Positions 1-64,000 of a stretch of DNA of 64,000 bases are shown in pieces. The translations under genes were made by a program, and so were the position numbers. Each line of letters starts with the position of its first letter. The first letter of the stretch is position 1. Where the stretch lies: positions 62,001-126,000 of the forward strand of contig NZ_JAFKJN010000022.1 of assembly GCF_017305915.1 (NCBI RefSeq), given 5' to 3'. The notes under the pieces were generated by a model, which was not told the origin of the DNA, did no database searches, and was given only the letters and a program-made list of their open reading frames with translations. This stretch comes from Reyranella sp. Its GTDB lineage: Bacteria; Pseudomonadota; Alphaproteobacteria; Reyranellales; Reyranellaceae.

Positions 1-1
1 A

Positions 2-730
2 GCGCGGCTCAAGCCCGACGGCAGCACGCTCTATCTCATGACCGGCGGCCAGGCGGTGGTCTCGGCGACCGACAAGACGTTGAGCTACGACGTGCTGAAG
101 GACTTCGACTTCATCGCCATCGTCACGCGCTTCCCGTTCGTCTTCACGGTGGCGCCCGAGTCGCGCTTCAAGACGCTGGAGGCCTATCTCGACGCCGCGC
201 GGGTCGAGCCGGGCAAGATCACCTACGGCACGTCGGGCGTCGGCTCGACCCTGCACATGGCGATGGAGCTGCTGCTGTCGAGGCTCGACATCGAGATGAC
301 CCACGTGCCGTACAAGGGCGGCATCGGTGCGCCGTACAACGACCTGGTCGGCGGCCGGCTCGACATGCAGGTCATCACCTTCTCCAATGCCCAGCCGCTG
401 CTCAAGACGGCCAAGCTCCGGGCGCTGGCGGTGACCTCGAAGGAGCGCCATCCCGGCTTCCCCGACGTGCCGACGGTCGCCGAGAAGCTGGTGCCGGACT
501 ACGACGTCGTCTCGTGGCTGGGCTTCGCCGCGCCGGCTGGCCTCTCACCGGCGGTGCGCGATCGCTGGAACGAGGCGTTCCGGCAGGCGATGACCCGTCC
601 GGCCGTCAAGGACAAGCTCGAGGAGCTGGGCAACGACACCCGCGTCAGCACACCCGCTGAATTCCGCGCGCGCGTAGAGGCGGACATGGGCCGCTGGCGG
701 CCGCTCGCGCATGTCATCAACCAATCGTAA
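2..730 (+). CDS. Bug/TctC-family periplasmic solute-binding protein (5' end outside window)
   Basis: This is the C-terminal part of a tripartite-tricarboxylate-type (Bug) periplasmic receptor. The frame is open from base 2, so the signal peptide and the first lobe lie before the window. Visible family landmarks are the GKITYGTSGVGST loop, which in Bug proteins contacts the carboxylate ligand, followed by HVPYKGG and the closing GFAAPAGLSPAVRDRWNEAF segment. Bug proteins bind carboxylates or amides and pass them to TctA/TctB permeases, but many Bug genes are orphans, and no permease is visible here. It is followed 10 nt later by a molybdenum hydroxylase, so the ligand may be that enzyme's substrate (inference). 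The ligand cannot be named. Confidence 0.9.
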   Translation, partial: ARLKPDGSTLYLMTGGQAVVSATDKTLSYDVLKDFDFIAIVTRFPFVFTVAPESRFKTLEAYLDAARVEPGKITYGTSGVGSTLHMAMELLLSRLDIEMTHVPYKGGIGAPYNDLVGGRLDMQVITFSNAQPLLKTAKLRALAVTSKERHPGFPDVPTVAEKLVPDYDVVSWLGFAAPAGLSPAVRDRWNEAFRQAMTRPAVKDKLEELGNDTRVSTPAEFRARVEADMGRWRPLAHVINQS

Positions 731-740
731 AGTGAGCGTC

Positions 741-3074
741 ATGAGCAAATACGGAATCGGCCAGCCTGTCCTGCGCTTCGAGGATCCCAAGCTGCTGCGC
801 GGCCAGGGACGCTACATCAACGACGTCAACCTGCCGGGCCAGGCCTACGCGGTGTTCGTGCGCTCGCCGCACGCGCACGCCAAGATCAAGTCGATCGATG
901 TCGAGGCGGCCAAGGCCGCGCCCGGCGTGCTGGCCGCCTATACCGGCCACGACGTGAGGGCCGACGGGCTCGGCATGCCCAAGGCCAACATGCCGCGCAA
1001 GCGGCCCGACGGTAAGCCGATGTACGCCCCGCAACGGCCGCCGCTGGTCACCGACCGGGTGCGCTATGTCGGCGACCCGGTGGTGATGGTGATCGCCGAG
1101 ACGCTGGCGCAGGCGAAGGACGCCGCCGAGCTGGTCGAGATCGACTACGAGCCGCTGCGCTCGGTGACGCTCACCGAGGACACCGTGAAGCCCGGCGCGC
1201 CGGCGGTGTGGGACGATTGCCCCGACAACATCTCCAACCATGTGCCGCGCGGCAAGAAGGACGAGACCGAGGAAGCGATCAAGGGCGCCGCCCGGGTGAT
1301 CAAGCGGCGCTACGTCATCACCCGCGTGCACGCCCAGTACATGGAGCCGCGCGGCACGCTCGGCTACTACGACCAGGGCGAGGACCGGCTGATCCTCTAC
1401 GCCGACGTCCAGTATCCCCATCGCGTGCGCAACATGCTGGCGCAGAACGTCTTCAAGGTGCCCGAGAGCAAGATGCGGGTGATCGCCCAGGACGTGGGCG
1501 GCGGCTTCGGCACCAAGGGCTGGCAGTATATCGAGCACCGGCTGACCCTGTGGGCGGCGCGCAAGCTGCTGCGGCCGGTCAAGTGGACCTGCGAGCGCTC
1601 CGAGGCGGTGATGGCCGACGAGCACGGCCGCGACAATGTCGGCGAGATCGAGCTGGCGCTCGACAAGGACAACAAGTTCGTCGCGCTCAAGCTCGAGATG
1701 CTGGCCAACATCGGCGCCTATGTCGGTTCGGACCGCAACCTGCTGTCGCCGTTCGGCATGATCGGCACGGTGCTGGGCGTCTACAGGATCCCCAAGGCCT
1801 ACATCAACGTGGTCGGCGTGCTCAGCAACACCAACCCGACGGCGCCCTATCGCGGCGCCGGGCGGCCGGAGGCGATCTACCTGATCGAGCGGCTGATCGA
1901 CGACGCGGCGCGCGAGCTGGGCGTCGACCGGGTCGAGCTCCGGCGCAAGAACATGCTGCCGGTCTCGGCGCTGCCCTACCAGAGCCCGGTCGGGCCATAC
2001 TACGACTGCGGCGAGTTCGAGAAGAACATGGACATGGCGCTGCAGCTCGCCGACGTGGCGGGCTTCGAGGCGCGCAAGGCCGAGTCGAAGAAGCGCGGCC
2101 GGCTGCGCGGCCTCGGCATCGTCAATGCGATCGAGCAGGCGGCGGGCCCGGCGCAGCCCGAATACGCCGAGATCCGCTTCAATCCGAGCGGCACCGCGGC
2201 GCTGCTGATGGGCACCAAGAACCAGGGCCAGGGCCACGAGACGATGTTCAAGCAGATCCTGCACGAGAAGCTCGGCATCGACCCGAACGAGGTGCAGTAC
2301 ATCGACGGCGACACCGATCGCGTCGCCTTCGGCATGGGCACCAACGGCTCGCGCTCGACGGTGCTGGGCGGCTCGGCGGTGTTCGTCGCGGCCGACAAGG
2401 TGATCGAGAAGGGCAAGCTGATCGCCGGCCACCTGCTCGAGGCGGACAAGCAGGACATCGAGTTCGCCGAGGGCAACTTCAAGGTCAAGGGCACCGACAA
2501 GTCGGTGCCTCTCAAGGAGGTCGCCAAGGCGGCGTTCAACCCGACCAAGTGGCCGAAGGGCTTCGAGGGCGGCCTCTACGAGAACGCGACCTTCAAGGCC
2601 GAGCGCGACACCTATCCCAACGGCTGCCACATCTGCGAGCTCGAGGTCGACCCCGACACCGGCGACGTCACGATGGACCGTTACTTCGTGGTCGACGATG
2701 TCGGCACGGTGATGAACCCGATCGGGCTCAAGGGCCAGATCCATGGCGGCGTGGCGCAGGGCATCGGCCAGATCCTGAGCGAGCAGGTGGTATGGGACCG
2801 CGAATCGGGCCAGCTCCTGACCGCGAGCTTCCTCGACTACGCCATGCCGCGGGCGCAGATGGTCCCGAACATGGAAGTCAAGAGCAACCCGGTGCCGACC
2901 AAGTTCAATCCGCTGGGCGCCAAGGGCGCGGGCGAGGCGGGCACGGTCGGCGCCATGCCGGTGGTGATGAACGCCATCATGGATGCGCTGGCGCCGCTCG
3001 GCGTGACCGACGTCGCGATGCCGGCGACGCCGTTGAACGTCTGGAGAGCGATCGAAGCCGCTCAGCGAAGCTGA
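741..3074 (+). CDS. Xanthine dehydrogenase/CoxL-family molybdopterin-binding subunit
   Basis: This is the large, molybdenum-cofactor subunit of a xanthine-oxidase-family hydroxylase, about 777 aa. The N-terminal hammerhead domain starts with SKYGIGQPVLRFEDPKLLRGQGRY. The Moco-binding loop GGGFGTKG is near residue 253. An APYRGAGRPE loop near residue 367 resembles the AYRGAGR signature of form-II CoxL rather than the CO-dehydrogenase AYXCSFR. The KGAGEAGT loop near residue 728 carries the catalytic Glu. I chose ATG 741; ATG 711 overlaps the upstream gene and adds an unconserved leader, and GTG 732 is also possible. The small [2Fe-2S] and FAD subunits that normally accompany it are absent from the window, so it must borrow partners encoded elsewhere. 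The substrate is unknown, probably an aromatic or N-heterocyclic compound. Confidence 0.92.
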   Translation: MSKYGIGQPVLRFEDPKLLRGQGRYINDVNLPGQAYAVFVRSPHAHAKIKSIDVEAAKAAPGVLAAYTGHDVRADGLGMPKANMPRKRPDGKPMYAPQRPPLVTDRVRYVGDPVVMVIAETLAQAKDAAELVEIDYEPLRSVTLTEDTVKPGAPAVWDDCPDNISNHVPRGKKDETEEAIKGAARVIKRRYVITRVHAQYMEPRGTLGYYDQGEDRLILYADVQYPHRVRNMLAQNVFKVPESKMRVIAQDVGGGFGTKGWQYIEHRLTLWAARKLLRPVKWTCERSEAVMADEHGRDNVGEIELALDKDNKFVALKLEMLANIGAYVGSDRNLLSPFGMIGTVLGVYRIPKAYINVVGVLSNTNPTAPYRGAGRPEAIYLIERLIDDAARELGVDRVELRRKNMLPVSALPYQSPVGPYYDCGEFEKNMDMALQLADVAGFEARKAESKKRGRLRGLGIVNAIEQAAGPAQPEYAEIRFNPSGTAALLMGTKNQGQGHETMFKQILHEKLGIDPNEVQYIDGDTDRVAFGMGTNGSRSTVLGGSAVFVAADKVIEKGKLIAGHLLEADKQDIEFAEGNFKVKGTDKSVPLKEVAKAAFNPTKWPKGFEGGLYENATFKAERDTYPNGCHICELEVDPDTGDVTMDRYFVVDDVGTVMNPIGLKGQIHGGVAQGIGQILSEQVVWDRESGQLLTASFLDYAMPRAQMVPNMEVKSNPVPTKFNPLGAKGAGEAGTVGAMPVVMNAIMDALAPLGVTDVAMPATPLNVWRAIEAAQRS

Positions 3075-3172
3075 GCGGCTTCGCCGGGCAGAAAGAATCA
3101 AAATGCAGCAACAACGTGCCCAAGCGGCACCGCGCGGGCTCTCGCGCTTGATTACAAGCGCTGCCGCCCGCC

Positions 3173-3215
3173 GCGCGCTAGTCCGTAGCCGCTTTGCGGC
3201 TACGGACTAGCGCGC
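3173..3215. terminator. Perfect 20-bp stem, 3-nt loop hairpin between convergent genes
   Basis: Bases 3173-3192 and 3196-3215 are exact reverse complements around a TTT loop. It lies between the convergent hydroxylase and VOC genes and covers the last codons and stop of the VOC gene. No U-tract follows on either side. It probably acts as a bidirectional transcript-end or RNA-stabilising hairpin. Confidence 0.7.
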
Positions 3216-4150
3216 CCGATGAACTTCTCGGGCGGGCGCTCGCCCCATTGCGACTGGAAGCCTTCCTCGGCGCTGACCAGGTTGCCGCCGTTGGCGGCGT
3301 TGAGGCGGTCGGTGTCGGCCCAGCGCTCGTGCACGCGGCCCCACGGGTCTTCCCAGTAATCGTAGACCTGGCTGCCGAGCAGGTGGCGGCCGATGCCCCA
3401 CATATGCTCGTACTTGCCGAGCTTCTTGATGTGCTCGTGGTCCTGGAACACCGCATCGATGTCCTGCGCCTCGTAGGAGACGTGATTCAACCCGGTCTTC
3501 TCGTTGTGCACGCAGAACAGCACGTGGTGGTCGACATAGTCGGCGCCGCGATCGAGCCGGCTGAAGGCGCCGATCACGTTATCCCTGTCGCCGGCATAGA
3601 CGTCGTCGGAACGGATCATGCCCAGCGTCTCGCGGAACCACGCCACCGTCTCCTTGACCCTGGGCGTCGACAGCACGCCGTGGCCGATGCGCTGAAGAGT
3701 GGTCGGCGACTTGGCGAGGCGCATCACCCGGCCGGCGCGACGATGCGGATCGCTGCCGGTGTTGACCAGGTCGCGCTCGACCTTGATCGGCGTCACCGCC
3801 TGCATGCCGGCGATCACCTCGATCTGGTAGCCGTTGGGCTCGGTCAGGCGCACCCGCTTGCCGCCGCCCGGCTCGTTCAGGGTCTCGATCCCCGAGGCGC
3901 CCGGCAGCCTGGCGATCCGCTTGAGGTCGTCCTCGTCGGCGGCGTGGTAGGCGAAGCCGATGAACTTGGTCCCGGCCTTGTGCGTGACATGCAGGTGATG
4001 GTGGCTGTCGGCGCCCCGCATGTAGAGCGCATCGGGTGTGCGTTCGGCGCGCACCAGGCCGAAATGCGTGAGAAACTCCTCCATCTGGTCGAGGTCCGGC
4101 GCTTCCATGCGCGGATAGGCGAAATCGGCGACCTTGATCGCGGGCATCAT
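3200..4150 (-). CDS. VOC-family extradiol ring-cleavage dioxygenase-like protein
   Basis: This ~316-aa protein has two vicinal-oxygen-chelate modules, like catechol 2,3-dioxygenases. Module 1 covers roughly residues 5-125 and ends ...RLTEPNGYQIEV. Module 2 begins near TTLQRIGHGVLSTPRVKETVAWF and contains the expected metal ligands: His in RIGH, His in NHVSYEA and Glu in the YDYWEDPWG segment. That points to Fe(II)- or Mn(II)-dependent cleavage of a catecholic substrate in the cytoplasm. The tandem ATGATG at 4150/4147 is preceded by GGAGGAA, which sets the start; either ATG could be used. It is divergent from the CMD/FAH pair across 50 bp, so the three genes probably form one aromatic meta-cleavage module. 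The substrate is not identifiable. The 3' end lies inside a perfect hairpin. Confidence 0.88.
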   Translation of the reverse strand: MMPAIKVADFAYPRMEAPDLDQMEEFLTHFGLVRAERTPDALYMRGADSHHHLHVTHKAGTKFIGFAYHAADEDDLKRIARLPGASGIETLNEPGGGKRVRLTEPNGYQIEVIAGMQAVTPIKVERDLVNTGSDPHRRAGRVMRLAKSPTTLQRIGHGVLSTPRVKETVAWFRETLGMIRSDDVYAGDRDNVIGAFSRLDRGADYVDHHVLFCVHNEKTGLNHVSYEAQDIDAVFQDHEHIKKLGKYEHMWGIGRHLLGSQVYDYWEDPWGRVHERWADTDRLNAANGGNLVSAEEGFQSQWGERPPEKFIGRASP

Positions 4151-4200
4151 TTCCTCCGAAACTTGTCCGGTCACGCTAACGTCCCGAAGGGAGAGAAACA

Positions 4201-4539
4201 ATGTCCAAGCCACCGGCAAACTCGTCGGCTGCGCGCGAGGCGCTACGGGCCTTTGCGCCCAAGCTGGTCGATCTTACAGACAATGTGCTGTTCGGCGACG
4301 TCTGGGAGCGCAAGGGGCTCTCCAAGCGCGACCGCAGCCTGATCACCTGCGCCGCCCTGGTCGCGCTCAACCGCACCGAGCAGCAGGTCGGCCATTTCCA
4401 GCGCGCCCTCAACAACGGCGTGACCAAGGACGAGCTGCTCGAGGTGATCACGCATCTGGCATTCTACGGCGGCTGGCCGGTCGCCATGTCGGCGGCCCAG
4501 ACCGCCAAGAAGGTGTTCGAAGGAGGAGACAACAAGTGA
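4201..4539 (+). CDS. Carboxymuconolactone decarboxylase-like (CMD-family) protein
   Basis: This 112-aa, all-helical protein belongs to the CMD/AhpD-like family. It carries the typical core DRSLITCAALVALNR, then QVGHFQRALNNGVTKDELLEVITHLAFYGGWP. It has a single Cys in the core instead of the CxxC pair of AhpD peroxidases. It is therefore more like gamma-carboxymuconolactone decarboxylases, which act on ring-cleavage products. AGGGAG lies about 8 nt before the ATG. Its stop overlaps the GTG start of the next gene (GTGA), which implies translational coupling with the FAH-family hydrolase. It probably processes an intermediate of the aromatic degradation begun by the divergent dioxygenase (inference from context). 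Confidence 0.85.
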   Translation: MSKPPANSSAAREALRAFAPKLVDLTDNVLFGDVWERKGLSKRDRSLITCAALVALNRTEQQVGHFQRALNNGVTKDELLEVITHLAFYGGWPVAMSAAQTAKKVFEGGDNK

Positions 4540-5465
4540 AGCTCTGCTATTTCAACGACTATCGCCTCGGCGTGGTCAAAGGCGACCAGGTGGTCGACAT
4601 CACCGATGCGGTGAAGGACATCCCGCACCTCCATGCTGCCGACCTGATCATCGGGCTGATCAAGCGGTGGGACAGCTACAGGGCCAAGGTCGCGAAGGCG
4701 GCCGAGGGCAAGGGCGTGGCGCTGTCGGGCGTGCGCCTGCGCGCACCGGTGCCGCGGCCGGGCAACATCGACTGCATGGCGGTCAACTACATGGAGGACG
4801 GCACGCTCAAGGAGAAGCCGATGATCAACGCCTTCCACAAGGCGTCGAACGCGATCATCGGCGACGGCGACACCATGATGCTGCCCGACGTGCCGGCGGG
4901 CGTGTTCGAGGGCGAGGCGGAGCTCGCGCTGGTGATCGGCAAGCGCGCCACGCGCGTGCCGGCAGCCGACGCGATGACTTACATCTTCGGCTATACCGGC
5001 TTCATCGACGGCTCGGCGCGCGGCCTGCCGCCGCCGGGCAACGTCTTCTTCCAGATGAAGTCGCGCGACAGCTTCGCGCCGACCGGGCCGTGGATCGTCA
5101 CCGCCGACGAGATCGCCGATCCGCAGAACCTCGGCATCACCCTGACCAACAACGGCGCGGTGATGCAGAAGTTCAACACCAACGACATGGCGCACCAGAT
5201 CCCGCGCTGCATCGAATGGCTGAGCTCGATCCATACCCTGGAGCCCGGCGACATCGTCGCCACCGGCACCAACCATCGCGGCCTCAACCCGTTCATGGAC
5301 GGCGACAAGATCGAGCTCACGATCGAGAAGGTCGGCACGCTGCACTTCAACGTGAAGGACGAGCACAAGCGGACCTGGGCGCGCATCACCCGGCTGCAGC
5401 ACAAGGACAGCGGCAAGGATGGCCCGCACACGCCGCAGACCGCCGGCAAGTACGCGGCGAAGTGA
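4536..5465 (+). CDS. Fumarylacetoacetate hydrolase (FAH)-family protein
   Basis: This 309-aa FAH-superfamily enzyme is a Mg2+-dependent C-C hydrolase, decarboxylase or hydratase acting on 2,4-diketo or 2-oxo-enoic acids. Core features are PRPGNIDCMAVNYMEDG, the metal-binding FEGEAELALVIGK segment, GYTGFIDGSARG, the KSRDSFAPTGPWIV loop, and a C-terminal LEPGDIVATGTNHRG segment. The GTG start at 4536 was chosen because GGAGGA lies 8-9 nt upstream and the start overlaps the preceding stop. The frame stays open further upstream but would run through the whole CMD gene. With the ring-cleavage VOC enzyme and the CMD protein next door, it would hydrolyse the ring-fission product (inference). It converges with the VOC gene downstream. 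Confidence 0.9.
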   Translation: MKLCYFNDYRLGVVKGDQVVDITDAVKDIPHLHAADLIIGLIKRWDSYRAKVAKAAEGKGVALSGVRLRAPVPRPGNIDCMAVNYMEDGTLKEKPMINAFHKASNAIIGDGDTMMLPDVPAGVFEGEAELALVIGKRATRVPAADAMTYIFGYTGFIDGSARGLPPPGNVFFQMKSRDSFAPTGPWIVTADEIADPQNLGITLTNNGAVMQKFNTNDMAHQIPRCIEWLSSIHTLEPGDIVATGTNHRGLNPFMDGDKIELTIEKVGTLHFNVKDEHKRTWARITRLQHKDSGKDGPHTPQTAGKYAAK

Positions 5466-5484
5466 CGGCCGCCAGGCTGTCCCT

Positions 5485-5883
5485 TCAGGGACGAGCGCTC
5501 AACTTGGCCTGGATGCTCTGCATCCAGGCCTCGCGGATCATGAAGCGCGGCCGGCTGCGGCACATCGCTTCGGTGCGCTTCACGATCTCGTCGTTCGGCA
5601 GGTCTATATCGAACGGCTCGCCGCAGGGCTGCGGCGTGTAGAACGGCGAATCGACGTAGAGCTCGACCGGATTGCCCTCGGGATCCTTGAAGTAGATCGA
5701 CCAGGCATTGCCGTGATCGGTGACGCGCTGCTCGGTGATGCCTTCCTTCAGCAGGGCGGCGCGATAGCCGCGCAGCGTGTCGAGCGACTCGAGCCGGAAG
5801 GAGACCTGGTTCACCGGGTTGTAAGGCAGCTCGTCCGGCCGGCCGTCGAACAGCACGAACTGGTGATGGCACTCGAGAGCCAT
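5485..5883 (-). CDS. Short VOC/glyoxalase-family protein, possibly 5'-truncated
   Basis: This 132-aa VOC protein contains the second half of the fold, NPVNQVSFRLESLDTLRGYRAALLKEG followed by SIYFKDPEGNPVELYVD with the C-terminal metal-ligand Glu. The start MALECHHQFVLFDG matches what is usually about residue 45 in VOC proteins, so the first beta-alpha-beta unit and its metal ligand seem to be missing. The open frame continues upstream but runs straight into the Hsp20 terminator hairpin and encodes nothing VOC-like. Only 18 bases separate the ATG from that terminator's U-tract, leaving little room for a promoter or ribosome-binding site. It may be a remnant, or it may depend on terminator read-through. 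It might otherwise be a fosfomycin- or glyoxalase-type enzyme. Confidence 0.65.
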   Translation of the reverse strand: MALECHHQFVLFDGRPDELPYNPVNQVSFRLESLDTLRGYRAALLKEGITEQRVTDHGNAWSIYFKDPEGNPVELYVDSPFYTPQPCGEPFDIDLPNDEIVKRTEAMCRSRPRFMIREAWMQSIQAKLSARP

Positions 5884-5901
5884 GGCGGTCAGTCTACGCC
5901 C

Positions 5902-5934
5902 AAAAGAAAAAGGCGTCGCGGACTCCGCGACGCC
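5902..5934 (-). terminator. Intrinsic terminator of the Hsp20 gene
   Basis: On the minus strand a perfect 10-bp GC-rich stem (GGCGTCGCGG / CCGCGACGCC, loop AGT) is followed directly by TTTTTCTTTT. It sits about 50 bases past the Hsp20 stop codon. This is the most canonical Rho-independent terminator in the window. Confidence 0.9.
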
Positions 5935-5981
5935 CTCTCCCCAGGAGCAGCCTGGCTGCAGGCCGCATCACTGCATCTCGG

Positions 5982-6428
5982 TTAGTTGGTCAGGGCCGGC
6001 TTGGCTGCCTGCGCCTCGATCTGGATCGCCCGGGCCTTCTTCTCCTCCGGGATCGCGCGCTCCAGCTCGATGGTGAGCAGGCCGTTGGTAAGCGTCGCGC
6101 CCACGACCTTCACATGGTCGGCGAGCTGGAAGCGGCGCTCGAAGTTGCGGCCGGCGATGCCGCGATAGAGGTACTGCTTGCCCTCATCCGCGTTCGGCGC
6201 GCTCTGGGCGGTGACCAGGAGCTCGTTCTCCTTCTGGGTCACGTTCAGCTCGGCATCGGCGAAGCCCGCAACCGCCATGACGATCCGGTAGGCGTTGTCG
6301 GCGGTCTTCTCGATGTTGTACGGGGGGTAGCCGTTGGCGGTCTGGCCAGCCACGTTGTCGAGCAGGTCGAACACACGGTCGAAGCCGACGCTGGCGCGAT
6401 AGAACGGCGAATAATCGAATCCACGCAT
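5982..6428 (-). CDS. Small heat-shock protein Hsp20 (IbpA-like)
   Basis: This 148-aa alpha-crystallin-domain chaperone binds unfolding proteins in the cytoplasm and holds them for refolding. The N-terminus MRGFDYSPFYRASVGFDRVFDLLD is the IbpA/HspA-type signature. The alpha-crystallin domain spans about residues 35-130 (YPPYNIEK...AYRIVMAVAGF...ENELLVTAQ...GIAGRNFERRFQLADHVKV). The GLLTIELER strand near 120-130 is followed by a short C-terminal tail without a clear IxI motif. AGGAGG abuts an upstream ATG at 6437 but lies 9 nt before ATG 6428, and the family N-terminus fits 6428, so 6428 was chosen. A candidate RpoH promoter, a ROSE-like hairpin over the ribosome-binding site and a strong terminator make this a self-contained heat-shock unit. 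Confidence 0.95.
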   Translation of the reverse strand: MRGFDYSPFYRASVGFDRVFDLLDNVAGQTANGYPPYNIEKTADNAYRIVMAVAGFADAELNVTQKENELLVTAQSAPNADEGKQYLYRGIAGRNFERRFQLADHVKVVGATLTNGLLTIELERAIPEEKKARAIQIEAQAAKPALTN

Positions 6429-6435
6429 CTTAGTC

Positions 6436-6452
6436 ATCCTCCTAGAAGCGAT
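6436..6452 (-). promoter_or_regulatory. ROSE-like RNA thermometer hairpin masking the Hsp20 ribosome-binding site
   Basis: The minus-strand 5' UTR carries UCGCU, matching the ROSE consensus U(U/C)GCU, just upstream of AGGAGGAU. AUC pairs with GAU, one G bulges, and CU then pairs with AG, covering the Shine-Dalgarno sequence. An upstream GCCGC...GCGGC hairpin in the same leader fits the multi-hairpin ROSE layout. It is predicted to melt on heat shock and allow translation. Confidence 0.6.
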
Positions 6453-6496
6453 GTCTGATGTCGCCGCCCCGGGATGGGCGCGGCCGACAGGAGATG

Positions 6497-6524
6497 ATTT
6501 AGGACGGTCTCCCGACCCTTCAAG
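6497..6524 (-). promoter_or_regulatory. Candidate RpoH (sigma-32) promoter for Hsp20
   Basis: On the minus strand CTTG (6524-6521) is followed after 17 nt by CCTAAAT (6503-6497). This matches the alphaproteobacterial heat-shock pattern CTTG-N17-CYTATNT at all but one specified position. Transcription would begin near 6490 and give a leader of about 60 nt, the right size for a ROSE element. Confidence 0.5.
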
Positions 6525-6676
6525 GGGTGGGGAAAAGGGGCCGAAAAGCGAAAAATTTCCCGCCGGCGGGCTGGCGCAAAAGGATTTGCCGAATTGGCGA
6601 AAACCTTCGGCAAACCCGCTTATGGCGGATGTGCGATGAGTGGCCAAATCGATTGAGACCCGGTCCGGAGACCCTC

Positions 6677-6766
6677 ATGTCCCAAGCCACCCTCTGGCTT
6701 TATGCCGTCGCCCAAGGTCTGGGCGTGCTGGCGCTCAACGTCGCCCTGCGCGTGCTGGTGTCGTGA
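6677..6766 (+). CDS. Putative 29-aa single-span membrane peptide overlapping cysG
   Basis: This short frame encodes MSQATLWLYAVAQGLGVLALNVALRVLVS, a hydrophobic peptide able to form one membrane helix. Its TGA overlaps the GTG start of cysG (GTGA), the same coupling seen between later genes of the operon. CGGAG lies about 8 nt before the ATG. It could be a genuine small protein or a leader whose translation delivers ribosomes to cysG. I do not recognise a family. Confidence 0.4.
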   Translation: MSQATLWLYAVAQGLGVLALNVALRVLVS

Positions 6767-8061
6767 AGCATCTGCCGCTGTTCTTCGATCTTGCCGGACG
6801 GCGGGTAGTCGTGGTCGGCAGGGGTGCTGCTGCTGAGCGGCGCGCGGACTTGGCGCGCTCGGCCGGCGCTGCCGTCTACCAGCTTGAGTCTGTCTCCACC
6901 GCCGATCTCAAGGGTACGGCAGCCGTCTTCGTCGCCACGGGCGATCTCGAGTCGGATACCGAAGCGCAGCGCGCCGCCAAGGTGGCCAGCGTGCCGGTCA
7001 ACGTGGCCGACCGGCCGCAGCTCAGTGATTTCATCCTGCCGGCGATCGTCGATCGTGACGAGGTCGTGGTCGCGATCTCGACCGGCGGCGCTTCGCCGAC
7101 CCTGGCGACGCTGCTGCGTGGCCGCATCGAAGCGATGCTGCCCGGCCGCTTTGGCGCGGTGGCACGTCTTGCGCAGACATTTCGCGCCCAGGCCAATGCG
7201 CTGCTCGAGCCCCGCCAGCGCCGCGCCTTCTGGCGCCGGCTGATCGAGGGCCCGGCCGGCCGGCTGGCGCTGCGCGGCGACGAGGCCGGCGCGCGCCGCA
7301 TTGCCCTGACCGAGCTCGACGCTGCGCGCCGGGCGCACAAGCCGCTCGGCATCGCCCATATCGTTGGGGCGGGGCCGGGTGATCCCGACCTGCTGACTCT
7401 CAAGGCCGCGCAGCTCCTGCAGCAGGCCGACGCCATCCTGCACGATGCGCTGGTGCCCGAGGCGATCCTGGGCCGCGCCCGCCGCGAGGCCGAGCTCGTC
7501 TGCGTCGGCAAGCGTAAGGGCCGGCCGAGCTGGGCGCAGGCCGACATCGAGGCCGAGCTGATTTCCCGCGTGCGCGCCGGTCAGACCGTGGTGCGCCTGA
7601 AGGCCGGCGATCCCTTCGTGTTCGGCCGCGGCGCCGAGGAAGTCGATGCGCTGCAGGCCGCCGGCTTGCCGGTGACGGTGGTGCCGGGCATCACCGCGGC
7701 GCTGGGCTGCGCGGCCTCGGCCGGCATTTCCCTGACCGACCGGCGCGTCGCCTCCGCGGTGACCTTGCTGTCCGGCCATGCCGCGCACGATGCCGCCGGC
7801 GGCCATACCCGCGTGATCTACATGGCGGCGAGCGAGGCCGCTTCCGTCCGCGACCGTCTGCTGGCCGACGGCGTCGATCCGGCAACGCCGGTCGCCATCA
7901 TCGAGAACGGCACGCGGCCCGACGAGCGGATCTCGACCGGCCGCCTGGCCGATCTTGCCCGCCTCGCGGTCCGCCATGTCGGCGGCCCCAGCCTCATCAT
8001 CGTCGGTGACGTCGCAGCGCGCGCCGCCGTCCAGCCCGAATCCCTCGTACAGGTGTCCTGA
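6763..8061 (+). CDS. cysG: Siroheme synthase CysG (dehydrogenase/ferrochelatase + uroporphyrinogen-III methyltransferase)
   Basis: This ~432-aa enzyme converts uroporphyrinogen III to siroheme. The N-terminal half starts LPLFFDLAGRRVVVVGRGAAAERRADL, the Rossmann precorrin-2 dehydrogenase/sirohydrochlorin ferrochelatase, and includes the VAISTGGASPTLATLLR loop. The C-terminal half, from about residue 205, is the SAM-dependent methyltransferase: GAGPGDPDLLTLKA, then LKAGDPFVFGRGAEE and VVPGITAALG. The GTG start overlaps the preceding small ORF. It precedes DUF2849 and cysI in a fully overlapped operon, so siroheme is made alongside the sulfite reductase that uses it. The N-terminal Gly-rich motif reads GRGAAAERR rather than the usual GGGxVAxRK, so the NAD site is slightly divergent. 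Confidence 0.95.
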   Translation: MKHLPLFFDLAGRRVVVVGRGAAAERRADLARSAGAAVYQLESVSTADLKGTAAVFVATGDLESDTEAQRAAKVASVPVNVADRPQLSDFILPAIVDRDEVVVAISTGGASPTLATLLRGRIEAMLPGRFGAVARLAQTFRAQANALLEPRQRRAFWRRLIEGPAGRLALRGDEAGARRIALTELDAARRAHKPLGIAHIVGAGPGDPDLLTLKAAQLLQQADAILHDALVPEAILGRARREAELVCVGKRKGRPSWAQADIEAELISRVRAGQTVVRLKAGDPFVFGRGAEEVDALQAAGLPVTVVPGITAALGCAASAGISLTDRRVASAVTLLSGHAAHDAAGGHTRVIYMAASEAASVRDRLLADGVDPATPVAIIENGTRPDERISTGRLADLARLAVRHVGGPSLIIVGDVAARAAVQPESLVQVS

Positions 8062-8375
8062 TGGCCAAGAATCTCAGCGGCGAGCTGCATGTCGCTTCCG
8101 CCAACCGTCTGCGCGACGGCATGGTGGTGTTCCTCGACGAGGCCGGCGAATGGACCACGCGCCTCGACCGCGCGGCGGTGGCCCGCGACGAGCGCAGCGC
8201 CGAGATCCTGCTGGCGCGCGCCCAGGCCGAGGCCTTCGGCGTCGTCGATTCCTTCCTGGTGGCGGTGGCGGAAAGCAACGACGGCACGCTCGAGCCGCTG
8301 TCGCTGCGCGAGAAGATCCGCGCCTCGGGCCTCACCTTCGACGCCATCGCGGCCGAGGCCGTGCGTTATGCCTGA
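8061..8375 (+). CDS. DUF2849 protein of the sulfite-reductase operon
   Basis: This 104-aa protein belongs to the DUF2849 family, which is found almost always between cysG and cysI in alphaproteobacteria. It is acidic and soluble and has no visible catalytic motif. Its ATG overlaps the cysG stop by one base (TGATG), and it overlaps cysI by 8 nt, so the three are translationally coupled. The role is unknown. Conserved linkage suggests an accessory for siroheme handling or for electron delivery to CysI, which here lacks a CysJ flavoprotein partner (inference). Confidence 0.85.
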   Translation: MAKNLSGELHVASANRLRDGMVVFLDEAGEWTTRLDRAAVARDERSAEILLARAQAEAFGVVDSFLVAVAESNDGTLEPLSLREKIRASGLTFDAIAAEAVRYA

Positions 8376-10041
8376 CACTCATTTTTACCGCTACGACGAC
8401 TACGACCGCGCGCTGGTCAGCGAGCGGGTCGCACAGTTCCGCGACCAGGTGCGCCGGCGGCTGGCGGGCGAGCTGACCGAGGAGCAGTTCAAGCCGCTCA
8501 GGCTCACCAACGGCCTCTACCTGCAGCTCCACGCCTACATGCTGCGCATCGCCATCCCGTACGGCACGCTGTCGACGCGGCAGCTGCGCCAGCTCGCGGC
8601 GATCGCCCGCAAGTACGATCGCGGCTACGGCCATTTCACGACCCGCCAGAACCTGCAGCTCAACTGGATCAAGCTCGAGGGCGCGCCGGACGCCTTGGCC
8701 ATGCTGGCCGAGGTCGACATGCATGCGATCCAGACCAGCGGCAACCTGATCCGCAACGTCACGGCCGATCATTTCGCCGGCGCCGCGATCGACGAGATCG
8801 AGGACCCACGCATCTGGTGCGAGATCGTGCGCCAGTGGTCGACGCTGCATCCCGAGTTCAGCTTCCTGCCGCGCAAGTTCAAGATCGCCATCACCGGCTC
8901 GCCCAACGACCGCGCCGCCGTGCGCGTGCACGACGTCGGCCTCCGGCTGTGGCGCAACGAGGCGGGCGAGACGGGCTTCGAGGTCATCGTGGGCGGTGGC
9001 CTCGGCCGCACGCCGATGATCGGCAAGACGATCCGCGAGTTCCTGCCGAAGGATGACCTGCTCGCCTATCTCGAGGCCACGCTCCGCGTCTACAACCGCT
9101 ACGGCCGGCGCGACAACCTTTACAAGTCGCGCATCAAGATCCTGGTGCACGAGATCGGGCCTGAGAAGATGCGCGAGGACGTCGAGGCCGAGTACGCCGC
9201 GATGAAGGACAGCGCGCTCAAGCTCACGCCAGAGACCATCGAGGCGATCGCTCGGCAGTTCGCGCCGCCGGCCCTGCGGTCCAAGCGCACCAAGGTGCCG
9301 GAGGTCGAGGCGCTGAAGCTCGAGAACCGCGCCTTCGCGCTGTGGCTCAAGTCCAACGTCGCGCCACACCGCGTGCCGGGCCATGCGATCGTGACGGCGT
9401 CGCTGAAGCCCGCCGGCGCGCCGCCGGGCGATGCGAGCTCAGCGCAGATGGAGGGCGTGGCCGACATCGCCGACGCCTGGAGCCAGGGCGAGGTGCGGGT
9501 CAGCCACGAGCAGAACCTGGTCTTACCGCATGTCGCGATCGAGGCGCTGCCCGAGGTCTACCGCGCGCTCGAGCGGCTGGGCTTCGCCGAGGCCAATGTC
9601 GGCAAGATCACCGACATCATCGCCTGTCCGGGGCTCGACTATTGCGCGCTGGCCAACGCGCGCTCGATCCCGGTGGCGCAGCGCATCTCGACGCACTTCG
9701 CCGAGCTGTCGCGCCAGCACGATATCGGCGACCTCAAGATCAAGATCTCGGGCTGCATCAATGCCTGCGGCCATCACCATGTCGGCCACATCGGCATCCT
9801 CGGCGTCGACAAGAACGGCGTCGAGCTCTACCAGATCAGCCTGGGCGGCGACGTCGACTTCGGCAAGACGGCGCTCGGCACGATCCTCGGCCCCGCGGTC
9901 GAGGCCGACAAGGTGGTCGAGGCGGTCGATGCCTTGGTCGCGACCTATCTCGAGGCTCGCCAGGCGGACGAGCGCTTCGTCGACACCTATCGCCGTATCG
10001 GGGCGCAGCCCTTCAAGGAGCGGGTCTATGGCGCTGTTTAG
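8368..10041 (+). CDS. cysI: Assimilatory sulfite (or nitrite) reductase hemoprotein
   Basis: This 557-aa siroheme/[4Fe-4S] reductase catalyses six-electron reduction of sulfite to sulfide in the cytoplasm. The duplicated ferredoxin-like half-domains are visible: GHFTTRQNLQLNWIKL in repeat 1 and a comparable segment, GEVRVSHEQNLVLPHV, in repeat 2. The cluster and siroheme ligands are CPGLDYC near residues 419-425 and CINAC near 462-466, followed by GHHHVGHIGILG. ATG 8368 was chosen because it fits the family N-terminus and overlaps DUF2849 by 8 nt. Neighbours cysG, DUF2849 and DUF934 favour sulfite over nitrite. No cysJ is present, so electrons probably come from ferredoxin or another donor. 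Confidence 0.93.
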   Translation: MPDTHFYRYDDYDRALVSERVAQFRDQVRRRLAGELTEEQFKPLRLTNGLYLQLHAYMLRIAIPYGTLSTRQLRQLAAIARKYDRGYGHFTTRQNLQLNWIKLEGAPDALAMLAEVDMHAIQTSGNLIRNVTADHFAGAAIDEIEDPRIWCEIVRQWSTLHPEFSFLPRKFKIAITGSPNDRAAVRVHDVGLRLWRNEAGETGFEVIVGGGLGRTPMIGKTIREFLPKDDLLAYLEATLRVYNRYGRRDNLYKSRIKILVHEIGPEKMREDVEAEYAAMKDSALKLTPETIEAIARQFAPPALRSKRTKVPEVEALKLENRAFALWLKSNVAPHRVPGHAIVTASLKPAGAPPGDASSAQMEGVADIADAWSQGEVRVSHEQNLVLPHVAIEALPEVYRALERLGFAEANVGKITDIIACPGLDYCALANARSIPVAQRISTHFAELSRQHDIGDLKIKISGCINACGHHHVGHIGILGVDKNGVELYQISLGGDVDFGKTALGTILGPAVEADKVVEAVDALVATYLEARQADERFVDTYRRIGAQPFKERVYGAV

Positions 10042-10429
10042 GCTCAACCCGCAGGCGGTGCAGGAACCGGCGCTGACGCTCGCCAACACTGACGACGTGC
10101 TGGCGCTGGGCGATAGGCTCGACGGCGTGAAGCTGATCGTGCTGCACTTCCCCAAGTTCACCGACGGCCGCGCCTACAGCCAGGCGCGCCTGTTGCGCGA
10201 GCGGCTGGGCTATGCCGGCGAGCTGCGGGCGACCGGCGCGGTGTTCCTCGACCAGCTGCCGTTCCTGCTGCGCTGCGGCTTCGACTCCTTCGAGAGCGAG
10301 CAGAAGGGCTTCGCCGAGGCGCTGGCCAGGGCGCGCACGCTGTTCAGCGTCGTCTACCAGCCGACCGGCGACGGCCGCGTCACCGCGGGCCAGCTGCGTC
10401 TCAGGCAGCGCAGCGCCGTCGCCGCCTAG
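10028..10429 (+). CDS. DUF934 protein, sulfite-reduction accessory
   Basis: This 133-aa DUF934 protein is a family annotated as a probable oxidoreductase partner of CysI. Core motifs are LIVLHFPKFTDGRAYSQARLLRERLGYAGELRATG and VFLDQLPFLLRCGFDSFE. It overlaps the end of cysI by 14 nt. Its biochemical role is not established; operon position suggests a part in sulfite reduction. In many alphaproteobacteria cysH follows, but here the operon stops and a convergent gene overlaps the stop at a shared CTAG. Confidence 0.88.
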   Translation: MALFRLNPQAVQEPALTLANTDDVLALGDRLDGVKLIVLHFPKFTDGRAYSQARLLRERLGYAGELRATGAVFLDQLPFLLRCGFDSFESEQKGFAEALARARTLFSVVYQPTGDGRVTAGQLRLRQRSAVAA

Positions 10430-10803
10430 ACTCGGGGCTCGGGCTGCTCCTCGAGCCAGCGCTGGGCCATGTCGACGTCGAGGAAGACGCGCACCAGCCG
10501 GTCCGACTTGCCGAGATTGACGAAGCGGCTCGCCAGCTCGAAGTACGCGAACGCCGGCACGATCGCCAGCGCGCCGCGCCGCTCGAAGCTGGCATAGGCG
10601 CTGACCCGCGCCGCCAGCCGCATCACCTCCTCGTCGGTGTACTTGCCGTAGGCGGTGCGGCCGTCGAATAGCTTGCGATAGGGCAGGGCGTCCGCGACCA
10701 CCACGGCATCGGTGAACGTCTCGATGTCCTCGAGCGTGATCTGGCCCTCGGCGCGCGCGACGACGAGCCGCCGCGCATGGTCGATCTTGAACTGAATCGG
10801 CAT
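10426..10803 (-). CDS. SpoIIAA/STAS-like small protein, paralogue A
   Basis: This 125-aa protein resembles SpoIIAA-like (STAS-fold) proteins: a short strand pair (IQFKIDHARRLVVARAEGQIT), a helix (LEDIETFTDAVV), a KLFDGRTAY strand-loop, and a long helix ending in VFLDVDMAQRWL. It is a clear tandem paralogue of the next gene upstream, sharing the KLFD, ARxSAYAxF and (N/F)xNLGxxDRxxRxFxxxxxAxxWL landmarks. The two genes are 3 nt apart and probably co-transcribed. Function is unknown; STAS-like modules often act in phospho- or ligand-dependent protein switches. Its stop overlaps the convergent DUF934 stop. Confidence 0.75.
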   Translation of the reverse strand: MPIQFKIDHARRLVVARAEGQITLEDIETFTDAVVVADALPYRKLFDGRTAYGKYTDEEVMRLAARVSAYASFERRGALAIVPAFAYFELASRFVNLGKSDRLVRVFLDVDMAQRWLEEQPEPRV

Positions 10804-10806
10804 CGC

Positions 10807-11172
10807 TCAATCCAGCTTGAGCCAGGCGCGTGCTTCCTCGACCGACGTGAACAGCCGCATCGGCCGGTCCGCGTTGCCGAGATTCATGTATCGCTGCAGG
10901 ATCGCGCTCGCGGCCGCCGTCGTCGCGACCGCGGCGACGGGCCCGCGCGGATCGAACGCCGCATAGGCGGAGATCCGCGCGCCGAGCACCATGACGTCGT
11001 CGTCGCTCAGATGCGGCACGGCTTCGCGCGCATCGAACAGCTTCGGATAGCCCATCGCGTCCTGCACGACGAGGGCGTCGAAGTAGTCCAGCAATTCCTC
11101 GAGAACGACGGCCCCATGGGCCCTGACAGTGACGACTTTCCTCTCGTGATTGATCACGTACTCGACAGACAA
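10807..11172 (-). CDS. SpoIIAA/STAS-like small protein, paralogue B
   Basis: This ~121-aa protein is the tandem paralogue of the gene downstream. It has VEYVINHERKVVTVRAHG, then LEELLDYFDALVVQDAMGYPKLFDAR, ARISAYAAFDPRG and NLGNADRPMRLFTSVEEARAWL. No ATG fits the conserved N-terminus. TTG at 11172 does, with GGGAG 8 nt upstream (GGGAG-CTGGGGAG-TTG), so I chose it; a longer reading from ATG 11265 adds an unrelated Cys-rich leader overlapping the NTF2 gene. Function is unknown. Repeated ARxSAYA-F and DR-xR-F motifs suggest a common fold and perhaps pairing of the two proteins. Confidence 0.7.
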   Translation of the reverse strand: MSVEYVINHERKVVTVRAHGAVVLEELLDYFDALVVQDAMGYPKLFDAREAVPHLSDDDVMVLGARISAYAAFDPRGPVAAVATTAAASAILQRYMNLGNADRPMRLFTSVEEARAWLKLD

Positions 11173-11221
11173 CTCCCCAGCTCCCACACCACACAACCCC
11201 CGGGAGCAAGCTAGCTCAACT

Positions 11222-11575
11222 TCACGAGCGTGCAACCTGTGCAGCGACGCATACCCACTGTGCATTACGTCGCGCCCAGATGTCGGTGTAGCGGCCGCTG
11301 CCGGGCCGGCCGTCGAGATACGCGTAGCTGGTGCGCGCGTGGATGATCGCGAAGTCGCCCATGACCCGCACGGTCACGTCGTGACAGGCAAGGTTACGAA
11401 TCTTCGCTGGGGGCGCGATCTGCTTGAGGAATCCCGCCTTGTCCACGAGCGAGCCGTCGGGATTGGTGTTGAGAAAGTCCTCTGAAAGGATTTGCTCGAA
11501 ACGCTTGACGTCCGATCCTTGCACCGACGCGATGTAGTCGTGATTGAGCCCCTCGAGAGTCTCGCGATCACTCAT
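11222..11575 (-). CDS. NTF2/SnoaL-like (DUF4440-type) protein
   Basis: This 117-aa protein has the cone-shaped alpha+beta NTF2-like fold. The N-terminal helices (LEGLNHDYIASVQGSDVKRFEQILSEDFLNTNPDGSLVDKAGFL) precede strands ACHDVTVRVMGDFAIIHARTSYAY and RYTDIWARRNAQWVCVAAQV. Members are ketosteroid-isomerase-like enzymes or small-ligand binders; nothing here fixes the substrate. It overlaps the end of ogt by 8 nt, so it is probably translated from the alkylation-repair operon, although a functional link is not obvious. Confidence 0.85.
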   Translation of the reverse strand: MSDRETLEGLNHDYIASVQGSDVKRFEQILSEDFLNTNPDGSLVDKAGFLKQIAPPAKIRNLACHDVTVRVMGDFAIIHARTSYAYLDGRPGSGRYTDIWARRNAQWVCVAAQVARS

Positions 11576-12086
11576 GTCTCACTCCTTCGTGAGCAAGCAG
11601 CCACTGCTTGCGCTCGAGCCCGCCGCCGTAGCCGGTGAGGCTGCCGTCCGAGCCGATCACGCGATGGCAGGGCACGACGATGCTGATCGGGTTCTGGCCG
11701 TTGGCCAGGCCGGCGGCGCGCACGGCCTTCGGCTTGCCGATGCGGCGCGCCAGCTCGGCATAGCTGATAGTGCTGCCGTCCTTGATCCGGCGCAGCGCCT
11801 TCCAGACGCTTTCCTGGAACGGCGTGCCGGCGGTGGCGACGGCCAGGTCCTTGAGCACACCGATCTCGCCCTTGAAGTAGCGCCGCATCGCGCTGGTCAG
11901 CCCGCCCGGATCGCGCCTCGGCGTGAGCGTGTAGCGGCCCTTGCCGTAGTAGCGGTCGAGCAGATGCTTCATGCGCGCCTCGTGGTCGGTCCAGTCGACG
12001 GTGCGCAGCTTGCCGTCGCCGTCGGCGATGACGATCAGCTCGCCGATCGGCGTCGCCATGCGGTCGATGAAGAAATCGTTAGCCAT
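11568..12086 (-). CDS. ogt: Methylated-DNA--protein-cysteine methyltransferase (Ogt/AGT)
   Basis: This 172-aa O6-alkylguanine-DNA alkyltransferase transfers the alkyl group to its own Cys in an irreversible repair reaction. The PCHRVIG active-site motif and preceding NGQNPISIVV, the Asn-hinge region (GLANGQ), the TPFQESVWKALRRI DNA-binding helix and YAELARRIGKPKAVRA recognition helix are all present. The start at ATG 12086 (MANDFFIDRM) overlaps the end of the Ada/AlkA-like gene by 8 nt. The upstream protein keeps an Ada N-domain and AraC domain but no alkyltransferase, so together they rebuild the parts of an Ada response (inference). Confidence 0.95.
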   Translation of the reverse strand: MANDFFIDRMATPIGELIVIADGDGKLRTVDWTDHEARMKHLLDRYYGKGRYTLTPRRDPGGLTSAMRRYFKGEIGVLKDLAVATAGTPFQESVWKALRRIKDGSTISYAELARRIGKPKAVRAAGLANGQNPISIVVPCHRVIGSDGSLTGYGGGLERKQWLLAHEGVRHE

Positions 12087-13191
12087 GGTTCGCCATCCTG
12101 AGATGCTGTGCGGCATAGGCGTGCCAGGGCCGCCAGGCCGGCGGCACGTTGGCGTCGATCGAGGCCACGGTCTCGCGGTCCCATTCGCCGGGCGCCCGCA
12201 GGCCGGGCCGCTTGGCGATCAGCGGCGCCAGCTTGGGATCCTGGGCGAGGTGGCTGCCGATGGTGGCGATGTCGGCGCCGAGATCGAACACCCGCTTGGC
12301 CCGCGCCACGATGGCGGGGAGCGCGCGCACCTCGGGGAAGCGGATGGTCACGGCGACGGCATTGCGTTCCGCGAGATGGGCGACCGCGACGCTGCCCCTC
12401 TTGCCGTCGAGCTCGATCTTGCGATGCCAGACTCCGGCTTCGATCCATTCCAGCCGCTTGTTGGCGCGCGTGCCGAGCGCGTCGAGCATGCCCGGCCAGT
12501 CGTAGGGCGGTCGGTAGGAGAGCCGCAGCGTGACGCCGTCGCGCGCCGAGGTGTCGGGTCCCCCTTTTTTCCGTTGGGCCCGGCGCAGCGCGCTGGGCGG
12601 CCGGCCGAACATCGTGAGGAAGATCTCGTTGAAGCGGCGCACGCTGCCGAAGCCCGCTGACAGCGCCACCTCGGTCATGGGGAGCTGGGTGTCGTGGATC
12701 AGGTGCTTGGCGAACAGCACGCGCCGGGTCTGCGCCACCGCGATCGGCGAGGCGCCGAGATGCTGCTGGAACAGCCGCCGCAACTGGCGGCCGCCGACGC
12801 CCAGCCGCTCGGCCAGCGCCTCGACGCCGGCCTCGCTCTCGTCGAGCGCGCCCTCGGCGATCAGCTTCATCGCCCGCGACACGGTGTTGGACGAGCCGCG
12901 CCAGAAGGCGAGCTCGGGCGCCGTCTCCGGCCGGCAGCGCAGGCAGGGGCGGAAGCCCGCCTCCTGCGCCGCCGCGGCCGAGGCGAAGTAGCGGCAGTTC
13001 TCGAACTTCGGGGTCCGCGCCGGGCAGATCGGCCGGCAGTAGATGCGGGTCGAGGTGACGCCCACGAAGATGCGGCCGTCGAACCGCGCGTCGTGGGTCT
13101 GGAAGACCCGGTAGCAGGCTTCGCGATCCAGTATTTCCATGCCGTGGATCATCACGCCGCCGGCCGGGTCGCGCTGGCGGTTTTCGGACAT
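12079..13191 (-). CDS. Ada-type sensor/AraC regulator with AlkA-like region lacking the HhH-GPD catalytic core
   Basis: This 370-aa protein has three visible parts. Residues ~20-85 form the Ada zinc domain with cysteines in YCRPIC and PCLRC; the first Cys is the methylphosphotriester acceptor. Residues ~95-190 are an AraC HTH (LAERLGVGGRQLRRLFQQHLGASP ... ALSAGFGSVRRFNEIF). Residues ~195-335 are the AlkA N-domain (LRLSYRPPYDWPGMLDAL...GVWHRKIELDG...VRALPAIVARAKRVFDLGAD). At GLRAPGEWD, where full-length AlkA continues into the ~120-residue HhH-GPD glycosylase, it jumps to AWRPWHAYAAQHL, the normal C-terminal end. No HhH hairpin or catalytic Asp is left, so glycosylase activity is predicted lost while methyl sensing and transcription control may remain. 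The start at 13191 shares TGATG with the upstream stop. Confidence 0.85.
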   Translation of the reverse strand: MSENRQRDPAGGVMIHGMEILDREACYRVFQTHDARFDGRIFVGVTSTRIYCRPICPARTPKFENCRYFASAAAAQEAGFRPCLRCRPETAPELAFWRGSSNTVSRAMKLIAEGALDESEAGVEALAERLGVGGRQLRRLFQQHLGASPIAVAQTRRVLFAKHLIHDTQLPMTEVALSAGFGSVRRFNEIFLTMFGRPPSALRRAQRKKGGPDTSARDGVTLRLSYRPPYDWPGMLDALGTRANKRLEWIEAGVWHRKIELDGKRGSVAVAHLAERNAVAVTIRFPEVRALPAIVARAKRVFDLGADIATIGSHLAQDPKLAPLIAKRPGLRAPGEWDRETVASIDANVPPAWRPWHAYAAQHLRMANHG

Positions 13192-14630
13192 CAATGGATC
13201 TCGAGCGATAGCGGCGAAATCGTGTCGCCGGGCCGCTGGGCGTAATCGATCCTGGGCGTGTCGCGGATCATCCGCGCCTGCGCCTCGGCGACCTTTTCCA
13301 TCGCCGCCTTGGGGTCGAGATGCACCGGCTCGCCGTCCTTCAGCACCACCTCGCCATCGACCAGAACCGTGCGCACCGCCCTGTCGGCGGCGTGGAACAC
13401 GAAGGAGCGCAGCGGATCGCGAACCGGCTGCATCAACGGATGATTGAGATCGACCAGCACGATGTCGGCCGCCATGCCCGGCGCCAGCGCGCCGATGTCG
13501 TCGCGGCCGAGCGCCGCCGCGCCGCAGAATGTCGCCGCCTCGAAGGCGCCGGCGGTGTCGAGGCTGCGGATGTCCTCGCTCATCAGCCGGCCGGCGACGA
13601 TCGCGAGCCGCATCTCCTCGATCAGGTTGTGCGGCGCGCAGTCCGTCCCGAGCCCGACAGTGACGCCGCGCGTGCGATAGCGGCCGATATGATCCATGGC
13701 GAGGCCATAGCGCGCAAAGGGCTGCGGACAATGCGCCACCGAGGCGCCGGCCTCGGCGATCAGGTCGAGGTCCTTGGCGGTGTGCCAGCCGATCTGCGGA
13801 TGGTCGTCGAGCAGGATGCAATGCGCCAGCACGGTGTCGTTCTTGAGCAACCCGTTCTCGGCCGCCCATTGCACCGGCGTGAGATTGTGCCGTCGGATCA
13901 TCTCGCGCACCTCGACCACCGACTGGCCGATATGGGTCGAGAAGCGGCGGCCCGACTCGTCGGCGTGCTTGCGGCCCGCGGCGAACAGCTCGGGCGTCAC
14001 CGTGTCGATCTGCGCCGGGAAGACCATGGCGTCGAGCCGCCGCGAATTGTGCGCCTCGGCGTCGGCCATCACCCGCCTGGCCTTCTCGAACTCGGCGAGC
14101 CCGCGCGCCTCGTCCCATTTCCAGGTCACGGTCTGCGGCGCGCTCATGCCCCAGCGCGCCGAGGCGAAGGTCGGCGCTGCATAGAAGCGCATGCCCGATA
14201 GAGCCATGGTCTCGAGCCAGCCGTCGAACGGAACGGTGACGTCGGTCGCCGTCGTCGTGGCGGCGCGCAGCATCTCGGAGTAGGCGAGGGTGGCCGCGCC
14301 CTGGCGCCCGTCGTCCGGCAGACGGAAGGCCTGCAGCCGCTCCATCAGCCCGGTCATCTGCTGCTCGGGGACTCCGTGATCCTCGCGCACGCCGCGATAG
14401 CCGGGTTCGGTAGACGGATGCGAATGGATGTTGATCAGGCCGGGCAGCGCCAGCAGGCCGGTGCCGTCGATGACATCTTCGCCGGGGCCGGTGGCGCGCG
14501 CGCCGGCGGGCGTGATCTCGGTGATCTTGCCGTCCTTCAGGTGAAGGTCGACAGTGCGGCGATAGACATGGCGCCGATTGTTGCCGTCGCGCACGACGGC
14601 CCAGGAAAGATTGCGGATCGAGTTGGGCAT
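13191..14630 (-). CDS. Amidohydrolase/deaminase of the ATZ/TRZ (cytosine/guanine deaminase-like) family
   Basis: This 479-aa metal-dependent amidohydrolase contains the HxH motif (LINIHSHPS), a barrel His in RRFSTHIGQS, HCILLDD, VAHCPQPFARYG and the late metal Asp in VGLGTDCAPHN. A small beta-sandwich surrounds the barrel, ending LVDGEVVLKDGEPVHL. Family members deaminate or hydrolyse cyclic amidines, triazines and purine or pyrimidine rings in the cytoplasm. The start ATG 14630 (MPNSIRNLSWAVVRDG) is divergent from an SBP gene only 43 bp away, so the pair may take up and degrade one substrate (inference). Its stop overlaps the downstream ada/alkA-like start. The exact substrate cannot be read from sequence. 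Confidence 0.88.
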   Translation of the reverse strand: MPNSIRNLSWAVVRDGNNRRHVYRRTVDLHLKDGKITEITPAGARATGPGEDVIDGTGLLALPGLINIHSHPSTEPGYRGVREDHGVPEQQMTGLMERLQAFRLPDDGRQGAATLAYSEMLRAATTTATDVTVPFDGWLETMALSGMRFYAAPTFASARWGMSAPQTVTWKWDEARGLAEFEKARRVMADAEAHNSRRLDAMVFPAQIDTVTPELFAAGRKHADESGRRFSTHIGQSVVEVREMIRRHNLTPVQWAAENGLLKNDTVLAHCILLDDHPQIGWHTAKDLDLIAEAGASVAHCPQPFARYGLAMDHIGRYRTRGVTVGLGTDCAPHNLIEEMRLAIVAGRLMSEDIRSLDTAGAFEAATFCGAAALGRDDIGALAPGMAADIVLVDLNHPLMQPVRDPLRSFVFHAADRAVRTVLVDGEVVLKDGEPVHLDPKAAMEKVAEAQARMIRDTPRIDYAQRPGDTISPLSLEIH

Positions 14631-14672
14631 GGCTGTTGCATAGTTGCCGACCGACCGAGGGAGGACAAGCGC

Positions 14673-16238
14673 ATGCGGACGTTGTTTCGGCTCCTGGCCG
14701 CGGGAGCGGCGCTGCTGACGGCAAGCGTCGCGTCGGCGCAGACGACGCTCAAGGTCGTCATGCTGTCGGACCTCAAGATCCTCGATCCGATCTGGACCAC
14801 CGCCTACATCGTCCGCGACCACGGCTACATGGTCTACGACACCCTGCTGGCGATGGACACCAGGCTCGAGGTCAAGCCGCAGATGGCCGAGTCGTGGAAG
14901 GTGAGCGACGACAAGCTCACCTACACCTTCGTGCTGCGCGACGGGCTCAGGTTCCACGACGGTGCGCCGGTCACCGCCGAGGACTGCGTCGCCTCGCTCA
15001 AGCGCTGGGGCGCCCGCGACGCGATGGGCCAGAAGCTCATGCAGTTCACCAAGGAGCTGGCGGTCGTCGATGCCAAGACCTTCACGCTGACGCTGAAGGA
15101 GCCCTACGGCATGGTGCTGGAATCGCTCGGCAAGCCCTCCTCCTCGGTGCCCTTCATCATGCCCAAGCGCATCGCCGAGACGCCGCCGGACAAGCAGGTC
15201 TCGGAGTTCATCGGCTCGGGCCCGTTCGTCTTCAGGAAGGACCAGTGGCGGCCGGGCGAGAAGGTGGTCTACGAGAAGTTCGCCGACTACAAGCCGCGGC
15301 CGGAGCCGCCGTCGGGTCTCGCCGGCGGCAAGCAGGTCTTCGTCGACCGGGTCGAATGGGTCGTTCTGCCCGACGCGCAGACGGCGGTGAACGCGCTGAT
15401 CGCGGGCGAGATCGACATGATCCAGCAGCCGCCGTTCGACATGCTGCCGCTGCTCGAGGGGAGCAAGGGCATCAAGGTGATCGACCTCAACATCCTCGGC
15501 ACCCACTTCGCCTTCCGCTTCAACACCCTGCACAAGCCGTTCGACGACCCGCGCATCCGCGTCGCCGCGCTCTATGCGCTCAGCCAGAAGGATTCGCTGG
15601 CCGCCGGTGTCGGCAATCCGAAATACGAGAAGGTGTGCAAGGATCTGTTCGGCTGCGGCACGCCGCTCTCCACGGCGAAAGGCTGGGAGGACAAGCTGAA
15701 CGGCGATTCGGCCAAGTCGAAGGAGCTCCTGAAGGCGGCAGGCTACGACGGCACGCCGGTGCTGCTGATGCATGCCAGCGACACCGCGGCCGGCGTGACG
15801 GCGCCGGTCGCCAAGGCGATGCTCGAGCGCGGCGGCTTCAAGGTCGACATGGTGTCGACCGACTGGCAGACCGTGCTGGCCCGGCGCTCGCGCAAGGAGC
15901 CGCCCTCGGCCGGCGGCTGGTCGGCCTTCACGACGACGCTGGCAACGACCGACATCCTCGATCCCGTCGTGTCGTTCTTCACCGGCGCGGCCTGCGAGAA
16001 GGCGTCGATCGGCTGGCCGTGCGACACCCAGATCGAGAAGCTGCGCGACGACTACGCGCGCACCACCGATCCGGCCAGGCGCAAGGAACTGGCCGAAGCG
16101 CTGCAGGTGCGGCTGAGCGAATTCCCGACCTACGCGCCGCTCGGCCAATTCAACATGCCGGTGGCGATGCGCTCGAACGTCAGCGGCAACATGGAAGCGC
16201 CGGCTACCGTGTTCTGGAACGTGAAGAAGGGGAACTAG
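14673..16238 (+). CDS. ABC transporter substrate-binding protein, family 5 (peptide/nickel/opine type)
   Basis: This 521-aa periplasmic receptor of the DppA/OppA class starts with a signal peptide (MRTLFRLLAAGAALLTASVASAQ). Family markers are DPIWTTAYIVRDHGYMVYDTL, MAESWKVSDDKLTYTFVLRDGLRFHDGAPVTAEDC, GSGPFVF and the C-terminal YAPLGQFNMPVA segment. GAGGGAGG precedes the ATG. No permease or ATPase genes follow, so it is an orphan receptor that must use components encoded elsewhere. Its divergent neighbour is an amidohydrolase, which suggests an N-heterocyclic or amide ligand rather than a plain peptide (inference). Confidence 0.92.
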   Translation: MRTLFRLLAAGAALLTASVASAQTTLKVVMLSDLKILDPIWTTAYIVRDHGYMVYDTLLAMDTRLEVKPQMAESWKVSDDKLTYTFVLRDGLRFHDGAPVTAEDCVASLKRWGARDAMGQKLMQFTKELAVVDAKTFTLTLKEPYGMVLESLGKPSSSVPFIMPKRIAETPPDKQVSEFIGSGPFVFRKDQWRPGEKVVYEKFADYKPRPEPPSGLAGGKQVFVDRVEWVVLPDAQTAVNALIAGEIDMIQQPPFDMLPLLEGSKGIKVIDLNILGTHFAFRFNTLHKPFDDPRIRVAALYALSQKDSLAAGVGNPKYEKVCKDLFGCGTPLSTAKGWEDKLNGDSAKSKELLKAAGYDGTPVLLMHASDTAAGVTAPVAKAMLERGGFKVDMVSTDWQTVLARRSRKEPPSAGGWSAFTTTLATTDILDPVVSFFTGAACEKASIGWPCDTQIEKLRDDYARTTDPARRKELAEALQVRLSEFPTYAPLGQFNMPVAMRSNVSGNMEAPATVFWNVKKGN

Positions 16239-16539
16239 ACCCCTGTGGGGCGCCTGCCATCGACTGCCAAGCCCCGTGGCAGTGCTTCGTTGCAGGCGGG
16301 CCAACGTTTTACGCCATCATGCGCGCACACCGCCTCAGGGGCGCGCCAGACACCTATTATGGGCATTGGCCCGCGATTCGACGCCTGATTTTGGCCCTTC
16401 GATTCGCGTTCCATTGCCCATAATGAGCCTCCGACACGAAGCGTTATCCACAGGCTTCGGGAGGGGCGCGCTTCGGCTCCGGCCGAAGCGACGGCGGCCG
16501 CGCGCGCCTTACATCCCTCCCGTCACAACGGAGGACCCC
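16239..16539. other. 301-bp intergenic region with hairpin, palindromic repeat and DnaA-box-like 9-mer
   Basis: After the SBP stop there is a short hairpin (ACTGCCA 16263-16269 / TGGCAGT 16277-16283) without a U-tract. Next comes repeat copy A (separate entry). TTATCCACA at 16444-16452 is a perfect match to the E. coli DnaA-box consensus. I see no protein gene; the open frame here runs through the palindrome. Confidence 0.7.
16351..16448 (+). repeat. Dispersed palindromic intergenic repeat, copy A
   Basis: This is a ~98-bp element with terminal inverted arms TTATGGGCA...TGCCCATAA enclosing CGCGATTCGA...TCGATTCGCG and a central GATTTTGGC. A second copy in the same orientation is at 34563. The arms are imperfect partners here: the right arm reads GGGCAATGGAACGCGA when reverse-complemented, while the left reads GGGCATTGGCCCGCGA. 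I do not recognise a named family. Confidence 0.85.
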
Positions 16540-16851
16540 ATGGCCGATATCAATACCCTCAAGCAGGGCCTGATCGTCACCGCGTTCTGGGAAGCGAGGC
16601 CCGAGGAGGTCGACACGCTGAAGGCCATCATCAGGAAATTCCTGCCGCAGGCCCAGGCCGAGCCCGGCGTGCTCGCCTTCCAGATCCACCAGTCGCTGAC
16701 CGAACCGACCAAGTTCTTCTTCTACGAAGTCTTCAGGGACGAGGCGGCCTTCGCCGAGCACTCCAACGCCCCGCACTTCAAGAGCCTGATCCTCGAACAG
16801 GCGGTGCCTCGGCTCGCCAAGCGGGAGCGCACGCAGCACAAGTTCGTCTAA
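16540..16851 (+). CDS. Antibiotic biosynthesis monooxygenase (ABM/YgiN)-family protein
   Basis: This 103-aa ferredoxin-like alpha+beta-barrel protein belongs to the ABM superfamily, which includes quinol monooxygenases and heme-degrading enzymes. The typical layout is present: GLIVTAFWEARPEEVDTLKAIIRKFLPQAQAEPGVLAFQIHQS, then FFFYEVFRDEAAFAEHSNAPHFKSL. The HSN...HF motif and PGVLAF match quinol-monooxygenase-type members. The start ATG 16540 is preceded by GGAG; a longer frame would run back through repeat copy A. No partner gene indicates the substrate. The following TRAP genes are about 100 bp away on the same strand and may be a separate unit. Confidence 0.88.
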   Translation: MADINTLKQGLIVTAFWEARPEEVDTLKAIIRKFLPQAQAEPGVLAFQIHQSLTEPTKFFFYEVFRDEAAFAEHSNAPHFKSLILEQAVPRLAKRERTQHKFV

Positions 16852-16957
16852 AGGGTTGATCGCCCGACGCGGCTTCCTCTAAGTTGCTCTCGGAGTGAAT
16901 CGATGGCGGTCCATTAGAGAGACCCCACACCGCTCCGGGATGGGAGGAAGCCGCCAA

Positions 16958-17572
16958 ATGCCGGCCGACGCAGGCGCTGATGCGCCACCTTTTTTGCTGC
17001 GCTGGGCCGACAGGACCCTGTCGCGCGCCGAGGACGGCCTCAACCTGATCGCGGCGCTGGCCGTGTTCTTCCTGATGTTCGTCGGCGTGGCGCAGATCGT
17101 CGGCCGCACCGTCTTCGATTTCGCGATCTACGGCTATATCGACTGGATCGAGCAGGCCTCGTCGCTGTTCGCGTTCCTGGGCATCGCCTATGCCCAGCGG
17201 CTGGGCAGCCACATCGGCATGGACCTGACGATGGACTGGAAGCCGATCAACCGCTGGCGGGTCGAGCTGTTCGCCGTGGTCATGGCGCTGCTGATCGCCA
17301 GCCTGCTGATCTGGGCGAGCTTCACCAACTTCCTGCGCGCCTACGCGATCGGCGATTCGACCATGGACATCCAGCTTCCGACCTGGCCGGCCAAGCTGAT
17401 GGTGCCGCTGGCGCTGAGCGTCCTGTGGCTGCGGCTCGGCCTGCAGATCTGCGGCTACGTGCGCATGATCCGCCATCCCGATGCGGTGCCCATCGCGGTG
17501 CCGAAGCTGGTCACCATCGACAGCCAGGTCCAGGACGAGATCGCCGACGCCCTCGGCAAGGAGGCGCGGTAA
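16958..17572 (+). CDS. TRAP transporter small permease (DctQ)
   Basis: This 204-aa protein has four hydrophobic spans (starting LIAALAVFFLMFVGVAQIVGR, then FAFLGIAYAQ, LFAVVMALLIASLLIWASF and LMVPLALSVLWLRLGLQI), the expected DctQ topology. The WIEQASSLFAFLGIAYAQRLGSHI segment is the family signature. It forms the membrane complex with the large subunit and uses a sodium or proton gradient. ATG 16958 was chosen for GGAGG 10 nt upstream. The stop overlaps the DctM start (TAATG). Confidence 0.92.
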   Translation: MPADAGADAPPFLLRWADRTLSRAEDGLNLIAALAVFFLMFVGVAQIVGRTVFDFAIYGYIDWIEQASSLFAFLGIAYAQRLGSHIGMDLTMDWKPINRWRVELFAVVMALLIASLLIWASFTNFLRAYAIGDSTMDIQLPTWPAKLMVPLALSVLWLRLGLQICGYVRMIRHPDAVPIAVPKLVTIDSQVQDEIADALGKEAR

Positions 17573-18876
17573 TGGAATTCGGTCCCGTCACCATCGGCTG
17601 CATCGGCGTGGTCGCGCTGCTGGCGCTGTGCTTCGTCGGCGTGCGCTTCGCCTTCGCCGGCGCGATCGTCGGTACGGTCGGGCTGATGGCCCTGATCGGC
17701 GTCGATGCCGGCATCCGTACCGCCGGCATCGTGCCTTACGCCTCGGGCGCCAACTACACGCTGTCCGTGCTGCCGATGTTCATCCTGATCGGCTACCTGG
17801 CCTATTACGCCGGCATCACCCAGAGCGCCTTCGAGGCGGCGCGGCGGTGGTTCGGCTGGCTGCCCGGCGGCCTCGCCACCGGCACGGTGTTCGCCGTCGC
17901 CGGCTTCTCGGCGGTGTCGGGCGCGAGCAGCGCCGCCGCCGCGGTGTTCGCCAAGGTGGCGATCCCCGAGATGCTGCGCGCCAAGTACGACAAGAAGCTG
18001 GCGGCCGGCGTCTGCGCCGCCGGCGCCACGCTCGATTCGCTGATCCCGCCCAGCACCTTGCTCGTCGTCTACGGCATCGTCACCGAGCAGTCGATAGGCA
18101 AGCTGCTGGTCGCGGGCTTCGTGCCCGGCATCGTCTCGGCGTTCGTCTATGCGATAATCATCACCTGGCGCTGCTGGCGCCAGCCCGAGCTCGGCCCGCG
18201 CATCACCGGCTACAACTGGGGCCAGCGCTTCGAATCGCTGCCGTCGACCACGCCGATCTTCCTGGTCATCCTGATCATCTTCTTCAGCATGTATTTCGGC
18301 TGGGCGACGCCGACCGAGGCCGGTGCGCTCGGTGCCTTCTCGGTGTTCGCCTTCGCGCTGCGCAACGGCATCAAGCGCGGCGAGCTGCGCCAGTGCCTGC
18401 TCGATTCGGCCAAGCTCACGGTGATGATCTTCACGGTGATCTGGGGCGTGCTGATCTTCGTGCGCTTCCTGGGCTTTTCCGGCATGCCGGAGGAGGTGTC
18501 GCGCCTGGTTACCGACCTCCCGGTGCCGCCGCTGGTGGTGCTGCTGGCGATCTACCTGCTGTACTTCGTGCTCGGCACGGTGCTCGAGGGCATCGGCATG
18601 TTCCTGCTGACGCTGCCGGTGATCTTCCCGGTGATCAAGGCGCTGGGCTACGACCCGATCTGGTTCGGCATCGTGCTGGTCAAGCTCTCGGGCATCGCCT
18701 CGCTGTCGCCGCCGGTCGGGCTGGTGGTGTTCGTGGTCAACGGCGTGCGGCCCGACATCTCGGTGCGCGACATCTTCCGCGGCGTCTGGCCGTTCATCTT
18801 CGCCGACATCATCACCTTGGGCGTGCTCACCGCGTTCCCGGAGATCGTCACCTTCATCGTCGAAATATCGGACTGA
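17572..18876 (+). CDS. TRAP transporter large permease (DctM)
   Basis: This 434-aa, very hydrophobic protein of the DctM/ion-transporter superfamily has about 12 spans. Family landmarks include YASGANYTLSVLPMFILIGYLAYYAGI, GFSAVSGASSAAAAVFAKVAIPEM, LDSLIPPSTLLVVYGI and ASLSPPVGLVVFVVNGV, the paired transport motifs of the two inverted halves. It moves the ligand released by the DctP receptor encoded next. The ATG overlaps the DctQ stop by one base, so synthesis is coupled. Confidence 0.95.
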   Translation: MEFGPVTIGCIGVVALLALCFVGVRFAFAGAIVGTVGLMALIGVDAGIRTAGIVPYASGANYTLSVLPMFILIGYLAYYAGITQSAFEAARRWFGWLPGGLATGTVFAVAGFSAVSGASSAAAAVFAKVAIPEMLRAKYDKKLAAGVCAAGATLDSLIPPSTLLVVYGIVTEQSIGKLLVAGFVPGIVSAFVYAIIITWRCWRQPELGPRITGYNWGQRFESLPSTTPIFLVILIIFFSMYFGWATPTEAGALGAFSVFAFALRNGIKRGELRQCLLDSAKLTVMIFTVIWGVLIFVRFLGFSGMPEEVSRLVTDLPVPPLVVLLAIYLLYFVLGTVLEGIGMFLLTLPVIFPVIKALGYDPIWFGIVLVKLSGIASLSPPVGLVVFVVNGVRPDISVRDIFRGVWPFIFADIITLGVLTAFPEIVTFIVEISD

Positions 18877-18894
18877 GCAGGGAGGAACAGGATC

Positions 18895-19926
18895 ATGCGT
18901 CGCGTATCGCTGCTTTCGATGGCCGTCGGTTTCGGCCTGCTGGCCGCCATCCCGGCCGAAGCCAACGACAAGGTCACCTGGAACATCGCGGTCTACGGGC
19001 CGCCGCGCTCGGTCAGCGTCCACATGGAGTACCTTTCCAAGATCGCCAAGGAGAAGACCGGCGGCAACTTCGTCATCAACCTCAAGTACAACGAGCAGCT
19101 CAGCGACGCCAAGGACGTGCTCGACGGGCTCAAGGTCGACGCCTTCCAGGGTGCGTTGCTCGCCTATTCCTACGCGCCGGCCAAGACGCCGATCCAGAGC
19201 GTGCTCGACATGCCGTTCCTGCCGATCCCCGGCCTGGTCGAGCAGGAGAAGGTGCATGACGCCTTCCAGGCCTGGAAGCCGGCGCAGGACGAGCTGGCGA
19301 AGTGGAACGCCATGCATTTCATGGTGGCGCTGCTGCCGCAGTACGAGTTCATGGGCACCGGCAAGCCGCCGCGCAACCTCGAGGACTGGAAGGGCATGCG
19401 GGTACGGGCGCTGGGCGGTTTGGGCGATGCGATGAAGGCCTTGGGCGCGGTGCCGACCTCGGTATCGGCGCCGGAAGTCTACACCGCGCTGGAGCGCGGC
19501 ACGTTCCAGGCGGCGTCGTTCCCTTTCACCTACAGCTTCACCGCCTACAAGCTGCACGAGGTGTCGAAGTGGTACACGCTCGGCATGCAGCTCGGCGTAG
19601 TGCACAATTCGCTGGTGTTCAGCCAGACCGCGTGGAAGGCGCTGCCCGCCGAGTACCGGAAGATCCTCGAGGACGCCAAGCCCGAGGCCTACCGGCTGCA
19701 GCGCGAGGCCTACGATGAAGCCGACAAGAAGTCGTTCCCGCTGTTCGAGAAGCGCAAGCTCGAGGTCATCAAGGTGACGCCGGAGATGCGTGCCAAGCTG
19801 ATACAGACCGCCGCCCAGCCGGTGTGGGACCATTGGGTCGCCGAGGCCGAGAAGAAGGGCCTGCCGGGCAAGGAGGCGCTCGAGCTGACGCTGTCGCTGG
19901 CCAAGAAGCACCAGCCGACGAACTGA
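18895..19926 (+). CDS. TRAP transporter solute receptor (DctP)
   Basis: This 343-aa periplasmic receptor has a signal peptide (MRRVSLLSMAVGFGLLAAIPAEA) with an Ala-x-Ala-type cleavage site. The DctP fold shows in VHMEYLSKIAKEKTGGNFVINLKYNEQLSDAKDVLDGLKVDAF and the GMRVRALGGLGDAMKALGAVPTSVSAPEVYTALERG segment, whose conserved Arg normally binds the substrate carboxylate. GGGAGGAA precedes the ATG. It completes a Q-M-P operon. The ligand is likely an organic acid, not further defined. A REP-like element follows immediately. Confidence 0.93.
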   Translation: MRRVSLLSMAVGFGLLAAIPAEANDKVTWNIAVYGPPRSVSVHMEYLSKIAKEKTGGNFVINLKYNEQLSDAKDVLDGLKVDAFQGALLAYSYAPAKTPIQSVLDMPFLPIPGLVEQEKVHDAFQAWKPAQDELAKWNAMHFMVALLPQYEFMGTGKPPRNLEDWKGMRVRALGGLGDAMKALGAVPTSVSAPEVYTALERGTFQAASFPFTYSFTAYKLHEVSKWYTLGMQLGVVHNSLVFSQTAWKALPAEYRKILEDAKPEAYRLQREAYDEADKKSFPLFEKRKLEVIKVTPEMRAKLIQTAAQPVWDHWVAEAEKKGLPGKEALELTLSLAKKHQPTN

Positions 19927-19936
19927 GATCAGAACT

Positions 19937-20074
19937 CCTCCCCTTCGCGGAAGCTGCGAAGGGGAGGTGCCCCCGTCATCGGGGGCGGAGGGGTCATAGG
20001 CCACAGTTTCGTTGGTCGCTCATGACCCCTCCGTCAGCGTAAGACGCTGACACCTCCCCATCTGAATGGGGAGG
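19937..20074. repeat. REP/BIME-like element: two hairpin half-units facing each other
   Basis: The left half is a 12-bp stem (CCTCCCCTTCGC / GCGAAGGGGAGG), then TG, a CCCCC...GGGGG hairpin and CGGAGGGGTCAT (19986-19997). The right half is its mirror: ATGACCCCTCCG (20022-20033), the hairpin TCAGCG-TAAGA-CGCTGA, CA, and CCTCCCC / GGGGAGG. A 24-nt spacer separates them. The same design recurs at 36821-37009. Confidence 0.85.
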
Positions 20075-20114
20075 GATTGAACCGCGTAGCGTACCGACCA
20101 ACCGGGAGGAAACG

Positions 20115-21317
20115 ATGCGATGCATGAAGGCCGCCGTCGCGGCGCTGGCGTTGTGTTGCGTGCTGAGCGTTCCCGCGGTGGCCCAGAACGGAGCCGTCAA
20201 GATCGGCGTGCTGGACGACATGTCCGGGCCCTATGCCGAGAACACCGGTCCGGGCGACGTCGCCGCGGTCAAGTTCGCGATCGCCGACTTCGGCGGCTCG
20301 GTGCTCGGCAAGCCGATCGAGATGGTGAGCGCCGACTTCCAGAGCAAGGTCGATGTCGGAGTCTCGATCGCCAAGCGCTGGTACGACGACGAGAACGTCG
20401 ACATGGTGATCGGCATTCCCAACTCGGCGATCGCGCTGGCGCTGGTCAAGGTCGCGCAGGAGAAGAACAGGATCGTGATGCCGACCGCGGCGGCGACCTC
20501 GGCGCTGACCGGCAAGGGCTGCGGCCCCAACAGCGTCCACTTCATCTACGACACCTACGGCCAGACCAAGACCATCGTGAACGCGCTGGCCAAGCAGGGC
20601 GGCGGCGACTGGTACTTCATCACCGTCGACTACGCCTTTGGCCTCGCGATCGAGCAGGACGCCACGCAGTTCATCAAGGCGGCAGGCGGCAAGGTGGTGG
20701 GTTCGGTGCGTCATCCGCTCAACACCCAGGACTTCTCGTCCTACGTGCTGCAGGCCGACGCCTCGAAGGCCAAGAACCTGATGGTCGCCAACGGCGGCGG
20801 CGACATCATCAACGCCGTCAAGCAGGCGGCCGAGTTCGGGCTGATCAAGAAGGGCGTGCGCATCAGCATTCCGCTGGCGCAGCTCCCCGACATCCACGGC
20901 ATCGGGCTGAAGATCGGCCAGGGCCTGCTGATCTCGAGCCCGTTCTACTACGACATGACGCCGGAGGCGCGCGCCTACACCGAGCGCTTCACCAAGGAGA
21001 TCGGCCGGCCGCCGTCGTTCATCCAGGCCGGCACCTACGGCGCGGTGACGCATTACCTCAAGGCGGTGAAGGCCGCCGGCACCGACGAGGCCAAGGCGGT
21101 GATGGCCAAGATGAAGGAGCTGCCGGTCAACGACTTCATGACCAGGAACGGCAAGGTCCGGCCCGACGGCCGCGTCGTGCGCGACATGTACCTGATGCAG
21201 GCCAAGACGCCCGAGGAGTCCAAGGGCGAATGGGACCTGGTGAAGATGGTCGCCACGGTGCCGGGCGACGAGGCCTTCCGGCCGATGAGCGAAGGCGAGT
21301 GCCCGCTGGCGAAGTAG
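20115..21317 (+). CDS. Branched-chain amino acid-type ABC transporter substrate-binding protein
   Basis: This 400-aa type-1 periplasmic receptor (Peripla_BP_6, LivJ-like) has signal peptide MRCMKAAVAALALCCVLSVPAVAQ. The mature start VKIGVLDDMSGPYAENTGPGDVAAVKFAIADFGG is the family hallmark, followed by WYDDENVDMVIGIPNSAIALA, a disulfide-capable Cys in KGCGPNS, and VGSVRHPLNTQDFSSYVLQADASKAKNLMVANGGGDIINAVKQA. The GGGAGGAAACG leader sets the ATG. No Liv permease genes follow, so it is another orphan receptor. Despite the name, such proteins often bind aromatic acids or amides rather than Leu, Ile or Val. Confidence 0.92.
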   Translation: MRCMKAAVAALALCCVLSVPAVAQNGAVKIGVLDDMSGPYAENTGPGDVAAVKFAIADFGGSVLGKPIEMVSADFQSKVDVGVSIAKRWYDDENVDMVIGIPNSAIALALVKVAQEKNRIVMPTAAATSALTGKGCGPNSVHFIYDTYGQTKTIVNALAKQGGGDWYFITVDYAFGLAIEQDATQFIKAAGGKVVGSVRHPLNTQDFSSYVLQADASKAKNLMVANGGGDIINAVKQAAEFGLIKKGVRISIPLAQLPDIHGIGLKIGQGLLISSPFYYDMTPEARAYTERFTKEIGRPPSFIQAGTYGAVTHYLKAVKAAGTDEAKAVMAKMKELPVNDFMTRNGKVRPDGRVVRDMYLMQAKTPEESKGEWDLVKMVATVPGDEAFRPMSEGECPLAK

Positions 21318-21324
21318 TGGACGT

Positions 21325-21438
21325 CCTCTCCGCCGCGTAGCGGGGAGAGGAAGGGGATCCACGCGTAGCGTGGGGGAGGTGTGGTGGTCATGCCGTGCGC
21401 TGCCCCCTCACCCGACCTCTCCCCCTAACGGGGAGAGG
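21325..21438. repeat. REP-like paired hairpin element (variant)
   Basis: CCTCTCC...GGAGAGG (21325-21350, inner GCCGC/GCGG) and CCTCTCCCC-CTAAC-GGGGAGAGG (21416-21438, perfect 9-bp stem) flank CCACGCGTAGCGTGG and the stretch CCCTCACCCGA. The layout of two facing hairpins resembles the 19937 and 36821 elements, but the stem sequence belongs to a different variant. Confidence 0.7.
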
Positions 21439-21502
21439 AGGAAGACACGTAGAGTCCGAAAGCCGCGAGTCGACGGCGGCGTCGCCCGCTATCGATGCGC
21501 GC

Positions 21503-21907
21503 ATGACCGATACAGACATCCAGGACTTCGTCACCCGCTTCGCCGCGGCGTGGGCTGCGCGCGACGGCGCGGCTTTCCTCGCGCTGTGGCATCCCGACGG
21601 CGTGCTGCATTCGCCGCTCTACGACCGCCCGGTGCTGGGCAAGGAGCTCGGCCGGCTGACCGAGCTGGTGAAGGAGCGCGCGTCGGACAGCGTCTGGCAG
21701 TTGCTCGACTGGACGCCGCGCGGCGACACGGTGATCGTCGAATGGCAGACCACGCGCACCGCGGGCGGCAGGCGCTTCGACTGGCGCGGCGTCGACAAGT
21801 TCCGCCTGCGCGACGGCCGGATCGCCGAGGAGCGCGTCTACATGGACACCGCGCCGCTGCGCGCCGCCGCCGAAGGCCTCGCCTTGCGTCCGGTCATCGC
21901 GCTTTAG
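21503..21907 (+). CDS. NTF2-like/SnoaL-type protein
   Basis: This 134-aa protein has the NTF2-like fold: DIQDFVTRFAAAWAARDGAAFLALWHPDGVLHSPLYDRPVLGKEL helices and strand, then TVIVEWQTTRTAGGRRFDWRGVDKFRLRDGRIAEERVYMDTAPL. Members include small isomerases, polyketide cyclases and uncharacterised proteins. Nothing in the sequence fixes a function. ATG 21503 was chosen to begin the conserved part; the frame extends upstream only into the REP-like repeat. It is convergent with, and overlaps by 14 nt, the HTH regulator gene. Confidence 0.8.
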   Translation: MTDTDIQDFVTRFAAAWAARDGAAFLALWHPDGVLHSPLYDRPVLGKELGRLTELVKERASDSVWQLLDWTPRGDTVIVEWQTTRTAGGRRFDWRGVDKFRLRDGRIAEERVYMDTAPLRAAAEGLALRPVIAL

Positions 21908-22553
21908 TCTGGCGTCGCGGCGCGATGCGATAGGCGCAGCGGCGGGCGCCGGCGAGGATGTGGTCGGTGCGCTCCACGATGACGTCGGCGCCGAGGACCG
22001 CGCGGAAGACCGCGAGCTCCGAGCGGCAGAGGCCCTGGCAGCTCGCCGCGGCGGCGCAGATCGGGCAGTGATCCTCGACCAGCAGGAACGCACCGCCGCC
22101 TTCCGCCTGCACGCTCGCCATGTAGCCCTCGCCGCTGCGGATCTCGGCCAGCGCATCCAGCGTCCGGCGCAGCGACCGGCGCGTGCCGAGTCGCCGGCGA
22201 TAGTCGGCGACGCTGGCCCGCTCGCGATGCGCGATCAGCCGGTCCAGCCCCGCGTCGCCGAACAGCGTGCGCGTCGATCGCAGGAGCTCGAGCGTGAGCT
22301 CGGCGTGACGGTCGGGGAAGCGGGCATGGCCGCGCTCGGTGAGCTGCCAGCGCTTCTTCGGCCGGCCGCGGCCCTCGCGGCTGTCGGCGCTCTCCACCAG
22401 GGCGGCGTCGAGCAGCTTGACCAGGTGCTGCCGGGCGCCGGCCACGGTCATGCCGAGGCGCGCGGCGACGTCGGCCGCGGTCTGCGGCCCGCGGCTCTTG
22501 AGATGGAACAGGATGCGGTCCCGGTTGCGTTCCGGCGGTTGATCCCGGCTCAT
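21894..22553 (-). CDS. Winged-HTH regulator with C-terminal cysteine cluster (SufR-like)
   Basis: This 219-aa regulator starts with an ArsR/DeoR-type winged HTH (RILFHLKSRGPQTAADVAARLGMTVAGARQHLVKLLDAALVES, wing REGRGRPKKRWQLTERGHARF). The C-terminal half carries HCPICAAAASCQGLCRSEL and a later CAYRI, an arrangement like SufR-type regulators whose cysteines hold an Fe-S cluster. It may therefore sense iron, oxygen or redox stress (inference). It is divergent from an MFS pump across an AT-rich gap containing the inverted repeat TTTAGA-N12-TCTAAA, the likely operator, so it probably controls the pump and itself. Confidence 0.8.
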   Translation of the reverse strand: MSRDQPPERNRDRILFHLKSRGPQTAADVAARLGMTVAGARQHLVKLLDAALVESADSREGRGRPKKRWQLTERGHARFPDRHAELTLELLRSTRTLFGDAGLDRLIAHRERASVADYRRRLGTRRSLRRTLDALAEIRSGEGYMASVQAEGGGAFLLVEDHCPICAAAASCQGLCRSELAVFRAVLGADVIVERTDHILAGARRCAYRIAPRRQTKAR

Positions 22554-22564
22554 GGTGCCGTTAA

Positions 22565-22588
22565 TTTAGATAGAGAATACTTTCTAAA
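22565..22588. promoter_or_regulatory. Candidate operator between SufR-like regulator and MFS gene
   Basis: TTTAGA (22565-22570) and TCTAAA (22583-22588) form an inverted repeat with a 12-nt spacer, in the only AT-rich stretch of the 86-bp divergent gap. Position and symmetry suit a dimeric winged-HTH protein. Confidence 0.45.
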
Positions 22589-22639
22589 ATAGACCGGCCG
22601 CCGGGAGTCTGCAACCGTCGCCCGGTGTCGGAGGAAACC

Positions 22640-24034
22640 TTGGACACGGATCGGGCGCCGCGGGACGGCTGGAGCATGCTGCTGCGGCGCGAGTGGCTGG
22701 CGCCGCTGGCGGTGCTGCTGGGCGGCATCCTGCTGCATTCGATGAACGTGCTGATGCTGGCGACCGTGCTGCCGACCATCGTCGGCGAGCTGGGCGGCGC
22801 GGCGCTGATGAGCCTGCCGAGCACGGCGTTCCTCGCCTCGTCGATCATCGCCGCGACCTGCGCGGGCCTCGGCACCGCGACGTTCGGCGCGCGCAACACC
22901 TACGCTGCGGGCGCGGCGGTGTTCACGGCGGGCGCGATCGCGATCGCGCTGGCGCCGGCGATGGAATGGGTGATCGCCGGCCGCTTCGTGCAGGGCTTCG
23001 GCGGCGGCCTGATCGCGGGCGTGGCCTACGTGCTGGTGCGCTCGACCTTCCCCGAGGCGGCGTGGGCGCGGGTGATCGCGCTGCTCTCGGGCATGTGGAG
23101 CGTCGCCATCCTGGTCGGGCCGCTGGCCGGCGGCGTGTTCGCCAAATACGACCAGTGGCGCGGCTCGTTCGTCATGGTCGCGGCCATCGCCGCGGTGCTG
23201 GCGCTCGGCGCCTTCCGCGTGCTGCCGTCCGCGCGCACCGCGACCGCCAGGCGCAGCGCGTTCCCCGGGGCGCGGCTGGCGCTGGTCTGCGCGGCGATCG
23301 CCAGCTCATCGTCGGCCGCCGTCGTGGCCGCGCCGGTCGCCAAGGCGCTGCTGATCGCGTTGGCCGTTGCTTTCCTGGCGGCGATGCTGCGGGTCGACCG
23401 CAAGACGCCGACGCCCTTGCTGCCGAGCGACGCCTTCGCCTTCACCACGCCGAGCGGCCTCGGCCTGTGGCTGCTGCTGCTGGTCGCGGTGGCCTACAGC
23501 CCGTTGCAGATCTTCATCCCGGTCTTCCTGCAGAGCCTGCACGGCCTCGATCCGCTGACCGCGGGCTACGGCGTCGCCTGCGCCTCGCTCGGCTGGACGG
23601 CGGCGTCGCTGCTGGTGGCGGGCGCGGTCGAGGACTGGCGCAAGCGCTGCATCGTGCTCGGCCCGCTCGCCATGCTGGTGTCGCTGGTCGCCGCCGGCCT
23701 GCTCGCCGACACCCATGCGCTGCTGCTGTGCCTGGCCATTATCGGCATCGGCACGGGAATCGGTACCTGCTGGGCCTTCGTTGCGCAGCGCATCATGAGC
23801 GGCGCGCGCAAGGGCGAGGAGGCGGTGACCGCCGCCTCGGTGCCGACGGTGCAGCAGATGGGGTTCGCCCTGGGCGCGGCGCTCAGCGGCCTCGCCGCCA
23901 ACTCGGCCGGCTTCGCTGTCGACCTGCCGCACGAGGCGATGGCCTGGGTGGCGTTCGTCGTGCCGGTTTGCTTCGCCGCCTCGGCAGCCATCGCCTGCAT
24001 CGTAGCGCTGCGGCTCAACCGGACGGCGCACTAA
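22640..24034 (+). CDS. MFS transporter (DHA2-like drug efflux type)
   Basis: This ~464-aa major-facilitator protein has about 14 spans. The family pattern is NVLMLATVLPTIVGELGGAALMSLPSTAFLASSIIAATCAG, then GRFVQGFGGGLIAGVAYVLVRSTFPE and MWSVAILVGPLAGGVFAKYDQWRGSFVM (motif C-like). It would pump small organic compounds out using the proton gradient. TTG at 22640 was chosen because GGAGG lies 5 nt upstream; GTG 22625 is in frame but lies before that ribosome-binding site, and ATG 22676 is also possible. It is probably regulated by the divergent SufR-like protein. Its stop overlaps the convergent oxidoreductase stop by 4 nt. Confidence 0.9.
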   Translation: MDTDRAPRDGWSMLLRREWLAPLAVLLGGILLHSMNVLMLATVLPTIVGELGGAALMSLPSTAFLASSIIAATCAGLGTATFGARNTYAAGAAVFTAGAIAIALAPAMEWVIAGRFVQGFGGGLIAGVAYVLVRSTFPEAAWARVIALLSGMWSVAILVGPLAGGVFAKYDQWRGSFVMVAAIAAVLALGAFRVLPSARTATARRSAFPGARLALVCAAIASSSSAAVVAAPVAKALLIALAVAFLAAMLRVDRKTPTPLLPSDAFAFTTPSGLGLWLLLLVAVAYSPLQIFIPVFLQSLHGLDPLTAGYGVACASLGWTAASLLVAGAVEDWRKRCIVLGPLAMLVSLVAAGLLADTHALLLCLAIIGIGTGIGTCWAFVAQRIMSGARKGEEAVTAASVPTVQQMGFALGAALSGLAANSAGFAVDLPHEAMAWVAFVVPVCFAASAAIACIVALRLNRTAH

Positions 24035-26073
24035 CTCTTTCGCGGGCCTTTCCACGGGCCGACGTCGAGGAAGGTACTCTGGTAAGTGGCGCCTTCGCCG
24101 ATGTCGGTGTAGCGGTCCGAGCAGAGCATGTTGATGGTGCCGCCGAGCGATTCGCCGCTCGGGCGCTGGCCGGGCACCAGCACGACGCCGGGCCGCACCT
24201 CGTCGCTCACCTTCAGCATCAGGCCGACCTCGCCGCGATCGTTGAACAGGCGCACTTCGGCGCCGTCCTTGAGACCGCGCCTGGCCGCATCGTCCGGATG
24301 CAGGATGCAGAACGGCTTGCCCTCGCGATCGCGCAGGAACTTCACGCCGGAGAAGGCGGTGTGCGCCTGGAAGTAGCCGGGCGCGGTCAGCAGGCGCAGC
24401 GGCCACTTGGCGGCATCGGCGACCTCGATCGGGTCGGGGTTCCAGTCGGGCAGGGCGGACAGGCCGTGCTTGGCCGCCTGCTCGGAGTAGAACTCGAGCT
24501 TGCCCGACGGCGTGCCGAACGGCTGGCCCTGCCAGTCGTGCTTGATGTGGATCGGCTCGCCGGCGAACAGCTTGGCGGGCTCCGCCTTCGACGCGGGGCC
24601 GGTCGCACCCTTGAACAGCTCTTGCGCGGCGTCCTGCGGCGCCAGGGTGAAGATCCGGTCGGCGAGGCCCATGCGCTTGGCGAGCGCCTGCGCCACGTCG
24701 AAGTTCGAGCGCGCCTCGCCGCGCGGCTTGGCGGCCTGCCGGCCCCATTGCATCCAGTAGGCGCCGTAGGCGCGGTAGAGATCGTCGGTCTCGAGATAGT
24801 TCGCCGCCGGCAGCACGATGTCGGCGTACTTCGCCGTATCGGTCATGAAGGGATCGTGCACGACGGTGAACAGGTCCTCGCGCGCCAGGCCCTTCTGCAC
24901 CTTGTGCGCCTCGGGGCAGGTCACCGCCGGGTTGTTGGCCGAGACATAGAGCGCGCGGATCGGCGGGTCCTGCATGTTGAGCAGCTCCTCGCCCAGCCGC
25001 AGGTGATTGACCATGCGCGCCGTCGCCGGACCCGACGGCTTGCGCACTGCCGCGTAGTTGAGGTCGCACGACGCCGCGGTCAGCAGCAGCGAGCCGCCGC
25101 CCTTCACGCCGTAATGGCCCGACACGCCCGGCAGCAGCGCCACCGTGCGCAGCGCCTGGCCGCCCGCGGCGAGGCGGGTCATGCCTTCGCCCAGCCGGAT
25201 CATCGCGGCCCTGGCCTTGCCGTACATCGCCGCGAGCTTCTCGATGTCGGCCACGGGAAGGCCCGTGATCTCCGCGACCTTGGCCGGCGGGAACTTCGGC
25301 AGGATCTCCGTCTCGACCTTGTCGAAGCCCAGCGTGTGCTTGGCGAGATAATCTCGGTTGGAGAGCCCGTCGCGCACCAGGATGTGCATGACGCCGAGCG
25401 CAAGGGCTGCATCGGTGCCAATCTTGATGGGGAGGTAGAGGTCAGCTGCGCGGGCGCTGCGGGTGCGGCGCGGATCGATGACGATGACCGGCAGGTCGCG
25501 CTGCTTCTTGGTGTGCTCGACCAGCGACCAGTAGTGCACGTTGGTCGCCGCGAGATCGGCGCCCCACGAGATTACCAGGTCGGAATGCACCACGTCCTCG
25601 GGATCGGCGCCGCCGACCGGGCCGACCGTGACGTTCCAGGCTTCCTCGCAGCAGGTGTCGCACACCGTGCCGGCCTGCAGCCGCGAGCTGCCCAGCGCAT
25701 GGAACAGCCCGTTGACCAAGCCGCGATTCATCAGGCCCTGGTGGGCCGAGTAGGCGTAGCCGAGCAGGGCGAGCGGCCCGCTCTCGGCGATGATCGCCTT
25801 CCACCTGGCCGTGATCTCGTCGAGCGCCTCGTCCCAGGTGATCGCCTTGAACTGGCCGCTGCCCTTCGCGCCGACACGCTTGAGCGGCGTCGCGACGCGC
25901 TCCGGCGAGTTCACCAGGTCGGCGTCGCGGTTCACTTTTCCGCAGGCGAAGCCCGCGGTGTAGGGATGATCGGGGTCGCCCTGGACGCGCACGACCTTGC
26001 CGTCGTCGACATGCGCGATGAGCGAGCACATGTCGGGACAGTCGTGCGCACAAACGACTCGTACGGATTTCAC
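24031..26073 (-). CDS. Mo-bisMGD oxidoreductase (DMSO-reductase superfamily)
   Basis: This 680-aa member of the DMSO-reductase superfamily has an N-terminal [4Fe-4S] site CAHDCPDMC, with the fourth Cys in GFACGK. The molybdopterin region follows (VISWGADLAATNVHYW, VIVIDPRRTRSARAADLYLPIKIGTDAALALGVMHIL). GTVCDTCCEEAW near residue 140 could provide a Cys ligand to Mo. The C-terminal cap domain ends in YQSTFLDVGPW. No TAT leader is seen, so it is likely cytoplasmic. The electron-transfer subunits are absent nearby. It could be a formate-dehydrogenase-like or thiosulfate/polysulfide-type enzyme; the substrate is not identifiable. It is a distant paralogue of the protein at 32213-34321. Confidence 0.92.
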   Translation of the reverse strand: MKSVRVVCAHDCPDMCSLIAHVDDGKVVRVQGDPDHPYTAGFACGKVNRDADLVNSPERVATPLKRVGAKGSGQFKAITWDEALDEITARWKAIIAESGPLALLGYAYSAHQGLMNRGLVNGLFHALGSSRLQAGTVCDTCCEEAWNVTVGPVGGADPEDVVHSDLVISWGADLAATNVHYWSLVEHTKKQRDLPVIVIDPRRTRSARAADLYLPIKIGTDAALALGVMHILVRDGLSNRDYLAKHTLGFDKVETEILPKFPPAKVAEITGLPVADIEKLAAMYGKARAAMIRLGEGMTRLAAGGQALRTVALLPGVSGHYGVKGGGSLLLTAASCDLNYAAVRKPSGPATARMVNHLRLGEELLNMQDPPIRALYVSANNPAVTCPEAHKVQKGLAREDLFTVVHDPFMTDTAKYADIVLPAANYLETDDLYRAYGAYWMQWGRQAAKPRGEARSNFDVAQALAKRMGLADRIFTLAPQDAAQELFKGATGPASKAEPAKLFAGEPIHIKHDWQGQPFGTPSGKLEFYSEQAAKHGLSALPDWNPDPIEVADAAKWPLRLLTAPGYFQAHTAFSGVKFLRDREGKPFCILHPDDAARRGLKDGAEVRLFNDRGEVGLMLKVSDEVRPGVVLVPGQRPSGESLGGTINMLCSDRYTDIGEGATYQSTFLDVGPWKGPRKS

Positions 26074-26137
26074 CTGACCGTCTCCCCAGAACCAGAAAAC
26101 GGCCGGACTTTAACAGAAGGCGAGGCCGGGGACGGCC

Positions 26138-26425
26138 TTACTTCTTCTTGGCGGCGCCCTTAGCTGCCGTCGCGGGGCCGGCCGCTGCCGGCTTGCCGCT
26201 CGACTTGGTGCCGGCGCCGGCGCCGAAGCGGTCCTTGAAGCGCTGCACGCGGCCGCCGCGATCGATGGTCTGGCGCACGCCGGTCCATGCCGGATGGGTC
26301 TTGGGGTCGATATCCAGCCGCATCTGCTGGCCTTCCTTGCCCCAGGTCGACTTGGTCTCGAACGACGTGCCGTCGGTCATCACAACGGTGATCTTGTGAT
26401 AATCCGGGTGGATCTTCTCTTTCAT
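26138..26425 (-). CDS. rpmE: 50S ribosomal protein L31, zinc-independent form
   Basis: This 95-aa ribosomal protein L31 starts [32 protein letters not shown] and continues [12 protein letters not shown]. The CxxC pairs of zinc-binding L31 are absent, as is usual in alphaproteobacteria. A low-complexity Ala/Lys/Gly tail ([17 protein letters not shown]) extends the C-terminus. It is divergent from cyaY, with 131 bp between the starts. Confidence 0.97.
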
Positions 26426-26556
26426 GAACCTCTCCAGCGCAGTTTAAGGCCGATTCCGACCGGCCGGCGCGACAAGGCGGCGGGTATACAGGCACGAAGC
26501 TGTGTCCACAAGCCCGGTTGTCCGGCCTTTCCGTGGCCTGCTAGACCCCAAGGACG

Positions 26557-26853
26557 ATGAGCGAGCAAGCTTTCGAAATCCTGGCCGACAGCCTCCTCGA
26601 GAGCCTCGAGGAGGAGATCGACGATGCCGAGCTGCAGGGTGGCGTCCTGACGGTCGACGCCGACGCCGGCACCTGGGTGGTCAACAAACATGCACCCACC
26701 CGGCAGATCTGGCTGAGCTCGCCCAAGTCCGGCGCCCGGCACTACGCCTTCGACCAGGTCACCGGCCTGTGGAAGGACACCCGCGGCAGCGGCGACCTGC
26801 TGTCCACGCTCTCGGGCGAGCTGGGCGTTCCCCTGGCATGGCAACCCGAATGA
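26557..26853 (+). CDS. cyaY: Iron donor protein CyaY (bacterial frataxin)
   Basis: This 98-aa frataxin homologue binds iron at an acidic first helix (LADSLLESLEEEIDDAELQGG) and modulates Fe-S cluster assembly on IscU/IscS. Strands GVLTVDADAGTWVVNKHAPTRQIWLSSPKSGARHYAF and the following W in TGLWKDTR are typical. The ATG is weakly preceded by AGGA. Its stop codon overlaps the start of the ABC exporter (ATGA), an unusual pairing that suggests co-translation. Confidence 0.93.
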   Translation: MSEQAFEILADSLLESLEEEIDDAELQGGVLTVDADAGTWVVNKHAPTRQIWLSSPKSGARHYAFDQVTGLWKDTRGSGDLLSTLSGELGVPLAWQPE

Positions 26854-28604
26854 ACCGTTTCGCCGGCCTCCGCCTGCTCGCGCCCTACCTGCGGCCCTAT
26901 CGCGGCCGGGTGGCGCTGGCGCTGCTGTCGCTGCTGGTTGCGGCCGGCACGGTGCTGGCGTTCGGCGCCTGCCTCCGGGCGCTGATCGACCGCGGCTTCG
27001 CCCAGGGCCGGCCGGATGTCCTGAACTACGCGCTGGCCTCGCTGCTGGCGGTGGCCGTCGTGCTCGCGATCGCCTCGGGCGCCCGCTACTACCTCGTGTC
27101 CTGGCTGGGCGAGCGGGTGGTCGGCACCCTGCGGCGCGATCTGTTCGCCCATGTCGTACGCCTGGGGCCGGCCTGGTTCGAGATCAAGCGCTCGGGTGAC
27201 GTCATGAGCCGCATCTCCTCCGACGCCCAGCTGATCGAGCAGGTGATCGGTTCGTCGGCCTCGGTGGCGCTGCGCAATGCCCTGATGTGCCTGGGCGGCA
27301 TCGTCATGCTGGTGGTCACCAATCCCAAGCTCGCGTTGTGGGTGCTGGCGGTGGTGCCGGTCGTGGTGGCGCCGATCGTCCTGTTCGGCCGCAAGGTGCG
27401 CACGCTCTCGCGCGAGGCGCAGGCGCGGGTCGCCGACATGGTGTCGGAGGGCGGCGAGACCCTCGACGCGGTGCGCACGGTGCAGGCCTTCGCCCAGGAA
27501 GACAGCGCCGGCGCCCGCTTCGCGCGGGCCACCGAACGGGCCTTCGATGCCGCCGTCGCGCGCATCGGCCGGCGCGCGATCATGACCACGCTGGTGATCT
27601 TCATCGTGTTCGCCGCGGTCGGCTTCCTGCTGTGGATGGGCGGCCACGACGTGATCTCCGGCCGCATCTCGGCCGGCGACCTGTCGGCCTTCGTCTTCTA
27701 CGCCGTGCTGGTGGCGAGCTCGGGCGGCGCGATCAGCGAGACCATCGGCGACCTGCAGCGCGCCTCTGGCGCCGCCGAGCGGCTGGCCGAATTGCGCGCC
27801 GAGCAGCCGGTGATCCGCGAGCCCGCCCAGCCGAAGGCGCTGCCCCAGCCGGCGCGCGGCGCGCTCGCCTTCGAGAACCTCTCCTTCCGCTACCCCACGC
27901 GGCCCGATTCGCTGGCGCTGGCCCATCTCAACCTGCGCATCGCGCCGGGCGAGACGATCGCGATCGTCGGACCTTCAGGTGCCGGCAAGACGACGGTCTT
28001 CAACCTGCTGATGCGCTTCTACGACCCGGAGCAGGGAGCGATCCGCCTCGACGGCGTCGACGTCCGCGACCTGCGGCTCAGCGACCTGCGCCGGTCGCTG
28101 GCCATCGTGCCGCAGGAGCCGGTGCTGTTCACCGCCTCGGTCGCCGAGAACATCCGCTACGGCCGCCCCGACGCCAGCGCCGAGGAGGTCCGAGAGGCCG
28201 CCCGCGCCGCCTCGGCCCTCGACTTCATCGAGGCGCTGCCGCAAGGCTTCGAGACCGACCTCGGCACCCGCGGCGTGCGGCTGTCGGGCGGCCAGCGCCA
28301 GCGTATCGCCGTCGCCCGGGCGCTGCTGTGCGACCCGGCCGTGCTGCTGCTCGACGAGGCGACCAGCGCCCTCGACGCCGAGAGCGAGCTCGCGGTCCAG
28401 CAGGCGCTCGACCGGATCATGCACAGGAAGACCACCCTGGTGATCGCCCATCGCCTGGCGACGGTGCAGAAGGCCGACCGCATCGTGGTACTGGAGGCGG
28501 GGGAAGTGGTCGATGTCGGCAGCCACGCCGAGCTGGTCCGCCGCGGCGGCCTCTACGCCCGGCTGGCCCAACTGCAATTCAATATCTCGGCCGCGGCCGA
28601 GTAG
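26850..28604 (+). CDS. MsbA-like ABC exporter (fused membrane and ATPase domains)
   Basis: This ~584-aa half-transporter has six spans in residues ~15-310 followed by an ATPase domain. It contains Walker A GPSGAGKTT, Q-loop IVPQEPVLF, signature LSGGQRQRIAVARALL, Walker B VLLLDEATSALD and H-loop VIAHRLATV. It works as a homodimer at the inner membrane; relatives export lipids, lipopolysaccharide precursors or drugs. ATG 26850 overlaps the cyaY stop; ATG 26838 would add four residues. In many alphaproteobacteria this type is annotated ABC transporter transmembrane protein of unknown cargo. A TCAGGCC/GGCCTGA hairpin lies 24 bp after the stop. Confidence 0.92.
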   Translation: MNRFAGLRLLAPYLRPYRGRVALALLSLLVAAGTVLAFGACLRALIDRGFAQGRPDVLNYALASLLAVAVVLAIASGARYYLVSWLGERVVGTLRRDLFAHVVRLGPAWFEIKRSGDVMSRISSDAQLIEQVIGSSASVALRNALMCLGGIVMLVVTNPKLALWVLAVVPVVVAPIVLFGRKVRTLSREAQARVADMVSEGGETLDAVRTVQAFAQEDSAGARFARATERAFDAAVARIGRRAIMTTLVIFIVFAAVGFLLWMGGHDVISGRISAGDLSAFVFYAVLVASSGGAISETIGDLQRASGAAERLAELRAEQPVIREPAQPKALPQPARGALAFENLSFRYPTRPDSLALAHLNLRIAPGETIAIVGPSGAGKTTVFNLLMRFYDPEQGAIRLDGVDVRDLRLSDLRRSLAIVPQEPVLFTASVAENIRYGRPDASAEEVREAARAASALDFIEALPQGFETDLGTRGVRLSGGQRQRIAVARALLCDPAVLLLDEATSALDAESELAVQQALDRIMHRKTTLVIAHRLATVQKADRIVVLEAGEVVDVGSHAELVRRGGLYARLAQLQFNISAAAE

Positions 28605-28627
28605 CGGGCGAATTCGCAGACCGCTCG

Positions 28628-28648
28628 TCAGGCCGGCGTAAGGCCTGA
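28628..28648. terminator. Hairpin after ABC exporter gene
   Basis: TCAGGCC and GGCCTGA form a 7-bp stem with loop GGCGTAA, 24 nt after the exporter stop. Only a TT follows, so it is a weak or Rho-assisted transcript end. Confidence 0.4.
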
Positions 28649-28666
28649 TTGCAACAGTTGTGAATC

Positions 28667-29062
28667 ATGAAATTCAGGATCAAGGCGACCTGGCCGACCT
28701 CCGACATCCTCCCGCAGGTGCGAGAGGTCGGCTCCGCCAGCGCGGCGCTGCGAGCCTGCGCCAGCTTTCTCCGGTCGGGCTGCCGGATCGACTCCATCAC
28801 GGTCTTCCGGGACGACGGATCGGTGTCCCGCATGGCCGAAGGCCGGCTGGTCCGGCTGGCGAGAGACGAGGGCTGCGGCATCCGCTATCCGCCGCACCGG
28901 CGGCGCAAGGCTCGCCAGACAATGGGCAGCGTCGCCTTCGCCATCCTGTGCTCGATATTGCCCAATAGCTGGGGCGACTTCGCGACCCTTCTGGATTTTG
29001 GCACGAACCGGGTGGCCATTCGGCGCAGCCAAGGCAGCCGCCCCGACGCTCGCCGGCGCTGA
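28667..29062 (+). CDS. Hypothetical protein, 131 aa
   Basis: I do not recognise a family. The N-terminal half (MKFRIKATWPTSDILPQ... then SALRACASFLRSGCRIDSITVFRDDGSVSRMAEGRLVRLA order approximate) looks like a small alpha/beta domain with sensible amino-acid composition: two strands, a Cys-containing helix, then an acidic turn. The C-terminal third is Arg-rich with an internal hydrophobic patch (VAFAILCSILPNSWG) and is less convincing. It follows the ABC exporter on the same strand by 62 bp. The real protein may be shorter or chance may have lengthened it. Confidence 0.5.
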   Translation: MKFRIKATWPTSDILPQVREVGSASAALRACASFLRSGCRIDSITVFRDDGSVSRMAEGRLVRLARDEGCGIRYPPHRRRKARQTMGSVAFAILCSILPNSWGDFATLLDFGTNRVAIRRSQGSRPDARRR

Positions 29063-29110
29063 CGGGAATGCCTGCCGCAGCGCAACAAAGGCATAGTCGA
29101 GGCTTTCTGC

Positions 29111-29139
29111 TTGATTCACAGCCTATTACGGCGTATTCC
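29111..29139 (+). promoter_or_regulatory. Possible sigma-70-like promoter upstream of a small ORF
   Basis: TTGATT (29111-29116) and TATTCC (29134-29139) are separated by 17 bp in the most AT-rich stretch of the region, 52 bp before the 50-aa ORF. Both boxes are only partial matches. Confidence 0.3.
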
Positions 29140-29190
29140 TCGACCATAGTACAAACTCAATTTTGTCACTGGCCAAATAGGCATTTCCCC

Positions 29191-29343
29191 ATGTTCGCCC
29201 GATTCCCGCTCCACGCGACGCAGCAGACCGACCATCGCGCCATGCGCCTGGCTGACTGGTGGCCGGCGGCCCTGATCGGCCTGCTGGCGCTGATGGGTGC
29301 TGCTCCCGAAAGCAATGCGCAGACGTTCCTGAGCCTGTTCTAG
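29191..29343 (+). CDS. Possible small secreted or membrane peptide, 50 aa
   Basis: This frame has a hydrophobic stretch WWPAALIGLLALMGAAPESNAQ that looks like a signal peptide with an Ala-x-Ala-like end, leaving only a few mature residues. An internal ATG at 29242 gives a compact 33-aa version. No ribosome-binding site is visible. Its TAG overlaps the convergent acyl-CoA ligase stop at CTAG, like several real gene ends in this window. Treat it as tentative. Confidence 0.3.
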   Translation: MFARFPLHATQQTDHRAMRLADWWPAALIGLLALMGAAPESNAQTFLSLF

Positions 29344-30980
29344 GCCTTTGCTGCCGCCTTCTTGTCGGCGTCAAGACGGCGCAATTCGCGCCGCATGATC
29401 TTGCCCGTGGTGGTGAGCGGCAGCTCGGCCACGAACTCGACTTCCCGTGGATACTCGTGGGCGGCCAGCCGGGTCTTCACGTAGGCGGCCAGATCGGTCT
29501 TCAGGGCGTCGCTGGGTGCCATCTCGGGCCGGAGCTGCACGAAGGCCTTCACGATCTCCGTCCGAACCTTGTCCGGCACGCCGACCACCCCGACCATGGC
29601 CACGGCCGGGTGCTTCATCAGGCACTCCTCGATCTCGCCCGGCCCGATGCGATAGCCGCCTGACGTGATCACGTCGTCGTCGCGGCTCTTGAAGAAGACG
29701 TAGCCGTCCTCGTCGATTCGCCCGAGGTCGCCGGTGAGCAGCCAGTCGCCGGCATATTTCCGGGCCGTGGCCTCGGGGTTCTTCCAGTACTCCAGCATGA
29801 CGATCGGATCGTGCCGCCAGCCGGCGATCTGGCCCTCCTGGCCCGACCGCAGGACGTTGCCCTCGTTGTCGACGATGGCCACCCTGCGGCCGGGGCAGGC
29901 GCGGCCGCAAGAGCCCGGCCGGACCTCGAACCATTCCGGCGAATTCAACACCATCAGGTTCATCTCGGTCTGGCCATAGCCCTCCGAGATGATGGCGCCG
30001 AATGTCTCGCGTCCCCAGGCCAGCAGCTCCTCGCCCATCGCCTCGCCGCCCGTGAAGACGGCGCGCAGGGCGTAGTCCCAGCGCTTCCGGGGCTCGTCCA
30101 CCTGGCGCATCATCTTGAGCGCGGTCGGCGGGATGAACGTCACGCCGACCTTGTGCTTGGCCAGCATGGCGAAGGCGCGCTCGGGATCGAATTTGGCGAA
30201 GCGGTGGGCGAGCACCGGCGTGCCGTAGTACCAGGCCGGGAACAGGGCGTCGTAGAGCCCCGCGATCCACGCCCATTCCGCCGGCGTCCACATGATCTCG
30301 TTGCCGCGCGGCCAGTGGCTGAGCATCTGCTCGACCGCCGGGATGCAGCCGATCATCATGCGATGGGCATGCAGCGCGCCCTTCGGCTGCCCCGTGGTGC
30401 CCGAGGTGTAGATCAGCAGCGCCGGATCCTCGGCATGGGTGTCGACGGTCGCGAACCGGTCGGATGCCGTGTCCAGCAGCCTGTCCCAGTCGAGGAACTC
30501 GGCGCCATCCTTGCCGGCGCCGATGACGATGATGGTCTTCAGATGCGGCAGCCGCTCGCGCACGGCCAGCACCTTGGGGAGCTGGCTCGCATCGGTGATG
30601 ATCGCCGAGGCCTCGGCGTTGTTCATGCGGTATTCGACCGCTTCCTCGCCGAACAAAGTGAATAGCGGCAATACGACCGCGCCCATCCGGTAGCCGGCGA
30701 GATGGCAGATGGTGAGCTCGGCGCTCTGGCTCAGGAACACACCGACGCGGTCGCCTTTCCTGATGCCGCGCGCGGCGAGCGCATTGGCCAGACGCGAGCT
30801 GGCCGCCAGCAACTGGCCGAAGGTCCAGTGCCGGACGCTGCCGTCGGCATTCTCGACGATCATGGCGAGCGTGTTCGGCTCGTGGCGCTCGCAGACCGCG
30901 CGGCCGATGTTGAAGCGCTCGGGGATGGTCCATCGGAAGCGCTCGATCGCCTCGTCGTAGGGCAGGCCGCGCGGGATCAT
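29340..30980 (-). CDS. AMP-dependent acyl-CoA synthetase/ligase
   Basis: This 546-aa adenylate-forming enzyme activates a carboxylic acid to its acyl-CoA. It shows the P-loop-like LIYTSGTTGQPKGALHAH, EGYGQTEMN, the hinge GDLGRIDEDGYVFFKSRDDDVITSGGYRIGPGEIEE, and the catalytic Lys in TTTGKIMRREL. Sequence style is closest to medium-chain or acetyl/propionyl-CoA synthetase-like proteins, without a long fatty-acid tunnel signature that I can identify. The start ATG 30980 overlaps the stop of the upstream membrane-protease-like gene (ATGA), so the two are co-expressed, possibly linking acyl activation to membrane turnover (inference). Confidence 0.93.
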   Translation of the reverse strand: MIPRGLPYDEAIERFRWTIPERFNIGRAVCERHEPNTLAMIVENADGSVRHWTFGQLLAASSRLANALAARGIRKGDRVGVFLSQSAELTICHLAGYRMGAVVLPLFTLFGEEAVEYRMNNAEASAIITDASQLPKVLAVRERLPHLKTIIVIGAGKDGAEFLDWDRLLDTASDRFATVDTHAEDPALLIYTSGTTGQPKGALHAHRMMIGCIPAVEQMLSHWPRGNEIMWTPAEWAWIAGLYDALFPAWYYGTPVLAHRFAKFDPERAFAMLAKHKVGVTFIPPTALKMMRQVDEPRKRWDYALRAVFTGGEAMGEELLAWGRETFGAIISEGYGQTEMNLMVLNSPEWFEVRPGSCGRACPGRRVAIVDNEGNVLRSGQEGQIAGWRHDPIVMLEYWKNPEATARKYAGDWLLTGDLGRIDEDGYVFFKSRDDDVITSGGYRIGPGEIEECLMKHPAVAMVGVVGVPDKVRTEIVKAFVQLRPEMAPSDALKTDLAAYVKTRLAAHEYPREVEFVAELPLTTTGKIMRRELRRLDADKKAAAKA

Positions 30981-32167
30981 CGGGTGATCACCTTGCCGGC
31001 CAGCAGCTCCTCGTGCGTCGGCACCCAGATCGATTCGGCCGGCGTCTCGATCACCTTGCGCGCGAACTCGGGCGTGAGCCGCGCGCTGTAGACCATGAAG
31101 TTGCGGATGCCGCGATTGGCGTCGTGCATGTCGCCCTCTCCCATGCCGGGAAAGCTGGCGGCATGGAAGCCGAGCCGACCGCTTGGCGATACGGTCCGCT
31201 CGACGCCGCCCAGGAAAGCGATGGTGCAGGCCGAGGCGCAGCCGGTCTCGACTCGCGTCGCAAGTTTGCGCTCGCGGAACATCTGGAACAGCGCGAAGCC
31301 CACCGAGGCGCGGCCGCCCGGTCCTTCGAGCACGACCTCGCGCACGCCGTTGTTCTCGGCCAGCGCGCGGCGCACCACCTCCTCGCTGTGCGTGCCGTAG
31401 GCGCCGGCGACGTAGAGCATGCGGCTGTCCGGGCTCACGTTGGCCTCGAGATCGCCCAGCGCGGTGTCGCCGGCGCGGATCGCCCACAGCTCGCTGAGCG
31501 CCGGCACGGCGCGGTCACGCACGGTGATGCCGACCAGCCCGACGGTCGCCAGCGCGACCGCCGCCGAGAGCGCGAATACCCAGGGGCTCGACCGCCGCGA
31601 CGCCTGTAAGATCAGCAGGATCTGCCAGAACGCGAACAGCGTGCCGACGACGCACAGGATGGCCGGCAGGAAGATGTGCGCCAGCGTGAGCTGGCCGCCG
31701 CTGAACACGGCGAGCGAGACGCTGCCCAGCCCGGTCAGCAGCGCCAGCGACGCCCAGACGCCGCGATAGTAGAGCGACTGGCTGAAGCCGGCGGTGCCGT
31801 CGCGCCACAGCGGCACGCCGGCGGGCCGCACGCGCATGGCGCCGCCGACATAGCCGAGCACCGCCGCCTGGGCCTCGTCCATGGCGCCGGGCGCCAACCT
31901 GATCTCGCTCGCGTGCAGCGCCCGTGCCGCCGCCTCGGCGAAGCCCTGCAGGAGCTGGGCATGCGCGAGGTCGGGCGCGCGCAAATGAAGCAGGTCGAGA
32001 TGGCGCTCGCCCTGCAGCAAGTCGAGCACGGCGATCGGACCGGCCGGCCCGTCGATCACGAAGGTGGCGTGGTGCTCGTCGGTGCCCGACGGCACGACGC
32101 CGGGCACCAATGTGGCAAGAGCGCCCGAATCTTCCTCAGTGGCGCGGCGGATGTGGGGTGTTCCCAT
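30977..32167 (-). CDS. Membrane fusion protein: GNAT-like domain + transmembrane spans + ClpP/COG3904-like domain
   Basis: This 396-aa protein has three parts. Residues ~1-130 look like a divergent GNAT acetyltransferase (HIRRATEEDSGALATLV, then GPIAVLDLLQ, LDLLHLRAPDLAHAQLLQGFAEAAARAL). Residues ~140-225 hold three or four hydrophobic spans. Residues ~245-390 resemble ClpP-fold periplasmic proteins: VREVVLEGPGGRASVGFALFQMF, then CASACTIAFLGG with candidate nucleophile Ser312, and GRLGFHAASF with His335. The Ser-His spacing is near that of ClpP (about 25). The GNAT acetyl-CoA loop is weak. Its stop overlaps the acyl-CoA ligase start. The function is unknown; a membrane-anchored serine protease or a dead scaffold are both possible. 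Confidence 0.75.
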   Translation of the reverse strand: MGTPHIRRATEEDSGALATLVPGVVPSGTDEHHATFVIDGPAGPIAVLDLLQGERHLDLLHLRAPDLAHAQLLQGFAEAAARALHASEIRLAPGAMDEAQAAVLGYVGGAMRVRPAGVPLWRDGTAGFSQSLYYRGVWASLALLTGLGSVSLAVFSGGQLTLAHIFLPAILCVVGTLFAFWQILLILQASRRSSPWVFALSAAVALATVGLVGITVRDRAVPALSELWAIRAGDTALGDLEANVSPDSRMLYVAGAYGTHSEEVVRRALAENNGVREVVLEGPGGRASVGFALFQMFRERKLATRVETGCASACTIAFLGGVERTVSPSGRLGFHAASFPGMGEGDMHDANRGIRNFMVYSARLTPEFARKVIETPAESIWVPTHEELLAGKVITR

Positions 32168-32212
32168 GGGCGGTTGGCCTATATGCTGCGGCACTTCTCG
32201 CGGAGCGTCCAT

Positions 32213-34321
32213 ATGTCCCCCGACGATCATGCCTATGCGCCCCTGAAAGTGGGGCGCAGTGCCGAGGAAGGCATCAAGACCATGCCGTCGGTCTGCCCGC
32301 ACGACTGCACCAGCACCTGCGCGCTGGAGGTCGAGCGGCTCGCGCCCGACCGGATCGGCCGGGTCCGCGGCTCGATGCGCAACGACTACACCGCCGGCGT
32401 GATCTGCGAGAAGGTCGCCCGCTACGCCGAACGCATCCACCATCCCGACCGGCTGACGAAGCCGCTGCGCCGGGTCGGGCCGAAGGGCAGCAAGCAGTTC
32501 GCCGAGATCTCGTGGGCCGACGCGCTCGACATCGTTGCCGAGCAGTTCATCGCCAAGGCGCGCCAGCACGGCAGCGAGACGATCTGGCCGTACTACTATG
32601 CCGGCACGATGGGCCTGGTGCAGCGCGACGGCATCAATCGGCTGCGCCATGCGATGAAGTACTCGCGCTGGTTCTCGACCATCTGCGTGACCCTGGCGGA
32701 TACCGGCTGGATCGCCGGCACCGGCGTGAAGCGCGGCGCCGACGTGCGCGAGGTCGACGAGCATTCGGACCTGGTCGTGATCTGGGGCGGCAACCCCGTG
32801 AACACCCAGGTCAACGTCATGACCCACGCCATGAAGGCCAAGAAGCGTGGGGCGAAGATCGTCGTGGTCGATCCCTATCGCACCGGCACGGCCGAGCAGG
32901 CCGACATGCATCTGGCGGTGCGTCCCGGCACCGACGGTGCGCTGGCGGTCGGCGTCATGCATGTCCTCATCAAGGAGGGCTATGCCGACTGGGACTACAT
33001 GCGGAAGTACACCGACGCGCCGGACGAGCTGGCCGCGCACGTCGCCAGCCGCACGCCGGAGTGGGCGTCGAAGATCACCGGCCTTTCGGTCGAGGAGATC
33101 GTCTCCTTCGCGCGGATGTACGGCCAGGCGAAGGCCGCTTTCATTCGCTGCCATCACGGCTTCAGCCGCAGCCGCAACGGCGCGCACAACATGCATGCCG
33201 TGACCTGCCTGCCGGCCGTGACCGGTGCGTGGAAGGCCAAGGGCGGCGGCGCGCTCTACGGCCACACCGGCATGTACCCGATCAGCAAGAGGCTGATCGA
33301 GGGCACCGACATGGTCGACACCTCGATCCGCGACCTCGACCAGTCGCGGCTGGGCCCGATCCTGGTCGGCGAGACCGACGCCCTGAAGAACGGCCCGCCG
33401 GTCACCGGGCTGCTGATCCAGAACACCAACCCGGCGATGGTCTGTCCCGAGCTCGAGAAGGTGCACAAAGGCTTCGCGCGCGAGGACCTGTTCACCTGCG
33501 TGCACGAGCAGTTCCTGACCGAGACGGCGGCCTATGCCGACATCGTGCTGCCGGCGACCATGTTCCTGGAGCATGACGACTTCTACACGGCGAGCGGTCA
33601 CACCTTCTTCCAGGTGACCAAGAAGGTCGTCGAGGCGCCGGGCGAATGCCGCGAGAACCACTACGTCATCTCGGAGCTGGCGAAGCGCCTCGGCGCCAAG
33701 CATCGCGGCTTCGACATGACCGCTTGGGAGATCATGGACGAGGCGCTCGAGGTCTCGAACATGTGGGACGCCGAGACCAACTGGCAGAAGGGCGGCCAGG
33801 ATTTCCATCTCGGCTTCGAGACCTCGCACTTCCTCGACGGCTTCGCCTGGCCCGACAAGAAGTTCCGTTTCAAGCCCGACTGGGCGGCCTTCGGCGTGCG
33901 CGGCAAGGAGATGCCGGCGCTGCCCGACCATTTCGACGTGATCGACAATGCGACCGACGAGAAGCCGTTCCGGCTGGTCGCGGCGCCGGCGCGCACCTTC
34001 CTCAATTCGACCTTCACCGAGACGCCGTCGTCGCAGAAGCGCGAGGTGCGGCCGACGGCGATGATGAACCCCGAGGACATGTCCGCGATGGCCATCGCCG
34101 AGGGCGATCGCGTCGAGGTCGGCAACCAGCGCGGCAAGACGATCGTTCATGCCAAGCCGAAAAAGGGCCAGCAGCGCGGCGTCGTGATCGTCGAGGGCAT
34201 CTGGCCGAATCGCAACTTCGAGACCGGCATCGGCATCAATGCCGTGACCTCGGCCGATCCCGGCTGGCCCAACGGCGGCGCCGTGTTCCACGATACCGCG
34301 GTCTGGATCAGGAAGGCCTAG
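32213..34321 (+). CDS. Mo-bisMGD oxidoreductase (DMSO-reductase superfamily), second copy
   Basis: This 702-aa molybdoenzyme has an N-terminal cluster site CPHDCTSTC with a fourth Cys in GVICEK. It continues LVVIWGGNPVNTQVNVMTHAMKAKKRGAKIVVVDPYRTGTAEQADMHLAVRPGTDGALAVGVMHVLI, the pterin-binding region, and has a C-terminal cap domain. STICVTLADTG near residue 160 may supply the Mo ligand. ATG 32213 was chosen because GGAG lies 7 nt upstream; ATG 32183 would lengthen it by ten residues. No TAT signal is seen, so it is presumably cytoplasmic. It is divergent from the GNAT-ClpP fusion gene and has no partner subunits. The substrate is not identifiable. Confidence 0.92.
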   Translation: MSPDDHAYAPLKVGRSAEEGIKTMPSVCPHDCTSTCALEVERLAPDRIGRVRGSMRNDYTAGVICEKVARYAERIHHPDRLTKPLRRVGPKGSKQFAEISWADALDIVAEQFIAKARQHGSETIWPYYYAGTMGLVQRDGINRLRHAMKYSRWFSTICVTLADTGWIAGTGVKRGADVREVDEHSDLVVIWGGNPVNTQVNVMTHAMKAKKRGAKIVVVDPYRTGTAEQADMHLAVRPGTDGALAVGVMHVLIKEGYADWDYMRKYTDAPDELAAHVASRTPEWASKITGLSVEEIVSFARMYGQAKAAFIRCHHGFSRSRNGAHNMHAVTCLPAVTGAWKAKGGGALYGHTGMYPISKRLIEGTDMVDTSIRDLDQSRLGPILVGETDALKNGPPVTGLLIQNTNPAMVCPELEKVHKGFAREDLFTCVHEQFLTETAAYADIVLPATMFLEHDDFYTASGHTFFQVTKKVVEAPGECRENHYVISELAKRLGAKHRGFDMTAWEIMDEALEVSNMWDAETNWQKGGQDFHLGFETSHFLDGFAWPDKKFRFKPDWAAFGVRGKEMPALPDHFDVIDNATDEKPFRLVAAPARTFLNSTFTETPSSQKREVRPTAMMNPEDMSAMAIAEGDRVEVGNQRGKTIVHAKPKKGQQRGVVIVEGIWPNRNFETGIGINAVTSADPGWPNGGAVFHDTAVWIRKA

Positions 34322-34562
34322 CCGCTGCGGTTTCCGCGGTTTTCGGCCGTTTTTGCCGTTTTTGACGAAAGCGAAGACGGCCTGAACGCCAAGCCTTTGA
34401 CATGGCGATACTTTTCGCCGTGGCCCGGCTCGGGGAAACGGCGATGAACGGTCGAAAACGGTTGGAGACGACCGGCGTGCCGATCGACATTCAACGGGCG
34501 GCATCTCTGCTTCCTGCGTGCGGTATCGAAGGTGCAAGCAGGATAAGCGACTCACATTTCGG

Positions 34563-34660
34563 CACCTATTATGGGCAATGGAACGCGATTCGAGGCCCGA
34601 TTTTGGCTCCTCGATTCGCGGTCCAATGCCCATAAAGAGCTTCCGAGTCGCGACTTATCC
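34563..34660 (+). repeat. Dispersed palindromic intergenic repeat, copy B
   Basis: This is the second copy of the element at 16351, in the same orientation. It has TTATGGGCA...TGCCCATAA ends, CGCGATTCGA...TCGATTCGCG inner arms and GATTTTGGC centre. The left arm GGGCAATGGAACGCGA equals the reverse complement of copy A's right arm, so the two arms are exchanged between copies. Confidence 0.85.
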
Positions 34661-34689
34661 CAAGACTTGCGCACAGCCTTCGGCCGACC

Positions 34690-34698
34690 TTTTCCACA
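34690..34698 (+). promoter_or_regulatory. DnaA-box-like 9-mer upstream of mipZ
   Basis: TTTTCCACA matches TTWTNCACA and lies 28 bp before the mipZ start. DnaA controls several division genes in Caulobacter, so a regulatory role is plausible, but single 9-mers occur by chance. Confidence 0.3.
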
Positions 34699-34726
34699 CA
34701 GATCAATGGCATTGTGCGACGACAGG

Positions 34727-35650
34727 ATGACCGACACCTTCCAACCCGCCGTCAACCCCAGCATCGTGCAGGTGCAGTCCGTGCGCGAGCCCGGTCGCGC
34801 GCATGTGCTGGTGATCGGCAACGAGAAGGGCGGTTCGGGCAAGTCGACGACGGCGCTGCACATCGCCGTGTCGCTGATGAGCGACCGCGCCAAGGTCGCG
34901 ACCATCGACCTCGATGCCCGGCAGGGCACGCTGACGCGCTACATCGAGAATCGCGCCGCCTACCTGAGGCGCAAGGGCGTCGAGCTGGCGATGCCGATGC
35001 ACGCCGCGGTGATGGCTTCCGGCGATTCGGCCGACGAGAAGGCACGCTTCGAGGCGGCGCTGGAGCCCGCGGTGCTCGGCACCGACTTCGTGGTGATCGA
35101 CACGCCGGGCAGCGACACGCATCTGTCGCGGCTGGCGCATACTTGGGCGGACACCTTGCTGACGCCGCTCAACGACAGCTTCATCGATCTCGACCTCCTG
35201 GCGCGGATCGATCCGGAAACGCTCAAGGTCGTGCGGCCGTCGGTCTATGCCGAGGCGGTGTGGAAGCAGCGGCAGATCCGCTCGATGCAGGGCGCGCGCC
35301 CCGTGGACTGGATCGTGATGCGCAACCGCCTGTCGTCGCTGGCGGCGCGCAACAAGCGCGACATGGGCACGGTGATCGCGGCGCTGGCCAAGCGCATCGG
35401 CTTCCGCGTCGCGGCGGGCCTCAGCGAGCGGGTGATCTATCGCGAGCTGTTCCTCAACGGATTGACCCTGCTCGACCTGAAGAGAGGCGGCGGCGGCATC
35501 GGTCCGTCGCTCACCATGAGCCACGTGGCCGCGCGCCAGGAGGTGCGCGACCTCGTGGCGGCGCTCAATCTGCCGCCGCCAGATGCGGCCGCGCCATCGG
35601 CCGTCCCCGAGACAGCAGCAGCCACGCCAGACCGGCCAACTGCAGGATGA
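34727..35650 (+). CDS. mipZ: MipZ-type division-plane positioning ATPase
   Basis: This 307-aa ParA/MinD-family ATPase forms polar gradients by interacting with ParB and blocks FtsZ assembly away from midcell. The N-terminal AHVLVIGNEKGGSGKSTTALHIA holds the deviant Walker A (KGGSGKST). TIDLDARQGTLTRYIENR is switch-I-like, FVVIDTPGSDTHLSRLAH is Walker B/switch II, and WIVMRNRLS is the base-binding region. A Pro/Ala-rich tail ends the protein. ATG 34727 follows AGG and fits the family; an upstream in-frame ATG would add seven residues. It overlaps the convergent MFS gene by 86 nt. It stands alone, without parAB nearby, as is usual for mipZ. Confidence 0.93.
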   Translation: MTDTFQPAVNPSIVQVQSVREPGRAHVLVIGNEKGGSGKSTTALHIAVSLMSDRAKVATIDLDARQGTLTRYIENRAAYLRRKGVELAMPMHAAVMASGDSADEKARFEAALEPAVLGTDFVVIDTPGSDTHLSRLAHTWADTLLTPLNDSFIDLDLLARIDPETLKVVRPSVYAEAVWKQRQIRSMQGARPVDWIVMRNRLSSLAARNKRDMGTVIAALAKRIGFRVAAGLSERVIYRELFLNGLTLLDLKRGGGGIGPSLTMSHVAARQEVRDLVAALNLPPPDAAAPSAVPETAAATPDRPTAG

Positions 35651-36806
35651 ACAGGGCGCCGAACGCCCAGCTATAGCCGTCGGGCGAATAGCCGGCAGCG
35701 GTGCGCGGCCACAGGTCGACGACTTTGCCCATCGCCCATTGGCCGGCGAAGATCACCAGGAAGACCACGAGGTTGCTGCTGGTGCTGACCCGGCCGGCAT
35801 AGTCGGGCGGGAACGACGCCACCATCACCGGCATGTACTGGATCGGGCAGGCGCCCAGGAAGCCGAACAGGATCCACGGCAGCACCGGATGCGCCGCCGC
35901 ACCGAAGGCGATCCAGCCGCAGACCAGCGCGAACAGGAAGCTGGTGACGCCGGCCGAGGCGAAGTCGCTGACGCCGATGCGCCGGCAGGCGGTGGCGATG
36001 ATGCCGCTCGAGGCGAAGCCCAGCGCCGTCGCGGCGGTGGCGTAGAGCTGGATGTCGGCGCGCAGCTCCTTGTCGGCGACGCCGCCGACGTCGCGCAGCC
36101 ACGGCCCGATCCACAGGCTGATGCAGCCGATGAAGGCGAGCTGCTGCACCGCGAGCAGGGGCTGGATGCGCCAGTAGAAGCCGTCGGTCAGCACGATGCC
36201 GGTGACCCGGAACTGTTCGCGCAAGGTCCCGGGCCGCGCGCTCGGGGGCTTGTCCGGCACGACGGCGAACAGGATCGCCGCGGTGGCGAGGCAGATGCCG
36301 GCCAGCCAGAAGAACAGGCCCTGCCAGCTCACGATCGACAGCGACCACTGGATTGGCAGCGTCGCCGCCATCGAGCCGGCGCCGCCCGCCATCATGTGGA
36401 AGCCGGTGACGATCCCCCATTGGCGCGGCGGATACCACAGGGTGAAGACCTTGATCGCCGCCATCAGCCCGCCGGCGAAACCGATGCCGATCAGGATGCG
36501 CGCCACGATCAGCTCGCCGAACGACGTGCAGAAGCCGAACAGCGCCGCGCCCAGCGCCGCGATCGCGATCAGCGCGGTCTGGACGCGGCGTGGTCCGTAG
36601 CGATCGAGCGCCACGCCGAGCACCGGCTGGATCAGCGCGAAGAACAGGAAGAAGGCCGAGGTCAGCAAGCCGAGATCGGCCGCGGTGATGCCGATGTCGC
36701 GCTCGAGATGGGGGAAGATGACCGCGTTGACGCCGCGGAAGATGTACGAAAGGAAGTAAGCGAACGCGAACGGCAGGAAGACCCGCAGCAGGAGCATCGT
36801 TCGCAT
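35565..36806 (-). CDS. MFS transporter
   Basis: This ~413-aa major-facilitator protein has about 12 spans: FAYFLSYIFRGVNAVIFPHLERDIGITAADLGLLTSAFFLFFALIQPVLGVALDRYGPRRVQ (helices 1-2 with motif A-like DRYGPRR), GELIVARILIGIGFAGGLMAAIKVF, and later LFALVCGWIAFGAAAHPVLPWILFGFLGACPIQYMPVMVASFPPDYAGRVS. The substrate is unknown. The start is uncertain: ATG 36806 is listed, but TTG 36815 sits 5 nt after GGGGAGG, the last arm of the adjacent REP-like element, which thus may serve as its ribosome-binding site. Its end overlaps mipZ by 86 nt on the other strand. Confidence 0.88.
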   Translation of the reverse strand: MRTMLLLRVFLPFAFAYFLSYIFRGVNAVIFPHLERDIGITAADLGLLTSAFFLFFALIQPVLGVALDRYGPRRVQTALIAIAALGAALFGFCTSFGELIVARILIGIGFAGGLMAAIKVFTLWYPPRQWGIVTGFHMMAGGAGSMAATLPIQWSLSIVSWQGLFFWLAGICLATAAILFAVVPDKPPSARPGTLREQFRVTGIVLTDGFYWRIQPLLAVQQLAFIGCISLWIGPWLRDVGGVADKELRADIQLYATAATALGFASSGIIATACRRIGVSDFASAGVTSFLFALVCGWIAFGAAAHPVLPWILFGFLGACPIQYMPVMVASFPPDYAGRVSTSSNLVVFLVIFAGQWAMGKVVDLWPRTAAGYSPDGYSWAFGALFILQLAGLAWLLLSRGRPMARPHLAAAD

Positions 36807-36820
36807 CAACGTCAACTTTT

Positions 36821-37009
36821 CCTCCCCATTCATATGGGGAGGTGCCCGCGTCTGACGCGGGGCGGAGGGGTCATTGCTGGGAGCGCGCGACAAGCGCGGA
36901 GCAACCTCCGCGCCTAGTCGCGCTCATGAGCGGCACGGAGTGCCGCGTTTCCAGCCATGACCCCTCCGTCGGCGTATGACGCCGACACCTCCCCCGATGA
37001 CGGGGGAGG
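36821..37009. repeat. REP/BIME-like element with facing half-units and structured spacer
   Basis: The left half is CCTCCCC-ATTCATAT-GGGGAGG, TG, CCCGCG...CGCGGG and CGGAGGGGTCAT (36863-36874). The right half is ATGACCCCTCCG (36957-36968), TCGGCG-TATGA-CGCCGA, CA, and CCTCCCCCG-ATGA-CGGGGGAGG. Twelve-base ends are identical to those at 19937-20074. The 82-nt spacer itself contains a GCGGCAC-GGA-GTGCCGC stem and a long GCGCGGA...TCCGCGC palindrome. Confidence 0.85.
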
Positions 37010-37039
37010 AATATCACAATCCAGGGACGGAAAAACCGC

Positions 37040-38572
37040 TCAGGCCGCCTTGCAACTCAGGATGATATGGCGCGGCGTGAAGGTCGGCAGCGGCGGCTGC
37101 GGATCGGGCATTGGCCGCGGCCACGACTTGTCGGCGAGATGCCTCTCGATCAGCGGAACGAGTTGGTTGAAGGTGATCCAGCCGCGCATGCGCGTGCCGG
37201 CGTGGCTCGCATGCACCGCATCGAGGAAGAGATCGGGATCGAGCGGCAGCTGGCCCGCGACGTCGATGAAGGCGACGTTGTTGACGCGCGCGTACTTGGC
37301 GAACAGCCGGTTCTGGAACTTGGCCAGCCGCTCGAGGTCGCGATAGCGGTAGGGATAGTTCGAGATGTTGAGCTGCTCGAGGATGTAGCGATGGCGGATC
37401 GGATCGAGCACGAGCCCGTCCTTCACCATCCAGGCGAAGGAGGAGAGCGCGAAGTCGCTGCCGATCGCGCCGAGATCGGCCCGGATGCGGTCGAGGTCGC
37501 GCTGGATCTTGTTCAGGTCGACCGGCAGGTTGGGATAGTTGAGGTCGGGATCCTGCTCGTCGAGCCCGGTCGGCCACACGACCTTGTAGTCGGGCTTGGG
37601 CCATTCCTTGCCGTCGAGGTCGGATGCCGCGAAGCCGATCGCCGCCTGCACGCGGCCGAGCAGCGCCGACCAGCGCGACGCCGCGCGCAGCCAGTCCGGC
37701 GTGAGGCTGGCGCCGGTGCCGGGCGGGCGCACCGCCGCGCCCTTGGGCACGTCCTCGACGATCGAATCGAGGCGAAACTGGTTGCCGCCCTCGTAGTAGA
37801 CGACGAGATCGGGCCGGAGCGGCAGGACCTCGCTGTGGACGATGTTGGCGATGTCGGTCGAGGCGTTGCTCTCGCGCGCCGAGTTGAGCACCTCGAAGCG
37901 CACGTCGAGCTTCTTGGCCTCAGCCCACTTGTTCAGCCAGTGGCCGACATATTCCGGGTACGACCACGGCGCGAAGTGTCCGTCGACCACGGTCGAGGAG
38001 CCGGTGAAGACGATGCGGATGGTGCGCGGGCCCCGCGGCACCTCGATCGGCGCGCCGCGCCAGCCCATCTGGTTGGTCACCAGCCGGTCGGGCAGGGTGA
38101 CGTTGGGATAGAAGCGGTAGGGCGGCGAGGCCTTTCCGTCGGCCGGATCGTAGAGATAGAGCTGGCCGGGCGCCTGCTTGAGGAACGGATGCTGGCAGGG
38201 ATCGCTGCCGGCGAACGCCGTGTTCCAGGCCTTGAAGACGTCGTTGGGCTGGAACGACGAATTGCGCGACAGCTTCTCGCGCAGGTCCATGAACAGGCTT
38301 TGCCAGCCGTCGGGCGGCGGCTGGCGGTTGGGCAGCGGCGCCGGGTCGGTGAAGAACCAGGCGCGGTCGACGCCCGGTGCGCGCGCGATCGCGTCGACCT
38401 GCCCGGGCTTCAGCACGCCCTCGTCGTGGGCGTCGGGCAGCGGGAAGGCGAGCAGCGGCTGGCCGTTCAGCACGCGCACCACCGCCTCGGCGACGGCAAC
38501 GCTCACCACGATTGACACCAGCATCAGCAGGGCGTCGCCCCACCAGGAGGAACGCCGTTTGGACCCGCCCAT
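37040..38572 (-). CDS. Membrane-anchored SGNH/GDSL hydrolase-like protein, paralogue 1
   Basis: This 510-aa protein has one N-terminal span (ALLMLVSIVVSVAVAEAVVRVL) and a periplasmic SGNH-type domain. The block I nucleophile is in RIVFTGSSTVVDGHF and the block V pair is in LDAVHASHAGTRM (DxxH). SGNH proteins of this type are esterases or acyl/acetyl-transfer partners of surface polysaccharides. It is a clear paralogue of the gene at 45004-46554, sharing PLPNRxxPP, the VTNQxGWRG motif, YPExVGHWLNxWA, LxPDLVVYYEGxNQF and VxDGLVLDPxRH. No strong ribosome-binding site precedes ATG 38572. It is divergent from a vWA-like gene. Confidence 0.8.
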   Translation of the reverse strand: MGGSKRRSSWWGDALLMLVSIVVSVAVAEAVVRVLNGQPLLAFPLPDAHDEGVLKPGQVDAIARAPGVDRAWFFTDPAPLPNRQPPPDGWQSLFMDLREKLSRNSSFQPNDVFKAWNTAFAGSDPCQHPFLKQAPGQLYLYDPADGKASPPYRFYPNVTLPDRLVTNQMGWRGAPIEVPRGPRTIRIVFTGSSTVVDGHFAPWSYPEYVGHWLNKWAEAKKLDVRFEVLNSARESNASTDIANIVHSEVLPLRPDLVVYYEGGNQFRLDSIVEDVPKGAAVRPPGTGASLTPDWLRAASRWSALLGRVQAAIGFAASDLDGKEWPKPDYKVVWPTGLDEQDPDLNYPNLPVDLNKIQRDLDRIRADLGAIGSDFALSSFAWMVKDGLVLDPIRHRYILEQLNISNYPYRYRDLERLAKFQNRLFAKYARVNNVAFIDVAGQLPLDPDLFLDAVHASHAGTRMRGWITFNQLVPLIERHLADKSWPRPMPDPQPPLPTFTPRHIILSCKAA

Positions 38573-38632
38573 GAGGCGCGCCTTATAGCGGATGAGATTG
38601 CGCGCGCAAAGAAACCGCACCATATCGGTGGC

Positions 38633-39316
38633 ATGACCAAAGCGGTCACGACCACCTCGGTGGACACCTTCGTGCAGGAAGTTTCCCGCCTGCCGGCACG
38701 GCCCGCCGGCACCCGCGGCCGGTTGCTGTTCGCCATGGATGCGACCGCAAGCCGCGAGCCGACCTGGGACCATGCCTGCAGCATCCAGGGCGAGATGTTC
38801 ATCGCCGCCGAAGGATTGGGCGGGCTCGACGTGCGGCTCGCCTTCTATCGCGGCTTCGACGAGTTCAAGGTCAGCCGCTGGACCTCCGACGGCCGCGAGC
38901 TCGCACGCCTGATGAGCGCGGTGCGCTGCCTCGCCGGCCGCACCCAGATCGGCCGCGTGCTGCGCTATGCCGCCGAGCAGCGGCAGGAGAGCCGGATCGA
39001 TGCCGTCGTGTTCGTCGGCGATTGCTGCGAGGAGGATGTCGACGAGATCGGCCACCTCGCGGGCCAGCTCGGGCTGATCGGCCTGCCGGTGTTCGTCTTC
39101 CACGAGGGCGACGACCGCGTCGCGTCGCGCCTCTTCCCGCAGATCGCCAGGCTGACGCGCGGCGCCTACTGCAAGTTCGACCGCAACAGTCCCGACCAGC
39201 TCCGCAAGCTCCTGGGTGCGGTCGCGGCCTATGCCGCCGGCGGCCGAGCGGCGCTCCTGAAGTACGGCCGCGAGCAGGGTGGCGCGGCGGCGCTGCTGAC
39301 GCACCAGCTCAAGTGA
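38633..39316 (+). CDS. vWA-like protein of unknown function
   Basis: This 227-aa cytoplasmic protein has the Rossmann layout of von Willebrand A domains: GRLLFAMDATASREPTWDHA (MIDAS-like DxTxS), a long helix, GGLDVRLAFYRG, IDAVVFVGDCCEEDVDEIGHLAGQLGLIGLPVFVFHEG, then FPQIARLTRGAYCKFD. The DATAS motif is close to the canonical metal-binding DxSxS but with Thr. Function is unknown; related stand-alone proteins occur in alphaproteobacteria. It is divergent from the SGNH gene and converges with the GT41 gene, overlapping by 8 nt. Confidence 0.75.
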   Translation: MTKAVTTTSVDTFVQEVSRLPARPAGTRGRLLFAMDATASREPTWDHACSIQGEMFIAAEGLGGLDVRLAFYRGFDEFKVSRWTSDGRELARLMSAVRCLAGRTQIGRVLRYAAEQRQESRIDAVVFVGDCCEEDVDEIGHLAGQLGLIGLPVFVFHEGDDRVASRLFPQIARLTRGAYCKFDRNSPDQLRKLLGAVAAYAAGGRAALLKYGREQGGAAALLTHQLK

Positions 39317-41768
39317 GGCACGCGACGCGCGCCAGCATCTCGCGGTAGGCGTTCTCCAGGGTCCGCGCGAACGCCGTCGAATCGCCGAGGCCGTGGTCGA
39401 TCGACATTTGCCGCAGCGCGGGGCGCAGCTTCTGCCGGCGCGGCAGGTCGGCGGCGAGGCCGGCGGCGATCTCGATGTATTGCTCGGGCGTCTCGGCGAC
39501 GAGGTCGGCGCAGCCGGCCGCCGTCACCAGCGAAGCGCCGTAGCGCGCGCTGAACCGGTCGCCTTTCAAGGTGACGACCGGAACGCCCATCCAGAACGAT
39601 TCGGCGATGGTGTTGCCGCCGCAGTACGGCCAGGTGTCGAGGCTGACATCGATCTGGCCGAAGGCTTGCTGAAGCCGGTCGCGCGGCGCGCCTTGCCGCA
39701 GGATCAGGCGCCGGCAGTCGATGCCTAGATGCTCGAAGCGAGACGCGATGAGCCGACGGTTGCTCGGGCTGGCGAGTTGCGGGTTCTGCAGCCATAGCCG
39801 GGAGTCCGGCACGGCGTGCAGCAGGCGCGCCCACAGCTCGAGCAGCGGGCGATTGAGCTTGCTGCCGCTGCCGAAGCAGCCGAACGTGACGTAGGGACGG
39901 CTGGCTGACGGCGGCGCGACGATGTCCGGCGCGTGCGAGTCGCGGTAATCGAAGCAGAAGAAGCAGTTCGGCAGGCGCCAGATGCGCTCCGAATAATGCG
40001 CCTCGTCCGGACTGCCGGTGGGCAGCGAGATCTCGTCGGCCAGGATGTAGTCGACGTTGGGCACATGGCTCGAGCCGGTGTGATTGAGGAAGCTCACCTG
40101 CACCGGCGCGCAGCGGTGCGCCATCGCCGCGAAGCGGTGACCCGGCGAGAAGCCGGAGAGCTCGACGAAAACGTCGATTCCCCGGCTGCGGACCAGCGCG
40201 GCGAACAGCTCGCTGTCGGTGGCGTTCGACGTGTCGTGCACCACGTCGTAAGCGCCGCGGATGTCTTCCACCACCGGGCCGGCGGCATAGCCATGGATCT
40301 CGAATCCGCCCCGGTCATGCGCCCGCAGGACGTCGCGCATCTGGTAGCGGATGGTGTCGGAGTTCATGAACGAGCAATGGTAGCCGATGCGGATCTTGCG
40401 GCCGGCCGTCGAGCGCCTCGCCGACGCCGGCGCGACGGCGACGCGATGGGCGACGTGGCGGTCCACCCATTTCTTCTGGTGGTCGGCGATCAGGGCGTCG
40501 GTCACCTCGGGCAGGCGGAGCAGCTCCTGGTTCGCGCGGCTGTCGCCGGTCTCGTCGGCGTGCGGCCGCGCGCGCTCCCACATCGCGAGCGCAAGGTCGG
40601 TCTGACCGCGCGCGGCGTAGAGCTCCGCGACATGGGCATAGAGGTCGGCGAACATCTCCTCCCGTGTCGGCGCCAACCTGTGGAAGTCGGCTTTCGGCAC
40701 GGTACGAAGGATTATCTTGCTGCGCAGCCACGGGCCGTAGAGCGGCGCGTTCCAAAGAGCGCGCGCCATGCGCCCGGACAAGGGTCGGTTCGCCCGCGCC
40801 GCGGCCGCGAGCAGCCGCTGGATCGGCGCCTCGAGGAGTCCGAGATTCTCGCTGCGGGCGCACAGCAGCCGGTGAAGGCTGCGCTGATGCTGCGAGTGCG
40901 GTTCCGCCGGCGGCTGGAACTCCCGGACGGCGGCGTTGAGCGGCACCGTCACGAGCCACTCGATCTCCTCGACGCCGAGCGCGCGGAAGTGCTGCCACAG
41001 AAGAGCCGCCTGATTGGCCGTGCTCTCGGCTGCAAGCACGGGGTCGCGGCCGAAGAAACCTTCGCTGGAAAAGAGCCGCGCAACGACGGCGATCCGATCG
41101 GCCAGGTCCGTCCTGGCATCGCCGCCGAGCCAATCCCAGGACGGGATGCGGCCCGTGTCGTCGAGCACGTCGTCGTCCAGGTGGCCGATGCCATGATCGA
41201 TCGCCAGGCTCGACCACAGATCCAGATCGAGGGCGCTCTCGAACCATCCATCCTCCTGCAGGCCGGAGGCGGACAAGGCGCGGCGGTCGATGAAGCCTGC
41301 CGGCAGGAACGGCCGGTACAGGGTGAACAGCAACGTGACGATGTCGACGTTCGGCAGCGCCTTCCCGTCGGCGGCGACCAGGAAGTTCCTGGCGCAGAGG
41401 CCGCCGATGCCCGGCATCTGCCGGAACTTCTGCACGGCCAGATCGAAGGCTTGCGGCCGGAGCCGACCTTCGGATGGCTGGAAGGCGATGTAGTCGCCCT
41501 GGCAATGCCTCAGCAGATCCAGAAGTCGTTCGCCCTTGCTGCCGGCGCCGCCCGGCACCAGCCGCAACGACCAGTTGCGTTGCCTTGTCGCGCCGACGAG
41601 CCCGGCCGCGCCCTCCGAGGACTCGCCATCGTGAAGGACCAGTTCGAAATCGGAGCAGGGCTGCGCTTCGAGCGAGGAAATGCAGTGCGACGCAGCCTTG
41701 AGGCTGCCGCCATGGGGCCAGATGACCGAGAATCTAGGTGACGACGGATCGCTGGGGCTCGCCGGCAT
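39309..41768 (-). CDS. Bimodular glycosyltransferase: GT2-like domain + SPINDLY-type GT41 domain, paralogue 1
   Basis: This 819-aa protein has a GT2-like N-terminal part (residues ~10-230: RFSVIWPHGGSLKAASHCISSLEAQP, FELVLHDGESSEG, GDYIAFQPSEG). A helical linker with a TPR-like repeat follows (FADLYAHVAELYAARGQTDLALAMWERA). The C-terminal GT41 part, about 450-810, has KIRIGYHCSFMNSDTIRYQ, FVELSGFSPGHRF, APVQVSFLNHTGSSHVPNVDYILAD, YVTFGCFGSGSKLNRP and DVSLDTWPYCGGNTIAESFWMGVPVVTL. GT41 enzymes add GlcNAc or other sugars to protein Ser/Thr or Asn. The GT2 domain lacks a clear DxD. It is a paralogue of the protein at 61360-63864. It may glycosylate surface proteins or take part in polysaccharide assembly (inference). 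Confidence 0.87.
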   Translation of the reverse strand: MPASPSDPSSPRFSVIWPHGGSLKAASHCISSLEAQPCSDFELVLHDGESSEGAAGLVGATRQRNWSLRLVPGGAGSKGERLLDLLRHCQGDYIAFQPSEGRLRPQAFDLAVQKFRQMPGIGGLCARNFLVAADGKALPNVDIVTLLFTLYRPFLPAGFIDRRALSASGLQEDGWFESALDLDLWSSLAIDHGIGHLDDDVLDDTGRIPSWDWLGGDARTDLADRIAVVARLFSSEGFFGRDPVLAAESTANQAALLWQHFRALGVEEIEWLVTVPLNAAVREFQPPAEPHSQHQRSLHRLLCARSENLGLLEAPIQRLLAAAARANRPLSGRMARALWNAPLYGPWLRSKIILRTVPKADFHRLAPTREEMFADLYAHVAELYAARGQTDLALAMWERARPHADETGDSRANQELLRLPEVTDALIADHQKKWVDRHVAHRVAVAPASARRSTAGRKIRIGYHCSFMNSDTIRYQMRDVLRAHDRGGFEIHGYAAGPVVEDIRGAYDVVHDTSNATDSELFAALVRSRGIDVFVELSGFSPGHRFAAMAHRCAPVQVSFLNHTGSSHVPNVDYILADEISLPTGSPDEAHYSERIWRLPNCFFCFDYRDSHAPDIVAPPSASRPYVTFGCFGSGSKLNRPLLELWARLLHAVPDSRLWLQNPQLASPSNRRLIASRFEHLGIDCRRLILRQGAPRDRLQQAFGQIDVSLDTWPYCGGNTIAESFWMGVPVVTLKGDRFSARYGASLVTAAGCADLVAETPEQYIEIAAGLAADLPRRQKLRPALRQMSIDHGLGDSTAFARTLENAYREMLARVACLT

Positions 41769-41863
41769 CTCACCTCTGGGAACGATACAAACCTCGGGTG
41801 GCGCCGCTCGGCGGTAAGCAACTGCGGCAGCTCTCTATAGCATTCGTCTGTATCGTTTCTGTT

Positions 41864-42616
41864 TCATGCCCCCAGAAGCCGCGCCGTCCAGCCACCGGGC
41901 AGCAGGCCGCCGAACCAGACGCCGGCCTTGGTCGGCAGCGGGAAGGCGATGCGCGCCTTGTCGCGCGCGAGGCCGCGCCGGATGATCGCGGAGGCCCGCG
42001 CCGCGGTCATCAGGAAGGGCATCTTGAACGTCGATTCAGCATTTATGCGAGTTGCCACGAAGCCCGGGCAGATCACGCTGACGCCGATGCCATTCTTCTT
42101 CAGCACGTAGCGCAGGCTCTCGGCCCAGACGCGCACGCAGGCCTTGCTGGCATTGTACGACGCCGAGTAGGGCAGGCCGATGAAGCCCGCGAGCGAGGAC
42201 ACCACCGCGATCTGCCCACGCTTGCGCGCGATCATGCGGCCGACCAGCGGCTCGACGGTGTTCAAAACGCCATCGACATTGACCGCCATGGTCTGGCGGA
42301 TGCGGCCGAAATCGCCGAGCGAGGAACGGCCATCGTCGATCGAGATGCCGGCATTGGCAATCAGCAGGTCGACCGGATGGGCATCGTCGAAGCGGGTCAG
42401 CCAGGCGGCGAGCGCGGCGCGGTCGGTGACGTCGAGGACCGAGTCATCCACAGCCGCCCCCTTGGCGCGGCATGCGTCCGCGACGGCGGTCACGCGCGTG
42501 GCATCGCGGCCGCACAGCGCCAGGGCGATGCCAGGTGCGGCATAGTCGAGCGCCAGCGCCTCGCCGATGCCGCTCGAAGCGCCGGTGATGACGATGCTCG
42601 CGAATGACTTTGTCAT
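41864..42616 (-). CDS. Short-chain dehydrogenase/reductase (SDR)
   Basis: This 250-aa classical SDR uses NAD(P)H to reduce or oxidise a carbonyl or hydroxyl group. It contains TGASSGIGEALA, NAGISIDDG, the catalytic Ser in VVSSLAG and Tyr/Lys in YNASKACVR (SYNASK). The C-terminal part, LPTKAGVWFGGLLPGGWTARLL, is hydrophobic and may touch the membrane, as in SDRs acting on lipids. ATG 42616 gives the usual N-terminus; the frame extends upstream without homology. It is divergent from yicC across 50 bp. Confidence 0.92.
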   Translation of the reverse strand: MTKSFASIVITGASSGIGEALALDYAAPGIALALCGRDATRVTAVADACRAKGAAVDDSVLDVTDRAALAAWLTRFDDAHPVDLLIANAGISIDDGRSSLGDFGRIRQTMAVNVDGVLNTVEPLVGRMIARKRGQIAVVSSLAGFIGLPYSASYNASKACVRVWAESLRYVLKKNGIGVSVICPGFVATRINAESTFKMPFLMTAARASAIIRRGLARDKARIAFPLPTKAGVWFGGLLPGGWTARLLGA

Positions 42617-42666
42617 GCGATAATAGTAAGGGGCCTCGCCACGACGGGGCCAGTGGAGCGGATCGT

Positions 42667-43552
42667 TTGATTTCGAGCATGACGGGATATGCCCGGGCGC
42701 AGGGCGCGGATGAGCGGCGGCGCTGGGTCTGGGAAGCACGCAGCGTCAATGGACGCAATCTCGAGGTCCGCTGCCGGGTGCCGCAAGGCTTCGACCGCCT
42801 GGAGAACCCCGCCCGCACCGCCGCCGGCACGCGGCTGAAGCGCGGCAACGTGGCGCTTTCCCTCACCATGACCAGCGAGGCCAAGGCCAAGCCGCTGCGC
42901 ATCAACCGCGCGCTGCTGGCCGAGCTCGGCGCGCTGGTCGAGGAAGTCCGCAAGGGCACCGGCGCCGCGGCGCCGACCGCCGACGGCCTGTTGCGCGTGC
43001 GCGGCGTGATCGAGGAGGAAGACGAGGGTGCCGAGAACGAGGAGCAACTGGCATCGCTCGACGCGGCGGTCATGCGCACCCTCGGCGAGGCGCTGCAGGG
43101 GCTGGCCAATGCCCGCGCCGGCGAGGGCAAGGCGCTGGCCGGCGTGCTCGAGGGCCATGTCGACGAGATCGACGGGCTGTGCCGCCGCGCCGCCGAGCGC
43201 GCCCAGGCGCAGATCGGCGTGGTGCGTCAGCGTTTCGAGGCCCAGCTCAACGAGCTCCTGGGCCGCGTCCCGGCGCTCAGCGAGGAGCGCTTCGCGCAGG
43301 AGACGGCGCTGCTGGTCGGCAAGGCCGACGTGCGCGAGGAGCTCGATCGCCTCACTGCCCACATCGCCCAGGCGCGCAGCCTGCTGCACGAGGCGCGGCC
43401 GGACAATCCGGTCGGCCGCAAGTTCGACTTCCTCTGCCAGGAGTTCAATCGCGAGGCCAACACGCTGTGCTCGAAGTCGGCCGACATCGAGCTGACGCGC
43501 ATCGGCATCGATCTCAAGGGCGCCGTCGAGCGCATGCGGGAGCAGGTCCAGA

Positions 43553-43563
<11 letters not shown>
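42667..43563 (+). CDS. yicC: YicC/YloC-family endoribonuclease
   Basis: This ~298-aa member of the YicC family (single-strand endoribonuclease) starts ISSMTGYARAQG and has EARSVNGRNLEVRCRVPQGF in the N-terminal domain. The C-terminal DUF1732 region contains EEELDRLTAHIAQARSLL-type sequence followed by [48 protein letters not shown], the most conserved part. TTG 42667 was chosen because GGAG lies 8 nt upstream and MISSMTG is the family start; ATG 42679 is the alternative. It overlaps gmk by 11 nt, the common yicC-gmk pairing in proteobacteria. Confidence 0.95.
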
Positions 43564-44182
<619 letters not shown>

Positions 44183-44200
<18 letters not shown>

Positions 44201-44977
44201 GCCGCCGGAGATCGGCGCAGTCTGGCCGCGCGAGCGCAGCACCAGCTGCGAGGGCTTGTAGGGGCGGCCCGAGAATTCGGCGATCAGGCGGTCGCTGCCC
44301 TGCTCGATGGCGTCTTCCAGCCGGTGCATGAAGGTCTCCTTGTCGAGCCCGGCCGCCGCGATCGGCGGCAGGAACTCGACCGCGGCCCGGCCGGGCTTCT
44401 TGCGCCAGTCGCGGCGGTTCCACAGCAGGCCGACCGAAGTTGCGACCGGGGTCACGGGAAGCCCGAGATCGCGCGACAGGTAGTAGATGCCGGAGCGGTA
44501 GCGCTCGCGTTCGCCCGGCGCCATCAGGTAGCCCTCGGGATAGATCGCGATGGTGCGGCCGCTGTCGCAGGCGCGCTTGGCATAGCGGGCGAGGTTGCTG
44601 CGCTCGCGGGCGCCGCCGCCGGTATCGACCCGGATCATCTGCAGGCGGTGCAGGATCTTGCCGATCAGCGGCAATCGGAACAGCTCCTCCATGGCGACGA
44701 AGGCGATGCCGGGGAACTGGGCGGCCAGCAGGAAGCCATCGATCTCGCTGTGATGCTTGCAGGCGAGCAGGGCGGGCCCCTGGGCCGGCGGATGGCCGCG
44801 CATCTCGACGATCATTCCGCCGATCCAGCGCATGCCCCAGCGGATCGCCCGGGCATAGCCCTGCAGCAGCGACCGCAGCGGGCGGGGGCTGGGGATCGGC
44901 GACAGCACGATGCCGACCAGCGCCGCCAGCAGGGTGAGGATGTAGGCATAGAGGTTGAAGGCAGTGGACCGGATCAT
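44183..44977 (-). CDS. 1-acyl-sn-glycerol-3-phosphate acyltransferase (PlsC-like)
   Basis: This 264-aa membrane-associated acyltransferase has an N-terminal span (FNLYAYILTLLAALVGIVLSPI). Acyltransferase motifs follow in order: motif I KHHSEIDGF (HHxxxxD-type), motif II LQMIRVDTGGG, motif III IAIYPEGYLMAPGER, motif IV VTPVATSVGL. It would acylate lysophosphatidic acid or a related lyso-lipid. ATG 44977 lies only 8 nt after a candidate -10 box, suggesting a nearly leaderless mRNA. A palindromic operator lies in the promoter spacer. The gene overlaps gmk at the 3' end. Confidence 0.92.
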
Positions 44978-44985
44978 GGACTCTG

Positions 44986-45015
44986 ATACTAGTGAGCGCT
45001 CACTTATTTTGTCAA
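44986..45015 (-). promoter_or_regulatory. plsC-like promoter with embedded 14-bp palindromic operator
   Basis: On the minus strand TTGACA (45015-45010) and TAGTAT (44991-44986) are 18 nt apart. The spacer is mostly the perfect palindrome AGTGAGCGCTCACT (44991-45004), a TetR-family-like operator placed to block RNA polymerase. The -35 box lies in the last codons of the upstream SGNH gene. Confidence 0.55.
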
Positions 45016-46554
45016 GTGACCTCCCCGGTCGGAACAGTCGTCCAGGGAGTAGATCTGCGGTTGGAAGAACAGGCCCGGGGGCGCGGCCGGTTCGGCCTTC
45101 GGCCGGGTGGGCCAGACGTGCGCGGCGATCCGCCGTTCGATCAGGGGCACCAGGGACTGCAGGGCGATCCAGGCATGCAGGCGGACGCCGCCGTAGCTGA
45201 AGTGGATCGCGTCCGTGGCGAGATCGGGATTGTCCGGTGTCTGGCCGGCGATATCGATGAATGGCAGCCCGTGCTGGGTGGCATACCGGGCAAGGACCCG
45301 GTTCTGGAACGCCGCCATGCGCGCAAGATCGCGGTAGGTGAACGGCCATTTCCCGAGATTGAGGTGTTGCCACAGCGCCTGATGTCGCACTGGATCGAGG
45401 ACGAGGCCGTCGTGAACGATCCACTTGAACGAGCTCACGGCCAGCTCCGAGCCGGCGGCCTCCAGCGTGGCGCGGTTGCTTTCGAGGTCCGGGAGGATTG
45501 TCGACAGATTGATCGGCAAATCGGTCCGCGTGAGGTCGGGCTCGCTTTCACTGAGCCCCGCCGGCCATGTCATTTGGTAGTCAGGCTTGGGAAGTTCCTC
45601 GCCGCCCGGACGGCGCACACGACCAATCGCCGCCCGCAGCCTGCGTGCGAGAGCGGACCGGTGGGCAACGTCGCGAAGTGCGGCGGCCAACGGTCCCTCG
45701 GACGTGCCGGGCGGCGTCGCGGCCGGTGCCGAGCTGGGGGCGTCCTTCAGCATCTTGGACAGGATGAACTGATTGGCTCCCTCGTAGTAGACGACCAGGT
45801 CCGGTGCGAGCGGCAGGACCTCCTTGCGGATCACCGCGGCGATGTCTGTCGACATCAGCCCTTCGCGGCCGGCATTGAGAGTTTCGAACCGCACGTCCAG
45901 TCCGCGTTCCGCAGCCCACAGATTGAGCCAATGGCCGACGAACTCCGGATAGGAGAAGGGATAGTAGTGGCTGTTGACCGTCGTTGAGGCGCCGACGAAC
46001 ACGATCCTGATGGTTGCCGGGGGTTTCTCGACGGTTGTCGGTGGGCCGCGCCAGCCGAGCTGGTTGGTCACGAGGCCGAGGGGCGTGGTCGCATGGGGCA
46101 AGAATCGATAGAGCGGATAGCGGTCGTTGTCGGCAGGCTGGTACAGGTAGACCCAATGCGGCGCTTGCCGCAGGAACGTGTTGCGGCAGGGCGGGCCGAC
46201 CGCTACGGCGTTCCACGCCTTGTAAAGCTCCGCCGGCCGGAACGTGTGCGTGGCTAAATCTGGAACTGCGGGAAACGCCCGATAGGCCTCTGTCCACTCG
46301 CGGGGCGGCGCATGACGGTTGGGCAGCGGCGGCGGATCGCTTCGGAACCAGTCCGGCGAGACGTGTGGCGCCCGCGCGATGGTCTTCATGATCGAGATGC
46401 TTGCATCGCGATCAACCGTGTCGGGAAGCCAGTCCGTCGCCAGCGGCAGGCCATCCACGGCCCGCACGACGAACTCCGCGGCGAAGAGCGTCAACGCGCA
46501 CGACACCAGCAGGAGGGCAGCCTTTCCCGCCTTGTCGATCCATCCGGTCGTCAT
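45004..46554 (-). CDS. Membrane-anchored SGNH/GDSL hydrolase-like protein, paralogue 2
   Basis: This 516-aa protein is organised like the one at 37040-38572: an N-terminal span (AALLLVSCALTLFAAEFVV), a periplasmic SGNH domain with nucleophile in RIVFVGASTTVNSHY, and a DxxH pair in ATDAIHFSYGGVRL. The paralogues share VTNQLGWRG, YPEFVGHWLNLWA, LAPDLVVYYEGANQF and VHDGLVLDPVRH. It is the last gene of the surA-pdxA-rsmA operon: its ATG overlaps the rsmA stop (ATGA), an unusual addition to that conserved group. It may deacylate or acylate an envelope glycan (inference). The 3' end carries the promoter of the next gene. Confidence 0.8.
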   Translation of the reverse strand: MTTGWIDKAGKAALLLVSCALTLFAAEFVVRAVDGLPLATDWLPDTVDRDASISIMKTIARAPHVSPDWFRSDPPPLPNRHAPPREWTEAYRAFPAVPDLATHTFRPAELYKAWNAVAVGPPCRNTFLRQAPHWVYLYQPADNDRYPLYRFLPHATTPLGLVTNQLGWRGPPTTVEKPPATIRIVFVGASTTVNSHYYPFSYPEFVGHWLNLWAAERGLDVRFETLNAGREGLMSTDIAAVIRKEVLPLAPDLVVYYEGANQFILSKMLKDAPSSAPAATPPGTSEGPLAAALRDVAHRSALARRLRAAIGRVRRPGGEELPKPDYQMTWPAGLSESEPDLTRTDLPINLSTILPDLESNRATLEAAGSELAVSSFKWIVHDGLVLDPVRHQALWQHLNLGKWPFTYRDLARMAAFQNRVLARYATQHGLPFIDIAGQTPDNPDLATDAIHFSYGGVRLHAWIALQSLVPLIERRIAAHVWPTRPKAEPAAPPGLFFQPQIYSLDDCSDRGGHLTK

Positions 46555-47378
46555 TTAGAGGGCATCTCCGCTAGCGTTATGAAATCGGCGACCGACAACT
46601 CCTCCGCTCGCGCGGTCGGCGAAAGGCCGATGCCTTCGAGCGTGGCGACGGGGTCGGCGAAGATGCCGGCCAGCGCCCCGCGCAGCATCTTGCGGCGCTG
46701 CCCGAAGGCGGCGGCCGTGACCTTCTCCAACGGCGCGAGGTCGGCCAGGCGTTGGTTCGATGGGCGCGGGGTGAGGCGGGCGACCGACGAGGTCACCTTG
46801 GGCGGCGGCACGAAGGCGGCGGCCGGGATATCGAACAGCCGGCGGATCTCGCAGACATGCTGGGCCAGCACCGACAGCCGCCCGTAGTCCTTGGTGCGCG
46901 GCGTGGCGACCAGGCGGTCGACCACCTCCTTCTGGAACATCAGCACCATGTCGGCGATCGCATCGGCCTGTTGCAGCCAGCGCACCAGCAGGGGCGTGGA
47001 GATGTTGTAGGGCAGGTTGGCGACGATGCGGCGCGGCGCCGGACCGAGGCTCGCCGGATCAATCTTGAGCGCGTCGGCCTCAATCACCTGCAGCCGTTCG
47101 CCCGACGCCGCCTGCAGCTCGGCGAGCGCAGCCAGTGCGCGCGGATCGACCTCGATCGCCACGACCTTCGCGGCGCCTTCGAGGAGCAGGGCACGGGTCA
47201 GCCCGCCGGGGCCGGGGCCGATCTCGATGACGGTGCCCTGGTCGAGCGGCTGGGCGGCGCGGGCGATGCGGCGGGTCAGGTTGAGGTCGAGCAGGAAGTG
47301 CTGGCCGAAGCGCTTGCGGGCATCGAGCCCGTGCTTGGCGATGGTCTCGCGCAGCGGCGGCAGGGCCGCCACGTCCAT
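46551..47378 (-). CDS. rsmA: 16S rRNA (adenine1518-N6/adenine1519-N6)-dimethyltransferase RsmA
   Basis: This 275-aa KsgA-type methyltransferase dimethylates two adjacent adenines in the 3' hairpin of 16S rRNA during 30S maturation. RKRFGQHFLLDLNLTRRI, motif I VIEIGPGPGGLT, VVAIEVDP, IEADALKID and catalytic NLPYNISTPLL are present. MFQKEVVDRLVATPRTKDYGRLSVLAQ is the substrate-binding segment, with a C-terminal helical domain behind it. ATG 47378 lies 2 nt after the pdxA stop. The surA-pdxA-rsmA order is conserved in proteobacteria. Confidence 0.96.
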   Translation of the reverse strand: MDVAALPPLRETIAKHGLDARKRFGQHFLLDLNLTRRIARAAQPLDQGTVIEIGPGPGGLTRALLLEGAAKVVAIEVDPRALAALAELQAASGERLQVIEADALKIDPASLGPAPRRIVANLPYNISTPLLVRWLQQADAIADMVLMFQKEVVDRLVATPRTKDYGRLSVLAQHVCEIRRLFDIPAAAFVPPPKVTSSVARLTPRPSNQRLADLAPLEKVTAAAFGQRRKMLRGALAGIFADPVATLEGIGLSPTARAEELSVADFITLAEMPSK

Positions 47379-47380
47379 CG

Positions 47381-48376
47381 TCAGGTCCCGCGCCGGCGCG
47401 CCATGTCGTCGGCCATCGCGAGTGCCGCGATCAGGCTCGCCGGGTCGGCGCGGCCGGTGCCGGCGATGTCGAGCGCCGTGCCATGGTCGGGCGAGGTGCG
47501 CACGAAGGGCAAGCCGAGCGTGACGTTGACGCCGCCGGAGAAGTCGATGGTCTTGATCGGGATCAGCGCCTGGTCGTGATACATGCACAGCGCCGCGTCG
47601 TAGGTCGCGCGCGCCGCCGGATGGAACAGCGTGTCGGCGGGGGCGGGCCCGCGCACGTCGAGGCCGTCCCTGCGCAGCGCCTCGATCGCCGGCGCGATGA
47701 TGCGGCTTTCCTCGTCGCCCATCGCACCCTGCTCGCCGGCATGCGGATTGAGCGCGGCGACGGCCAGCCGCGGCCGCTCGATGCCGAACAGCGACTTCAG
47801 CCCCGCCGCGGTGATGCGCCCGGCGCGCACGATCGCCTCGGGCGTCAACGCCTCGACCGCGTCGGCCAGCGACAGATGGATGGTGACCGGCACGACCCTG
47901 AGCGCGGGGCAGGCCAGCATCATGGCGACGTCGGTGCCGCCCGCCAGCTCGGCCAGGAACTCGGTGTGGCCGGGATGCCTGAAGCCCGCGTCGTGCAGCG
48001 TCTTCTTCTGGATCGGGTTGGTCGCGAAGCCCGCGATCTCGCCGGCCTGCGCAAACCGGGTCGCGCGCTCGATCGCCTCGAGGGTCGGCGCGGCGTTGGC
48101 CGGATCGGGCCGGCCCGGCATGGCCGCGGCCTTGAGCTTCACGCGCAGCACCGGCAGCGCCGTCGCGAACACGGCGGCCGCTTCGGCCGGCTGGACGATC
48201 TCGCGCACGGGCACGGCGAGGCCGAGCTTGCCGGCCAGCGCCGCCAGTCGCGCCGGATCATCGATCGCGAAGAACGGCCGCGTGCCTTCGTCGCGTGCCA
48301 GCCAGGCTTTCAGGCTGAGTTCGCCGCCGACTCCGGCCGGCTCGCCCATGGTGACGGCGAGCGGCAGTCGGCTCAT
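47381..48376 (-). CDS. pdxA: 4-hydroxythreonine-4-phosphate dehydrogenase PdxA
   Basis: This 331-aa NAD-dependent enzyme of pyridoxal-5'-phosphate synthesis oxidises 4-phosphohydroxy-L-threonine. The start LPLAVTMGEPAGVGGEL is typical. Metal-binding and catalytic parts include GHTEFLAEL, a conserved His in VTIHLSLADAV, LNPHAGEQGAMGDEE and YHDQALIPIKT. The ATG overlaps the surA stop (ATGA). The PLP it helps make is also the cofactor of the ColD-type enzyme further on, though that link is only general. Confidence 0.96.
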   Translation of the reverse strand: MSRLPLAVTMGEPAGVGGELSLKAWLARDEGTRPFFAIDDPARLAALAGKLGLAVPVREIVQPAEAAAVFATALPVLRVKLKAAAMPGRPDPANAAPTLEAIERATRFAQAGEIAGFATNPIQKKTLHDAGFRHPGHTEFLAELAGGTDVAMMLACPALRVVPVTIHLSLADAVEALTPEAIVRAGRITAAGLKSLFGIERPRLAVAALNPHAGEQGAMGDEESRIIAPAIEALRRDGLDVRGPAPADTLFHPAARATYDAALCMYHDQALIPIKTIDFSGGVNVTLGLPFVRTSPDHGTALDIAGTGRADPASLIAALAMADDMARRRGT

Positions 48377-49644
48377 TGCTGCTGCTTGATGTCGATGGTG
48401 GCGACGCGCCGCAGCTCGCGCATGTAGCGCCGGCTCGCCGCCTCGAGCTTCTGCAGCAGGATCTGCTGCGAGATGACATCGCGGGTCGGCATGCCGCCGG
48501 TGCCTTCCTTGCTGCACAGCGCGACCACCTGCAGGCCCTCGGCGACGCGGAACGGGCCGGCGGCGCCGCCGGCGTTGAGCTTGGGAATCTGCTCGTACAT
48601 CTCGCGGTTGGCGGCGAGGTCGCCGGCGCGGATGTTGTTGAGGTCGCCCGAGGTCGCGCCCTTGAGCTCGCGTGCCCGCGTGTGCAGGTCCTGGCAGGAA
48701 CGCACGCCGGCGATCGACTTCTGCGCCTCGCCGGTCGCACGAGCCACCTCGTCGGGCGAGGCGTTGACCGGCAGGGCGAGCGTCATTTGCACCAGGTTCA
48801 GTCGCATGTCGTCGGGCCGCGCCGAGGCGAAGGGCCGGCGGTCGATCACGTAGAGGATGTGATAGCCGGCCGCCGAGCGGATCGGGTCCGTGGCCTGGCG
48901 CAGCGGCGCCTTCTCCATCACCCCATCGAGCGTCGGATCGAGCGCGCCGGGCAGGATCCAGCCGAGGTCGCCGCCCTGCTGGGCGGTCGCGCCCTGCGAG
49001 AACTGCTGCGCCAGCGCGGCGAAGGCGGCGCCGCGGCGCAGCTGCTCGAGCACGCGGTCGGCGCTGCGCTTGGCTTCGTCGGCCTGCTCGACCTTGTCGA
49101 TCGGGATGAAGATCTCGGCGACCCGCGATTCGGTCTTGCCGACGTTGTTGCGAATGCGCTGCATGGCATCGTCGATCTCGGCATCCGACACGTCGACCTG
49201 CGGTCGCACGCGGCGGCGCACGATCTTGGTCCAGGCGATCGACGCCTCGATCTGCTGCGAGGCGATCTCGTAGGGCACGCCGATACTTTGCAGGTAGACC
49301 TTGAACTGGCCGGGCTGCATGCCGGCGGTGCGCTCGATCTCGCTGACCCGCTGGTTGACCTCGGCCTCCGACGGCTTCACGCCCAGCCCCTTGGAGTTCT
49401 GGATCTGCAGGCGCTCGTCGATCATCTGGCGCAGGATCTGCGGGGCCAGGCGCTGCTGCAGGTCGGGCGTCTCCTGCATGCCGGCGCTGCGGACGGCGAA
49501 GGTGATGCGCTGCCGCAGCTCGAAGTCGGTGATGGCGTCATCATTGACCCGCGCGACGACGCGGAGCGTCTGCGCCGATGCAGCTGTGAAGGAACCGAGG
49601 ACCAGAGTGACGGCGAGCAGGGCGCGGAGAAACGGCGCGAACAT
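48373..49644 (-). CDS. surA: Periplasmic peptidyl-prolyl isomerase/chaperone SurA
   Basis: This 423-aa periplasmic chaperone for outer-membrane proteins has signal peptide MFAPFLRALLAVTLVLGSFTAASA. The SurA N-domain follows (VARVNDDAITDFELRQRITF...QILRQMIDERLQIQNSKGLGVKPSEAEVNQRV). A parvulin domain at about residues 185-290 has ESRVAEIFIPIDK, FAALAQQFSQGATAQQGGDLGWILPG and GYHILYVIDRR. A second, degenerate rotamase-like segment and the C-terminal helix end the protein. ATG 49644 places the signal peptide at the N-terminus. In most relatives lptD lies just upstream; here a divergent FkbM-type gene takes its place. Confidence 0.95.
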   Translation of the reverse strand: MFAPFLRALLAVTLVLGSFTAASAQTLRVVARVNDDAITDFELRQRITFAVRSAGMQETPDLQQRLAPQILRQMIDERLQIQNSKGLGVKPSEAEVNQRVSEIERTAGMQPGQFKVYLQSIGVPYEIASQQIEASIAWTKIVRRRVRPQVDVSDAEIDDAMQRIRNNVGKTESRVAEIFIPIDKVEQADEAKRSADRVLEQLRRGAAFAALAQQFSQGATAQQGGDLGWILPGALDPTLDGVMEKAPLRQATDPIRSAAGYHILYVIDRRPFASARPDDMRLNLVQMTLALPVNASPDEVARATGEAQKSIAGVRSCQDLHTRARELKGATSGDLNNIRAGDLAANREMYEQIPKLNAGGAAGPFRVAEGLQVVALCSKEGTGGMPTRDVISQQILLQKLEAASRRYMRELRRVATIDIKQQQ

Positions 49645-49766
49645 TGAACCGGATGCTTTGATAGAGAGGAGGGCGGGTATTATAGGCAGCATCGCCGTTA
49701 CCGCAACTTGACGCTCCCCAGCCGGTAGTTTAGCCGATTAGACGAATTGGGAGGCTCAGCATAGAC

Positions 49767-50807
49767 GTGCCAGACGGCCTGCGACCGCGGAAGACGGCGA
49801 ACTTGTGGGAAGTGGTCGCTTCCGGTCTTGGTTATCATCTGGACAACTTCGGACGGTGGCTGCTCGCCAGCTCGCCCCGGATGGGCAGTGCCTATGCCGC
49901 ACTGCTGGCGCCGGCCGCGCCCGAGCCGCGCACCCAGCCGAGTTGGCGCTTTGCCTGCGAATACTATGAGCAACGGCGCTGGCTCGCCTGCCGCCGCGGG
50001 GCATTGTGGGAGGCCGCGCGCGGCCGCCTGTCGGTGCCGCTGACCCTCAAATGGTACCACGGCACCACGGTCGACGTGCTGCTGGGCAACGACAACAGCC
50101 TTTGCCTCTATGTCTGCGGCTCGTTCGAGCCCAACGAGTTCGCCTTCCTCGACCGGGTGCTGAAGCCCGGTATGGTGTTCGTCGATGTCGGCGCCAACGA
50201 CGGCTACTACACGCTGTTCGCCGCCCAGCGGGTCGGCCCGTCGGGCCGGGTGCTGGCGGTCGAGCCGAGCACCCGCGAGCGGGCCAACCTCGAGCGCAAC
50301 ATCGCCCGCAACAGCCTGGGCAACGTCACGGTGATCCCGCTGGCGCTGGGCGCGACCTGCGGCACCGCCGAGCTGCGCCTGGCCCAGAGCGCGCATTCGG
50401 GCCACAACACGCTCGGCCGCTTCGCCAACGACGGCGTGCAGGCCGAGAGCGTCGAGCAGGTCAAGGTGTGCATGCTCGACGCGCTGGCCAGCGAGGTGGA
50501 CCTGGACCGCATCGACGTCATGAAGATCGACGTCGAGGGGGCGGAGGCGAGCGTCATCGCCGGCGCCCGCGAGGTGCTCGCCCGGACGCAGCCCGTGATC
50601 GTGCTCGAGATCAGCGACAAGGCGCTGCGCGGCCAGGGCAGCGACGCCCAGCGGCTGATCGCCGCCTTGCGCGAGCTGGGCTATGAGATCGGTGTATTCT
50701 CGGCCAGCACCGGCTGCATCGAGCTGCTCGCCGCGGGCAGCGACCTGTCGCTCAACGTGGTCGCCATGCCGCGCGACCGCATCCCCGAGATTGTCGGCAA
50801 GAGGTAG
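49767..50807 (+). CDS. FkbM-family SAM-dependent methyltransferase
   Basis: This ~346-aa protein has a 110-residue N-terminal extension followed by a Rossmann methyltransferase: GMVFVDVGANDGYYTLFAAQRVGPSGRVLAVEP (SAM motif I), NSLGNVTVIPLALG, LDRIDVMKIDVEGAEASVIAGAREVL, PVIVLEI. FkbM proteins O-methylate sugars or polyketides; here it probably methylates a sugar of the surface polysaccharide. The GTG start has GGAGG about 14 nt upstream, rather far, so the true start could be further in. It opens the polysaccharide locus and is divergent from surA. Confidence 0.88.
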   Translation: MPDGLRPRKTANLWEVVASGLGYHLDNFGRWLLASSPRMGSAYAALLAPAAPEPRTQPSWRFACEYYEQRRWLACRRGALWEAARGRLSVPLTLKWYHGTTVDVLLGNDNSLCLYVCGSFEPNEFAFLDRVLKPGMVFVDVGANDGYYTLFAAQRVGPSGRVLAVEPSTRERANLERNIARNSLGNVTVIPLALGATCGTAELRLAQSAHSGHNTLGRFANDGVQAESVEQVKVCMLDALASEVDLDRIDVMKIDVEGAEASVIAGAREVLARTQPVIVLEISDKALRGQGSDAQRLIAALRELGYEIGVFSASTGCIELLAAGSDLSLNVVAMPRDRIPEIVGKR

Positions 50808-50811
50808 TCCC

Positions 50812-51897
50812 GTGCCGCGTTCGGATCTGTGTACCTGGGCGGTCGAACAGGCACTGCCGTTGTGGGCAAGTCGCGGCTTCGACCTCGAGCACCAGCGCTT
50901 CGAGGAGCGCCTGACGCCGGACGGCGAGCCGGACCGCGACTCGCCCCACCGGCTGACGGTGCAGGCGCGGCAGATCCATTCCTACGTCCTGGCCCGCAAG
51001 CGCGGCTGGTTCACGGTCGCCGATCACCTCGTGGAGCAGGCCTACCGCTCCATGTTGCGCGATTTCCGGCAGCCGCACGGCTGGGTCTTCACGGTGCATC
51101 GCGACGGCCGGCCGGCCGACAGCCGGCGCGACCTCTATGCCCATGCCTTCGTCCTGCTGGCGCTCGGCAGCTACGGCGGCCTGACCGGCGACCGCGCGCC
51201 GCTGGCCCTGGCCGACGATCTGCTGGCCGAGCTCGATCGCGACTTCGGGGCGCCGGCCGGCGGCTATGTGGAGGCGCTGCCCGTCCCCCAGGGGCCGCGA
51301 CGGCAGAACCCGCACATGCACCTGTTCGAGGCGCTGCTGAACCTGTGGATGAATACCCGGGACCAGCGCTACCTCGACCGTGCCACCGTCATCTTCGGCC
51401 TCTTCACCAGGCATTTCTTCGAGCCGCAGGCCGGCGTGCTGCTGGAGTATTTCGACGACGCGCTGGCGCCGTCGCCGGAGCGGATCGTCGAGCCCGGCCA
51501 TCATAGCGAATGGATCTGGCTGCTGCGCTGGTACGAGCGCGAGACCGGCACGCCGGTGAGGCCCTACGTCGACGCGCTACTGGCGCATCTCGAGCGCCAT
51601 GGCATCGACCAGGCCGGGTTGCTGCCTGACGAGATCATGGCCGATGGCACAGTGCGTCTCCCCTCGCGCCGGCTGTGGCCGATGACGGAGGTGATCAAGG
51701 CCTATGCGGTCGAGGGCCGGCGGGATCGCGCGCTGGCCCTGGCCGAGCTGATGCAACGGCATTTCCTGACCGGCGTCATGCCCGGCGGCTGGATGGACCG
51801 GCTGGATGCCGCGGGCCGGCCCGCCGCCACCGACTTCATGCCCGCCAGCACGCTCTATCACCTGCTGGGCGCCGTCGCCGAACTCGATCCTCCATGA
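50812..51897 (+). CDS. AGE-family epimerase/isomerase (N-acylglucosamine 2-epimerase or phosphomannose-isomerase-like)
   Basis: This 361-aa protein of the alpha/alpha-barrel AGE family resembles mannose-6-phosphate isomerase-like members. Family residues are visible in LTVQARQIHSYVLARKRGWF, RRDLYAHAFVLLALGSYGG, RRQNPHMHLFEALLNLWMNT, EPGHHSEWIWLLRWYE and RRLWPMTEVIKAY, with the conserved His residues of the barrel (HMH and GHHSEW). It could supply mannose-6-phosphate or ManNAc-type precursors for the GDP-sugars made further on (inference). GTG 50812 starts 5 nt after the FkbM stop. The next gene overlaps its stop (ATGA). Confidence 0.83.
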   Translation: MPRSDLCTWAVEQALPLWASRGFDLEHQRFEERLTPDGEPDRDSPHRLTVQARQIHSYVLARKRGWFTVADHLVEQAYRSMLRDFRQPHGWVFTVHRDGRPADSRRDLYAHAFVLLALGSYGGLTGDRAPLALADDLLAELDRDFGAPAGGYVEALPVPQGPRRQNPHMHLFEALLNLWMNTRDQRYLDRATVIFGLFTRHFFEPQAGVLLEYFDDALAPSPERIVEPGHHSEWIWLLRWYERETGTPVRPYVDALLAHLERHGIDQAGLLPDEIMADGTVRLPSRRLWPMTEVIKAYAVEGRRDRALALAELMQRHFLTGVMPGGWMDRLDAAGRPAATDFMPASTLYHLLGAVAELDPP

Positions 51898-52838
51898 CCG
51901 CCGTCGCCGTGCTGGGCGGGACGGGCCTGATCGGCCGGCACGTCCTCGCGGCCCTGGCGCGGCCGGGCACGCCGATCGTCGCCACGGCCAACCGCCGGCC
52001 GCCGTTCGAGGCCGAGGGCGTGGAATGGCGGCAGGTCGACCTCACGGCGCTGGGCCCTGCGCGGGCGGCCCTGCGCGGCGCGCGGGGCGCGGTGATCTGC
52101 GCCGGCCGGCTGTCGACGGCGGCCGAGCTCAAGCGCGATCCGGTCGGTTCGGTCACCACCACCCTGCGCATCGGCATCAACGCCCTCGAGGCTGCGGCGG
52201 CGGAAGGCGTCGAGCGTGTCGTGCTGGTGAGCTCGACCACGGGTTATCCACCGGGGGAGGGGCCGAAGCTCGAGAGCGCCATGTTCTCAGGCGACCCGCC
52301 GGGCGACTGGTTCGGCGTCGGCTGGGTCCATCGCTTCCTCGAGAAGCAGCTCGAATGGTATTGCCGGCTGCAACGGATCGGCGCTGGCGTCGCATTGCGC
52401 CCGACCCTGGTCTACGGCCCGCACGATGACTTCGATCCGGCATCGGCGCATTTCGTGCCGTCCTTCATCCGCCGCGTGGTCGAGCGCGAGCGGCCGATCG
52501 AGATCTGGGGCGACGGCAGCCAGAGCCGCAATCTCATCCACGCCGCCGATGTGGCGGCGGCGATCGCCGCGGTGCTGCAGGACCGGGCGCCGGGCTTCGC
52601 GGCCTACAACGTGTCGGCCCCCGCCAGCAGCAGCGTCAAGCAGGTCCTGACCACCCTGGTCGAGCTCGACCGCTTCGACGATGCCGAGATCGTCTATCGC
52701 CCCGAGCGCGCGACCGGCGCCGGTGCGCTCGACGTATCGGCGGCGGCGTTCAGCGCGCGGTATGGCTGGCAGCCCGCGATGTCGCTGCGCGACGGTCTTG
52801 CCGGCACGCTCGACTGGTACCGGCGCTCAGCGGGTTAG
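51894..52838 (+). CDS. NAD-dependent epimerase/dehydratase-like protein with atypical active site
   Basis: This 314-aa extended-SDR protein has AVLGGTGLIGRHVL as its nucleotide-binding motif and VLVSSTTGYPP with the catalytic-Ser region. Where YxxxK should occur it reads DWFGVGWVHRFLEKQLEWY: neither the Tyr nor the Lys is in place. The downstream LRPTLVYGPHDDFDPASAHFVPSFIRRV and WGDGSQSRNLIHAADVAAAI segments match sugar-nucleotide epimerases. It shares the FGxGW signature and overall layout with the protein at 59259-60224. It may be a non-redox SDR or use another acid-base pair. It converges with Gmd, overlapping by 12 nt. Confidence 0.8.
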   Translation: MTAVAVLGGTGLIGRHVLAALARPGTPIVATANRRPPFEAEGVEWRQVDLTALGPARAALRGARGAVICAGRLSTAAELKRDPVGSVTTTLRIGINALEAAAAEGVERVVLVSSTTGYPPGEGPKLESAMFSGDPPGDWFGVGWVHRFLEKQLEWYCRLQRIGAGVALRPTLVYGPHDDFDPASAHFVPSFIRRVVERERPIEIWGDGSQSRNLIHAADVAAAIAAVLQDRAPGFAAYNVSAPASSSVKQVLTTLVELDRFDDAEIVYRPERATGAGALDVSAAAFSARYGWQPAMSLRDGLAGTLDWYRRSAG

Positions 52839-53846
52839 GAAACGGTCGCCTTCGTTGGCGATGCGCTCGCGCCAGTAATCGAGCAGGTCGCGCAGCGTCT
52901 TCTCGTAGGGGATCTCGGGCTTCCAGCCGGTGTGCTTCTCGAACTTGGCGGTGTTGGGCACCTGCAGGTCGGCATCGATCGGCCGCAGGCGGTCGGGATC
53001 GACCTCGACCTTGATGTCGTCCTTGAGCGGCGAGAAGGACTTCAAGGTGTTTAGGATGTCCCCGACGGTGCAGGAGTGAATGCCGCCGATGTTGTAGTAG
53101 GCGCCGGCGACCGGATTGACCGTGACCAGCATGTAATAGGCACGCACTGCGTCGCGCACGTCGGCGACGGTACGCAGCGATTGCAGGTTGCCCACTTTGA
53201 CCACTGGCGGAATCAAATTGCGCTCGATCATCGCGATCTGCTTGGCGAAGGTCGATTCGGCGAACACATCGCCGCGCCGCGGTCCGGTGTGGGTGAACAT
53301 GCGCGTCGTCATCACCGTCATGCCGTAGGCCTCGGCATAGAAGCGGCCGACCAGGTCGGTGCCGACCTTGGAGATTGCATAAGGCGAAGCGGGATGGAAC
53401 GAGCATTCCTCGTCGATCGGCAGCTTCTCCTTCGGCACGCGGCCGAACACCTCGGACGAGGCGCAGACATGGATCACCGCCTTGGGCGCATGCTCCTTGA
53501 GCGCGTCGAGCACGCGCACCGTGCCCTGGACGTTGGTGTCCATGGTGTCGAGCGGCGCGTCGAAGCTGGTCCGCGGGAAGCTCTGGGCGGCGAGGTGGAA
53601 GACGTAGTCGGGCTTGGCCTTGGCGACGACCTCGCGGATCGACATCGTGTCGCGCAGGTCGCCGTAGTGAAGAAACACCCGGTCGCCCGCGTTGATGCGA
53701 TGGGCGATGTGGCCGAGATTGTCCATGGGGCTGCGCCAGCGGCACATGCCGTGGATGTCCCAGTCGGTCTTCTCGAGCAGGAAGTCGGCGAGGTGGGAGC
53801 CGACCATTCCGGTGATGCCTGTGATCAAAACTCGCGGACGCGCCAT
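52827..53846 (-). CDS. gmd: GDP-mannose 4,6-dehydratase
   Basis: This 339-aa extended SDR converts GDP-D-mannose to GDP-4-keto-6-deoxy-D-mannose using bound NADP. It has GITGMVGSHLADFLL, NLGHIAHRINAGDRVFLHYGDLRD, the HLAAQSFPRTSFDAPLDTMDTNVQGT segment, ASSEVFGR, and YAISK with the catalytic Tyr/Lys near residue 159. TRMFTHTGPRRGDVFAESTFAKQIAMIE binds the nucleotide. The product feeds either GDP-fucose (Fcl) or GDP-3,6-dideoxy sugars (ColD), and homologues of both enzymes are encoded across the divergent gap. It could instead serve a GDP-rhamnose branch. Confidence 0.88.
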   Translation of the reverse strand: MARPRVLITGITGMVGSHLADFLLEKTDWDIHGMCRWRSPMDNLGHIAHRINAGDRVFLHYGDLRDTMSIREVVAKAKPDYVFHLAAQSFPRTSFDAPLDTMDTNVQGTVRVLDALKEHAPKAVIHVCASSEVFGRVPKEKLPIDEECSFHPASPYAISKVGTDLVGRFYAEAYGMTVMTTRMFTHTGPRRGDVFAESTFAKQIAMIERNLIPPVVKVGNLQSLRTVADVRDAVRAYYMLVTVNPVAGAYYNIGGIHSCTVGDILNTLKSFSPLKDDIKVEVDPDRLRPIDADLQVPNTAKFEKHTGWKPEIPYEKTLRDLLDYWRERIANEGDRFLTR

Positions 53847-53959
53847 ATCTCGTTCCCATAAAGGCGCCGCAACCTAGTGCAGGTAGGCAGGGGATGCCAC
53901 CATCGCTTGACCCGGCAGGGTCGAGCCGTCAAATTCCGCCGCCTTCCCGCGGAGACGAT

Positions 53960-54916
53960 GTGGAATCAAAGGTTTTCGACATCTCCGGCAAGCGAATCTG
54001 GGTGGCCGGCCATCGCGGCATGGTTGGTGCAGCCGTCGTGCGCCGATTGGCCACCGCCGGTTGCGAGATCCTCACGGTCGGCCGCGAGGAGGTCGACCTG
54101 ACCCGCCAGGCCGATGTTGAGCGCTGGCTCGACAAGGCGCGGCCCGACGCGATCGTGATGGCGGCCGCGCGGGTCGGCGGCATCCACGCCAATTCGACGC
54201 TGCCGGCCGACTTCCTGTTCATCAACCTGATGATCGGCGCCAACGTGGTGAATGCCGCGCACAAGGCCGGCGTGAAACGCCTGGTCAATCTCGGCAGCAG
54301 CTGCATGTATCCGGTCGGCGCGCCGCAGCCGATCTCTGAATCGAGCATCGGCAACGGTCCGCCCGAGCCGACCAACGAGGCCTATGCCGTGGCCAAGCTC
54401 GCCACCGCGAGCCTCGCCGCGACCTATCGCAAGCAGTACGGCGACGACTACATCACCGTGATCCCGACCAATCTCTATGGCCCGGGCGACAACTTCGATC
54501 CGCTGATGAGCCACGTCGCGCCGGCCATGATGCGGCGGATGATCGAGGCGCGCGACGCTCGGGCGCCCGAGGTCGAGATCTGGGGCACGGGCAAGCCACG
54601 GCGCGAGCTGATGTTCGTCGACGACGCAGCCGACGCGATCGCCTTCGTGCTCGAACGCTATTCGGCGGCCGAGCCGATCAATGTCGGCATCGGCGTCGAC
54701 GTCTCGATCCGCGAGCTGGCCGAGCTGATGGCGAAGACCGTCGGATACAAGGGCGAGCTCGTCTTCGATACCAGCAAGCCCGACGGCGCGCCGCGCCGAC
54801 TGCTCGACAGCGGCCGCCTGGCCGCGCTCGACTGGAAGGCGCGCACCCCGCTTGCCGATGGACTGGACGCCATGTATCGCTGGTACTGCCAACACAAGGT
54901 CGATGTAGCCGCCTGA
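53960..54916 (+). CDS. GDP-L-fucose synthase/ColC-like epimerase-reductase
   Basis: This 318-aa SDR of the Fcl/WcaG family catalyses C3/C5 or C5 epimerisation and C4 reduction of GDP-4-keto sugars with NADPH. It has IWVAGHRGMVGAAVVRRL, MAAARVGGIHANSTLPADFLFINLMIGANVVNAAHKAGVKRLVNLGSSCMYP, YAVAK (Tyr142, Lys146), and IPTNLYGPGDNFDP. The catalytic Cys of Fcl lies in SSCMYP, as expected. GTG 53960 has GGAG 5 nt upstream and was chosen over a longer frame. Followed by E1 and ColD genes, it may be ColC of a colitose-type pathway rather than fucose synthase; sequence alone does not separate them. The stop overlaps the E1 alpha start (TGATG). Confidence 0.88.
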   Translation: MESKVFDISGKRIWVAGHRGMVGAAVVRRLATAGCEILTVGREEVDLTRQADVERWLDKARPDAIVMAAARVGGIHANSTLPADFLFINLMIGANVVNAAHKAGVKRLVNLGSSCMYPVGAPQPISESSIGNGPPEPTNEAYAVAKLATASLAATYRKQYGDDYITVIPTNLYGPGDNFDPLMSHVAPAMMRRMIEARDARAPEVEIWGTGKPRRELMFVDDAADAIAFVLERYSAAEPINVGIGVDVSIRELAELMAKTVGYKGELVFDTSKPDGAPRRLLDSGRLAALDWKARTPLADGLDAMYRWYCQHKVDVAA

Positions 54917-55872
54917 TGGAAGAGCGTAGCAACAGCCCCGCGGCCCGCCTCTACCGATCGATGTATCTGATCCGCCGGGTCGAGGAGGAGATCGTCCGCC
55001 TCTACCCGACGGACAAGATCAAGAGCCCGGTGCATCTCAGCATCGGCCAGGAAGCGGTGGCGGCCGCGGTGTGCGATCACCTCGACAAGACCGACGTGGT
55101 GTTCGGCACCTATCGCGGCCATGCGCTGTATCTCGCCAAGGGCGGCGACGTGCCGCGCATGATGGCCGAGCTCTACGGCAAGGTCGACGGCTGCGCGCGC
55201 GGCAAGGCGGGCTCGATGCACCTGGTCGACCCGGCGGTCGGCATGATGGGCACGTCGGCCGTGGTGGCGACCGGCATCTCCAACGCAGTGGGTGCTGCGC
55301 TGGCGCTCAAGATGCAGCGCTCCAAGGCGATCGTCGTCTGCTTCTTCGGCGAGGGCGCGACCGACGAGGGCGCCTGGCACGAGAGCATGAACTTCGCCTC
55401 GCTCAGGAAGCTGCCGATCCTGTTCATCTGCGAGAACAACTTCTTCGCCATCTACAGCCACGTGAAGGACCGCATGGCCGGCCCCGGCCTGCGCGCGCGC
55501 TCGCGGGCCTACGGCATCGACGCCGAGCTGATCGAGGACCACGAGCCGATGCTGCTGCACGAGCGTGCCGGCGCGGCGGTCGCGGCGGTGCGCAGCGGCG
55601 CCGGCCCGCGCTTCCTCGAATGCATGACCTATCGCTGGCGCGACCATGTCGGGCCGGGCGAGGACCGCATCCACCAGTACCGGCCGGACGACGAGCTCGA
55701 CGCCAAGATCGAGGGCGACAACCTCAAGATCGTCGGCGACCTGCTGCCCGGCGACCTGCGCAAGTCGATCGAGGATGCCGAGGAGAAGCGGGTGGCCGAC
55801 GCCATCGCCTTCGCCGAGGCCAGCACCTTCCCCGAGGACCAGGAAATCTACGACCATGTCTTCTCGGGCTGA
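54916..55872 (+). CDS. TPP-dependent dehydrogenase E1 component, alpha subunit
   Basis: This 318-aa alpha subunit of a pyruvate/2-oxoacid dehydrogenase-type E1 starts RLYRSMYLIRRVEEEIVRLYPTDKIKSPVHLSIGQEAVAAAVCDHL. The TPP/Mg motif is GEGATDEG near residue 145 followed by MNFASLRKLPILFICENN. TYRGHALYLAKGGD and KAGSMHLVDPAVGMMGTSAVVATGISNAVGAALALK are typical. It lacks some of the phosphorylation-loop length of housekeeping PdhA. No E2 or E3 gene follows; instead it is sandwiched between ColC-like and ColD-like sugar genes. It may transfer an acyl anion equivalent to a keto-sugar (inference), not feed acetyl-CoA production. Confidence 0.9.
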   Translation: MEERSNSPAARLYRSMYLIRRVEEEIVRLYPTDKIKSPVHLSIGQEAVAAAVCDHLDKTDVVFGTYRGHALYLAKGGDVPRMMAELYGKVDGCARGKAGSMHLVDPAVGMMGTSAVVATGISNAVGAALALKMQRSKAIVVCFFGEGATDEGAWHESMNFASLRKLPILFICENNFFAIYSHVKDRMAGPGLRARSRAYGIDAELIEDHEPMLLHERAGAAVAAVRSGAGPRFLECMTYRWRDHVGPGEDRIHQYRPDDELDAKIEGDNLKIVGDLLPGDLRKSIEDAEEKRVADAIAFAEASTFPEDQEIYDHVFSG

Positions 55873-56935
55873 ATCTTCGCGGCCCGATGGGCGCACCCTG
55901 ACCTATGGCGAGGCTGTTTTCGAGGCGACACGGTCGGAGATGGCGCGCGATAGCCGCGTCTTCGTCATGGGCCAGGGCGTCGACGATGCGCGCGGCATGT
56001 TCGGCACCACGCTAGGCCTGCATCGCGAGTTCGGCGCCGAGCGCAGCTTCGACGTGCCGCTCGCCGAGGACGCGATGACCGGCGTCGGCATCGGCGCGGC
56101 CCTGATGGGCATGCGGCCGATCCAGGTGCACCAACGCATGGACTTCGTGCTGCTGGCCATGAACCAGCTCGTCAACATGGCGGCGAAGATGAGCTACATG
56201 TTCGCCGGCGCCCACAAGGTGCCGATGGTGGTGCGCGCCATCATCGGTCGCAGCTGGGGGCAGGGGGCGCAGCACAGCCAGGCGTTCCACTCCTACTTCA
56301 TGCACATCCCCGGCCTGCGCGTGGTCGCGCCGACCACGCCGCACGACGCCAAGGGCTGCCTGATCCAGGCGATCCGCGACGACAACCCGGTGATCATGAT
56401 CGAGCACCGCATGCTGCATAACGTGAAGGGCGTGGTGCCGGAGGAGAGCTACGAGATCCCCTACGGCAAGGCGCGCGTGCTGAGCCCGGGCAAGGACATC
56501 ACCATCGTCGGCATCAGCCACATGGCGCTGGAGTGCGTGCGCGCCAAGCACCTGCTCGAGGCCGCCGGCATCGACGCCGAGGTGATCGACCCGGTGTCGC
56601 TGGCGCCGCTCGACATCTCGACCATTGCGGCCTCGGTGGAGCGCACCGGGCGGCTGCTGGTGGTCGACACCGGCTGGCTGAGCTGCGGCGCCTCGTCGGA
56701 GATCCTGTCCGAGGTGTTCGAGCGGATCGGCGAACGGCGCCATTTTGTCGCCAAGCGGCTGGGCTACCTGCCGACTCCCTGCCCGACGACCAAGATCCTC
56801 GAGAATCTGTATTATCCGTCGCCGCAGTCGATCGCCCAGGCCACTTACCGGCTGGTGCGCGGCGCCGAGGCCCCGGCCTGGCAGCCGGGCAAGGTCGACA
56901 GCGCCGAAGTCGCGGAATTCCGCGGCCCGTTCTAA
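55856..56935 (+). CDS. TPP-dependent dehydrogenase E1 component, beta subunit
   Basis: This 359-aa beta subunit pairs with the preceding alpha subunit in an alpha2beta2 E1. It has LTYGEAVFEATRSEMARDSRVFVMGQGVDD, FDVPLAEDAMTGVGIGAALMGMRPIQVHQRMDF, VVRAIIGRSWGQGAQHSQAFHSYFMHIPGLRVVAPTTPHDAKGCLIQAI, and the C-terminal transketolase domain VDTGWLSCGASSEILSEVF. The HSQAFHSYF segment supplies the His that protonates TPP intermediates in E1 beta proteins. It overlaps the alpha gene by 17 nt. The ColD gene begins 10 nt after its stop. Its C-terminal region ends in a short non-conserved tail. Confidence 0.9.
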   Translation: MSSRAESSRPDGRTLTYGEAVFEATRSEMARDSRVFVMGQGVDDARGMFGTTLGLHREFGAERSFDVPLAEDAMTGVGIGAALMGMRPIQVHQRMDFVLLAMNQLVNMAAKMSYMFAGAHKVPMVVRAIIGRSWGQGAQHSQAFHSYFMHIPGLRVVAPTTPHDAKGCLIQAIRDDNPVIMIEHRMLHNVKGVVPEESYEIPYGKARVLSPGKDITIVGISHMALECVRAKHLLEAAGIDAEVIDPVSLAPLDISTIAASVERTGRLLVVDTGWLSCGASSEILSEVFERIGERRHFVAKRLGYLPTPCPTTKILENLYYPSPQSIAQATYRLVRGAEAPAWQPGKVDSAEVAEFRGPF

Positions 56936-56945
56936 GCTTAGCTGA

Positions 56946-58247
56946 ATGCCCGAGGGTTTGATGCCGGACAAAGACGCGTTGCGCGCCGCCGTATTCAAGG
57001 CTGTCGAGGACTATTGCTCCGCCGACTTCGGTTACTCGTTCGACCCGAAGAACCCGGTCGTGCGGCTGCACGAGCCGACCTTCAGCGCCGGCGAGATCAA
57101 TGCCGCGCTCGAATGCCTGCTGTCGACCTACGTCACCATGGGCCCCAAGGTGAAGAAGTTCGAGGAGGTCTTCTGCTCGACCTTCGGCTGGACCGACGGC
57201 GTGATGAACAACTCGGGCTCCTCGGCCAACCTGCTGGCGGTGGCTGCGCTCGCCAACCCGGCGACCGAGGACGGGCTCAAGCCGGGCGACGAGGTGATCG
57301 TGCCGGCGCTCTCCTGGTCAACCACGGTGTGGCCGGTGATCCAGTGCGGCCTGGTGCCGGTGATCGTCGACATCGACCCCCAGACCTTCAACATCGATCC
57401 CAACGAGATCGAGAAGGCGATCGGGCCGAAGACCCGCGCGGTGATGATCGTGCCGGTCTACGGCAATCCGTGCGCCATGGACGCGATCGTCGACATCTGC
57501 AAGCGCAAGAACCTCATCCTGATCGAGGATTGCTGCGAGGCGCTGGGCGCCTATTACGACGGCAAGGCGGTCGGCAAGTTCGGCCGGGTCGGCACCTTCA
57601 GCTTCTACTTCTCGCACCATCTGACGACGCTCGAGGGCGGCATCACCGTCACCGACGATTTCGAATTGGCCGAGCTGATGCGCATCCTGCGCGCCCATGG
57701 CTGGGTGCGCGAGGTCAAGGACCGCGAAAGCTGGCTCAAGAAATATCCCGAGTTCGACCCGCGCTTCCTGTTCGTGAACGTGGGCTACAACCTGCGCCCG
57801 ATGGAGCTGTCGGGCGCGATGGGCCTGGTGCAGCTGCCCAAGCTCAAGCAGTTCGTCGACGTCCGCCGCCAGAACTCGGCCTGGTTCCGCCGCGAGCTCG
57901 CCCAGTACGGCGACTTCTTCGACTTCCAGGAAGAGCAGCCCAAGGGCCATCACTCGTGGTTCGGTTTCCCGATCCGGGTCAAGGGCAATGCCGGCTTCAA
58001 GGTGACCGAGCTCACCAAGGCGCTGAACGCCAAGCATGTCGAGACCCGGCCGATCATCGCCGGCAACATCGCCCGCCAGCCGGCGCTCAAGATGTACGAG
58101 CACCGCGTGGTCGGCGACATGAAGCATGCCAACGCCGTCATGGACGGTGCCTTCTCCTTCGGCAACCACCAGGACGTGGACTCCGGCGCACGCCAGTACG
58201 TGGCCGAGCAGGTCCGTGCCTTCCTGCGCTCACGGTCGTTGATCTAG
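56946..58247 (+). CDS. colD: GDP-4-keto-6-deoxy-D-mannose 3-dehydratase (ColD-like), DegT/DnrJ fold
   Basis: This 433-aa PLP/PMP enzyme of the DegT/DnrJ/EryC1 fold carries FSFYFSHHLTTLEGG: the Lys that normally binds PLP is His224, as in ColD and E1/RfbH 3-dehydratases. ColD-like features are ALSWSTTVWPVIQCGLVPVIVDIDPQTFNID, RAHGWVRE, VGYNLRPMELSGAMGLVQLPKL, SWFGFPIRV and ETRPIIAGN, SFGNHQ. The [2Fe-2S] Cys cluster of RfbH/E1 is absent, so the RfbH route is unlikely. It removes the C3 hydroxyl of GDP-4-keto-6-deoxymannose using PMP renewed by glutamate. About 30 N-terminal residues exceed the ColD I recall. It follows E1 beta by 10 nt in one operon. Confidence 0.85.
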   Translation: MPEGLMPDKDALRAAVFKAVEDYCSADFGYSFDPKNPVVRLHEPTFSAGEINAALECLLSTYVTMGPKVKKFEEVFCSTFGWTDGVMNNSGSSANLLAVAALANPATEDGLKPGDEVIVPALSWSTTVWPVIQCGLVPVIVDIDPQTFNIDPNEIEKAIGPKTRAVMIVPVYGNPCAMDAIVDICKRKNLILIEDCCEALGAYYDGKAVGKFGRVGTFSFYFSHHLTTLEGGITVTDDFELAELMRILRAHGWVREVKDRESWLKKYPEFDPRFLFVNVGYNLRPMELSGAMGLVQLPKLKQFVDVRRQNSAWFRRELAQYGDFFDFQEEQPKGHHSWFGFPIRVKGNAGFKVTELTKALNAKHVETRPIIAGNIARQPALKMYEHRVVGDMKHANAVMDGAFSFGNHQDVDSGARQYVAEQVRAFLRSRSLI

Positions 58248-58251
58248 GCAG

Positions 58252-59262
58252 ATGATCATCACCCGCACCCCGCTTCGCATCTCGTTCTTCGGCGGCGGCA
58301 CCGACTATGCGCCGTGGTTCCGGGAGCATGGCGGCGCGGTGCTGGCGACGACCATCGACAAGTATCTCTACCTGCACTGCCGCTACCTGCCGCCGTTCTT
58401 CGATTTCAGGAGCCGCATCGTCTGGTCGAAGATCGAGCAGGTCCAGGAGCCGGGCGAGATTGCCCATCCGGCGATCCGCGGCATCCTCGAATGGCTGAAG
58501 ATCGGCGAGGGCGTCGAGATCCACCATCACGGCGACCTGCCGGCGCGCACGGGATTGGGCTCCAGCTCGTCCTTCTCGGTCGGCCTGCTGCATGCCCTGC
58601 ACGCGCTGCGCGGCGAGCTGGTCTCCAAGCGCAAGCTCGCCGAGGAGGCGATCTTCGTCGAGCAGCAGGTGCTGAACGAGACGGTCGGCGTCCAGGACCA
58701 GATCCAGTCGGCCTTCGGCGGGCTGAACCGCATCGACATACGGACCGACGGCTCGTTCGAGGTCTCGCCGCTGGTGGTGCGCGCCGACCGGCTGTTGGGG
58801 CTGCAGAAGCACCTGCTGCTGCTCTACACCGGTCTGTCGCGCACGGCCTCGGAGATCGCCGCCGAGCAGGTCTCGACCATCGGCAGCAAGACCGCCGAGC
58901 TGAAGGCGATGCGCGAGATGGTCGACGAGGGCGAGCGCATCCTGGTCGGCAGCGGCGACCTGCGCGATTTCGGCCGCCTGCTCGACGAGAGCTGGAAGCT
59001 GAAGCGGCAGCTCTCGAGCAAGATCGCGCCGGGCTTCGTCAACGAGATCTACGACACCGCCCGCCAGGCCGGCGCCGACGGCGGCAAGCTCCTGGGCGCG
59101 GGCGGCGGCGGCTTCATGCTGATCTTCGTGCAGCCCGAGCGGCGCACGGCGGTGCTGCGGTCGTTGAGCAGCCTTCTGCCCGTGCCGTTCCAGTTCGAGC
59201 GCGGCGGCACGCAGATCGTGCTCTACGAGCCGACCGCGCAGAACGGCAACGGCCACGGATGA
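58252..59262 (+). CDS. GHMP kinase, D-glycero-D-manno-heptose-7-phosphate-kinase-like (HddA type)
   Basis: This 336-aa GHMP-fold sugar kinase has RTPLRISFFGGGTDYAPWFREHGGAVLATTIDKYLYL at the N-terminus. The ATP motif is ARTGLGSSSSFSVGLLHALHAL. EQQVLNETVGVQDQIQSAFGG contains the catalytic Asp region, and GADGGKLLGAGGGGFMLIFV is motif 3. HddA proteins phosphorylate heptose-7-phosphate at C1 in GDP-heptose synthesis; related kinases act on fucose or other sugars. Partner genes gmhA, gmhB and hddC are not in the window, so the exact sugar is uncertain. It starts 4 nt after the ColD stop and overlaps the next start. Confidence 0.85.
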   Translation: MIITRTPLRISFFGGGTDYAPWFREHGGAVLATTIDKYLYLHCRYLPPFFDFRSRIVWSKIEQVQEPGEIAHPAIRGILEWLKIGEGVEIHHHGDLPARTGLGSSSSFSVGLLHALHALRGELVSKRKLAEEAIFVEQQVLNETVGVQDQIQSAFGGLNRIDIRTDGSFEVSPLVVRADRLLGLQKHLLLLYTGLSRTASEIAAEQVSTIGSKTAELKAMREMVDEGERILVGSGDLRDFGRLLDESWKLKRQLSSKIAPGFVNEIYDTARQAGADGGKLLGAGGGGFMLIFVQPERRTAVLRSLSSLLPVPFQFERGGTQIVLYEPTAQNGNGHG

Positions 59263-60224
59263 GCCGCACCCGTGTTCTGGTCTGCGGCGCCACCGGCTTC
59301 ATTGGGCGCAATCTCGTCGAGACCCTGAGCCGCCGCGGCGACCTCGAGGTTCATGCGGTGCGCTTCACCCGGCCGGAATATGCCGCCAAGGGCGTCACCT
59401 GGCACCAGGCCGACCTGCGCGAGGCCGCCCAGGTCAACGCCCTGCTGCGGGGCATGGACATCGTCATCCAGGCGGCGGCGACCACCTCGGGCGTGCGCGA
59501 CATCGTCCGCACGCCCTACATCCACGTGACGGACAACGCCGTCATGAACTCGCTGCTGTTGCGTGCCTGCTTCGACCACAAGGTGCGGCACTTCCTGTTC
59601 TTCAGCTGTTCGGTGATGTACCAGCCGCGCGACACGCCGTGGCGCGAAGAGGAGTGGGACGCGTCGCGGGAGATGCACGCCAACTACTTCGGCATCGGCT
59701 GGACCAAGCTCTACATCGAGAAGATGTGCGAGTTCTTCAGCCGGCTGGGCATGACCAGGCACACGGTGATCCGCCACACCAACGTCTTCGGCCCGCACGA
59801 CAAGTTCGACCTCGAGCGCAGCCATGTGCTCGGCGCCACGGTAACCAAGGCGATGACCAGCCGGACCGGCGCCATCACCGTCTGGGGCACCGGCGAGGAG
59901 GCGCGGGACCTGATCTACATCGACGACCTCGTGCGGTTCGTCGAGCTCGCGATCGAGCGCCAGACGGCGCCGTACGAGATGCTGCATGCCAGCGCCGGCG
60001 AGGCGATCCGCATCAAGGACCTGGTGGCGCGCATCGTCGCCGCGTCGGGTCGCGACCTGCGGATCGAGCACGACCCGGCCGGACCGACTATCAAGACGTC
60101 TTTCGCCTTGGATAATCGGCGGGCGCGGGAAAAATTCGGCTGGCAGCCGCAAGTGGCGTTCGCCGAGGGTGTGCAGCGGACCGTCGCGTGGTGGCGCGCC
60201 AACCTCGGCACGGGCACGCCGTGA
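59259..60224 (+). CDS. NAD-dependent sugar epimerase/reductase-like protein with atypical active site
   Basis: This 321-aa extended SDR has VLVCGATGFIGRNLVETL, LFFSCSVMYQPRDTP, TVIRHTNVFGPHDKFDLERSHVLGATV and VWGTGEEARDLIYIDDLVRFVELAI, all typical of sugar-nucleotide epimerases. The active-site region reads NYFGIGWTKLYIEKM: Lys is present but the Tyr expected four residues earlier is replaced. The same FGxGW signature occurs in the protein at 51894-52838, so this is a subfamily. It could be the reductase completing a branched or deoxy sugar (YerF-like role), which is inference. ATG 59259 overlaps the kinase stop. Confidence 0.8.
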   Translation: MSRTRVLVCGATGFIGRNLVETLSRRGDLEVHAVRFTRPEYAAKGVTWHQADLREAAQVNALLRGMDIVIQAAATTSGVRDIVRTPYIHVTDNAVMNSLLLRACFDHKVRHFLFFSCSVMYQPRDTPWREEEWDASREMHANYFGIGWTKLYIEKMCEFFSRLGMTRHTVIRHTNVFGPHDKFDLERSHVLGATVTKAMTSRTGAITVWGTGEEARDLIYIDDLVRFVELAIERQTAPYEMLHASAGEAIRIKDLVARIVAASGRDLRIEHDPAGPTIKTSFALDNRRAREKFGWQPQVAFAEGVQRTVAWWRANLGTGTP

Positions 60225-61192
60225 GGTATCGCGCGCTCGGGTGCACCGGGCTTAGCGTCTCGGAGATCGGCTTCGGCGCCTGGGGTATTGGCGGCCGCAC
60301 CAGCGGCACGACGTCCTATGGCGACACCGACGACCGGACCTCGCTGGCGGCGCTGGCGCGGGCGCTCGATTGCGGCATCACCTTTTTCGACACCTCGGCT
60401 GCGTACGGAAACGGACACAGCGAGACATTGATCGGCCAGGCCTTCGCCGGCCGCCGTGACAAAGTTATGATCGCCACCAAGGCTGGATACGACAGCTGGG
60501 ACCGACCGCCGGATTTCTCGGCGGATGCGGTCGCAGCCTCGGTGAAGAAAAGCCTGAGGCGGTTGTGCAGCGACTACATCGACCTTCTGCAGTTGCACAA
60601 CCCGCCGGCCGAGGCGCTGCGCGACGAGCGCCTGCGCGGGGCGCTGGCGCGGTTGCAGGCCGACGGCAAGATACGCGCCTGGGGCGTGTCGGCCAAGAGC
60701 CCCGCCGAGGCGATCGAGGCGCTCGCCGAATTCGGCGCGCCGGTGATCCAGGCCAATTTCAACATGATGGATGTGCGCGCCCTCGAGAGCGGCTTGCTGG
60801 CCGAGGCCGAGCGGCGGGGCGCAGGCTTCATCGGCCGCACGCCGCTCTGCTTCGGTTTCCTGTCGGGAACGATCGCCCGCGGCACGGTCTTTCCGCCGGG
60901 CGATCACCGGCTGGGCTGGTTGCAGGCGCAGCTCGACAACTGGATCGAGGGCGCGGGCGATCTGCTCCAGGCGGTGGGGGCCGCTCCGGGGACCGCCGGC
61001 GCCCAGGCGGCGCTGCGGTTCTGTCTGGCCTTTCCGGCGGTGTCGACGGTCATTCCGGGGATCCTGAAGCCGGAAGAAGCCGATCAGAATGCCGCGGCAA
61101 GCACCGCCGGGCCGCTATCGGCGGCGGCGGTCGATGCGGTTCTGGCGATCAATCGGCGGCGGCAGTTCTTCGTCGCCCGGCCGCGAGGCTAG
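60221..61192 (+). CDS. Aldo/keto reductase
   Basis: This 323-aa TIM-barrel NADPH-dependent reductase starts RYRALGCTGLSVSEIGFGAWGIGG. The catalytic Asp/Tyr/Lys/His tetrad can be seen as DTSAAYGNGHSE (Asp, Tyr), TKAGYDS (Lys) and LQLHNPP (His). C-terminal phosphate-binding ALRFCLAFPAVSTVIPGILKPE. The GTG start overlaps the preceding stop. As last gene of the sugar operon it may reduce a keto-sugar intermediate. Confidence 0.9.
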   Translation: MRYRALGCTGLSVSEIGFGAWGIGGRTSGTTSYGDTDDRTSLAALARALDCGITFFDTSAAYGNGHSETLIGQAFAGRRDKVMIATKAGYDSWDRPPDFSADAVAASVKKSLRRLCSDYIDLLQLHNPPAEALRDERLRGALARLQADGKIRAWGVSAKSPAEAIEALAEFGAPVIQANFNMMDVRALESGLLAEAERRGAGFIGRTPLCFGFLSGTIARGTVFPPGDHRLGWLQAQLDNWIEGAGDLLQAVGAAPGTAGAQAALRFCLAFPAVSTVIPGILKPEEADQNAAASTAGPLSAAAVDAVLAINRRRQFFVARPRG

Positions 61193-61359
61193 GTTGGATT
61201 GTGAGGAATAATCAACCAGAAGTTGTGGTTCGATGATCGGGACGACGACGGGCGGCAACTTCATGTGGCATGTTAAGGTCGTACCGAAAATTCTGCGGCA
61301 AACTCGGCAAATCTATGCTTTAGGATAGTGAACTCGCCTCCGTATTGTATCAGGACCTC

Positions 61360-63864
61360 ATGACGTTACTTCCGGTAGGAGCGCCAATTTCTGCGTCCAG
61401 ACCCCTAGTTTCGATCATCTGGTACGGTAAGAACCGCGTACAATCGGTCGAAAAAGAGATCGGCAGGGTATTCCAGCAGCGTTACGTCAATTGGCAGCTC
61501 GTCGTGGAAGATGGGGGGTCAACCGACGGTACCCTCGGCTGGTTCCGCCGTCAGGCGGAGAGTGACGCGCGGATTGACGTTGCCTCGCAGGAAACCTCTT
61601 TGCCGGGAGAGGCGCTGCTGCGCGCCCTGCGCCGCTGCAAAGGCGCGTACATCGCGATCTGTCCGGCGAACGCCGGCTTGACGCCGGATGCGCTGGAATT
61701 CGCCGTTCAGACCCTCGAAGAGGCGCCGGATATGGGCGCGGTCGCCTGCCGTGGCCTGCTGGTCGATGCCGACGGCGATGCAGCACCCGTGCAGTTCGAC
61801 CTGGCGATGGCGCTGTTCACGCCCCTGCGCATCGCTGCGCACGGCGGAATCATTCGCCGCTCGGCGCTGATCGAGAGCGGCCTGATGCGGGACGATTGGC
61901 GAAAGGGCTGCGTGGAGCTCGACCTGTGGTGCCGCCTCGCCATGGATCACGAGATCGTCGTCGCCGACCGGACGATCGTCGACGGCAAGGCCGCGCGCAA
62001 TACCGTCAATTCTGCATCGGACGCCGACCGGCTGGTCGACGATCATCTGAGCTATGTCGAGTCGCTTTTCGACAAGAACAATTTCTTCGGCGACGCTGGC
62101 GATCCCGCCTTGCAGTACGAATGCATGGCCAATCAGCTCGGCATCCTGCGCGAGGAGCTTCGCGGCGTCGGAGCGCGGGCCGTGGATCGCCGCCGCCGCG
62201 AGCTCGCGGACAAGGTCGCGCATCTCTTGAGCTACGACGGCCGGACGCAGCGCAGTCTCGAGCGCTGGCACCGGATGTGGCGGATGCCGATTCCACTCGA
62301 AGGCCTGCCGGCGATAGCCCTCATGCTTTTCCTCGCCTGGCACTGGCAGTCGCTTTGCCGCTCGCTCGTCCGCATCGGCTTCCGGGCACGCAGCCGCAAG
62401 CTCGGCGATCGGGAGATCAGCCAGCTGCCGGCGCTCTTCGCCGATCTGTATGCGACACAAGCCGAGCGCTACAACGCCCACGGCCAGGTCGCGACGGCCA
62501 TCCACAACTGGCGCATCGCCGAGTCCCTGGGCGACGCGATGCAGGACAGCATGGCGGTCCAGGCCGAACTGAAGCGCCCCGGCGCCACGGAAGCGAGTCT
62601 GGTCAAGGTCCACAAGCGATGGGTGGCGCGTCATGTGACGGAGATGGCGCCGATCGAGCCGTGCAGTCTGCCGCAGTGGGACGGGCGGCGGAAGATCCGC
62701 GTCGGCTATCACTGCGCCTTCATGCATCTCGACACCATCCAGTACATGATGGCGCGGGTGTTCCAGGCCCACGACAGGGACCGCTTCGAGATCTACGGCT
62801 ATTCGCCGTTTCCGTTGCCGCCCGACATCGCGCAATGCTTCGACGTGGTCCGCGATACCTCGACGACGACCGAGGATCCCGAGCGGGTGATGTTCCACAA
62901 GACCGCGATGAAGTCGCACGCGGCGTTCCGGAGAATGGTCTGCGCCGACGGCATCGACGTTCTGGTCGAATTGACGGGTTTCTCGCCCGGCCATCGCTTT
63001 CCGGCGATGGCCCTGCGATGCGCACCCGTGCAGGTGAGCTTTCTCAATCACACGGCGTCGAGCCAGGTGCCGAACGTCGACTACATTCTCGCCGACGAGA
63101 TCTGCCTTCCCGCATCGGGCGGCTACGAGGCATTCTACTCCGAGGAAATCTACCGCCTGCCGGGATGTTTCTTCTGTTTTGATTACCGAGGGTCGAATTA
63201 TCCGCCGATCGCCGAGCCGCCGTCGCTCAGCAAGGGCTACGTGACGTTCGGCTGCTTCGGCTTCGGCGGGAAGCTCAACTTCCAGCTGGTCCAGCTGTGG
63301 GCGGAATTGCTGCGCCGGGTCCCGTCGTCCCGGCTCCATATCCAGAACGTCCAGATCGTCAACGAGCGCAGCCGGCGCTTCTGGGCCGAGCGCTTCCGCA
63401 GCCTGGGCGTCGATCCCGAGCGGCTGACCCTGGCCAACGGCGTCGACCGACAGGCGCTGCTGAAGGTCTACGCCGACATCGATATCAGCCTGGACACCTG
63501 GCCCTATTGCGGCGGCAACAGCATCGCCGAAGCGCTGTGGCATGGCGTGCCGGTCATCACGCTGAAGGACGACCGGTTCGCCTCGCGCTACGGCGCGTCG
63601 CTGCTGGCCGCTGCGGGATGCGCCGACCTCGTCGCCGACTCGCCCGAGCAGTATGTCGCCATCGCCAAGCGACTCGCCGGCGATCCGGCGCGTCTCACCC
63701 AGCTGCGCCACCGTCTGCGCGACATGTCGATCGAATACGGCCTCGGCGATTCGGTCGGGTTCGCGCGCCGGCTGGAGGATGCCTATGCCGACATGCTGTC
63801 GCGTGTCGGCAATCAACGGCTGGGCCGCCGCGGCAGCATAGGGCTCTCAGGCGCGTATTCATGA
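61360..63864 (+). CDS. Bimodular glycosyltransferase: GT2-like domain + SPINDLY-type GT41 domain, paralogue 2
   Basis: This 834-aa protein has a GT2-like N-terminal domain (PLVSIIWYGKNRVQSVEKEIGRVFQQRYVNWQLVVEDGGSTDGTLGWF), a hydrophobic patch near residue 310 (ALMLFLAWHW), and a TPR-like helical linker. The GT41 domain reads KIRVGYHCAFMHLDTIQYMM, LVELTGFSPGHRFPAMALRCAPVQVSFLNHTASSQVPNVDYILADEI, YVTFGCFGFGGKLN and ISLDTWPYCGGNSIAEALWHGVPVITL. ATG 61360 is chosen; TTG 61345 is in frame with no better ribosome-binding site. It is a paralogue of 39309-41768. It follows a 150-bp AT-rich gap with its own likely promoter. Its stop overlaps the next GT2 start (ATGA). Confidence 0.87.
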   Translation: MTLLPVGAPISASRPLVSIIWYGKNRVQSVEKEIGRVFQQRYVNWQLVVEDGGSTDGTLGWFRRQAESDARIDVASQETSLPGEALLRALRRCKGAYIAICPANAGLTPDALEFAVQTLEEAPDMGAVACRGLLVDADGDAAPVQFDLAMALFTPLRIAAHGGIIRRSALIESGLMRDDWRKGCVELDLWCRLAMDHEIVVADRTIVDGKAARNTVNSASDADRLVDDHLSYVESLFDKNNFFGDAGDPALQYECMANQLGILREELRGVGARAVDRRRRELADKVAHLLSYDGRTQRSLERWHRMWRMPIPLEGLPAIALMLFLAWHWQSLCRSLVRIGFRARSRKLGDREISQLPALFADLYATQAERYNAHGQVATAIHNWRIAESLGDAMQDSMAVQAELKRPGATEASLVKVHKRWVARHVTEMAPIEPCSLPQWDGRRKIRVGYHCAFMHLDTIQYMMARVFQAHDRDRFEIYGYSPFPLPPDIAQCFDVVRDTSTTTEDPERVMFHKTAMKSHAAFRRMVCADGIDVLVELTGFSPGHRFPAMALRCAPVQVSFLNHTASSQVPNVDYILADEICLPASGGYEAFYSEEIYRLPGCFFCFDYRGSNYPPIAEPPSLSKGYVTFGCFGFGGKLNFQLVQLWAELLRRVPSSRLHIQNVQIVNERSRRFWAERFRSLGVDPERLTLANGVDRQALLKVYADIDISLDTWPYCGGNSIAEALWHGVPVITLKDDRFASRYGASLLAAAGCADLVADSPEQYVAIAKRLAGDPARLTQLRHRLRDMSIEYGLGDSVGFARRLEDAYADMLSRVGNQRLGRRGSIGLSGAYS

Positions 63865-64000
63865 GCCTCGGCGGACAACCGCTCGTCTCGATCTTCATGT
63901 TCGTGCGCAACGGCGGGAAGTCGCTGCGGCGCGCCGTCGATAGCGTGATGGCGCAGACCTATCCGAACATCGAGCTCGTCGTGCAGGATGCCGTCTCGAC
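63861..64000 (+). CDS. GT2-family glycosyltransferase (3' end outside window)
   Basis: This is the first 46 codons of a glycosyltransferase: MSLGGQPLVSIFMFVRNGG, then SLRRAVDSVMAQTYPNIELVVQDAVS. This is the nucleotide-binding start of a GT2 domain, very like the N-terminal domain of the preceding bimodular protein, so a third GT2+GT41 paralogue is possible. ATG 63861 overlaps the previous stop. The end lies beyond the window. Confidence 0.85.
   Translation, partial: MSLGGQPLVSIFMFVRNGGKSLRRAVDSVMAQTYPNIELVVQDAVS

Follow-up and report, generated by a model that had tools for sequence, protein, structure and literature searches.

A predicted ColD-like, iron-sulfur-independent 3-dehydratase in an operon whose setting predicts a GDP-linked C-branched 3,6-dideoxyheptose

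The locus raises the question of what a protein of the DegT fold does when the position of the PLP-binding lysine is held by a histidine, and on which sugar it acts. The gene lies in a window of 64,000 nucleotides, by which we mean the whole stretch of DNA that was analysed, and the original prediction took its product for a ColD-type 3-dehydratase rather than an aminotransferase, working in a GDP-mannose pathway because a gmd gene was thought to lie nearby. We find that the operon setting predicts a GDP-linked C-branched 3,6-dideoxyheptose, and this setting is of more interest than the enzyme class. The features discussed are as follows.

52827..53846, minus strand: GDP-heptose-4,6-dehydratase-like SDR (7us5 match), read earlier as Gmd, divergent from the operon
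53894..54916, plus strand: GDP-L-fucose-synthase-like SDR, first gene of the operon (NF047922, 448.8 bits, cut-off 500)
54916..55872, plus strand: E1alpha-like subunit of a TPP enzyme (PF00676), which we propose as the alpha chain of a two-carbon transferase (Pfam, NCBIfam, PDB match)
55856..56935, plus strand: E1beta-like subunit (Transket_pyr, Transketolase_C), which we propose as the beta chain of this transferase (Pfam, NCBIfam, PDB match)
56946..58247, plus strand: predicted ColD-like PMP-dependent, Fe-S-independent nucleotide-sugar 3-dehydratase, 433 aa (PDB matches, His224, tree, model)
57615..57617, plus strand: codon of His224, the PLP-lysine position of aminotransferases, equal to ColD His188 (residue numbering, alignments, column counts)
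58252..59262, plus strand: GHMP kinase, with HddA (heptose 7-phosphate kinase) as best named match (NF049969, 129 bits, cut-off 600)
59259..60224, plus strand: NAD-dependent epimerase/reductase-type SDR that recurs as a neighbour, with 57-90% identity at the loci that have it
60188..61192, plus strand: aldo/keto reductase, candidate for reduction of the branch ketone (PF00248, 177 bits; longest ORF, start uncertain)

The alignments and the residue numbering agree with the predicted DegT fold and with His224 at the PLP-lysine position. The motif FSFYFSHH begins at residue 218, which makes the first His of SHH residue 224, and the PDB alignments place it in one column with the first His of the ColD SHH; the same column holds N in the mutant chain 3b8x, whose PDB title names the mutation H188N, and K in the mutant chain 2r0t. 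Alignment with ColD and RfbH/E1, the check that accompanied the original prediction, gave His and not Lys in this column. In a 52-row alignment of the window protein, ColD, E1 dehydrase and 49 fetched relatives (long rows cut to about 450-480 residues beforehand), the column is His in 42 rows, including that of the window, and Lys in 10. A larger set of 85 homologous ORFs from the fetched loci, with long rows cut in the same way, gave 77 His and 8 Lys, the His type dividing into 59 ORFs without the Fe-S cysteines and 18 with them, and His224 was invariant across 14 chosen His-type rows. Judged by these alignments, His224 is not a chance substitution. The absence of the Fe-S cysteines of RfbH/E1 was also borne out: none of the four columns that bind the cluster in E1 dehydrase holds a cysteine in the window protein, which reads V-RL there in the 52-row alignment, and the letters vary between alignments and are never C. 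At least three of these cysteines are present in 8 of the 52 rows, E1 dehydrase among them. The ColD-like motifs are likewise real, SWSTT and SHH..T.EGG being common to ColD and the window dehydratase.

An automated name of aminotransferase had been foreseen, and Pfam does assign the protein to PF01041 (DegT/DnrJ/EryC1/StrS aminotransferase, 316 bits); 11 of 25 listed plasmid homologues carry that name, with 11 more called rfbH and 3 without a listed gene. On account of the missing Schiff-base lysine, we reject an aminotransferase identity. We also reject membership of the RfbH/E1 dehydrase group on account of the lack of Fe-S cysteines and of the RfbH model, which is the best in NCBIfam but stays below its cut-off (355.5 bits against 423), even though the fold search gave a tie. 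The closest solved relative by sequence is ColD (2gms, 290 bits, residues 50-410), followed by E1 dehydrase (3bcx, 246 bits, residues 12-425), at 41% and 35% identity, respectively, in the 52-row alignment. The AlphaFold2 model has a pLDDT of 90, falling below 50 only at residues 1-3 and in the active-site loop at 223-228. On this model, E1 dehydrase (Z 52.2, 2.3 A, 411 residues) and ColD (Z 51.7, 2.0 A, 380 residues) are tied as the top fold matches, with sugar aminotransferases at Z 47.7 and below.

The maximum-likelihood tree of 81 rows, built without seven fragments or duplicates, contains a Lys group of 8 rows (100/99), an RfbH group of 19 rows that includes E1 dehydrase (100/99), and an Fe-S-free group of 52 rows that includes ColD and the window dehydratase (100/98). 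Two long Fe-S-free rows, L153 and L106, lie outside the last of these, and above it the split of RfbH from the rest is weakly supported (96/49). The window dehydratase belongs to a clade of 17 rows (100/80; 16 rows and 100/98 without L073), and the sister of this clade, 35 rows with E. coli ColD (100/100), does not include it. Hence, the original name of ColD-type 3-dehydratase holds in so far as the protein is His-type and Fe-S-independent by sequence, while the protein is not a ColD orthologue, being 41% identical and in a clade beside that of ColD, with an RfbH-like N-terminal extension kept. With ColD/WbdK of E. coli (2gms, 3b8x) it shares the fold, the two motifs, the His in place of the PLP lysine and the lack of Fe-S cysteines; in contrast to ColD, it has about 35 more N-terminal residues and is linked to E1alpha/E1beta genes and a GDP-heptose-type dehydratase instead of a true gmd. 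With E1/RfbH (CDP-4-keto-6-deoxy-D-glucose 3-dehydrase, 3bcx) it has the His-type active site, the length, the N-terminal extension and the fold in common but not the cysteines. We are highly confident, from these sequence signs, that the protein belongs to the PMP-dependent, Fe-S-free 3-dehydratase class, and it should work in a ColD-like manner.

Which sugar is dehydrated is not told by the sequence of such an enzyme, because heptose 3-dehydratases of Campylobacter jejuni are 62-67% identical to ColD (PMC10440746, available text). The gene at 52827-53846, on which the GDP-mannose pathway of the original prediction was built, is not a gmd: it matches the GDP-heptose 4,6-dehydratase 7us5, its closest solved relative, with 349 bits and the GDP-mannose 4,6-dehydratase 1db3 with 150 bits, and with the gmd model it reaches 176 bits, where the cut-off is 415. 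We therefore reject its identity as a local Gmd and predict from sequence that it has GDP-heptose 4,6-dehydratase activity. A true gmd (593 bits) is found on another contig of the genome (G000:C56, C56:328223-329236), adjoining a fucose-synthase-like gene of its own (484 bits, cut-off 500). With a GDP-heptose 4,6-dehydratase homologue as the neighbour, and with heptose-type genes in related loci, the GDP-mannose reading loses its basis, and none of the ten window proteins scanned matched a CDP-sugar gene above its cut-off. A heptose is the probable substrate of the window dehydratase.

The original prediction passed over a conserved E1alpha/E1beta pair directly upstream of the dehydratase gene. 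The genes are packed in the order fucose-synthase-like SDR, E1alpha, E1beta, 3-dehydratase, GHMP kinase, SDR and aldo/keto reductase; an in-frame ATG of E1beta lies at 55856, within the 3' end of E1alpha, and the E1alpha, E1beta and dehydratase genes overlap or are 10 bases apart. The position of the pair directly upstream suggests a C-branched sugar. The fucose-synthase-like SDR is possibly a C3/C5-epimerase and C4-reductase. The best PDB matches of the GHMP kinase are a "putative sugar kinase" (4usm, 137 bits) and a heptose kinase (3k85, 132 bits). The aldo/keto reductase is present in window-type loci and absent at most of the E1-linked loci of other types.

Window E1alpha matches PDH E1alpha (1ni4, 134 bits) and retains the GEG...NN TPP motif. 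A housekeeping PDH was considered for the pair and rejected: the best E1alpha match of the genome, presumably that of PDH, lies on contig C17 and is 33% identical to that of the window, and one of the three E2 matches in the genome is also on C17, with the others on C42 and C44 and none on the operon contig. By these signs, the pair is not part of a PDH complex. Its two-subunit PDH-E1-like chains and TPP motif are as expected of alphaKADH2 C2-transferases, and on balance we expect C2 branching by this pair.

The loci for comparison came from one scan of contigs (20 loci, of which 19 were used and the fragment L040 omitted) and two genome samplings. In the first, 52 places matched in genomes other than that of the window, and 40 of them were taken with long flanks, the skipped ones being mostly full-length, lower-scoring and probably RfbH-type; in the second, 20 of 56 places were taken, mostly the best ColD-type ones and four RfbH-like ones. 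Since this sampling was selective and RfbH is under-sampled, the counts below are not rates for all bacteria. For linkage to E1 genes, L071 (same contig as L030) and loci with less than 2.5 kb upstream were dropped, leaving 52 of 58 ColD-type, 16 of 18 RfbH and 6 of 8 Lys-type loci, and collapse at 85% identity left 40 ColD-type and 15 RfbH non-redundant loci.

An E1 pair within 6 kb was found at 18 of the 40 non-redundant ColD-type loci and at none of the 15 RfbH loci; without collapse, the numbers are 29/52 for ColD-type, 0/16 for RfbH and 0/6 for Lys-type. At 15 of the 18 E1-linked loci, the pair is directly upstream on the same strand, and at the other three it is on the opposite strand (L072, L095) or downstream (L099). 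Fisher tests gave p values of 0.001 for E1 against class, 8e-5 for the GHMP kinase, 0.08 for true gmd and 0.07 for the heptose-type SDR, which are indicative only because related loci are not independent. The block of heptose-type SDR, fucose-synthase-like gene, E1alpha, E1beta, 3-dehydratase and GHMP kinase recurs at L021, L022, L023, L025, L026 and L027, in metagenome bins titled Enhydrobacter, Rhodospirillales, Rhodospirillaceae or Proteobacteria, with dehydratases 79-96% identical to that of the window, and the array E1alpha-E1beta-ColD extends to ColD relatives with no more than 39-43% identity to it. Like the active-site histidine and the missing cysteines, the operon and its conservation can be read directly from the sequences.

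In an E1alpha tree, 28 of the 31 examined loci group with the window's E1alpha (29 rows, support 0.92); L030, L071 and L157 are not in this group, and neither are the C17 E1alpha and the second E1 pair. In the dehydratase tree, the E1-linked rows are spread over two ColD-type clades without including every member of either. At least one linked E1 gene is found in 18 rows of the 22-row subclade beside that of E. coli ColD and in 10 rows of the window's 17-row clade, while the other 7 rows of this clade, one with just 1.2 kb upstream, have no linked E1 pair. In the 8-row subclade with E. coli ColD itself, a gene of the true gmd type lies within 6 kb in 6 of the 7 genome rows, and a linked E1 gene in none.

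Heptose-type genes tend to accompany the E1 pair. The queries were taken from L072, L083 and the window, all of them E1-linked, and L072 and L083 match themselves in the counts. Among the 18 non-redundant E1-linked ColD-type loci, 15 have a GHMP kinase, 13 an HddC-like, 6 a GmhB-like and 3 a GmhA-like gene, compared to 4, 3, 0 and 2, respectively, of the 22 without E1, and at least one of the four is found at 16/18 versus 7/22. True gmd (at least 250 bits) shows the opposite trend, with 2/18 versus 7/22 (8/22 by identity, p 0.08). HddC-like matches of at least 70 bits occur also at 7/15 RfbH loci, so that this measure lacks specificity; with a threshold of 100 bits, picked after the scores were seen, the numbers are 13/18 E1-linked, 2/22 without E1 and 1/15 RfbH.

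Two loci serve as examples. At L072, the GHMP kinase, the heptose-type SDR and the E1 pair surround a dehydratase 51% identical to that of the window, and GmhB is over its cut-off (188 bits against 149.6), with HddC (190 of 300 bits) and GmhA (189 of 209 bits) both under theirs. On plasmid AZO_p6 of Azospirillum lipoferum 4B, E1alpha, E1beta and a ColD relative are consecutive; the last, which is named an aminotransferase, carries the active-site His and lacks the Fe-S cysteines, and an HddC-GmhB fusion lies two genes before E1alpha on the opposite strand (118 of 300 and 148 of 178 bits). The 21-kb stretch of this plasmid gave no match to the GHMP kinase. In the genome of the window, homologues of the GDP-heptose supply genes GmhA, GmhB, HddC and the HddA-like kinase were found, none over its curated cut-off, and three of the four sit outside the window: the sole GmhA match lies on the same contig about 21 kb past the operon (C6:144538, 122 of 209 bits), GmhB and HddC reach 139 of 149.6 and 100 of 300 bits, and an HddC-GmhB fusion gene lies on contig C4.

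The pathway that we favour, tentatively and with a likelihood of even or somewhat less, is 4,6-dehydration of GDP-heptose, 3-dehydration by the window enzyme and branching at C4 by E1alpha/E1beta to a yersiniose-like branched 3,6-dideoxyheptose. We infer the 3-dehydratase activity, the heptose substrate, pyruvate as the donor and the branch from sequence and gene order, and the window has a candidate for each of the roles of 3-dehydratase, C2-transferase pair and branch reductase. GDP-heptose would first be 4,6-dehydrated, the candidate enzyme being the SDR at 52827-53846. The PMP of the 3-dehydratase would form a ketimine with the 4-ketone of the GDP-4-keto-6-deoxy sugar, His224 would take the C4' proton of PMP, and the C3 hydroxyl would be expelled; hydrolysis would then release ammonia and leave PLP and the GDP-4-keto-3,6-dideoxy sugar. 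PMP would be regenerated with glutamate, and no step would call for an iron-sulfur cluster. The E1alpha/E1beta TPP enzyme would decarboxylate pyruvate and transfer the two-carbon unit onto C4, with the 4-ketone as acceptor, and the new acetyl group may be reduced to a 1-hydroxyethyl group, for which the SDR at 59259 and the aldo/keto reductase are the two candidates. The predicted product is a GDP-linked, yersiniose-like, C4-branched 3,6-dideoxyheptose destined for a surface polysaccharide.

The chemistry of the dehydratase has published models. In the available text of PMC8987622, the ColD cycle runs through a PMP ketimine, proton abstraction by His, loss of the C3 hydroxyl and hydrolysis to an enamine and PLP, ending with release of ammonia and restoration of PMP by glutamate, and the same course has been proposed for C. 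jejuni on GDP-6-deoxy-4-keto-heptose, with the product reported (PMC10440746, in part). Could the enzyme nevertheless be a Lys-less aminotransferase, or a 3-dehydratase with an external reductase and an unrecognised iron-sulfur or flavin partner? The RfbH-like N-terminal extension and length, the RfbH model as best NCBIfam match (355 bits, cut-off 423) and E1 dehydrase as top fold match, tied with ColD, would agree with this, but all four cysteines are absent, there is no Lys at the Schiff-base position, and PMC8987622, in the text available, reports that neither ColD nor E1 had transaminase activity in conditions under which SpnQ does; we consider either version very improbable. A plain ColD-type enzyme acting on GDP-4-keto-6-deoxy-D-mannose to give a colitose-like GDP-3,6-dideoxyhexose, with the E1 pair serving another sugar, has in its favour that a true gmd is present in the genome, that ColD is the best PDB sequence match and that the operon opens with a fucose-synthase-like SDR of the same kind as ColC. 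It is an unlikely reading, however, since the true gmd, with a fucose-synthase-like gene of its own next to it, is not on the operon contig, the 4,6-dehydratase linked to the operon is of the heptose type, and true gmd is rarer at the E1-linked ColD-type loci than at those without E1, as counted above.

The choice between a branched and an unbranched heptose is closer. An unbranched GDP-3,6-dideoxyheptose, as in C. jejuni HS:5/HS:11, would be made if the fucose-synthase-like SDR epimerised and reduced the 4-ketone and the E1 pair served another keto-sugar or compound. The C. jejuni pathway of 4,6-dehydratase, PLP-dependent C3-dehydratase, C5-epimerase and C4-reductase is established (PMC10440746, PMC10680097, as far as their available text goes), the window has a candidate for every step, and the second E1 pair, which lies farther along on this contig, indicates that such pairs may serve other sugars. 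This reading explains less well why the E1alpha, E1beta and dehydratase genes of the window overlap or sit 10 bases apart, and why E1 pairs stay beside ColD relatives just 39-43% identical and are found at 0/15 non-redundant RfbH loci; we give it a minor chance, of about one in four in our estimation. The fucose-synthase-like gene at 53894 fits an unbranched product and could compete for the 4-ketone, which speaks against the branched reading. ColC, an enzyme of this fucose-synthase-like SDR kind, acts on the 4-ketone in colitose synthesis.

The branched heptose that we favour combines elements of known systems. With the C3-dehydratase of C. jejuni HS:5/HS:11 it would share 3-dehydration with PLP and glutamate as the step that comes after GDP-heptose 4,6-dehydratase. 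This order is published for C. jejuni and proposed for the window; in C. jejuni, C5 epimerisation and C4 reduction follow and no TPP enzyme takes part. With the pathway to yersiniose A (E1, then YerE) it would share the order of 4,6-dehydration, 3-dehydration and TPP-dependent C2 transfer to the 4-ketone, but yersiniose A is made from a CDP-hexose with an Fe-S dehydrase and a single flavoprotein, YerE, and here we propose a GDP-heptose, an Fe-S-free dehydratase and a two-subunit E1-type enzyme. In the available text of the sources, YerE adds a C2 branch to CDP-3,6-dideoxy-4-keto-glucose, and PDH-E1-like pairs of antibiotic pathways put a C2 branch on keto-sugars (PMC12247030, PMC4425429), as has likewise been proposed for everninomicin (PMC10338323); Pau7, an aldo/keto reductase, reduces such a branch, and yersiniose is made with the single protein YerE (PMC4753412). 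The antibiotic enzymes, to which we liken the window pair by description, are also two-subunit TPP enzymes linked to sugar genes, those for sugars of secondary metabolites and this one in Alphaproteobacterial loci of the polysaccharide type and beside a 3-dehydratase. The branched LPS sugars discussed in the available text of PMC4753412 and PMC12247030 are assigned to YerE or YerE-like enzymes. Virenose of Coxiella was considered as a precedent and set aside, the term "pyruvate dehydrogenase" being absent from the available text of PMC3204966. Among the matches listed, no pathway combining ColD with E1 or GDP-heptose with E1 was found by title or abstract in the open-licence literature, and the in silico survey by Krug et al. 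2024, which deals with ThDP enzymes and to which PMC12247030 refers, may list some of these E1 genes.

In conclusion, the database names of aminotransferase and TPP-dependent dehydrogenase E1 subunit appear to hide a coherent and conserved pathway. The finding would provide a testable rule for related loci: a branched dideoxyheptose is to be expected where a ColD relative neighbours both an E1 pair and GDP-heptose genes, and colitose where its neighbour is a true gmd. It is conceivable, though we hold this with less than even confidence, that the pathway is widespread in Alphaproteobacteria and yields GDP-linked nine-carbon branched sugars, applying the logic of yersiniose to GDP-heptose with other enzyme families. 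If true, this would be a Gram-negative GDP-sugar route to C-branched sugars by way of an E1-type carboligase.

A second E1alpha/E1beta pair lies downstream of the window on the same contig (C6 of its own genome, G000); L-numbers denote fetched loci, with positions counted within each locus.

L015:2673-4702 (G000:C6 about 146673-148702), second E1alpha/E1beta pair

Its E1alpha shares 40% identity with that of the window's first pair, and its TPP motif is unusual in having GDA where GDG or GEG is usual. Nearby genes encode a GmhA-like isomerase and a dehydratase-type SDR, and another is methyltransferase-like. On one contig covered by two loci, an E1alpha-like gene near a dehydratase homologue of 62 to 64% identity is very divergent, with an altered motif and an identity of about 27 to 30%.

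L030:6810 on and L071:3750 on, opposite strand, E1alpha-like gene

Two further homologues of the window dehydratase are listed here.

L031:4060-5343, dehydratase homologue, 61% identity
NZ_CP085304.1:227793-228977, archaeal homologue on a Haladaptatus pallidirubidus plasmid, annotated as an aminotransferase

The former keeps the catalytic His, while the second His is replaced by Leu (SHL versus SHH), and the latter, at 40.7% identity, is the first among the plasmid matches listed.

Other genes lie beyond the window operon, elsewhere in its genome, or in E1-ColD loci, in which a ColD-type dehydratase gene is linked to E1alpha/E1beta.

L083:12629-14140, B12-binding radical SAM protein inside an E1-ColD locus
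L014:10420-12447, B12-binding radical SAM protein downstream of the window
window:61345-63864, glycosyltransferase combining a family 2 domain with a family 41 (O-GlcNAc-transferase-like) domain, after the operon
L169 about 7492-8619 (G000:C4 about 20.5-21.7 kb), fusion of an HddC-like nucleotidyltransferase with a GmhB-like phosphatase

Look-alikes of the radical SAM proteins also occur in L084 and L093, and several E1-ColD loci have genes similar to the glycosyltransferase nearby. In Azospirillum lipoferum 4B, a comparable HddC-GmhB-type fusion is found close to E1-ColD.
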